Below, piece after piece: positions 1 to 28,188 of a stretch of 28,188 nucleotides of DNA (position 1 is the stretch's first letter; the number at the start of each line of letters is the position of its first letter). Source of the stretch: a virus; the IMG/VR virus record IMGVR_UViG_3300009365_003814, positions 1 to 28,188 of that record; one strand, given 5' to 3'. The translations under genes and the position numbers were made by a program. A model generated the notes under the pieces. That model had not been told where the DNA came from and ran no database searches. It saw only the letters and a program-made list of their open reading frames with translations.

Positions 1-108
1 GCTTGGGAAGATGAGCGCAATAAAAAAGCTAAAACCATTGATTGGCAATTTACCACTCAAGATGCACGTATCAAATTGAAACGACTATACCCATCTTATC
101 ATGCTTGA
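1..108 (+). CDS. IS630-type transposase, C-terminal fragment (partial at window edge)
   Basis: The first 35 codons are open from the window edge to a TGA at 106-108 and end with a peptide containing DWQFTTQDARIKLKRLYP. This strongly resembles the extreme C-terminus of IS630/Tc1-mariner-type transposases, the DDE enzymes that move IS630 elements into TA targets. Only the tail is visible, so no catalytic residue can be checked. The coding end lies about 15 bases before a phage-like reading frame that itself looks decapitated, which suggests the element inserted into that gene. The terminal inverted repeat should lie between 109 and about 145, but I cannot define it without the other end. The family assignment is from recall of the C-terminal motif. 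Confidence 0.65.
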   Translation, partial: AWEDERNKKAKTIDWQFTTQDARIKLKRLYPSYHA

Positions 109-123
109 CAAGCTACTACTTTG

Positions 124-915
124 ATGACGATGTACGGTTCATTCAAGGATCCGGGGACGGAAAGCCGCTGTATGACCTTCGATTTGGCGGAGAAGGAATC
201 GCTAGAACTGGACAGAGCGGGCATTGAGCCTGGGTACACGCCACCTGAGATGGATAAAGAAGCTCAGGTACTGCGCAATATGCTACTTAATTGGCGTTTG
301 CGCAACTGGCGACCTTCATTTGAGCTTTCGGCGGAGCTGCGCAAAGAATACAAGTTGACTGACCCGTTAGTTTCACCACGTATCAACCAAATTATGCGGC
401 CGTTGAAGGTTTTGGCGGTGATCGAGGAAGATCAGCAATTATTTGATGATTTGAAGATGCTGGGACAGGCAAACTATGAAGATGAGCTGAACCGCAGGGC
501 GGGAAGCTTCGATGCGATCATCTTCCGGGCTGTGGTGGCTGCGGCGGAAGATAAGGACTATGAAAAGTATGTGTACGAGGGCAAGGCGGGGAAGTATGGC
601 CAGGGGCGATACATTTTGTATAAGGATCTGGCGGTGGTGGCCAATGAGATCTTGGATAAAGAAAATCTGCAAGAGGGTGAAGAGCGCACAGAGGGGGGCG
701 TGAAGAGCAATACGATTGGCACGATCTGCAGGGATAGTTTCAGGATGCCGGTCCACAGGACGGCTTCGGGTTGGGCGGTGGTGCTAGATCCAGGGAAGAT
801 CGAGATTGGAAAGCTGCGCTTTGGGATGGATCGGGATGACCCTTCGACGACGCCCTTCGACGACGCTCAGGGCTCCGCTCAGGATGTGGTGCAAGCGGAG
901 ATGGAGTTGGAATGA
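124..915 (+). CDS. Replication ATPase/primase-helicase-like protein, N-terminally truncated
   Basis: 263 residues from the ATG at 124; TTG 121 and ATG 130 are alternatives and none has a clear ribosome site. Near the start is KDPGTESRC (residues 8-16), followed by an EA..LRN.LL.WR.RNWRP stretch. From memory this resembles the region just after the ATPase core in phage and plasmid AAA+/SF3-like replication proteins, with the ESRC arginine in a sensor or finger position. The C-terminus (about 195-235, VKSNTIG...GWAVVLD) looks like a winged-helix DNA-binding tail. No Walker A or B is present, so the ATPase core is missing, consistent with disruption by the adjoining IS630 element. The gene ends next to the candidate origin at 1021-1282, which fits a replication role. 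A repeat-derived insertion sits near the C-terminus (840-883). Family assignment is tentative and the fragment is probably non-functional. Confidence 0.5.
   Translation: MTMYGSFKDPGTESRCMTFDLAEKESLELDRAGIEPGYTPPEMDKEAQVLRNMLLNWRLRNWRPSFELSAELRKEYKLTDPLVSPRINQIMRPLKVLAVIEEDQQLFDDLKMLGQANYEDELNRRAGSFDAIIFRAVVAAAEDKDYEKYVYEGKAGKYGQGRYILYKDLAVVANEILDKENLQEGEERTEGGVKSNTIGTICRDSFRMPVHRTASGWAVVLDPGKIEIGKLRFGMDRDDPSTTPFDDAQGSAQDVVQAEMELE
840..883 (+). repeat. In-frame palindromic repeat encoding PFDDAQGSAQ
   Basis: CCCTTCGACGACG occurs at 840-852 and again at 853-865, where it continues into GCTCAGGG and a second CTCAGG. The outer CCCT/AGGG halves of 853-872 are inverted repeats. The unit sits in frame near the end of the upstream gene and encodes PFDDAQGSAQD. 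The same unit recurs in the portal gene at 13503-13524, so this is a dispersed short repeat tolerated as a peptide insertion. Confidence 0.7.
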
Positions 916-1020
916 TGCTATTGATGGGTGCACCTACTCGCACATTCATGCCCTTCGCAATGCTTCGGGCGTGGAATGGCTCGTGGTGCGATTATTTGCA
1001 GCTTTGCTGTGCAAAAAATC

Positions 1021-1282
1021 GAAAAATGAACTTTGTGAAGCGAAATGAACCATTTTTGGGGGAATCGGGGGCCATATTTTATTTTTGGCCTAAAAATAAA
1101 ATATGGGGGGGTCTGGAACGGGGTTTTGGGTTCATTTTAATTCATTTGGTTCATTTTTTAGTTTATGCCGTATTTAGGTCTAAAAAAAATGAACTATATG
1201 AACTTATATGTAGCAAGGGTATTTATGGCGTTGATTTTAGATGCGCTTTGTTTGGTAAGAAAAAAATGAAGCAAAAATGAAC
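1021..1282. repeat. AAATGAAC iteron cluster: candidate origin or operator array
   Basis: This fills most of the 420-base stretch between genes (916-1335). Exact AAATGAAC copies lie on the + strand at 1024-1031, 1043-1050, 1187-1194 and 1275-1282. Exact copies on the - strand (GTTCATTT) lie at 1130-1137 and 1149-1156. One-mismatch copies are at 1140-1147, 1196-1203 and 1264-1271. The left pair and the right pair both have 19-base periodicity, and other neighbouring copies are 9-11 bases apart, so they would face the same side of the helix. The two pairs are arranged nearly symmetrically about the inverted repeat at 1072-1106. The layout resembles an iteron replication origin beside a replication gene, but a repressor operator array is equally possible. 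No gene is supported here. Confidence 0.65.
1072..1106. repeat. Perfect 15-bp inverted repeat, AT-rich
   Basis: CCATATTTTATTTTT at 1072-1086 is exactly complementary to AAAAATAAAATATGG at 1092-1106, with GGCCT between. It lies at the centre of the iteron dyad. It could melt as an unwinding element or extrude as a cruciform. A terminator is less likely because the downstream side is G-rich rather than T-rich. Confidence 0.8.
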
Positions 1283-1335
1283 TTTTGTGTAGTTTGGAAG
1301 CGAAAATCTACATTTTTAGGATTTGGAGGCACCAA

Positions 1336-2067
1336 ATGAAAAGAGTATTCAATCGAAAAAACCTGTACCGCTTGATCTATTTGTGCCTTTTGGGGGTGTT
1401 GACGCCGCACACCAAGTGGGCTTTCAGCAAGTTCGAGCCCGAGATGGACGAATGGGCGGCCTGGCTTCTGGCTATCTTCTTTGAAGCTGTGATTGCTGTA
1501 CTGACTGAAGCTGTTGCCGACCGCATCAAGAAGACGCCGAACTTCACGGCGGGATGGGTGTGGCTGCGGAAGTTCAACCACCAGGTTCTAGCGAACCCGT
1601 TTTTGTGGATGCTTACGCTGGCGGTGTTCGTGAGTACGCTGGCGAACCTGGCCCATGCGGTGGAGTTCAGGAGCGATATGGTGATCTTCGATGTTTATCA
1701 GATCCCTTCGGCTTTGTATGAAGTTTCATTCGGTGCGATTCTGCCGATTACATCGTTGGTGTATGCGGTGGTGCTGGCAAATACGGACGATGACCCGATG
1801 GCGAACCCTGAGTTGGTGAGAGCGAATGAGACGATACGGGGTTTGCGGGCCGAGGTTCGGGAAGAGAAGAAAAAGGTTCGGGAACTTACGGAAAGAGTTC
1901 GCCCGGAATTCGCTGAGCTTGTGAATGAAGCGGCTCAGGTTCGGATCAATGCGGCAAAGGTTCTGTGGCCTGAGCTTCCGGGTAAGTATTTGGCGGTGGT
2001 AGCGGATAGTTCGCCTGGTTATGTGTCGGAAGTATTGGGAAATGCCAATGGAACTGGCTCTGAGTAA
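1336..2067 (+). CDS. Four-helix membrane protein with coiled coil and C-terminal HTH-like end
   Basis: 243 residues from the ATG at 1336, chosen because GGAGG (1325-1329) sits six bases upstream; an open TTG extension to 1285 is not supported. Hydrophobic segments lie at about 11-25, 40-60, 88-108 and 128-148. A charged, heptad-like stretch follows (about 160-205). The C-terminus (about 215-236, with VADSSPGYVSEVLG) resembles the recognition half of a helix-turn-helix. The layout (membrane bundle plus HTH tail) recalls DUF2637/SpdB-like proteins of mobile elements, but I do not recognise the family with certainty. Its position directly after the iteron cluster suggests it may be controlled from there or help attach the replicon to the membrane. 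That role is inference. Confidence 0.7.
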   Translation: MKRVFNRKNLYRLIYLCLLGVLTPHTKWAFSKFEPEMDEWAAWLLAIFFEAVIAVLTEAVADRIKKTPNFTAGWVWLRKFNHQVLANPFLWMLTLAVFVSTLANLAHAVEFRSDMVIFDVYQIPSALYEVSFGAILPITSLVYAVVLANTDDDPMANPELVRANETIRGLRAEVREEKKKVRELTERVRPEFAELVNEAAQVRINAAKVLWPELPGKYLAVVADSSPGYVSEVLGNANGTGSE

Positions 2068-2195
2068 TAGTCTAGATACCCCTGAAACGCTTCCTTGCGC
2101 CCCGGTAAAGTGGGAAAGCATGGGATATAGGGACACGAGAGGAGTAGGGGAGTGGTGGAAGTAGATGATGGTGAGATGCGGACGGTGAGATTTCT

Positions 2196-2450
2196 ATGTT
2201 GATGCAGTTTGATTTCGTTTCAAGAGTGTTGAAGAAAAAAAAGGGAGAGCCGCAGAGACGTTGCTGGAATTGTTTACATTGGGATCGAGCGTTTCCAGGT
2301 GCTGAGTGGGCGCCGTGCAGTTTTCATTCTTTATTGGTGGAGAATATGCGAGAAGGTGAAGCTGTGCGGTTGCTGCGCACCAATCGATTGGATGTCTGTG
2401 AAGATCATTATTGTGAACGGGATGCAGAGGTTGTCAATGTACGAGAATAA
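2196..2450 (+). CDS. Small Cys/His-rich putative zinc-binding protein
   Basis: 84 residues. CWNC (near residue 23), CSFH (near 41) and CEDHYC (near 68) give clustered Cys/His pairs typical of a small zinc-stabilised fold. The central WDRAFPGAEWAPCSFHS stretch is distinctive but I cannot assign a family. The start is ATG 2196 with a weak GGTGAG upstream; ATG 2202 is possible. It overlaps the next gene by 14 bases, so the two are probably translated together. The 128 bases upstream are purine-rich and contain a very short frame (ATG 2165 to TGA 2188) that I do not call. Confidence 0.6.
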   Translation: MLMQFDFVSRVLKKKKGEPQRRCWNCLHWDRAFPGAEWAPCSFHSLLVENMREGEAVRLLRTNRLDVCEDHYCERDAEVVNVRE

Positions 2451-3123
2451 TTTCGCATTCGATAGTGGATGGCAGTTGTTTGGCAGGATGATTGGAACCT
2501 TCGTCTTTGTGATAGCGGGTTACTTGATTCCTGTGGAGCCGTGGGCCAGTGCGGCGCTCTTCTTTGGTGTGGGGTTGGGATTGTTCCTGATAATTGTTCC
2601 AGTTTTGAACTGGTACCAGGATGCCATGGTGCGAAGATTGAAGAAGCGCCGGGAAGCTATGGCGACGACAAAGGAATCACTGGTAATAGACCGAAAAATA
2701 TACCTTGAGCGGGAACGTCAATCGACCATTTCCAGGATTTCGAGCTTGGAAAGCCCACAATTACAATATGCCATCCGACAGGCTGAAGCATTGGATATTA
2801 TCGAGATCGAGGGGGGACGAGTGAGCTGGCGGATCAATGGAATGAGAATCCCGGTTCATTTTGCAGTGACGTGGTGGGAGGCGTATCAGCAGCGCGGTGG
2901 TGATCAACTGCCTGCGGATAGTGATTTTTCTCCGCCAGATCGAGATATCAAGCGGGAGTGGAATAAGACAATTATCACGGCTCTGGCGAAGTTAGGCGTG
3001 GCGAGACCGGCTGAGAGCCGTTATCCAGGCCGGTGGTTGGTTCGAGGCGAAGAGCAGCGCACGAAGGCATTGGAGCGTATTGGATTCTGGATGGCTTTGG
3101 GTATCGCGGAGAGAGATGAATGA
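2437..3123 (+). CDS. Two-helix membrane protein with soluble C-terminal domain
   Basis: 228 residues from ATG 2437, preceded by AGAGG at a good distance; the longer open frame to 2299 lies wholly over the previous gene and is rejected. Two hydrophobic segments (about 16-33 and 36-58) form an N-terminal hairpin, followed by a very basic stretch (VRRLKKRRE) that would stay cytoplasmic. The soluble remainder has a winged-helix flavour near residues 185-215 (IKREWNKTIITALAKLGVARP...GRWLVRG). I do not recognise the family. With the 1336-2067 gene this is the second membrane-anchored protein with a DNA-binding-like end in the early region. Its TGA forms the left edge of the junction element at 3125-3212. 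Confidence 0.65.
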   Translation: MYENNFAFDSGWQLFGRMIGTFVFVIAGYLIPVEPWASAALFFGVGLGLFLIIVPVLNWYQDAMVRRLKKRREAMATTKESLVIDRKIYLERERQSTISRISSLESPQLQYAIRQAEALDIIEIEGGRVSWRINGMRIPVHFAVTWWEAYQQRGGDQLPADSDFSPPDRDIKREWNKTIITALAKLGVARPAESRYPGRWLVRGEEQRTKALERIGFWMALGIAERDE

Positions 3124-3124
3124 A

Positions 3125-3212
3125 ACTCCACGGTCGCTTCGCCGGTTAGCACACGGCGATGCTCCCTGGAGTAAAAATCTGAGTTCGCCCTTTGGGCTCA
3201 CAGGAGATTTTT
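3125..3212 (+). promoter_or_regulatory. Tandem-hairpin gene-junction element (copy A) burying the RBS
   Basis: Hairpin 1: ACTCCA (3125-3130) pairs with TGGAGT (3167-3172). Inside it GCTTCGCCG (3136-3144) pairs with CGGCGATGC (3154-3162) with one mismatch. Hairpin 2: AAAAATCT (3173-3180) pairs with AGATTTTT (3205-3212), with an inner GCCC/GGGC. The AGGAG ribosome site (3202-3206) lies in the 3' side of hairpin 2, whose last base is directly before the ATG at 3213. The element starts one base after the upstream stop codon and fills the gap completely. It matches the architecture of the copies at 9700-9783 and 21746-21842. Confidence 0.7.
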
Positions 3213-3464
3213 ATGAACGTTGGAATGCTTTGGTTTGATAACGATAAGGGTGCTGACCTGGATGCGAAAGTGAAACGGGCAGCGGATTATTACTCGAAGA
3301 AGTATGGAAAAGCGCCGAATTTGTGCTTTGTGAATCCGGGGATGGTGGTCAAGAGCGGTCAGATGGTAGCCGAAAGTGTTGAGCTGCGGACTTCGCAATC
3401 ATTGCTGCCAAATCACTTTTGGATGGGCGTTGCTGAGGTAGAAGTCGAGTGTCCGGCGAAATAG
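3213..3464 (+). CDS. Small conserved-looking protein (MNVGMLWFDND), function unknown
   Basis: 83 residues from ATG 3213, with AGGAG at 3202-3206; an extension to TTG 3192 would run through the hairpin and is rejected. The N-terminus MNVGMLWFDND and the central RAADYYSKKYGKAPNLCFVNP look like a compact alpha/beta fold. I have an impression of similar small proteins in Chloroflexota genomes but cannot name a family. No membrane segment or catalytic motif is visible. It overlaps the next gene by 16 bases and its translation start follows the RBS-sequestering hairpin of copy A. Confidence 0.65.
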   Translation: MNVGMLWFDNDKGADLDAKVKRAADYYSKKYGKAPNLCFVNPGMVVKSGQMVAESVELRTSQSLLPNHFWMGVAEVEVECPAK

Positions 3465-3922
3465 TACTGGAAAACACCTTTGGTTTGGATGGCATCAGGC
3501 GGCTGCACGTGATTTCAGGTGAGAAATTATCAGTCACATCGTTGGTGTATGCCGTGCCGGAATGGGCTGAATTGCGGGCTTATAAGGATGATGCCAACAT
3601 GCACCACCTGGAAGCGAGCTGGCCAGTGCGGGAAATCGTTGATTTCAAGGGAGAGATAACCAGTGCTGAGTTACAAGCAGCAAGCGGCATGACTGAGTAC
3701 GGTATTCGGGTCTTGCTATGGGCCTTGGATAAGGGTCAACGGGTGAGTGAGCAGATCGTAGATGCGGCGAAGGAGTATTTGAAACTGGTTGGTAATGAAG
3801 CGAAAACCTGTTTAATGAGAAATATTCCGAAGGGTGCAGAAGAATATCAATTGGTTGATGATGTGATGTTGATTGAAGCGGCGTGGGTCCCGGCGGGGTT
3901 TATTGCGCTCTTTGTGAGTTGA
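3449..3922 (+). CDS. Hypothetical protein, 157 aa
   Basis: The start is GTG 3449, with GAGG at 3435-3438 ten bases upstream; no in-frame ATG gives a sensible alternative. The protein is soluble, with an acidic alpha/beta N-terminal half. A helical middle (about residues 70-115) contains ITSAELQAASGMTEYGIRVLLWAL, which could be a helix-turn-helix but lacks a strong signature. No known family was recognised. It is arranged in a tight row with the 3213 gene (16-base overlap) and the 3926 gene (3-base gap), so all three are probably co-translated. Confidence 0.6.
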   Translation: MSGEIVLENTFGLDGIRRLHVISGEKLSVTSLVYAVPEWAELRAYKDDANMHHLEASWPVREIVDFKGEITSAELQAASGMTEYGIRVLLWALDKGQRVSEQIVDAAKEYLKLVGNEAKTCLMRNIPKGAEEYQLVDDVMLIEAAWVPAGFIALFVS

Positions 3923-3925
3923 TTT

Positions 3926-4189
3926 ATGTCAGGAAAAATACCGGATACTGAGAAACACGAAGAGATTGTGACTTATATAAAGAAGAATCCTGGAAGGGGT
4001 GCAGCGGAGATCTCTGATGCTCTTGAGCTGCATCCTAATGTTTTTAGGGCGATGCTGACGACGATCGAGGCGCGTGGGCGAGCATTATTTTACACGGAGC
4101 AGAACGGGAAAGGGCCTGGTTATTTTTTGTATCGGGAGTGGCCTGAGATCAGACTGTTTCAGAGTGATGTCGAGGTGGAATATGTCTAA
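3926..4189 (+). CDS. Small winged-helix DNA-binding protein
   Basis: 87 residues. Residues about 10-60 read as a winged helix: a helix (HEEIVTYIKKNPG), then GAAEISDALELHPNVFRAMLTTIEARGRALFY, with a recognition helix and a following beta wing (GKGPGYFLYREW). The size and fold fit a phage transcriptional regulator or an excisionase-like directionality factor, and it directly precedes the integrase with an 8-base overlap (ATGTCTAA). That neighbour makes control of integration a reasonable but unproven guess. The start is ATG 3926; the ribosome site is weak (GTGAG). Confidence 0.65.
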   Translation: MSGKIPDTEKHEEIVTYIKKNPGRGAAEISDALELHPNVFRAMLTTIEARGRALFYTEQNGKGPGYFLYREWPEIRLFQSDVEVEYV

Positions 4190-5204
4190 GAAGAAAAAAG
4201 AATCCCCTTTTATTCGGGAAGTTCGGGGCGCACTCCGGGTGCGCCATATGGCGTGGGGGACAGAGAAATCATATGTGCACTGGATAAGGCGTTTCATTAT
4301 GTATCAGAATTACCAGAGCAGAGATGAGATGAAGGTTGATGATATTGGACCATTTGTAACTATGCTGGCTGTAAAGGAAAACTTATCGCCAACCAGCCAG
4401 AATCAGGCTTTGAGTGCATTGATATTTATGTTCAAGAGAGTGTTGAAAGTTGAAGTGCCCCATCAGGATATTACCTGGGCGAGGAAGAAGAAGGTTTTGA
4501 AGGTGGTTTGCTCTCAAGGTGAGATTGCATCGATACTGCGTCATCTTCAAGGAGAGAAGCGGTTGGTTGTGCAGTTGCTCTATGGATGCGGGATGCGATT
4601 GATGGAAGCCTTACGGCTACGAGTGAAGGATCTTGATTTTTCTCAAGGTAAAGTGGCTGTATGGGATGCAAAGTCAACGGGAAATCGATATGTGACGCTT
4701 CCTAAAGATTTGCACGAACCACTGCAAGCTCACCTGGTCGGCGTGAAGTTGCAGCACGATGATGATTTGCTTCAAGGGTTTGGATCTGTAGAGTTGCCAT
4801 ATTCTTTGGCACGGAAATACAAGAATGCAGCATGGGAGTGGAAGTGGCAGTATGTGTTCCCTGCTTACAGGATCAGCGAGTGTCCAAGGACGGGAGCAAA
4901 ACGAAGGCATCATTTGTATCAAACTGGTATCCAGAAGGCTGTCAGGAGGGCTGCAAGGAAGGCGGAGATCCATAAACGGGTGACACCGCACACATTCCGG
5001 CACTGTTTCGCCACTCATTTGTTGATGGCGGGAGTGCCGTTGCCGGTGGTTTCAAAGGCTCTGGGACATAAGGATGTACGCACGACGATGGACCATTATT
5101 GTCATTTGGTCGATTTCGATGCGCCTAGTCCGTTGGAAGGTGTTCTGGAGCTGGAGAAGATGCTACCGGTAGATGTTTATAAACGCACAGAGTGCGCTCA
5201 ATAA
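4182..5204 (+). CDS. Tyrosine recombinase, integron-integrase (IntI)-like
   Basis: 340 residues from ATG 4182, preceded by GAGGTGG; the open frame back to 4074 only overlaps the previous gene. An N-terminal SAM-like core-binding domain (about 8-90, RHMAWGTEKSYVHWIRRFI) precedes the catalytic domain. The catalytic set is R139 (GCGMRLMEALRLR), K164, H270/R273 (HTFRHCFATH), H296 (LGH) and the nucleophile Y306 (TTMDHYCH). Residues about 190-245 (DDDLLQGFGSVELPYSLARKY...WEWKWQYVFP...RRHHL) match the extra segment that marks integron integrases rather than ordinary phage Int or XerC/D. In a phage it presumably mediates integration and excision. The spacers I checked nearby show no clear RYYYAAC/GTTRRRY attC pair. 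Confidence 0.92.
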   Translation: MSKKKKESPFIREVRGALRVRHMAWGTEKSYVHWIRRFIMYQNYQSRDEMKVDDIGPFVTMLAVKENLSPTSQNQALSALIFMFKRVLKVEVPHQDITWARKKKVLKVVCSQGEIASILRHLQGEKRLVVQLLYGCGMRLMEALRLRVKDLDFSQGKVAVWDAKSTGNRYVTLPKDLHEPLQAHLVGVKLQHDDDLLQGFGSVELPYSLARKYKNAAWEWKWQYVFPAYRISECPRTGAKRRHHLYQTGIQKAVRRAARKAEIHKRVTPHTFRHCFATHLLMAGVPLPVVSKALGHKDVRTTMDHYCHLVDFDAPSPLEGVLELEKMLPVDVYKRTECAQ

Positions 5205-5208
5205 TAAG

Positions 5209-5259
5209 TTCGGCTGACGCTTGCGCCTGCTACGCAGAAACGCTGCGCTAACAGCCGAA
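5209..5259 (+). promoter_or_regulatory. Palindromic junction element (copy B)
   Basis: TTCGGCTG (5209-5216) pairs with CAGCCGAA (5252-5259). Inside, CTGC (5227-5230) pairs with GCAG (5234-5237) around TAC. It contains GCTACGCAG in common with the element at 9700-9783. It follows the integrase stop directly and precedes the 5311 gene. It could act as a transcript end or as an integrase-associated site, but there is no T-run. Confidence 0.5.
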
Positions 5260-5310
5260 TGGTTTGATTTTCTGATTGGTAAAACGTTCGGCTTTTGCAA
5301 AGGAGTAGAT

Positions 5311-5619
5311 ATGGAAAGAATTGGAAGGGTAACAAAGGGACGTACAGAATATAGTATTTGTTGCATAAGTTGTAGGCATATCGCCAGAATATTTATGCAT
5401 TCTATGTCGGGTGCAGAAAACCTTTTTCGTAAAAAGGGCTGGAATGTAATACCAGGTGGATGGTGCTGCCAAACTTGTGTCATCGAATCCAGCGCAGCCG
5501 AACACCAATCGGAAAAGAACGGCAAGCCCTGTTCCCGCTGTAACGGCGAAGGTGCTGTAGGTGACGTTGAACTCAATCCAGAAATGTGTATGAAGTGTCA
5601 GGGTACGGGAAGGGCTTGA
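5311..5619 (+). CDS. Small protein with DnaJ-type zinc-finger repeats
   Basis: 102 residues from ATG 5311, with AAGGAG ten bases upstream. The C-terminus carries CSRCNGEG and CMKCQGTG (residues about 74-100), two CxxCxGxG repeats as in the DnaJ Cys-rich zinc-binding domain. The N-terminal half has CCISC and WCCQTC, another possible zinc site. There is no J domain, so it is not a full DnaJ co-chaperone. Small stand-alone proteins of this type are frequent in phages. It opens a block of metal- or sulfur-linked proteins (5311-7629) whose codons look more AT-rich than the structural genes. Confidence 0.7.
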   Translation: MERIGRVTKGRTEYSICCISCRHIARIFMHSMSGAENLFRKKGWNVIPGGWCCQTCVIESSAAEHQSEKNGKPCSRCNGEGAVGDVELNPEMCMKCQGTGRA

Positions 5620-5671
5620 TGCCGTCTTTTCAATCAAACCATTATGTGTAAGGGCTAGTTTAGAAGCAACC

Positions 5672-6442
5672 ATGAAAATAATTTCCAGCATTTCAGGCGG
5701 AATAGCCTCTGCCGTTGCCACTGATAGAGCGATAAAGAAATACGGTAAAGATAACGTGTTCCTTTGGTTCGCTGATACTCTCTATGAAGATGAAGATTTG
5801 TATCGGTTTTTATCTGACTTAGAGAATTACTGGCAAAAGGAAATATACCGCCATACCGAAGGGCGCAACCCCTATCAGGTGTCGGAAGATGAAAAAATGA
5901 TCTTCAATCAGCGCCGCGCACCTTGCTCTCGTATATTGAAAATAGAGCCTTTCTCTGAGTTTCTAAAAGACTACCCCAAGCCAGTAACCGTTGTGCTAGG
6001 GTTGGGGCCAGAAGAAGAACACCGCCATGAAGGGCCGATCAATAACTATGAGTCAATCCCTGGTGTCACGGTAGAGTATCCGCTAATGTGGGAACCTTAC
6101 GACTATTATCCTTTTGAAACGGTAAAGTCCTGGGGTATCGAAATCCCACGCTTGTATAAGATGGGTTTCTCGCACAACAATTGTGGCGGTAGATGTTTTA
6201 GGCAAGGTATAGGTGGCTGGCAACGGCTCAAAGCTCATTTCTCTGAAAGGTTCAATGAAACGCGTGATTGGGAACAAGTCCAGCGTAGCAATGATGATGC
6301 GCGAAAGGACTATGCAATATGTCGGGATCAATCAGGTAAAAAAGTAACCCCCCTAACATTGCTGGAAATCGAACAGATGGAAGAACCGCTACCAATGGCA
6401 ACAGTTTACGAGGATGCTTTTTCATGTTTTTGTTCTTATTAA
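5672..6442 (+). CDS. PAPS-reductase-like PP-loop ATP pyrophosphatase family protein
   Basis: 256 residues. SGGIAS (residues 8-13) is the adenylate-binding PP-loop of N-type ATP pyrophosphatases. FADTLYEDEDLYRFL and APCSRILKIEPF (C85) follow in the order seen in phosphoadenosine phosphosulfate reductase-like proteins. The C-terminal part has NNCGGRC (C171, C175) and a terminal CFC (C252, C254), a four-cysteine set that could bind a metal or an Fe-S cluster. True PAPS reductases are assimilatory. Phage relatives are of largely unknown function, with proposals including nucleic acid modification (DndC is a distant relative). The start ATG 5672 has a weak ribosome site. It sits between zinc-motif proteins and a radical-SAM-like protein, so a shared sulfur or metal chemistry is plausible but unproven. 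Confidence 0.8.
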   Translation: MKIISSISGGIASAVATDRAIKKYGKDNVFLWFADTLYEDEDLYRFLSDLENYWQKEIYRHTEGRNPYQVSEDEKMIFNQRRAPCSRILKIEPFSEFLKDYPKPVTVVLGLGPEEEHRHEGPINNYESIPGVTVEYPLMWEPYDYYPFETVKSWGIEIPRLYKMGFSHNNCGGRCFRQGIGGWQRLKAHFSERFNETRDWEQVQRSNDDARKDYAICRDQSGKKVTPLTLLEIEQMEEPLPMATVYEDAFSCFCSY

Positions 6443-6459
6443 ACCGCCCTTACTACATA

Positions 6460-6530
6460 ACTCCAGGCGCACCCGACCGGAAAGCGCGGCGGGTAGCCTA
6501 AGCGTAGGCGTCGCTTGGCAGGAGAGAATT
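6460..6530 (+). promoter_or_regulatory. Palindromic junction element (copy D)
   Basis: CTCC (6461-6464) can pair with the GGAG of the ribosome site (6521-6524), enclosing ACCCG/CGGGT (6471-6475/6490-6494) and GCCTA/TAGGC. The ribosome site of the next gene would be occluded when the outer pairing forms. It is a weaker match to the family seen at 3125, 9700 and 21746. Confidence 0.4.
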
Positions 6531-7280
6531 ATGACAACAATCGAATGGACTGATGAAACATGGAACCCTGTAACGGGATGCAGGAAGATCAGTGCAGGGT
6601 GCAAGAACTGCTATGCTGAAAGGATGGCCAGGCGGCTGGCTGGTAGGCATGGTTATCCTGATGCTCCTGATCATTTCAAAGTGACTTTACACGAAAGCCG
6701 CTTGAGTGATCCTTTGAGATGGAAGAAGCCAAGGATGGTTTTCGTGTGCAGCATGAGCGATTTGTTTCATGTTGATGTTTCAGTTGAATATATTGGCCGT
6801 GTTTTCAACGTGATTGGTAATGCTCCCGATCACACTTTCCAGGTGCTGACGAAGAGACCAGGCAGGATGTATAGAGTGTTGTCTTATTATTACGAGCATT
6901 TCAATGGCGGAAAGCCATTTGATAATGTTTGGTTGATGACAACGGTGGAGAATCAGAAGGCGGCGGATGAGCGCATTGAGTGGTTGCTGAAATCTCCCGC
7001 AATGGTGCGTGGATTGAGTATTGAGCCATTGCTTGGTTCTGTGGACCTGGGATTGCGTAACTGGCCAGAACATATGCGGTTGGATTGGGTCATTGTGGGT
7101 GGTGAGAGTGGCCCCGGAGCGCGACCAATGGACCCTAGTTGGGTGCGACTTATTCAGCAGGATTGTGAAATTGCTGGAGTTCCGTTCTTTTTCAAGCAAT
7201 GGGGCGGCGTAAACAAGCAAAAAACGGGTCGATTGTTGGATGGGAAAATGTATGATGAATTGCCAGTAATACGGAGGTAG
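6531..7280 (+). CDS. Phage Gp37/Gp68 (DUF5131) family radical-SAM-like protein
   Basis: 249 residues from ATG 6531, with GGAGAG upstream; the longer frame to 6414 runs over the previous gene. The N-terminus WTDETWNPVTGCRKISAGCKNCYAERMA is the hallmark of the Phage_Gp37Gp68 family, with C17, C24 and C27 as a likely Fe-S cluster set. LSIEPLLGSVDL and DWVIVGGESGPGARPMDPSWVR are the other conserved blocks, and FFFKQWGG ends the domain. Length matches the family. The biochemical role is not established; relatives are grouped with radical SAM enzymes. It lies after the PP-loop enzyme and one base before the next gene. Confidence 0.92.
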   Translation: MTTIEWTDETWNPVTGCRKISAGCKNCYAERMARRLAGRHGYPDAPDHFKVTLHESRLSDPLRWKKPRMVFVCSMSDLFHVDVSVEYIGRVFNVIGNAPDHTFQVLTKRPGRMYRVLSYYYEHFNGGKPFDNVWLMTTVENQKAADERIEWLLKSPAMVRGLSIEPLLGSVDLGLRNWPEHMRLDWVIVGGESGPGARPMDPSWVRLIQQDCEIAGVPFFFKQWGGVNKQKTGRLLDGKMYDELPVIRR

Positions 7281-7281
7281 C

Positions 7282-7629
7282 ATGAAAGAAGTGGCGTGGC
7301 TGTGTAAGAATAATCACGTTTTGGGGGTTATTGAGAATGTGGAGAGAAGTGCTGACGGTAGAACGCTGAAGGTGACCAGGTTGGTGCTGTTCAGGGATGC
7401 TGGTCTCAAAGATGATCGCTTCAGTACTGGTCTGGCTGTTGGCTTTGATAAGCTAAAACAGGAGCCTGGTGAACCAACATATCATGTTATTGGGCGGCTG
7501 GTGGGAACTACGGAAGATATTGAATGTTCAATTTGTGGCGCTAAGCGGACCTGGCACGCAGGGAAAGCCGAGTTGGATAGATTGATATCCATGTCGAGAA
7601 ATGGCAGAAAGAAATCCGCCGCAAGTTAG
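7282..7629 (+). CDS. Small zinc-motif protein, 115 aa, unknown
   Basis: The start is ATG 7282, with GGAGG nine bases upstream, one base after the previous stop, so it is probably co-translated with the Gp37/Gp68 protein. CKNNH near the N-terminus (residues 8-12) and CSICG near residue 90 could together bind one zinc ion. The middle is beta-rich (LKVTRLVLFR, YHVIGRLVG). The C-terminus is basic (SRNGRKKSAAS). I do not recognise the family; DNA or RNA binding is only suggested by the basic tail. Confidence 0.6.
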   Translation: MKEVAWLCKNNHVLGVIENVERSADGRTLKVTRLVLFRDAGLKDDRFSTGLAVGFDKLKQEPGEPTYHVIGRLVGTTEDIECSICGAKRTWHAGKAELDRLISMSRNGRKKSAAS

Positions 7630-7658
7630 TGACTAAATGGCATCATATTTCGTATAAT
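7629..7658 (+). promoter_or_regulatory. Candidate promoter before the holin leader
   Basis: A perfect TATAAT at 7653-7658 follows GTGACT (7629-7634, 4 of 6 to TTGACA) with an 18-base spacer. Transcription would begin near 7665. The region is AT-rich against GC-richer flanks. A perfect TTGACA at 7658-7663 has no matching -10 box. Confidence 0.45.
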
Positions 7659-7664
7659 TGACAT

Positions 7665-7757
7665 AGATATGTAGTATTTGCAGGCCCTGCGGACGGGCGG
7701 GGTCGATCGTCGAGATGAGCGCCGACGCACTTTTATGTGTGTCGGCGTTTTTTGTTT
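7665..7757 (+). ncRNA. Candidate structured leader or small RNA upstream of holin
   Basis: Between the candidate promoter and the terminator lies a hairpin of 7683-7690 with 7697-7704 (eight pairs, two G-U) and a six-base loop GGACGG. About 15 bases follow before the terminator stem. A transcript of about 90 bases ending at the T-run would be an autonomous small RNA. Read-through would make it the holin leader, with the terminator as an attenuator. No known riboswitch class was recognised. The ACGG in the loop recalls guanidine-II loops, but the required second such hairpin is absent. Confidence 0.4.
7720..7757 (+). terminator. Intrinsic terminator ahead of the holin gene
   Basis: CGCCGACGCAC (7720-7730) pairs over 11 positions (one G-U) with GTGTGTCGGCG (7737-7747) around TTTTAT, followed by TTTTTTGTTTT (7748-7758). 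This is the strongest intrinsic terminator in the window. It separates the early/cargo genes from the lysis and morphogenesis genes. Confidence 0.85.
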
Positions 7758-7780
7758 TCTAGGAATGATAGGAGATAAAC

Positions 7781-8143
7781 ATGGATTGGCTTGAAATTTT
7801 GAACGGTGTTTTGGCTGAGGTCATTGAATTTGTCGCTTATGCGCTAATTCCTTTTCTGGCTGCAATTGTGATGGCCTGGTTCAAGAAGATGCGCGCTAAG
7901 CTGGAAGCCGAGACCAGCGCACAGCTTGCTGATGTGATTTTCATTGTTGCGAAACATGCCGTACTGGCTGCCGAGCAGGCTGGACTGTTGGATGCCGCAA
8001 TTGACAAGAAAGATCATGCCATCGAGATTGCTGAGAAATTCCTGGCTGAGATTGGCGTTGATGTCGATTTGGACCCGGTAGGCGATGCGGTTGAAGCAGC
8101 GGTTATGGATCAGTTCAATATTCTGAAGCAAATTGAAGCATAG
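7781..8143 (+). CDS. Phage holin, LL-H-like (superfamily VI type)
   Basis: 120 residues from ATG 7781, with GGAGA ten bases upstream. A single N-terminal membrane segment (about 15-34, VIEFVAYALIPFLAAIVMAWF) is followed by a basic stretch. A helical domain comes next (ADVIFIVAKHAVLAAEQAGLLDAA...AIEIAEKFLAEIGVDVDLDPVGDAVEAAV). This order matches the LL-H holin family, in which the C-terminal part repeats the AVxAAEQ and IEAAV motifs. Holins form membrane lesions that time lysis. No endolysin gene was recognised next to it, which is unusual. The preceding terminator and promoter suggest it is transcribed separately from the upstream genes. Confidence 0.75.
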   Translation: MDWLEILNGVLAEVIEFVAYALIPFLAAIVMAWFKKMRAKLEAETSAQLADVIFIVAKHAVLAAEQAGLLDAAIDKKDHAIEIAEKFLAEIGVDVDLDPVGDAVEAAVMDQFNILKQIEA

Positions 8144-8213
8144 TGGATATTGGGGGCGCAGCAAGCTCGGGTTGAATTTGGACGGGAGACCAAAGGACTG
8201 AGCGAAAAACCTG

Positions 8214-8230
8214 TGCCCCTATGAGGGGCA
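8214..8230 (+). promoter_or_regulatory. RBS-containing hairpin before the 8237 gene (copy F)
   Basis: TGCCCCT (8214-8220) pairs perfectly with AGGGGCA (8224-8230) around ATG. The 3' arm contains the GAGGGG-like ribosome site of the gene starting at 8237. Folding would hide the site, so translation may depend on ribosomes arriving from the holin gene or on regulated opening. Confidence 0.55.
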
Positions 8231-8236
8231 GTGATT

Positions 8237-8455
8237 ATGGAAGATCTGCAATCGTTCGAGTTGTTATTGAAGGTGATTGATGCGTTGGGGGGGATAGGCG
8301 TGCTCATTTTTCTTGTTTGGGCATTCTATCGGGGGGATTTGATACCTAAATCGATTTTGAACAGAATTCTTGAAGTTTATGAGAAGCAGATGGCGGACAT
8401 GACGGAAAGAATTCTGACACGTTTAGACGAGGCTTTGGCTGAAGCCAAAGAATGA
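8237..8455 (+). CDS. Small one-helix membrane protein with coiled-coil tail (lysis-associated?)
   Basis: 72 residues from ATG 8237; GTG 8231 is in frame but inside the hairpin arm. One membrane segment (about 15-33, LGGIGVLIFLVWAFYRGDLIP) is followed by an amphipathic helix (KSILNRILEVYEKQMADMTERILTRLDEALAEAKE). The layout matches small phage proteins that accompany holins, such as XhlA-like or antiholin-like partners. It lies directly after the LL-H-like holin, which supports a role in lysis, but no sequence family was recognised. Confidence 0.6.
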   Translation: MEDLQSFELLLKVIDALGGIGVLIFLVWAFYRGDLIPKSILNRILEVYEKQMADMTERILTRLDEALAEAKE

Positions 8456-8465
8456 ACCTTACAAA

Positions 8466-9698
8466 GTGAATGATAAGGACGGGACGGAACCGCTAAACCT
8501 TGACGCTGAAATGCGTGAAGCGTGGCGCGGTGAGAGACCGGTATCTAAGGCTGATATTCGCTCTTTGAAGGCATTGTTGGATGAGAGCGAAGCCGATTTG
8601 AAAGTCTGGCGCCCTTATTGGTGGCAGGCTAACAAGTGGGCAGTGGGTGCCAAGCACCCAGATACTGGCGAGATCCTGAAAGAACCGCTGTGGGGTGTGA
8701 CAGCACGCTTCGAAGAGCGGTCCCCTGAGGCCTTCGAACCGGTAGTACAGCCGGTGCGGGTGAGTATGCCCCCATTGGACAAGCTGCCACATACGAAACC
8801 GCTGGGCGTGAAACGGGCCTTGTTGCTGCCTGATCCGCATGTTGGATATCGTAAGGGAATGCAGAACAATGTTCTGGATCCTTTCCACGACCGGCGGGCC
8901 ATGGATGTGGCATTGCAGATTGCCCAGCGCAACTATTTTGAGTACACGATTTGGTTGGGTGATCTGAACGATGCTGCAGAATGGACGGATAAGTTCCAGA
9001 CTGAACCGGAGTTCTGGTGGACAACACAACCAACCGTGTGTGAATTGGCCTGGTGGTTGGCCCGGTTCAGGCAAGCAGATGAGAACGGGAAGCATGTTGC
9101 CATTGAAGGGAACCACGATATCCGTCCTGAGAACTCGATTGTTCGATCAATGAAGCAAGCTTACCGTCTGCGGCCAGCCCGTCAGTTGGATGCTCCGCAC
9201 GCATTGAGTATGCGTCACCTTTTGGGTTTGGACGATATCGGCGTTGAGTGGGTTGGTGGATACCCGGAAGCCGTGTATTACGTCGAAGATGTATTTGCCG
9301 CTACCCATGGCGATGTGGTCAGTGGTACGCCAGGCGGAACAGCCTGGAAGATGGCCCAGCGCTGGGATATCCCGGTGGTGTTTGGTCATGCTCATCGTAG
9401 GGAAATGGCCACCCGGACGATCTACGAGCGTGATGGCATAAGAGAGATCATGGCATTTACACCGGGGTGCCTCTGCCGGGTGGATGGGGTTGTGCCTGGT
9501 CATAAGCGCGGGCAGCACTGGCAGCAAGGGATTGGTGTGGTGACGTTCCGGGAGGGGATGGAGCCGCAGATTGAGATGGTACCGATCCACGATGGCCAGG
9601 CATTATACCGGGGCGAGATCTATAAGGCCCGGGAAGAAGAAGTGATTTTGGCCAGCATTGATGCTGGAACCGATTGGGATTTTGGTGTTCGTGATTGA
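8466..9698 (+). CDS. Calcineurin-like metallophosphoesterase
   Basis: 410 residues if GTG 8466 is the start; there is no clear ribosome site and ATG 8511 is an alternative. All five metallophosphoesterase motifs are visible: DPH (D123, H125), GDLND (D166 to D169), GNHD (N216, H217), HGD (H281) and GHAH (H308, H310). These would bind two metal ions. The first 110 residues form a separate N-terminal domain rich in Trp and Pro (WRPYWWQANKWAVG) of unknown role. Phage enzymes of this fold can be nucleases, nucleotide phosphatases or cyclic-nucleotide phosphodiesterases, and the substrate cannot be read from sequence. It sits between the lysis genes and the terminase, a position where DNA-processing enzymes are common. 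Confidence 0.88.
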   Translation: MNDKDGTEPLNLDAEMREAWRGERPVSKADIRSLKALLDESEADLKVWRPYWWQANKWAVGAKHPDTGEILKEPLWGVTARFEERSPEAFEPVVQPVRVSMPPLDKLPHTKPLGVKRALLLPDPHVGYRKGMQNNVLDPFHDRRAMDVALQIAQRNYFEYTIWLGDLNDAAEWTDKFQTEPEFWWTTQPTVCELAWWLARFRQADENGKHVAIEGNHDIRPENSIVRSMKQAYRLRPARQLDAPHALSMRHLLGLDDIGVEWVGGYPEAVYYVEDVFAATHGDVVSGTPGGTAWKMAQRWDIPVVFGHAHRREMATRTIYERDGIREIMAFTPGCLCRVDGVVPGHKRGQHWQQGIGVVTFREGMEPQIEMVPIHDGQALYRGEIYKAREEEVILASIDAGTDWDFGVRD

Positions 9699-9699
9699 A

Positions 9700-9783
9700 A
9701 CTCCTTGCTCGCTTCGCTGGTTGCTACGCAGCGACGCTCGCAGGAGTAACTAACTGTGTTCGCTTCGCTCACGTGAGTTAGTT
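9700..9783 (+). promoter_or_regulatory. Tandem-hairpin gene-junction element (copy G) burying the RBS
   Basis: Hairpin 1: ACTCCT (9700-9705) with AGGAGT (9742-9747). Inside it GCTTCGCTG (9711-9719) pairs with CAGCGACGC (9729-9737), with the mismatch in the same position and the same nine-base loop length as copy A. Hairpin 2: AACTAACT (9748-9755) with AGTTAGTT (9776-9783), ending directly before ATG 9784 and covering the GTGAG ribosome site. Relative to copy A, a C-G pair has become T-A and the whole outer stem of hairpin 2 has changed while staying paired. Confidence 0.7.
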
Positions 9784-10509
9784 ATGGCTGTAAATAAACC
9801 TTCGTATCAACTAAAGCTGGATCTTGATTTGCCCGATGCCATTGTGGCAGATGCGGGTGCTTTGGCATTAAGTACTGAAGATATTCGTTTGCGATCGGAA
9901 GCGGCCAGGCAGAAACTTGAAGGCGGCGAGCTGTGGCCAGTGGGTGAGAACGGCGAGAAGAATATCCCAGCATGGTATGAAGAGTACATCAAATTATTGA
10001 TTGGGAAATGGCCCTGGCGAGTTGCCGTGTATATGGCCTGGTTGGCGCAGCCCAAACCACGCTGGCCTGAGACGCAGATGGAACTGGCGAAGATGCTGGG
10101 ATTGAGCAGCGACCGTCAGTTCAGCGTGTGGCGGGCGAAGAACCCGGCGATCGATGCGATGGTCCAGGATGTGCGCTTCGGAATGATATTTGAGCGTCTG
10201 GGGGATGTGATCAACGCCGGATTAGATGTGGCATCTATTCCGGACTACAAAAGCAAAGGTGACCGCGAGCTGATCTATAAGCTGGCGGGTGTGTTGAACG
10301 ACAAGATCGAGACCAACATCCTGAATGCGGTGGGGGTCGTCGATCTGAGCCAATTGAGCTTTGAAGATAAATTGCGCATGGCTGGATTGGATAACCCAGA
10401 TGAGATGGCTGAATTCAAAAAAGAATTAGCGGCTGGAAGGCCGAGTTTTGATGACGGTGAGGAAGTAATTGATGGCGATTGCATCACAGGTAGCGGCGAC
10501 GCAAGTTAG
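9784..10509 (+). CDS. terS: Terminase small subunit-like protein
   Basis: 241 residues from ATG 9784. A helix-turn-helix lies at about 97-120 (TQMELAKMLGLSSDRQFSVWRAK), followed by a long helical region (VRFGMIFERLGDVINAGLDVA...GDRELIYKLAGVL) of the phBC6A51 or small-terminase type. The C-terminus is acidic (FDDGEEVIDGD). Small terminases recognise the packaging site and load the large subunit. It precedes the large terminase with a 38-base overlap, which is the main support. The start codon follows the RBS-burying hairpin of copy G, so terminase synthesis may be translationally gated. Confidence 0.75.
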   Translation: MAVNKPSYQLKLDLDLPDAIVADAGALALSTEDIRLRSEAARQKLEGGELWPVGENGEKNIPAWYEEYIKLLIGKWPWRVAVYMAWLAQPKPRWPETQMELAKMLGLSSDRQFSVWRAKNPAIDAMVQDVRFGMIFERLGDVINAGLDVASIPDYKSKGDRELIYKLAGVLNDKIETNILNAVGVVDLSQLSFEDKLRMAGLDNPDEMAEFKKELAAGRPSFDDGEEVIDGDCITGSGDAS

Positions 10510-12019
10510 CCGAGAACAAGCCCGGGAAGAGATTGGCAAAGTACTTCTGGCTGAAGAAGACCTGTCGTACTTTGCTGAGTATGTAAGCGATGGCTGGTAC
10601 ACCGCGTATGCGATGCACCATTTGATTGCTCACAAACTGCACCAGGTGCTGCGATATTTGGAAACGGATGGCAAAGAAGGTATCAACCGATTGATGATCT
10701 TCACGCCCATCCAGCACGGCAAAAGCGAGCTGGTGAGCCGAATGTTCCCGGCGTTTGCCCTGGGTAAGCTGCCCAACTTACGGGTCTCGTTGATCTCTTA
10801 CGGCGAATCACTGGCCAGCGGGAGCAGCCGGGCGGTTCGCAACATGGTGATGAGTGATCGCTATCAGCCTGTATTTGGGACGTTATCGCCAGGAAATGAG
10901 CAGGTGCAGCTATCGAAGGACAGCCGATCGGTGACATCTTGGGATCTGGCACCGCCCCATCGAGGTGGGATGATGGCGGCTGGTGTCAGCGGTGCGGTGA
11001 CTGGAAAGCCGAAAGGTTTATTTATCATCGACGACCCGATCAAAGACCACCGTGAAGCGCAAAGTGAAGCAGTGCGTGAAGATGTGTGGGACTTTTATAA
11101 ATCAGCAGTTCGGGGGCGAGCAGTGGCGATTGTCTTGATTATGACTCGCTGGCACCCCGATGACCTGGCAGGCAAACTTCTAAAGCAGATGGTCAATAAC
11201 CCGGATACGGATCAGTGGGACGTGTTGGATCTGCCTGGTTTGACGGAGGAGGGTCTGTTTGCCAGCAGCGAGGATGAGCAGATCGCTGCCATGAAAGAGG
11301 GGATGTATATGAGCACACGGGATGCATTGGGAAGAGAAATGGGCGAAGTACTTTGCCCAGCAATGCTTTCGAAGAAAGAGATGCTCAAGATTCGGGCTGG
11401 CGATGAATTCTATTTCACGGCACTTTACCAACAGCGGCCCTACTTGAAAGAAGGGCAGCGATATAAGCGAGAATGGTTTGAAATCATCAACGAACTGCCC
11501 GAAGATGTGCGCATTGTCCGGGCAGTGCGGGCCTGGGATAAGGCCAACTCGAAGATGGGGGATTATACGGCTGGGGTGTTGTTTGGTAAGGGGTCGGATG
11601 GATTCTTTTATAAGCTGGATGTTGTGCGGGGGCGTTGGTCATCTTTTGAGCGAGACCAGGTGATGTTGAAGACTGCAAAGGCCGATCAAGAGAAATGGGG
11701 GCACGTGACGATCTGGCATCAACAGGATCCTGGAAATGCTGGAAAGGACAGCGCCGAAGCGACAAGCCGAGTGTTGGTGGGATTTCCGGTTTTCTATGAG
11801 CCAATGACGGGAAGCAAGGAAAGCCGCTCGGAGCCATTAGAGAGTGCTTATCAGGCTGGTTTGGTGAAATTATTGCGGGGTGCCTGGAATGGACCAATGA
11901 TTGAAGAGTATGCGGCTTTCAATAAGGGAAAGTACGACGACCAGGTTGACGCAGGTTCTATGGCTTTCAGTAAGCTGCAGGTAAGCGTCAATCCGTTGGA
12001 TATGGTGGCATTTGTATGA
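10472..12019 (+). CDS. terL: Terminase large subunit
   Basis: 515 residues from ATG 10472, with GTGAGGAAG upstream; TTG 10469 is in frame. The ATPase domain has a Walker A variant FTPIQHGKSE (77-86), Walker B FIIDDP (184-189) and a coupling motif LIMTRWHPDD (222-231). The nuclease domain has RAWDKA (D355), a second acidic site near D364 and a C-terminal KYDDQVDAGSMAF (D489/D490/D493), the RNase H-like metal ligands. It pumps DNA into the prohead and cuts the concatemer. Length is normal and no motif is missing. Its stop overlaps the portal start (ATGA). Confidence 0.96.
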   Translation: MAIASQVAATQVSREQAREEIGKVLLAEEDLSYFAEYVSDGWYTAYAMHHLIAHKLHQVLRYLETDGKEGINRLMIFTPIQHGKSELVSRMFPAFALGKLPNLRVSLISYGESLASGSSRAVRNMVMSDRYQPVFGTLSPGNEQVQLSKDSRSVTSWDLAPPHRGGMMAAGVSGAVTGKPKGLFIIDDPIKDHREAQSEAVREDVWDFYKSAVRGRAVAIVLIMTRWHPDDLAGKLLKQMVNNPDTDQWDVLDLPGLTEEGLFASSEDEQIAAMKEGMYMSTRDALGREMGEVLCPAMLSKKEMLKIRAGDEFYFTALYQQRPYLKEGQRYKREWFEIINELPEDVRIVRAVRAWDKANSKMGDYTAGVLFGKGSDGFFYKLDVVRGRWSSFERDQVMLKTAKADQEKWGHVTIWHQQDPGNAGKDSAEATSRVLVGFPVFYEPMTGSKESRSEPLESAYQAGLVKLLRGAWNGPMIEEYAAFNKGKYDDQVDAGSMAFSKLQVSVNPLDMVAFV

Positions 12020-13596
12020 GTATTCTAGACCATTATAAACGTGTGGCGGGAGTGGTTCAGGCGGGTGAAACGGCAATTCCGATTGGATTCTCGGATGCCA
12101 GCACCAAAGCAATGTTGGAGAACGTACCTTATTGGCTGCAGGAAACAGGTCGTGCCGAGCAGTTTACCGTGCCGGAGTTATCGCTGGCGAAAGCACAAGA
12201 AGAGCTATTCTTACGGCTTTCGTGGGTGGCAATTGCAGTAGGACATAAAGCAGCTCAGGCGGCGGGGACGGACTTCAGTGTGAAACGTTTGGAGGCAGAG
12301 GAAACCTTCGAGATCACCAATCACCCCTTAGAGCTTCGCATGATGCGCCCGAATCCACTGCAAAGCCGATTCGAATTTCTGGAAGCCACGTTTGCTTTTA
12401 GGGCGCTGACAGGCAATGCGTATTGGTGGCTGAACCGAATGGGCCCTGATGACCAGCCGGAAGAGATCTTCGTAATCCCTTCCCATAAGATCAGGCCGGT
12501 GCCAGATGGCAATATGTTCCTGCGGGGGTATGTGTATGACCCTGGGGACGGTCGGGAGATCCTGTTGGAGACGTGGGAGATTGTGCATTTCAAGCGCTTC
12601 CATCCGCTGAATTCGTATGTGGGTTTATCTCCGATCGAGGCGCTGGCCACGGTGGCGGTTGGCGATTTGAAGATGCAGGAATGGAATAAGAATTTCTTTG
12701 CCGAAAATAATGCCAAGATGCCGGGGTTGCTTGCCTTTTCGGATCCTATTGGACAATCGGATTGGGCGAAGTTGAAGAACCAGGTCAAAGAAGAGCATGG
12801 CGGCACCAAACGAAATTTGATGATGCTGCAGAATGTTGGCAAGGGCGGCGTGGAGTGGGTGGCCACGGCGATGAGCCAGAAGGATATGGAGTTTCTGGCG
12901 GGCCGTAAGCTGAACAAAGAAGAGATCTATGAGATGTATGCCCCGGGGCTAACATCGATGCTCTCGCAAAATTCTACGGAAGCCAACTCGAAGGTTGGCA
13001 AAACAGCCTTTATGGAGCTGGCGGTGTGGCCAGATCATGTGGCGGTGGCCGAGAAAATCACCAATGATCTACTGCCAGTGTACGGCGATAACCTGGTTGG
13101 TAAGTTTGCCGATGTGCGTCCCACGGACCGGATGTTGAGCTTGAAAGAACAGGAAGCTTATGAACGGACGCACACCATCGACGAATCACGAAAGAAGTAT
13201 TACCGAGAAGAGCCGCTTCCTGATGGCCGGGGCGAGATTCTGATAAGTGAAATCCACCATACTGGCGGTTCTGGAATGGTGAGCAAGGAAGAGATCGAAG
13301 AAAGCGAGGCACAGTTCAGCGGCGGTGGGACGTTGACCAGCTCGCTGGAAGCAAAGGCCAAGGAGCGAGATCAGTTCAGGAGATTTGCACAAAGACGGAT
13401 TGACGAAGACAAGAAAGCCAAGATTAGTGATTTTGTCTTCAAACATTTGAGTGCTGGAGAGCAGATGGCATTGAAAGCGGAGTATTTAGCGGACAGCGGG
13501 GAGCCCTTCGACGAAGCTCAGGGCAAGCGGTTAGCGGTTAGCGAATTGACGGAGAAACTTGAACAGGCTGTTGTGGCTCTGAGGGAAACCGCATGA
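12016..13596 (+). CDS. HK97-family portal protein
   Basis: 526 residues; ATG 12016 overlaps the terminase stop. The core has the portal pattern: NHPLELRMMRPNPLQSRFEF, LTGNAYWWLNR, PEEIFVIPSHKIRPV, EIVHFKRFHPLNSYVGLSPIEAL and FFAENNAKMPGLLAF. MYAPGLTSMLSQNSTEANSK follows in the clip/stem part. Twelve copies would form the DNA channel at one capsid vertex. The C-terminal 130 residues are hydrophilic and include a repeat-derived insertion (PFDEAQGKRLAVSE) at 13503-13540 that is not part of the family, so this tail tolerates insertions. The stop overlaps a small gene at 13593. Confidence 0.95.
   Translation: MSILDHYKRVAGVVQAGETAIPIGFSDASTKAMLENVPYWLQETGRAEQFTVPELSLAKAQEELFLRLSWVAIAVGHKAAQAAGTDFSVKRLEAEETFEITNHPLELRMMRPNPLQSRFEFLEATFAFRALTGNAYWWLNRMGPDDQPEEIFVIPSHKIRPVPDGNMFLRGYVYDPGDGREILLETWEIVHFKRFHPLNSYVGLSPIEALATVAVGDLKMQEWNKNFFAENNAKMPGLLAFSDPIGQSDWAKLKNQVKEEHGGTKRNLMMLQNVGKGGVEWVATAMSQKDMEFLAGRKLNKEEIYEMYAPGLTSMLSQNSTEANSKVGKTAFMELAVWPDHVAVAEKITNDLLPVYGDNLVGKFADVRPTDRMLSLKEQEAYERTHTIDESRKKYYREEPLPDGRGEILISEIHHTGGSGMVSKEEIEESEAQFSGGGTLTSSLEAKAKERDQFRRFAQRRIDEDKKAKISDFVFKHLSAGEQMALKAEYLADSGEPFDEAQGKRLAVSELTEKLEQAVVALRETA
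13503..13540 (+). repeat. Palindromic repeat plus GCGGTTA tandem inside portal gene
   Basis: GCCCTTCGACG (13503-13513) and CTCAGGGC (13517-13524) form the same imperfect palindrome unit as at 853-872. It is followed by two exact GCGGTTA copies (13527-13533, 13534-13540). The whole stays in frame. The GGTTAGC word recurs in the spacer at 18150-18172 and in the loop of the 3125 element. Confidence 0.65.
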
Positions 13597-13748
13597 CGGA
13601 TAGTAAACAACTACTGGACCGTCTGCGGCAATTGATTGAACGCATGGAAGAGCGTGGCGTGGATGATGACTCGATTGAGTTTGATTTTAGCCTTGATGAC
13701 GACAGCGGTGAGCGTGAGTTGCATTTGAGCTGGAGATACAAGGAATGA
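13593..13748 (+). CDS. Very small acidic protein between portal and MuF genes
   Basis: 51 residues, MTDSKQLLDRLRQLIERMEE then an acidic stretch (VDDDSIEFDFSLDDDSGE) and RELHLSWRYKE. ATG 13593 overlaps the portal stop, and its own TGA overlaps the next ATG (13745), so it is inserted with perfect ATGA coupling on both sides. That coupling is the evidence that it is real. It has one amphipathic helix, then beta-like residues. A scaffold-like or assembly-adaptor role would fit the site, but no homologue is known to me. Confidence 0.65.
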   Translation: MTDSKQLLDRLRQLIERMEERGVDDDSIEFDFSLDDDSGERELHLSWRYKE

Positions 13749-15310
13749 CGCTGGTTGCTAATGAGCGCTTATTGATATATGAAACGGTGGCCGAGGTAGG
13801 CGATTATCTCATGGCGTGGGGTGTAGACCTGCCGGAGATTGTGGCCAAGGCTGCCAGGGACCCAAAGGAACCGGGTCGTGGTCGTAAGCTTGCCGCGCAA
13901 GATGCGCTGTTCAATGCTGTGCGGAGATATTTCCGTAAGCAAAAAGGTTCTTTACAAACTGAATTAGAGAAAATACTACCTGCTCGCAAGGCGGTTGTTG
14001 ATCTTTCTGTGTACGGTGAAATTCCATCGGTCACTGAGCTGCGAGACCCCGGTGCGGAGGCCGCACTTCTTGAATTGAATGTCGCTATCGCTCAGGATGG
14101 GGTGGAGTTGTTCGCTGAACAGCAGACGATTGGCCTGGATTGGGATCTGGTAAACGTGCAAGCAGCGGAATGGGCCAAGTTTTATACCACTGATTGGCTG
14201 ATGGGCTTGGATGAAACCACGCAGAAGGCTGTGAGCAACGCTGTACAAGCATTTGTGGAAACGCCAGGGATGACCCTAGGGGATGTAATGGGGCGTTTGC
14301 CCTTTGGCGAAGAGCGGGCCCAGCGGGTTGCGGTGACGGAGATCACTCGCATTTATGCCGAGGCGGACAAGCTTGCTGGTGAAGAGCTGCAAAAGAAGTT
14401 CCCTGATGTGCAGGTGGTGGCCACCTGGTGGACCAATGCTGATGGGCTCGTATGTGATACCTGCCGACCGAAGAACGGGAAAGAGATCACAGATGGTGAA
14501 AGCCCACCTGCTCACCCTGAGTGCCGGTGCTGGCGAAGTACAACGACACGTATCCTGGACGAAGCAGAAATAATAGAGCCTGAGCTGCCGAAAGAGCCAC
14601 GTAAGCCTGATGAACCAGCGGGGCCAAATGTCAACTTGCCTTCAGTTAGTGATGCTTTGGAAATGCCACAAAGAGGCAAGTACGCCGAGAAATACCGCCG
14701 CACTATGGATGCGATTGATAGCACCCACGGAGATGGCGAATTACCAAAGATCCCAGTGAAAGGATCTTCTGCGAAGGGCTATTACGGCCAATACAAGCAT
14801 TATTTTGATGGAAGGCCGGTAGATATTCGAATTGCGTACAAAGGGACCCATCACGAAACCACACTGGCGCATGAAATCGGCCATTTCTTAGACCACCAGG
14901 CGATCGGCAAGAAAGGGATATTTGAATCGGAAGCCGCATTTCAGTTCAAAAGCAAGCTGATGGAGAAATGGGAGCATGCGATTTCAAACAGCGAAGCCTA
15001 TCAGAAGTTGGTTGATATGTTGAAAAATCCGACTTCGTATGAAGTTGAAATTGAAACCCTTAGCGGGTTCAAGTTCACGACCAAACCGGATCATGCCCAT
15101 ACTCGTTATTTACTTCAGCCGAGAGAGTTGTGGGCCCGAAGCTATGCTCAATATATTGCGGAGAGCAGTGGAAATGAAGTGATGCTGGAGCAGATTACCA
15201 AAGAAGTTGGTGACAAGATCTACGGCGTCAGGCAATGGAGCTCAGAAGATTTTGCGCCCATCAAAAAGGCCATTGATGAAATATTTATTGAATTGGGATG
15301 GATGCAATGA
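13745..15310 (+). CDS. MuF-like capsid morphogenesis protein fused to HExxH zincin domain
   Basis: 521 residues. The N-terminal part (about 90-265) matches Mu gpF-like minor head proteins, ending in the hallmark CDTC...G...PPAHPECRCW (C237, C240, C260, C262). A Pro/Glu-rich linker (about 272-300) leads to a second domain with TTLAHEIGHFLDH (HEIGH 376-380) and a downstream ELWARSYAQY (E461 as possible third ligand), the pattern of zinc metallopeptidases. MuF proteins are internal head proteins often carrying C-terminal effector domains that may be injected. Here the cargo is a predicted protease. It might process capsid proteins or act in the infected or competing host. A separate prohead protease gene (15920) argues against it being the main maturation protease. 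Three upstream and downstream starts are ATGA-coupled. Confidence 0.85.
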   Translation: MTLVANERLLIYETVAEVGDYLMAWGVDLPEIVAKAARDPKEPGRGRKLAAQDALFNAVRRYFRKQKGSLQTELEKILPARKAVVDLSVYGEIPSVTELRDPGAEAALLELNVAIAQDGVELFAEQQTIGLDWDLVNVQAAEWAKFYTTDWLMGLDETTQKAVSNAVQAFVETPGMTLGDVMGRLPFGEERAQRVAVTEITRIYAEADKLAGEELQKKFPDVQVVATWWTNADGLVCDTCRPKNGKEITDGESPPAHPECRCWRSTTTRILDEAEIIEPELPKEPRKPDEPAGPNVNLPSVSDALEMPQRGKYAEKYRRTMDAIDSTHGDGELPKIPVKGSSAKGYYGQYKHYFDGRPVDIRIAYKGTHHETTLAHEIGHFLDHQAIGKKGIFESEAAFQFKSKLMEKWEHAISNSEAYQKLVDMLKNPTSYEVEIETLSGFKFTTKPDHAHTRYLLQPRELWARSYAQYIAESSGNEVMLEQITKEVGDKIYGVRQWSSEDFAPIKKAIDEIFIELGWMQ

Positions 15311-15468
15311 GTTTATCTGAATTGGCCCAAGAAGTTGGCGATGAAAAAGCCGTTCAGTATGCGATGGAGCACCTGAACATGACGGATCACTATGCAAGGT
15401 TTGTGCTTGCTATGGAACGTGGCGAATTGGATAGCGACATTGTCGTGGTGGAAGAAGACGAAGAATGA
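15307..15468 (+). CDS. Very small helical protein after the MuF gene
   Basis: 53 residues: MSLSELAQEVGDEKAVQYAMEH, then a helical middle and a very acidic end (ELDSDIVVVEEDEE). ATG 15307 overlaps the MuF stop, and its TGA overlaps the next ATG at 15465. Because the preceding protein carries a predicted peptidase domain, a small acidic partner or inhibitor is conceivable, but this rests on position only. Confidence 0.6.
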   Translation: MSLSELAQEVGDEKAVQYAMEHLNMTDHYARFVLAMERGELDSDIVVVEEDEE

Positions 15469-15923
15469 CCAAAGTCAGTATTCGTGTAGAAGGTTTGGAT
15501 AAGCTGCGGGCGGCGCTGCGTAAGTTTCCGAGTGTTGTGGCTCAGGATCTGGCGCAGGCTGGGAATGAGGCAGCGAACCTGGTGCTAGACACCGAAGGTG
15601 TGCGCAGCTATCCGCCAAGCACAGAGGCGAACCTGGCACCGCCGCCGTATTACGTGCGAGGCAGAGGGATGCAGTATGCCAACCGCAATGACGGACGTTC
15701 TGAGCGCTACGGAACTAAGTTCACGGTGCAGAACAAGGGGTATGGCACAGTGATTGGCAACACGGCCAGCTATGCACAGTACCTGGCAGGGGCTAAACAG
15801 GCAGGTCACCTGGCGGAGAAGGGCTGGCGCAAGCTGGCGGATGTTGTGAATGAGAAGATGGGACGCATTGAGCAGATTTATGCTCGATGGGTTGAACGTG
15901 CTCTAAGGAGAGCGGGATTATGA
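15465..15923 (+). CDS. HK97 gp10-like head-tail/neck protein
   Basis: 152 residues. The opening VSIRVEGLDKLRAALRKFPSVVAQDLAQAGNEAANLVL and the later SYAQYLAG...HLAEKGWRKLADVV follow the HK97 gp10-like pattern. In that pattern an N-terminal V.GL..L...L helix hairpin is followed by a beta region and a C-terminal helix. Such proteins act in tail completion or head-tail joining. The position before the protease and capsid genes, rather than with the other connectors near 19900, is somewhat unusual. ATGA overlaps on both sides. Confidence 0.6.
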   Translation: MTKVSIRVEGLDKLRAALRKFPSVVAQDLAQAGNEAANLVLDTEGVRSYPPSTEANLAPPPYYVRGRGMQYANRNDGRSERYGTKFTVQNKGYGTVIGNTASYAQYLAGAKQAGHLAEKGWRKLADVVNEKMGRIEQIYARWVERALRRAGL

Positions 15924-16576
15924 CGACATTATTTGTAAAAGCTGTTGGTGATTGGGTCTTAGAAGTATTGGGCGTGCCGTTTGGCGGTCCGTTCAATGGC
16001 AAAGATGCTGATGGTGAGTATTTTTCTTCCCGAAGCAACCTGCACGCTGATAAGTACCCAGCTATCCCGGCAGTTTATTACCACGGTTTGGATGCTGACG
16101 GCAGGCCCAAAGGGAAACCAGAATACATCGGCAAAGCTGAATTCGTGGAGATACGCACGGACGGCGCCTGGTACCAGGTGGTGCTGGACAAAGCCAATGA
16201 ATATGCCAAACGCGTCTGGGAAGCGGCAAAGAAGAAAACAGCCCGAGCATCGAGCGGATCGATCCCGCAGTTGGTGCGGATTGCTGCCGATGGACATATT
16301 GACGAATGGCCAGTGGCCGAAATGACCTTACTGGATGCGGAGAAGTGGCGCCAGCCGGTCAATAATTATGCGGTGGTTGTACCGATGATGAAAAGTATTT
16401 ATGAAAAAGCTGGAATTGTGATGCCTGATTTTGGCGAGCCAGAGGCCGAAGGCGGAGCGGGTTCTATGGAATTAGACCCGGCCAAGGCGGCGAACCAGGA
16501 TGGGAATGATGATCCCAGCGCTATCTCAACCTTGCAGATTAAAGCAAGGGCTTATTTACTAACTGATGGAGAATAG
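15920..16576 (+). CDS. Prohead serine protease-like protein
   Basis: 218 residues. The predicted catalytic histidine is in AVYYHG (near residue 55). The serine is in the ARASSGSIPQLVRI block (near 115), followed by the G.I.EWPVAEMTLLDAE segment typical of caudoviral prohead proteases of the S78/herpes-assemblin fold. These cleave scaffold or capsid delta domains during maturation. It lies directly upstream of the major capsid gene, whose long coiled-coil N-terminus would be the expected substrate. The acidic C-terminal 50 residues may serve as scaffold. Confidence 0.75.
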   Translation: MTTLFVKAVGDWVLEVLGVPFGGPFNGKDADGEYFSSRSNLHADKYPAIPAVYYHGLDADGRPKGKPEYIGKAEFVEIRTDGAWYQVVLDKANEYAKRVWEAAKKKTARASSGSIPQLVRIAADGHIDEWPVAEMTLLDAEKWRQPVNNYAVVVPMMKSIYEKAGIVMPDFGEPEAEGGAGSMELDPAKAANQDGNDDPSAISTLQIKARAYLLTDGE

Positions 16577-16578
16577 AA

Positions 16579-18144
16579 ATGAAACTGAAAGAACTACTCA
16601 AAAATCTACGGGTTCAAATCAAGGCGCTGGCCGACAAGGAGAACTTGACCGCGGAAGAAGCCAAAGAACTTGATTCCCTGATGGGCCAGGCTGCCACAGT
16701 CAAGGCTCAGATCAAAGCTCAGGAAGAAGTTGCTGAGCAGGAAGAGGAAGAGCGCCAGGAGGCTGCCAAAGCTCGCCAGGCTGAGGTCGATGAAGCGGTC
16801 GAAAAAGCCAAGGAAGAGTGGAAGAAAGAGGCTGCCAAGGGCAACCGTCTTCCCGACTTCGACAAGGATGACACCCCTGGTGTTGCCAAGTACGGGGAGC
16901 TGTGGAAGTACGACGATGTTGATGAAGGCGCTTTGGCGCTGGGTATCGGCGTTCTGGATGCTGCCGAGCGCAGCGGGCGCAGTCATTACGGCCCAAGCGA
17001 GAATATGGCCAAAGCGTTGGCCATCCGCATCGCCGAGAGCGATAACCCCAATTTCATTCGCCCCAAGATGGCCATGAAAGCCGCTCAAATGCCCATGAAA
17101 GCCAACGAGTTGAACCAGAGCACCCTTTCAAGCTATGGTGATGAGTGGATTGGCGTTGCTTATTCCAGCCAGCTCTGGGAGAGCATTCGCCAGGATACGC
17201 CCATTGTGGGCAAGATCCCCACCGTTGTGGTGCCGCAAGGTTCCGAGAGCGTGGTGATCCCCTTGCAGTCAACCCCGCCAACCTTCTACAAGGTGGCGCA
17301 GGCCAGCGCACAGGCGGCCAACCCTGGAGCCATCACCCGCACGGTGACCACATCCAAGATGGGCACCGCCAACCAGACGCTCTCTGTGGGCAAGATGGGC
17401 GCAGCCACATATTACACCGGCGAATTGGAAGAAGATTCCCTGATCCCCTGGCTGCCTGAACTGCGTGATGCTATTGTGCAGGAAGGCCAGGAAGTGCTGG
17501 AGCATGTGGTTATCGATGGCGACACCGACACCAGTGCAACCACCAACATCAACGACATTGGCGGCACTCCCGCGGGCACCGAAGCCTTCTTGCTGTTCAA
17601 CGGCTTCCGCAAACTGGCCCTTGTCACCAACACGGCCAACAGCCGTGATGGCGGCGCCCTGACCGTTGAAGATTTCCTTGAAACCTTGAAGCTGATGGGT
17701 CTAGCTGGGAAGAATGCCCTGCAGCAGGACAAAGTTGGCTTCATTCTCGACCTGTGGACCCACTGGAAAGCCATGGAACTGGACGAAGTTCAGAGCCGTG
17801 ATGTTTTCTCACGCCCTGTGATTGAAGACGGCGATCTGGTTGGGATCTTCGGGCGGGATGTATACAAGACAGCCAACATGCACCGCGCAAACCAGGATGC
17901 CACCTACGGGTTGAAAGCCAACTCCGCAGGCAAGGTAGACCTGGACACCGCGGCCAACAACACCAAAGGTGCCTTGCTGGCCGTCCGCTGGGATCAGTGG
18001 CGGCTGGGCTTCAAGCGCCGCATGACCATTGAAACCGTCCGAGTTCCTTCGGCAGATGCAACCGAGATCGTTGCTCTGATGCGCGTGGGTATGGTCAACC
18101 GCGACAACGAAGCCAGCGCAATCAGCTACAACCTGGGTGTGTAA
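16579..18144 (+). CDS. Major capsid protein, HK97 fold, with N-terminal delta domain
   Basis: 521 residues from ATG 16579, with GGAGAA upstream. Residues 1-90 are almost wholly charged coiled coil (LKELLKNLRVQIKAL...EEVAEQEEEERQEAAKARQAEVDEAVEKAKEEWKK), the delta domain that serves as built-in scaffold. From about 180 the HK97 core begins (WIGVAYSSQLWESIRQDTPIVGKIPTV). It continues with VVIPLQS, the TYYTGELEEDSLIPWLPEL helix, HVVIDGD, and the end LAVRWDQWRLGFKRRMTIETVR. The codons are visibly more C-ending than in neighbouring genes, as expected for the most abundant virion protein. A strong hairpin (18184-18208) follows. Confidence 0.95.
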   Translation: MKLKELLKNLRVQIKALADKENLTAEEAKELDSLMGQAATVKAQIKAQEEVAEQEEEERQEAAKARQAEVDEAVEKAKEEWKKEAAKGNRLPDFDKDDTPGVAKYGELWKYDDVDEGALALGIGVLDAAERSGRSHYGPSENMAKALAIRIAESDNPNFIRPKMAMKAAQMPMKANELNQSTLSSYGDEWIGVAYSSQLWESIRQDTPIVGKIPTVVVPQGSESVVIPLQSTPPTFYKVAQASAQAANPGAITRTVTTSKMGTANQTLSVGKMGAATYYTGELEEDSLIPWLPELRDAIVQEGQEVLEHVVIDGDTDTSATTNINDIGGTPAGTEAFLLFNGFRKLALVTNTANSRDGGALTVEDFLETLKLMGLAGKNALQQDKVGFILDLWTHWKAMELDEVQSRDVFSRPVIEDGDLVGIFGRDVYKTANMHRANQDATYGLKANSAGKVDLDTAANNTKGALLAVRWDQWRLGFKRRMTIETVRVPSADATEIVALMRVGMVNRDNEASAISYNLGV

Positions 18145-18146
18145 AC

Positions 18147-18208
18147 AGCGGTTAGCTGATAGCAGTTAGCTGAAAGCAAATCGTGGGGACGGGTCAACCC
18201 CGTCCCCA
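18147..18208 (+). terminator. GGTTAGC repeats and strong hairpin after the capsid gene
   Basis: AGCGGTTAGCTGATAGC and AGTTAGCTGAAAGC repeat in tandem at 18147-18177. TGGGGACGGG (18184-18193) then pairs perfectly over ten bases with CCCGTCCCCA (18199-18208) around TCAAC. There is no T-run, so it is a partial terminator or an mRNA 3'-end stabiliser rather than a classic intrinsic terminator. It ends six bases before the GGAGAG of the next gene. Confidence 0.6.
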
Positions 18209-18224
18209 TAAATGGAGAGAAACC

Positions 18225-18623
18225 ATGAAGAATTTGAAACACGATGTAGCAACCTTTTTGGCCCGCTCGAAGGCGTTCAACATCGATAACGGCTCCGGCA
18301 CCACTGATGATGATGTCATCTTTGTGCCCAAGCAGGATATTCGTGTTGTTTCTGCCCGGGCGGTCTATCAGGAAGCTACCGATACCGCAGGGGCTGCCGA
18401 TGCCAACTTCAAGCTGGGTACGGCAGTGGGCGGTGCGCAGATTGTGGCTGCAACGGCGCTGGAAGTTTCCAAGGCTGTGGGCAGCTACACCGACGCCACT
18501 ATTGTGGATGGCTACGTGAGCGCCAATACGCCCATTTGTGCACGCCATACAGGCATTGCGGCCACCGAGGCTGGAAACTACCGCATTCAGATTGAATTCA
18601 TTGTCGTTCAGTCGAATGAATAA
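18225..18623 (+). CDS. Probable capsid decoration/head-associated protein
   Basis: 132 residues from ATG 18225, with GGAGAG upstream; the open frame back to 18183 runs through the hairpin. Beta-rich, Ala/Thr-rich sequence (VVSARAVYQEATDTAGAADANFKLGTAVGGAQIVAATALEV) with regular short strands fits a small decoration or head-fibre protein. The place right after the major capsid gene is the usual site. I do not recognise a named family. It overlaps the next gene by eight bases (ATGAATAA). Confidence 0.6.
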   Translation: MKNLKHDVATFLARSKAFNIDNGSGTTDDDVIFVPKQDIRVVSARAVYQEATDTAGAADANFKLGTAVGGAQIVAATALEVSKAVGSYTDATIVDGYVSANTPICARHTGIAATEAGNYRIQIEFIVVQSNE

Positions 18624-19278
18624 CGGTTCCAACTCGCAAGCCGAGCCTGGAATATCGCACTTTACCAACCGACACGCGGGAGAAACTTGTTTGCTGCTGG
18701 GCAATGGTCCCAGCCTGAACGATATCCCGGTGAGCTTCTTAGAGAGTTACCCCAGCATTGGGTGCAACACCATCTGTGAGAAGTACGACTTTGAGCCCTG
18801 GTATTACGTGGCTGTGGACAGTCGGGTGATGAATGAATATGGGGGTACAGTGCTGCAGCGTTTTGCAGAGATCCCCAAGTTCATCCCCACGCCTAACCTG
18901 GATGCTTGGCAGGGGGAGAACTTCGTGCGCTGGTATCACAGGCCAGGTCCGTTGGTCCTGAAGGCCGATGATTTCTTCAACGGGGCAGGGATCACATACA
19001 TCAGTGCTATGGATGTGATGCTGCAGTTGGCCTTTTTGATGGGCTTCACTACCATGCTGATTGTGGGCATGGATCACGGCTACCGACGGGCGCATTTTTG
19101 GGGCGCCGATGAAGGTGGCTCGAACCTGGGTAGTGGTGAGTGGTGGTCTATTGTGGATGATGCGCACCGGGAGCTGTTTGCAGGTCTATGCCGGGAAGGG
19201 GTGGCGGTGCTGAACATCAGCACGCACAGCAACTGCCGGGTGTTCCCGCGTGGCGATTGGAAAGATTGGAGAGTGTAA
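18616..19278 (+). CDS. DUF115/MptE-like Rossmann-fold enzyme
   Basis: 220 residues from ATG 18616. CLLLGNGPSLNDIPVSFLESYPSIGCNTI (about 25-53) is the nucleotide-binding signature of the DUF115/MptE-like group. PWYYVAVDSRVM and a later MGFTTMLIVGMDHGY follow the same fold. Relatives include 6-hydroxymethylpterin diphosphokinase MptE, flagellin-linked Maf proteins and sialyltransferase-like enzymes. A phage copy could transfer a sugar or nucleotide group. It is placed among capsid genes, between decoration-like proteins, so modification of the virion is an attractive inference. It overlaps the upstream gene by eight bases and is followed two bases later by the next. Confidence 0.72.
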   Translation: MNNGSNSQAEPGISHFTNRHAGETCLLLGNGPSLNDIPVSFLESYPSIGCNTICEKYDFEPWYYVAVDSRVMNEYGGTVLQRFAEIPKFIPTPNLDAWQGENFVRWYHRPGPLVLKADDFFNGAGITYISAMDVMLQLAFLMGFTTMLIVGMDHGYRRAHFWGADEGGSNLGSGEWWSIVDDAHRELFAGLCREGVAVLNISTHSNCRVFPRGDWKDWRV

Positions 19279-19280
19279 GT

Positions 19281-19658
19281 ATGAATATTGTCAAACTAGA
19301 AGGCACGACTGACGCTGATGGCGATCTGACTGTTGATCACACCACCAATGTGATTGGGCGTTTGATTGCCATTGAGTGGATCGATGGCACGTTTGCCGAT
19401 GGTGTTGATGCGGTGATTTCCACGCAGGAGCGCAGCAGCGGTGTAGCACAGACTTTATTGACGCTGACCAATGCCAACGATGACAAAATGTATTACCCGC
19501 GTGCGGTGGTGCACGATGACGCCGGTGCTGATGTGACCTATGACGGTACCAACGAGATATATGAAGCACCGCTGATTAGCGGTAAGCCGCGCATGGTGGT
19601 CTCCAGTGGTGGAGATACCAAGACGGGTGGATGTATCTTGTACATTCAGAAACCGTAG
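19281..19658 (+). CDS. Small beta-rich virion-associated protein
   Basis: 125 residues from ATG 19281, with GGAGAG upstream; the longer frame from 19188 lies over the previous gene. Beta-rich with many Thr, Asp and Gly (IVKLEGTTDADGDLTVDHTTNVIGRLIAIEWIDG, PRMVVSSGGDTKTGGCILYIQKP). The pattern resembles head-decoration or tail-surface proteins found after capsid genes in many siphophages. No catalytic motif and no named family were recognised. It could be a second decoration protein and substrate of the adjoining MptE-like enzyme, which is inference from position. Confidence 0.6.
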   Translation: MNIVKLEGTTDADGDLTVDHTTNVIGRLIAIEWIDGTFADGVDAVISTQERSSGVAQTLLTLTNANDDKMYYPRAVVHDDAGADVTYDGTNEIYEAPLISGKPRMVVSSGGDTKTGGCILYIQKP

Positions 19659-19677
19659 GTGGTGTGAGAGGTAGATT

Positions 19678-19899
19678 ATGAAGAAAGTCAAATTCAAACA
19701 AGATTATCGCGGTGTATTGACGGGTGAACTTTTCTACCCGGAAGGCGCTGAAGCAGAACTCCCCGACGGTCAGGCAGACGGCCTGGTGAAAGAAGGAAGG
19801 GTAGAGTTTGTAAAAGAAAAGCCCGTACAAAAACCGAAACCAGCACCAAAGAAGAAGCCACCGGCGAAGAAGAAACCAGCTGCTAATAAGGATGAGTGA
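19678..19899 (+). CDS. Small basic protein with Lys/Pro-rich tail
   Basis: 73 residues. Residues 1-42 (KVKFKQDYRGVLTGELFYPEGAEAELPDGQADGLVKEGRVEFV) form a short SH3-like beta segment. This is of the type seen in small proteins between capsid and connector genes of many siphophages. The remainder is a run of Lys-Pro-Ala repeats (KPKPAPKKKPPAKKKPA) that could bind DNA or be disordered. ATG 19678 follows GAGAGGT. Its TGA overlaps the next start by one base. Confidence 0.65.
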   Translation: MKKVKFKQDYRGVLTGELFYPEGAEAELPDGQADGLVKEGRVEFVKEKPVQKPKPAPKKKPPAKKKPAANKDE

Positions 19900-20492
19900 T
19901 GTCCATAACAAACGGGTATATCGAACTGGCAGACTACAAGAAGTACGCTGATGTCGAAGGCACGGATGCTGACGACGATGCTGTAATCGAGTTGTTGATC
20001 GAAGCGGCTTGCAGGCACTTCGATGCCCAGACGGGGCGTACATTCTATACGCGCACAGAGACGCGTTATTTCAATGTACCCGCAGATGGTTCCCGCACGC
20101 TGTATCTGGACGATGATCTGCTGACGGTAAATACTCTGACCAACGGCGATGGCAATACCATTGCCGACACGGAATACTTCCTGGAGCCAATGAATTGGGA
20201 GCCCTACTATGCTATCACGCTGAAGCAGAGCAGCACGACCTTCTGGGAAGCTGACAGCAGTGGCAACACCGAAAGGGTGATCAGTTTGGATGGCGAATGG
20301 GCTTACGCTGACGGTGCCCCTAAGGATGTAAAGTTGGCCGTCTACGAGATGGTCAAACAAGCCTATAACCGCCGCAGCGGCGAAAATCAGGAAGGCACTG
20401 CCCGTCTGACCGCCGCCGGAGTGGTGATCACCCCCAATGATGTGCCCGCCTTTGCGCAATCGGTGATCAGGAAATACGCGAGGAAGACCTAA
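19899..20492 (+). CDS. Head-tail connector protein (gp6-like)
   Basis: 197 residues from ATG 19899, with AAGGA six bases upstream; GTG 19896 is in frame. The N-terminal helices (IELADYKKYADVEGTDADDDAVIELLIEAACRHFDAQTGRTFY) are the gp6/gp15-like connector signature. A beta domain (TRYFNVPADGSRTLYLDDDLLTVNTLT) and a C-terminal helix pair (DVKLAVYEMVKQAYNRRSG) follow. Connectors form the ring under the portal. Position after capsid genes agrees. It shares the TAATG junction with the next gene. Confidence 0.85.
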   Translation: MSITNGYIELADYKKYADVEGTDADDDAVIELLIEAACRHFDAQTGRTFYTRTETRYFNVPADGSRTLYLDDDLLTVNTLTNGDGNTIADTEYFLEPMNWEPYYAITLKQSSTTFWEADSSGNTERVISLDGEWAYADGAPKDVKLAVYEMVKQAYNRRSGENQEGTARLTAAGVVITPNDVPAFAQSVIRKYARKT

Positions 20493-20944
20493 TGGCTTTG
20501 AATATCAGCACCATTGCCACCAATATCGCTGCCTTGGAAGTCAGCGGCGTGACGATCAAAGATATCACCGGGATCAAGGATAAATTCACCAAGAGAGATT
20601 GCCCTGTGGTCTACCCCAACCCCGATGGCTTTGTGAGCGATTTCAACGTGGTACGGGATAGCTTCGGCGATCCATCTCAGGCCAAGAAAACCGTCACGTA
20701 CACGCTGACATACCGTTTCCTACAGGCCCCATTGGGCAGCGGGCGGATCAACTTTGCTGTATACAGCGATTTTATTACCAAGGCGTATGCCTTTATTGAT
20801 GCGATTATTGCCAACGACGATATCAGTGGTGCGGTGGATCTGGAGATCAGCGATGCCTTGAACTTTGGACCGGTGGCTGACCCATCGGGGAACACCTTCC
20901 ACGGCTGTGATATCGCTCTGAATGTCAAGGAATTTGTCAACTAA
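20492..20944 (+). CDS. Putative neck/tail terminator protein
   Basis: 150 residues from ATG 20492, overlapping the connector stop by one base. Helix first (ISTIATNIAALEV), then beta strands (TVTYTLTYRFLQAPLGS), a central helix (FAVYSDFITKAYAFIDAIIAND) and a final strand (CDIALNVKEF). The layout matches tail-terminator or neck proteins of siphophages, which cap the tail tube at the head end. The call relies on order in the cluster and predicted fold; no diagnostic motif exists. Confidence 0.55.
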   Translation: MALNISTIATNIAALEVSGVTIKDITGIKDKFTKRDCPVVYPNPDGFVSDFNVVRDSFGDPSQAKKTVTYTLTYRFLQAPLGSGRINFAVYSDFITKAYAFIDAIIANDDISGAVDLEISDALNFGPVADPSGNTFHGCDIALNVKEFVN

Positions 20945-20966
20945 CGCAAATTCATAAGGAATAAGT

Positions 20967-21719
20967 ATGGGTAGAACAACACTAAAACACGCTCGATTTT
21001 ATGCCGATGGCTATGACCTGAGCGGATTTGTCAGAACGTTTGGGCCGTTGGCCTGGGATTACGATGAAGATATCGGCGCCGCGCTGACCGACGAATGCAA
21101 AAGCGCTCAATTTGGGCAGCCGCAGATCAGCATCGGTACGTTGAACACCTATCTAGACCCGGTCTCCAACGGCGCACACGATGTCTTCAAAAGTCGTGCC
21201 GAGCGGGTTGTGATGATCCCCATAGGGGATAGAGCTGCCCCAGCGGCAGGTGTGCCTGTGTTTGGCGGAAAGTTTGGCCAGGCTGGATATAAGGGCCTGG
21301 AAGGTGATATCTCTGTTGTGGCCACGATCCCCTTTGGGGGCTGGTCCAACGAGGGCTTGAGTGATTACGACCAGCCCTGGGGCCGTTTGCTGCATCCAAA
21401 GGGTGCCGAAACAGCCGTCAACTCGGGGACCAGCGATCACGATCACGGCGCCCAAACCACCGCTGGTGGCTACATGATTTACCAGCTCTTCAGCAGCGAT
21501 GGCACCGTGACGCTGAAGACGCAAGATGCCAGCACGGACAGCAATCCCAGCTTCGGAGATTTGCTTACATCCGGATCCTTGGATGCCAGCGCTATACCGG
21601 TGGCAGGGATTGTCGCCTTGAGCAAAACAGCCACAGTGGAGCGCTATACACGCTGGCAAATCGTATTAGGCACAGCAACAACCTGCACGTTCGCTCTGAT
21701 GTTCGTGCGGGGTAGGTAG
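20967..21719 (+). CDS. Tail tube-like protein 1
   Basis: 250 residues from ATG 20967, with AAGGAATAAG upstream. Beta-rich: KHARFYADGYDLSGFVRTFGPLAWDYDE at the start, VPVFGGKFGQAGYKGLEGDISVVATIPFGG in the middle, and a C-terminal MIYQLFSSDGTVTLKTQDASTDSNP...ERYTRWQIVLG. The end resembles a carbohydrate-binding-like or tail-tube C-terminal Ig module. Position between the terminator and the tail chaperones fits a major tail protein. The gene at 21843 is a second candidate of the same class, so one may be the tube and the other a tube-associated protein. Confidence 0.6.
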   Translation: MGRTTLKHARFYADGYDLSGFVRTFGPLAWDYDEDIGAALTDECKSAQFGQPQISIGTLNTYLDPVSNGAHDVFKSRAERVVMIPIGDRAAPAAGVPVFGGKFGQAGYKGLEGDISVVATIPFGGWSNEGLSDYDQPWGRLLHPKGAETAVNSGTSDHDHGAQTTAGGYMIYQLFSSDGTVTLKTQDASTDSNPSFGDLLTSGSLDASAIPVAGIVALSKTATVERYTRWQIVLGTATTCTFALMFVRGR

Positions 21720-21745
21720 AAATAAACAAAAAAAGACGCAGTGGA

Positions 21746-21842
21746 ACTTCCTTATCCCTGCGGGGACAGTTGGCGGCTACGCCGCCCCAGACTGTCTCCT
21801 CGGGAACGGAAGTAAAAATCTCCGCTGCGCAAGGAGATTTTT
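21746..21842 (+). promoter_or_regulatory. Tandem-hairpin gene-junction element (copy I) burying the RBS
   Basis: Hairpin 1: ACTTCC (21746-21751) with GGAAGT (21808-21813), enclosing GGGGACAGT (21762-21770) with ACTGTCTCC (21791-21799) and GGCGGC (21772-21777) with GCCGCC (21781-21786). Hairpin 2: AAAAATCTCC (21814-21823) pairs perfectly with GGAGATTTTT (21833-21842), with loop GCTGCGCAA. The ribosome site AAGGAG is half in the loop and half in the stem, and the stem ends directly before ATG 21843. It has the same order and edges as copies A and G. Confidence 0.75.
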
Positions 21843-22328
21843 ATGGCAGCACAAACTGGTAGAACTGTAAAAAAGTGGGTCGATTTTCGCATCCACGACA
21901 GCGGGGGCACGATGCGTTCGATCCCTGTGGACAACATCGGTGGGGTGGGTCTGGATTATGACGAGAACGATTTGACTGCATTTCAGGATGCGATCAAGAA
22001 CGTGCTCTTCGGCCATCCGGGGATGAACATCCCCATCAGCGGACCTTTCGACACCGCGGTTGCAGCCGCTGCCGGTACGCTTTCGGGATCTCACACCATC
22101 TTGGAGCCAGTCAACGGTGCAACCACACCGCTCTCACTGGATATCCAGATTGGTATGCGCCATGCCTGGGAAGCCGGGGAGCCGCAGTTCGGCATCACAG
22201 CCACTGCCACAGATGGTGTTGGGATCAACAACTACAAGGTCGATATGGATTCGATGAAATATTCGGCCAATGTTGTTGTCCTTGGCGGCGGTACATTGCC
22301 CGATTGGGGAACAGCGGCTGAGAGCTAG
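21843..22328 (+). CDS. Tail tube-like protein 2
   Basis: 161 residues from ATG 21843. Beta-rich with a central helix-like DYDENDLTAFQDAIKNVLFGHPGMNIPISGPFDTAVAA. LEPVNGATTPLSLDIQIGMRHAWEAGEPQFG follows, a pattern seen in siphophage tail-tube proteins. Size is right for a major tail protein. Its ribosome site is inside hairpin 2 of the preceding junction element. A second two-hairpin spacer follows it. Confidence 0.6.
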   Translation: MAAQTGRTVKKWVDFRIHDSGGTMRSIPVDNIGGVGLDYDENDLTAFQDAIKNVLFGHPGMNIPISGPFDTAVAAAAGTLSGSHTILEPVNGATTPLSLDIQIGMRHAWEAGEPQFGITATATDGVGINNYKVDMDSMKYSANVVVLGGGTLPDWGTAAES

Positions 22329-22333
22329 GAAAC

Positions 22334-22414
22334 CCCTAACTCACCTCTCACGCACTTTGTGCAATTGAGACGCTCGTGGGGCGATCCTGTTCAGCTTTGC
22401 TGACAACAGGATCG
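22334..22414 (+). promoter_or_regulatory. Two-hairpin spacer before tail chaperone gene (copy J)
   Basis: Hairpin 1 is loosely closed by CCCC/GGGG (near 22334-22337/22378-22381) and has a tight tip GCAC-TTT-GTGC (22353-22363). Hairpin 2 is strong: CGATCCTGTT (22382-22391) with AACAGGATCG (22405-22414) and inner CAGC/GCTG around TTT. Unlike copies A, G and I, the AAGGAG ribosome site (22421-22426) lies outside. It could act as a terminator-like or processing structure that sets the ratio of tail tube to chaperone. Confidence 0.55.
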
Positions 22415-22437
22415 AAAGCAAAGGAGTTGAATTGAGT

Positions 22438-22764
22438 ATGCCTAAAACTGTGACAAGTCCGGTAGAAAAGTTTCCCGGAAAGGTGACACTGGCTGAACCA
22501 CTCACCATGCCCATGGTGCTCGAATTCGAGAAGGCCATCGCTGAAGGGCTGGAACTGAAAGACGCCCGTCAGTCTGAGTATGACATGATCATGGTCCCGG
22601 CCATCTGTGCATGTGTTGAAGAATGGAACCTGGAAGGGCTGGGAGATCTCAACCCAGACACCTTCCCTGGTTCACCGCGCAAGGCTTCAGCAAAATTGGT
22701 GAGCTGGCTGACCAGAGAGATCACAGCGCTTTACCGCGATGCGGAAGACGCCCCAAACGTGTGA
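22438..22764 (+). CDS. Tail assembly chaperone, short form (gpG analogue)
   Basis: 108 residues from ATG 22438 (AAGGAG 11 bases upstream); TTG 22432 is an alternative start. Helical protein of the size and position of tail assembly chaperones between tail tube and tape measure (TMPMVLEFEKAIAEGLELKDARQ...MVPAICACVEEWNLEGL). Near its end a slippery heptamer and a strong stem-loop (22752-22798) allow a -1 shift into the next frame. That shift produces a longer gpGT-like fusion ending at 23048. The short form binds the tape measure during tail assembly in the lambda model. Confidence 0.85.
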   Translation: MPKTVTSPVEKFPGKVTLAEPLTMPMVLEFEKAIAEGLELKDARQSEYDMIMVPAICACVEEWNLEGLGDLNPDTFPGSPRKASAKLVSWLTREITALYRDAEDAPNV

Positions 22765-22798
22765 TGGCCGCCGCCTATGCGTACGCGGACGGCGGCCA
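22752..22798 (+). promoter_or_regulatory. Programmed -1 ribosomal frameshift site
   Basis: C_CCA_AAC (22752-22758), read in the frame of the upstream gene, is an X_XXY_YYZ slippery heptamer. A six-base spacer (22759-22764) leads to a perfect nine-pair stem, TGGCCGCCG (22765-22773) with CGGCGGCCA (22790-22798), with a 16-base loop. After slippage the next codons read AAA CGT GTG ATG and enter the downstream frame that is open to 23048. Confidence 0.88.
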
Positions 22799-23048
22799 CT
22801 ATTCACCGGAATTGGATCTGCTCAGCCAGATTGATCGCTTTGGCGTGCAAGCCGTCATGGGGCGTACGCTGGGCTATCTGGAGATCGTGCGCTTGCGATT
22901 AGCCGAGAGTGTGGCGAATGCCTACTTCGAACGGGCCAAATCGAATAATTGGGATACCTGGGCGAGAACATACCCCGACAAACACAGGCTGTTGGAGAAA
23001 GCCCTGGTAGCAGCCATCGAATATGGATATATAGATGTCGAATCCTAG
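22764..23048 (+). CDS. Tail assembly chaperone C-terminal part (gpT analogue, -1 frame)
   Basis: 94 residues if started at ATG 22764, which overlaps the short-form stop by one base. Most likely it is expressed mainly as a fusion with the 22438 gene by -1 frameshift at 22752-22758, giving about 203 residues. The segment is helical (LDLLSQIDRFGVQAVMGRTLGYLEIVRLRLAESVANAYFERAKSN). This matches the role of the T extension, which contacts the tail-tube protein while G holds the tape measure. It overlaps the tape measure gene by 14 bases. Confidence 0.8.
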   Translation: MAAAYAYADGGHYSPELDLLSQIDRFGVQAVMGRTLGYLEIVRLRLAESVANAYFERAKSNNWDTWARTYPDKHRLLEKALVAAIEYGYIDVES

Positions 23049-25119
23049 AGTACAAATCATCATCGATGCTCTGAATCTTGCCAACGACGAGATGAAACAG
23101 CTCGATCAGGAGTTGGAAAAGCTCGACGACACCACGCGTAGGACTGGTGGTGGTATTGACACCATGAAGAAGGGCTGGCAGACCATGATCGGCGTGATGG
23201 CCGGTGTCACCGCAGGTGTGTATGCAGTCAAAAAGGGCTTTGATTTTGCCAAAGAAGGCGCACAGCTCGAGCTTGTCGAAGGGCGCTTTGACCGTTTGGC
23301 TGACAGCATTGGCACCACTGGGGATGCCCTGCTTGCCGACCTGAAACCAGCCATGGGCGGTATGCTGTCACAGGCTGAGATGATGGCCAGCGCCACCGAT
23401 TTGATGGCGTTGGGTCTGGTCAAGACGCACGATGAAGCCATACGTCTGGCCAGTGTTGCAGGCCAGTTGAACATGAACATGAATCAACTGGTGCTGACGC
23501 TGACCAATCAGACCACCATGCGTTTCGATGCTTTAGGCGTGTCGGTGGATGGTTTCAAAGAGAAGGTTGAAGAGCTCGAAGAAGCTGGCATGGACGCCAA
23601 TGATGCCTTCAAAGAAGCCTTCTTGCAGCAGGCCGAAGAGCAATTGGAAAGAGTAGGTAGCGCTGCAGATACAACGGCGGGTGAATTCGCGAGATTGGAA
23701 GCGAATATCAAAGACGCAGGTGATGCGTGGAAACGCAACTTTGTAGCTGAGATTGCACCTGGGGTTGAGTTGTTAAATTCGTTTACTGAAGCCCAAATTG
23801 CTCTAAATGAAGCCGAAGAACAAGGGATTATTACCACTGCCGAGGCAGACAAGATACGCCGTCAGGCAACATTCACTTCATTAGAGTGGGCAGATGTCAA
23901 AGACATTCTCGTAGAAAAAGAACAAGAATACATAGATTCACTAGACGATGCCGATGTTGCCATGCTTTCTTATGCCGATAATGTCGATTTGTTGGTTGAT
24001 AAAGAGGAAGACCTAAAGGAAGGCGTAGAGAAAACCACCGAATCAATCGAAGACCAAGCCAAAGCCTTACGCGCCGCTGGCGAAGCTGCGTTGGGACTCA
24101 TGGGGATATTCCAGAACCAGAGTGTATGGGGACAGGCAAAAGATTGGGAGAAAGATTTAAATGATGGGCTGATTGAACTGGCCATGAATGCGGGAGCCAC
24201 AGGAGATGAATTTGACAATATCATCTCCTATTTGCAATTGTCGGAGCCTGCATTAGCAGCGGCAGCGTTAGCTTCGAAAGAAGCGACGCAATTCAAAGAG
24301 CAGCACAACCAGGCGGTTGCGGAAGGGATTATTGGCGAGGGGATGCTTTACGCAATTCAAGATGATGCCTATGACAATATCTCCAACACAGGGCTACCCG
24401 CTTACGAAGATTTGATCCAAGCGAATAAGGATTTAGGAAAAGCGACAGAATTCTTTGCAAAAGCACACCCAACGGTTAAGAAATTCGGACAAGAACTAGA
24501 GTTTGCTGGCCGTGATGCTGACGAAATGTTTACCATCCTTGAAGATAGATCAGCGAGAACATCTGATAGTTTATCTGATTTAGTGAACATCATACCCGAC
24601 AGTGAAGTGATGATGAGCGCAGCGATGGCAGGGGTTGGAAATGCAATAGAAGACTCTGTTGGTGGTGCTATTGATGGTGCAAAATCTCAGATAGAGAAGT
24701 TTAGAGCAGACTTTGAAACGTTAGACGGATTGGCAGTTGATACGTTTGTAAACGTTCATGTTATCGGTGGTTTTGGTGGTGGCAGAACAATATATTCTAC
24801 GGAATATATCAGGCGCATTGTAATGGAAACCGAGATGGACAATGGCGTTGGCACCTATACCGGAACTTTCGGGCAAGACATTGGGCAAGCTGGTGTTGGT
24901 ATTCGTCATAGCGGTGGGCCTGTGGAAGCAGGAAGGCCATATATATGGAAACCGGGGGAAGAGTTATTGGTCCCAGAACAAGATGGAACCGTAATACCCA
25001 ATAACAAGGTTGATAGTAGCTTCAAGGATCTAGAAAGCGAGATCCGTGGAATGCGTCGAGAGTTGCGCAACCTGCCCGGTCAGATTGCCCGAGAACTTCA
25101 GACAGTGGTGGTGAATTGA
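23035..25119 (+). CDS. Tail tape measure protein
   Basis: 694 residues from ATG 23035. An N-terminal coiled coil (ALNLANDEMKQLDQELEKLDDTTRRTGGG) leads to a hydrophobic stretch (about 50-68, MIGVMAGVTAGVYAVKKGF). A long helical middle follows, with the typical NMNMNQLVLTLTNQTTMRFDALGVSVDGFKEKV repeat-like motif. The C-terminal GGPVEAGRPYIWKPGEELLVPEQDGTVIPNN is the usual tape-measure tail end. It sets tail length; at about 1.5 A per residue it predicts a tail near 100 nm. From about 23640 to 25010 the bases are visibly richer in A/T than both ends, so the middle looks like a recombined segment. Confidence 0.93.
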   Translation: MSNPRVQIIIDALNLANDEMKQLDQELEKLDDTTRRTGGGIDTMKKGWQTMIGVMAGVTAGVYAVKKGFDFAKEGAQLELVEGRFDRLADSIGTTGDALLADLKPAMGGMLSQAEMMASATDLMALGLVKTHDEAIRLASVAGQLNMNMNQLVLTLTNQTTMRFDALGVSVDGFKEKVEELEEAGMDANDAFKEAFLQQAEEQLERVGSAADTTAGEFARLEANIKDAGDAWKRNFVAEIAPGVELLNSFTEAQIALNEAEEQGIITTAEADKIRRQATFTSLEWADVKDILVEKEQEYIDSLDDADVAMLSYADNVDLLVDKEEDLKEGVEKTTESIEDQAKALRAAGEAALGLMGIFQNQSVWGQAKDWEKDLNDGLIELAMNAGATGDEFDNIISYLQLSEPALAAAALASKEATQFKEQHNQAVAEGIIGEGMLYAIQDDAYDNISNTGLPAYEDLIQANKDLGKATEFFAKAHPTVKKFGQELEFAGRDADEMFTILEDRSARTSDSLSDLVNIIPDSEVMMSAAMAGVGNAIEDSVGGAIDGAKSQIEKFRADFETLDGLAVDTFVNVHVIGGFGGGRTIYSTEYIRRIVMETEMDNGVGTYTGTFGQDIGQAGVGIRHSGGPVEAGRPYIWKPGEELLVPEQDGTVIPNNKVDSSFKDLESEIRGMRRELRNLPGQIARELQTVVVN

Positions 25120-26651
25120 TGAGTGTGAGCGCTACCATTGCCCTGGAAGCCAACTTCAGCGGTGCGGTGTGGACCGATATCATCGCTGATTCTCGTGCTG
25201 CGCAAGGTATCAGTATGAGCCGCGGCATTCGGGGTTCTGGACCCACGTATCGCGTGGCATCGCCGGGGTCCATGAGTTTTCATTTGAACAACAGCGCCCT
25301 AAACAGCGGGTCAAAGTTGGGGTATTACAGTCCAGACCACGCCAACGCCCGCAGCGGCTTTGAGAACGGGCTGAAGACTCGCCTGAAGATTACCTATGAC
25401 GGTACGACGTACTACAAGTTCAGGGGCAAGGTCATCAACATCGAGCCGAGTGCGGGGCAGTACGGGCCGCGTGACACCTACGTTGAAGCGGCTGATTACA
25501 TCGAAGAAATGGGGCGGCACAAGGTTGACAAGGTTGCGGTGCAGCTGTCGAAACGTGACGATCAGGCACTGACCACGCTGATTGCCAACATGCCCATTGC
25601 GCCAGTAGCCACCAGTTATGCCACAGGGCCGGACACCTACACCTACGTGCTGCACGACATCAAAGACGAGAGTACCACGGTGCTGAACGCTTGCCAGCGG
25701 CTTATGCAGAGCGGCGCGGGGTATTTGTTCGTCAAAGGCGACCAGACCGGCGGTGAAACGCTGACCTACCAGAGCCGCACCAACCGCATATCTGGTGCAA
25801 CGTCACAGGCCACGCTTGACGACACAATGGTGAGTTTGCAGGTGACAAGGCCGGTGGATGCGGTGTTCAACCGTATTGTGGCAGTGACCTACCCTGCTGA
25901 AGTGGACAGCGCAGCGACCACGGTGCTGTTCACGCTACAGAAAGAAGTATCAATAGGCGCTGGTGACACGCTGGTGCTGACGTGCCGGTACAGAGATCCC
26001 AGCGGGGCAAGAACCAGGGTCAGCGGCGATGCTATGACTGACCCGCTGGTGGGTGATACCAACTTCAAGGTGTCGTCTGTTTCCGGTGACAACGGTAACG
26101 ACCTGAACGGCAGTGTGACGATTGTTGAAGAATACGGCGGTAATACGGGTGAAATATCCATTACAAACAACCACACTGGCACGGCCTATTTGAACAAATT
26201 AGAGCTGACCGGCAAGGGTATCTACTTGTATGACCCAATTCAGAGCATAGCTGAAGACACTGACAGCCAAGACACGCACGGGGAGCGCACGCTGGTCTTC
26301 GATATGAAATACCAGGACAACACCAACGTGGGCATGGATGTCTCCAATGCTTTCCTGGGCCAATACAAAGACCCGTACACGTCGATCACCGGCTGCACGT
26401 TCATCGCCAACACCAACGACACTTTGATGACAGCGGCACTGAACGTGGAGATCGGCGACCTGGTGACCATTGCGGAAACAGTCACGGGCATCAATGCGGA
26501 CTTCTTTGTCAACGGCATTGATTTCGATATTACCGATGACGGTCTTATCACCTGTTCGTGGGTGCTGGAACCCAGCGTTGCGGCTGCATACTTGATATTG
26601 GATGATGCTAACTTTGCACAGTTGGACAGCACGGCTGTTCTAGGATGGTGA
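25119..26651 (+). CDS. Distal tail/baseplate hub-like protein
   Basis: 510 residues from ATG 25119, overlapping the tape measure stop by one base. Beta-rich throughout. The first 120 residues (FSGAVWTDIIADSRAAQGISMSRGIRG...YYKFRGKVINIEPSAGQYGPRDTYVEAADYIEEMGRHKV) recall Dit/gp27-like hub domains that begin tail tips. RLMQSGAGYLFVKGD follows as in siphophage tail-associated hubs. The middle has Ig-like strands. The gene order (directly after tape measure) is the main support. No lytic domain is visible, so it is not an enzymatic Tal. Confidence 0.7.
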   Translation: MSVSATIALEANFSGAVWTDIIADSRAAQGISMSRGIRGSGPTYRVASPGSMSFHLNNSALNSGSKLGYYSPDHANARSGFENGLKTRLKITYDGTTYYKFRGKVINIEPSAGQYGPRDTYVEAADYIEEMGRHKVDKVAVQLSKRDDQALTTLIANMPIAPVATSYATGPDTYTYVLHDIKDESTTVLNACQRLMQSGAGYLFVKGDQTGGETLTYQSRTNRISGATSQATLDDTMVSLQVTRPVDAVFNRIVAVTYPAEVDSAATTVLFTLQKEVSIGAGDTLVLTCRYRDPSGARTRVSGDAMTDPLVGDTNFKVSSVSGDNGNDLNGSVTIVEEYGGNTGEISITNNHTGTAYLNKLELTGKGIYLYDPIQSIAEDTDSQDTHGERTLVFDMKYQDNTNVGMDVSNAFLGQYKDPYTSITGCTFIANTNDTLMTAALNVEIGDLVTIAETVTGINADFFVNGIDFDITDDGLITCSWVLEPSVAAAYLILDDANFAQLDSTAVLGW

Positions 26652-26652
26652 T

Positions 26653-27027
26653 ATGAAGAAGGTTTATGCAAGAGTAAACCACGGTAGATGGATAGCTGAC
26701 TGCCCGGATTGCAGCAACGGGGCGATGCTGGTTAACCCTGAGAAATTAGAACCGTTTATCTGCGGTAACTGCTTTCCTGGGATGGTAGCCAAAACAATAA
26801 AAAAAGTTGGCGAGGATAAGTATGTTCCTGTTCCTGACGATAAGACCATATTCAGAACCGCAGAAACAGTAATGGGCGCAGGGTACGCATACGAAGTAGT
26901 GATACCCGATAACTGGTCAGAGATATTTGAAACACTGCGGCCGCGATTGCTGGAAAACATGAATTGGGAACCAGGGGAAACATTGGACGATTTGATTGAA
27001 GAAAATATTGAGCATAAGGTGACATAA
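26653..27027 (+). CDS. Small zinc-ribbon-like tail-region protein
   Basis: 124 residues from ATG 26653. CPDC (about 17-20) and CGNC (about 37-40) are paired as in a zinc ribbon. The C-terminal half is acidic and helical (DNWSEIFETLRPRLLENMNWEPGETLDDLIEENIEHKV). Proteins of this kind, with one zinc ribbon and the NMNWEPGETL-type tail, occur in tail-tip regions, perhaps as assembly factors. The gene is more AT-rich than the preceding one. The TAATG junction couples it to the next gene. Confidence 0.65.
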   Translation: MKKVYARVNHGRWIADCPDCSNGAMLVNPEKLEPFICGNCFPGMVAKTIKKVGEDKYVPVPDDKTIFRTAETVMGAGYAYEVVIPDNWSEIFETLRPRLLENMNWEPGETLDDLIEENIEHKVT

Positions 27028-27611
27028 TGGCCTGGACAGCACCAAGAACCTGGGTGGTCGGTGAAACCGTCACCGCCGCCCTAATGAATACGCACCTAAG
27101 AGATAATTTGACTTTCTTGGGTAGCACTCACGACCACGACGGCGACAGCGGCGACGGTGCAACGCTATCTTTCTCTGAGTACGACTATATTTGCATAGTA
27201 GACGAGAAAGCGCAGAACACGGCTGGCGGCACGTTCACCAGCGGCGCATGGCGAACACGCGACCTGAACAGCGAAAAGGCAGACACCGGCAACCATGCCA
27301 GTGTTTCGTCAAACCAGATAACTTTAGAGGCTGGGACGTATAGAGCATTTGTTACTGCCGCTCATTTTATTGTAGATAACAATGCTCTTAGATTGCAAAA
27401 CATTACAGATGGGACAACAATCCTTACAGGAACAAACCCCACAAATTATCCTGGGTGGCCTGTGATTGTTGGCCGATTTACACTTGCGGCGCAGAAAGTT
27501 ATTGAAGTTCAACATAGGTGTCAAACAACGCGATCTACAGACGGATATGGCAAAGCGGCTAACTTCCAGGTTGAAACCTACACTATCGTTCAGTTGATTA
27601 GGGAGAGCTAA
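27027..27611 (+). CDS. Tail fibre/receptor-binding-like protein
   Basis: 194 residues from ATG 27027. The N-terminus WTAPRTWVVGETVTAALMNTHLRDNL is a recurrent attachment motif of phage tail-tip and fibre proteins. The remainder (about 75-194, ISLEAGTYRAFVTAAHF-like strands, NALRLQNITDGTTILTGT, YTIVQLI) has the spacing of a C1q/TNF-like jelly roll used for receptor binding. It would trimerise at the tail tip and recognise the host surface. The jelly roll is judged by eye. The second half is more AT-rich than the first. Confidence 0.7.
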   Translation: MAWTAPRTWVVGETVTAALMNTHLRDNLTFLGSTHDHDGDSGDGATLSFSEYDYICIVDEKAQNTAGGTFTSGAWRTRDLNSEKADTGNHASVSSNQITLEAGTYRAFVTAAHFIVDNNALRLQNITDGTTILTGTNPTNYPGWPVIVGRFTLAAQKVIEVQHRCQTTRSTDGYGKAANFQVETYTIVQLIRES

Positions 27612-28013
27612 ATGGATATTGCACTTGCCTTGTGGCAAATAAACCCCGAATACGAATATCTCTTGAATGACGACAAGACAGAGATCATAGAGTGGCGTAA
27701 TGAAGATTCCCAACCTACACCTGCTGAGCTGGAAGCGGCGTGGCTGTTATGCCCATTAGCGTATTCTATTGAAGCTGACAAGGAAACTATCAAGGGTGAT
27801 GGTGTTGACGTTGCCACAGTGACGGTACGAATGCCCACCGAGAGCTGGGACGTGACAGTGAACGGCGATACGCACACAATTGATGCTGAGCGCACGGATT
27901 TTTATGGCTACGGTGAGATCCTACTGGACAGTACAGAGCCAGGAACGGTTATTGAAGTTAGGGGAACAGGGGTCAATACAGATAGCTTGACTGTAGAGGT
28001 GCAAGATGCCTAA
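27612..28013 (+). CDS. XkdW-like tail protein with Ig-like C-terminus
   Basis: 133 residues from ATG 27612, with GGGAGAG upstream. The N-terminus LWQINPEYEYLLNDDKTEIIEWRNEDSQPTPAELEAAWLL has the pattern of XkdW-like phage proteins (short beta meander, then PT.AEL..A). The C-terminal about 75 residues (TIKGDGVDVATVTVRMP...TVIEVRGTGVNTDSLTVEV) look like an Ig-like beta sandwich, a common virion surface module. Overlap of eight bases with the next gene. Confidence 0.65.
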   Translation: MDIALALWQINPEYEYLLNDDKTEIIEWRNEDSQPTPAELEAAWLLCPLAYSIEADKETIKGDGVDVATVTVRMPTESWDVTVNGDTHTIDAERTDFYGYGEILLDSTEPGTVIEVRGTGVNTDSLTVEVQDA

Positions 28014-28188
28014 GAGAATACGTGTCAACGACGATGAAGTCAAGAAGCGCAAAGAAGCAAAGGGTGAATTGAAGAAACTCGATAAAGTTGTTGAGAAACT
28101 AAAGAATGGCACCGGCAACCAAGCACAGAGATTAGCCAGGGTGGAGAAGGTTCTAGCGCATGTGTTAGAGATATTGGGGGAAGGGTAA
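28006..28188 (+). CDS. Small basic coiled-coil protein, 60 aa
   Basis: MPKRIRVNDDEVKKRKEAKGELKKLDKVVEKLKNG then NQAQRLARVEKVLAHVLEILGEG: two amphipathic helices, mostly Lys and Leu, with no membrane segment. ATG 28006 overlaps the previous stop by eight bases and the stop codon ends exactly at the last base of the window. It could be a tail-tip or XhlA-like accessory lacking the membrane part. Function unknown. Confidence 0.65.
   Translation: MPKRIRVNDDEVKKRKEAKGELKKLDKVVEKLKNGTGNQAQRLARVEKVLAHVLEILGEG

Follow-up and report, generated by a model that had tools for sequence, protein, structure and literature searches.

Which function is served by a symmetric group of short repeats lying directly downstream of a replication gene in an uncultured tailed phage? 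We addressed this question in a stretch of viral DNA of 28,188 nucleotides (IMG/VR record IMGVR_UViG_3300009365_003814; hereafter the window), for which an earlier note, made from the sequence alone, had described an iteron dyad at 1021-1282 and had proposed a replication origin or a cooperative operator. Our analysis makes it very likely that positions 1027-1213, perhaps reaching to 1282, are an iteron replication origin of the P4/PICI kind, belonging to a tailed phage or prophage and bound by the adjacent helicase through a winged-helix-like domain at its C-terminus.

Anatomy of the repeat region

The coordinates given for the dyad all proved exact on re-checking. Exact copies of AAATGAAC lie at 1024, 1043, 1187 and 1275 on the plus strand and at 1130 and 1149 on the minus strand, and reflecting 1024 and 1043 about the centre at 1089 places them 2 bp from 1149 and 1130, in line with the claimed symmetry within two bases about the inverted repeat 1072-1106. 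The true repeated unit is TGAAC, and the array is longer than was seen before. Each half of the dyad consists of three TGAAC half-sites spaced 9 and then 10 bp apart, i.e., the previously noted 19-bp spacing is 9+10, and the degenerate third sites (TGAAG at 1036, ATTCA at 1140) had been missed. The three arrays (Table 1) read TGAAC-tttg-TGAAG-cgaaa-TGAAC (T1, plus strand), TGAAC-caaa-TGAAT-taaaa-TGAAC (T2, minus strand) and TGAAC-tata-TGAAC-ttata-TGTAG (T3, plus strand). For the later copies a phasing of about 10 bases had been proposed, which holds for 1190, 1199 and 1209 (TGTAG) but not for 1267 and 1278, spaced 11 bp; these last two half-sites may or may not belong to the origin.

The repeats are real and beyond chance. 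In the 28-kb window AAATGAAC occurs seven times against 1.42 in dinucleotide shuffles, none of 100 of which reached seven. Within the 600 bp around the helicase stop codon, TGAAC/GTTCA is found seven times (shuffle mean 1.05) and same-strand TGAAC pairs at 9, 10 or 19 bp three times (shuffle mean 0.004), and neither count was reached in any of 1000 shuffles. An open frame 122 aa long (912-1280) runs through the repeats; related loci keep the arrays and no reading frame. Searches of Rfam gave no match. On the plus strand, runs of G at 1057-1070 and 1105-1127 lie on either side of the AT-rich inverted repeat and could possibly form a G-quadruplex; a comparison of spacers found no such runs in the relatives.

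Table 1. Features at the left end of the window.
Feature	Position	Strand	Basis or remark
End of IS630-family transposase gene, 35 codons + stop	1..108	+	tblastn, 66-74% identity to C-termini of plasmid-borne proteins
3' part of replicative primase-helicase gene: end of ATPase and C-terminal winged-helix-like domain (about codons 130-235)	121..915	+	Homology, AlphaFold topology
Array T1, TGAAC-4-TGAAG-5-TGAAC (9/10 bp)	1027..1050	+	Sequence
T1-T2 spacer, 79 bp, AT 56% (window overall 49%), G-runs flanking inverted repeat	1051..1129	.	Sequence
Perfect 15-bp AT-rich inverted repeat, arms 1072-1086 / 1092-1106	1072..1106	.	Unconserved in relatives
Array T2, inverted, TGAAC-4-TGAAT-5-TGAAC	1130..1153	-	Sequence
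T2-T3 spacer, 36 bp, 28/36 A/T	1154..1189	.	Sequence; place matches 39-bp P4 crr/ori spacers
Array T3, TGAAC-4-TGAAC-5-TGTAG	1190..1213	+	Third array also in L007, L012, L015, L018
Two extra half-sites, TGAAG 1267 and TGAAC 1278, 11 bp apart	1267..1282	+	
Membrane-protein-like product, 243 aa	1336..2067	+	Gene after the putative origin; homologue in L003; not a constant neighbour of the dyad

The adjacent helicase gene and its interruption

The upstream neighbour, taken in the earlier note for a replication-ATPase-like remnant, is indeed the 3' part of a DnaG-type-primase/ATPase gene. Its product is 59% identical over 242 aa to a 651-aa protein of locus L012 and 34-41% identical to proteins of L007, L015 and L018; relatives begin with a DnaG-type zinc-ribbon/TOPRIM primase, and a Walker A motif was detected in four of five. 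Comparison of the ATPase part with Pfam, NCBIfam and PHROG matched no helicase family. For residues 130-235, AlphaFold predicted the order helix, strand, strand, helix, helix, hairpin, helix (pLDDT mostly 75-91), a fold that is compatible with a winged helix in a model of low to medium confidence. The best winged-helix match of this domain in Foldseek was weak (2co5_A, probability 0.63, E 0.62), and the whole L012 helicase, submitted as a low-confidence model, gave no meaningful match. Tandem 13-bp CCCTTCGACGACG and 8-bp CGCTCAGG repeats lie in frame inside the 3' end of the gene (840-883).

The window opens with the last 35 codons of an IS630-family transposase; in this record, therefore, an IS interrupts the helicase gene, and the contig starts within the element. 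Several of the tblastn matches to this tail are annotated as IS630 family transposase; a Pfam scan of the 35 aa gave no match. Owing to this interruption, the origin copy present here may have lost its activity or depend on helicase supplied in trans, and the record may represent a decayed prophage or one variant within a population.

Related loci

Single-protein searches with the products of 121-915 and 1336-2067, the terminase and the integrase yielded no confirmed relatives, and blastn with positions 1-4500 gave no phage match. Relatives were recovered by DNA pattern and by alignment of the helicase family. A first scan of viral contigs for two copies of AAATGAAC plus one inverted copy returned L003 and L004; in L003, the spacing is exactly 19 bp in both halves, neither of which had been fixed by the scan. 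A second scan for TGAAC at a fixed 19 bp with a core of 56-86 bp returned nine stretches, seven of which (six independent loci) are located where a primase-helicase gene ends. These comprise the 651-aa homologue in L012, where the dyad starts 6 bp past the stop codon and a separate DnaG-type primase is encoded upstream; a 980-aa fused primase-helicase of the same family in L007; the C-terminus of a further family member in L008 (the same contig as L018); a 901-aa NrS-1-type primase in L006 and L009, which are mutually homologous, counted once, and carry the dyad within the last codons; and P4-family helicases in L003 and L011. L004 and L010 were set aside as dyads, the pattern being met there only as tandem repeats. 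At the contig end of L004 (14028-14160), seven tandem 19-bp units (TGAACACCACCGTTCATTT) follow right after a small winged-helix-like gene, with the same TGAAC and the same 19-bp period and no helicase seen alongside.

The mirrored control pattern CAAGT...ACTTG matched six stretches. Five of them are one homologous coding stretch, the sixth is a long and perfect inverted repeat located where a contig ends, and no helicase adjoins any of the six. The control, a single one, shows that patterns of this kind have no inherent tie to helicases; it gives no rate. In 11 whole viral records the triplet has ten matches, all at the loci described here, and the reversed triplet none. Array polarity is kept as well: of the 19 arrays with a score of 14/15 or more, 16 have the 9/10 order. 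A scan of genome_contigs for the ATGAAC dyad gave no matches.

The helicase-family alignment search added three records, L015, L016 and L017. In L015, T1 spans the stop codon and is followed by T2 and T3. The intact-gene relatives L012, L007, L008/L018 and L015, i.e., the phages in which an absence of the repeats would have spoken against an origin, carry the arrays at the same place. L016 and L017, which are 27% identical to the window fragment, are without triplets; five GTTAAC sites instead lie within 330 bp after the stop codon, with one elsewhere in 13.7 kb, and surround an imperfect inverted repeat of about 20 bp. Such a conserved place with an iteron that changes together with the initiator is expected if the initiator reads the iteron.

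Because the motif itself served to find most of the other relatives, only L015, the pair L016/L017 (counted once) and P4 test the pattern independently, and selection accounts in part for the occurrence of TGAAC next to helicases of different types. TGAAC was not in excess downstream in ten further phages whose helicases are of the P4/D5 type or distantly related, so such arrays are no universal feature. As a conserved element, the perfect inverted repeat at the centre, on which the earlier note had laid stress, was rejected, since the relatives do not keep it. In L006 and L011 the T1-T2 spacer is not rich in AT (42% and 48%). GC skew is higher downstream of the dyad in all six loci compared, a difference confounded by gene orientation.

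Other genes of the phage

The product of 1336-2067 is 28% identical (E 9e-25) to that of L003 2327-3268; both have membrane-like stretches and belong to two otherwise different phages, and the family reached no Pfam family above its cut-off. A recombinase of the integron-integrase family is encoded in tailed phages at 4182-5204 of the window, at 11977-12951 of L012 and at 2918-3916 of L026 (Virus Rctr41k). TIGR02249 scores are 358 bits for the window and 442 bits for L012 (cut-off 265), and the Rctr41k recombinase is 37% identical to that of the window.

Comparison with known origins

The closest parallel is offered by P4, whose annotated type 1 origin repeats are TGTTCACC, the complement of GGTGAACA. 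Ori and crr of P4 share with the window the core TGAAC/GTTCA, spacings of 9-11 and 18 bp and inverted groups around spacers: the repeats are 10 and 11 bp apart in ori, and in crr, located just downstream of alpha, pairs 9 and 18 bp apart surround a spacer of 39 bp. The divergent T2/T3 spacer, counted on the printed sequences, measures 36 bp in the window and 38 bp in L015/L018, close to the 39 bp of P4, and about 68 bp in L012/L007. Like the arrays of the window, crr lies on the 3' side of the gene for a primase-helicase initiator, and P4 alpha likewise combines a TOPRIM-type primase with a C-terminal winged helix (PMC4234260), which in the window family is predicted. This winged helix is what alpha uses to bind the P4 repeats (PMC4234260, with reference to Ziegelin and Lanka 1995; Yeo 2002). 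In contrast to the window, P4 has two cis regions, in which paired repeats mostly take the place of 9/10 triplets, whereas the window phage encodes a terminase, a portal and tail proteins of its own. The window (AAATGAAC) does not share the G/A that flanks the core in P4; L006 (GGTGAACA) and L011 (TGAACAGT) are closer, and L011, the helicase of which is homologous to P4 alpha, carries TGAACAGT as in P4. Alignment of the window-family helicase with P4 alpha by hhalign gave a probability of 4% with the TOPRIM part alone aligned; the helicase parts are without detectable homology, and none was found to the L003 helicase either.

PICI origins, located just 3' of rep, consist of two iteron sets around an AT-rich region (PMC6092414), and the C-terminal domain of SaPI/PICI Rep recognises the iterons (PMC7581432). 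Compared by layout, the window resembles them in the position directly 3' of the initiator gene and in two iteron sets around a spacer; unlike PICIs it carries a complete set of phage structural genes, among them terminase, portal, capsid- and tail-like genes. In SCCmec, the helicase Cch2 uses its C-terminal domain to bind short repeats that follow its operon (PMC7581432), as proposed here, but these are only three direct AAGTG iterons in a different element. The pRN1 plasmid and phage BIP-1 also have their origin directly 3' of a primase-helicase gene with a C-terminal winged helix (predicted in the window), but are free of iterons and need the stem-loop itself (PMC4234260).

Alternative functions of the repeats

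Of the two readings offered in the earlier note, the origin is supported and the operator explains the position less well. As an operator, the phased TGAAC arrays would be bound cooperatively by a phage regulator that controls either the helicase operon or the genes starting at 1336. Operators typically have inverted sites in helical phase, an operon follows the repeat region, and 3926-4189 encodes a small winged-helix-like protein (weak MarR-type match). Yet what stays constant beside the arrays is the 3' end of a gene for a primase-helicase, belonging to several families, while the downstream genes differ, and a crude scan of 880-1400, which may not suit the host, found no sigma-70-like promoter. 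Homologues of the 1336 and 3926 products are missing from most dyad loci (at E 1e-3, 1336 has one only in L003 and 3926 in none), which makes these products, suggested before as candidates, unlikely binders. Because the dyad accompanies the helicase and not 1336 or 3926, we consider a purely regulatory role improbable. Origins can regulate transcription too, so that the two functions are not exclusive.

Far less probable still is that the signal is an extruded dyad stem-loop, as proposed for pRN1 plasmids, whose stem-loop origin lies directly 3' of the replication gene (PMC4234260). Single-stranded DNA of 1020-1160 does fold better than 200 of 200 shuffles (z -5.0). However, the half-sites match between the arms at 57 of 60 positions and the linkers at only 17 of 36, the middle sites of L012 are out of register, and the third array, a direct repeat, would be unused by a hairpin; the mismatched linkers and the shifted L012 sites weaken this explanation. 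Nor is there a conserved base-paired stem of the pRN1 type in place of iterons, the linkers being unpaired and the registers different. Integrase arm-type sites (attP) are likewise short repeats, and in P4 such arm repeats occur near crr; with arrays 3-4 kb from the integrase gene in both the window and L012, and adjoining a helicase at every locus, this function is hardly credible.

Proposed mechanism and implications

What the sequences show is the anatomy of the repeats, their non-randomness, a core identical with that of the annotated P4 repeats, and a position, spacing and polarity kept beside the helicase gene; for the replication origin favoured here, we infer binding by the helicase C-terminus, ring loading, melting and replication direction. 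The winged-helix-like domain of the upstream helicase would bind the TGAAC half-sites, three per array and about one helical turn apart; oppositely oriented arrays could then load two helicase rings facing each other, a spacer would melt, and the linked DnaG-type primase would prime the new strands. A more speculative option, which we regard as rather unlikely, is that the TGAAC 9/10-bp triplets constitute a shared origin code read by at least three initiator types (DnaG-type primase/ATPase, P4/D5 family, NrS-1-type primase), via an exchanged C-terminal origin-binding domain or a common host factor.

Here a P4/PICI-like origin design is paired with a previously unnamed helicase family, so that a group of uncultured tailed phages gains a probable initiator together with its probable origin. 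The sites, being short and regular, lend themselves to direct gel-shift and plasmid-replication tests. The iteron plan that was called unique to PICIs (PMC6092414) is also found, built from P4-like half-sites, in phages that have a complete structural module. If different initiators truly share TGAAC, origin-binding domains may swap between replication systems.
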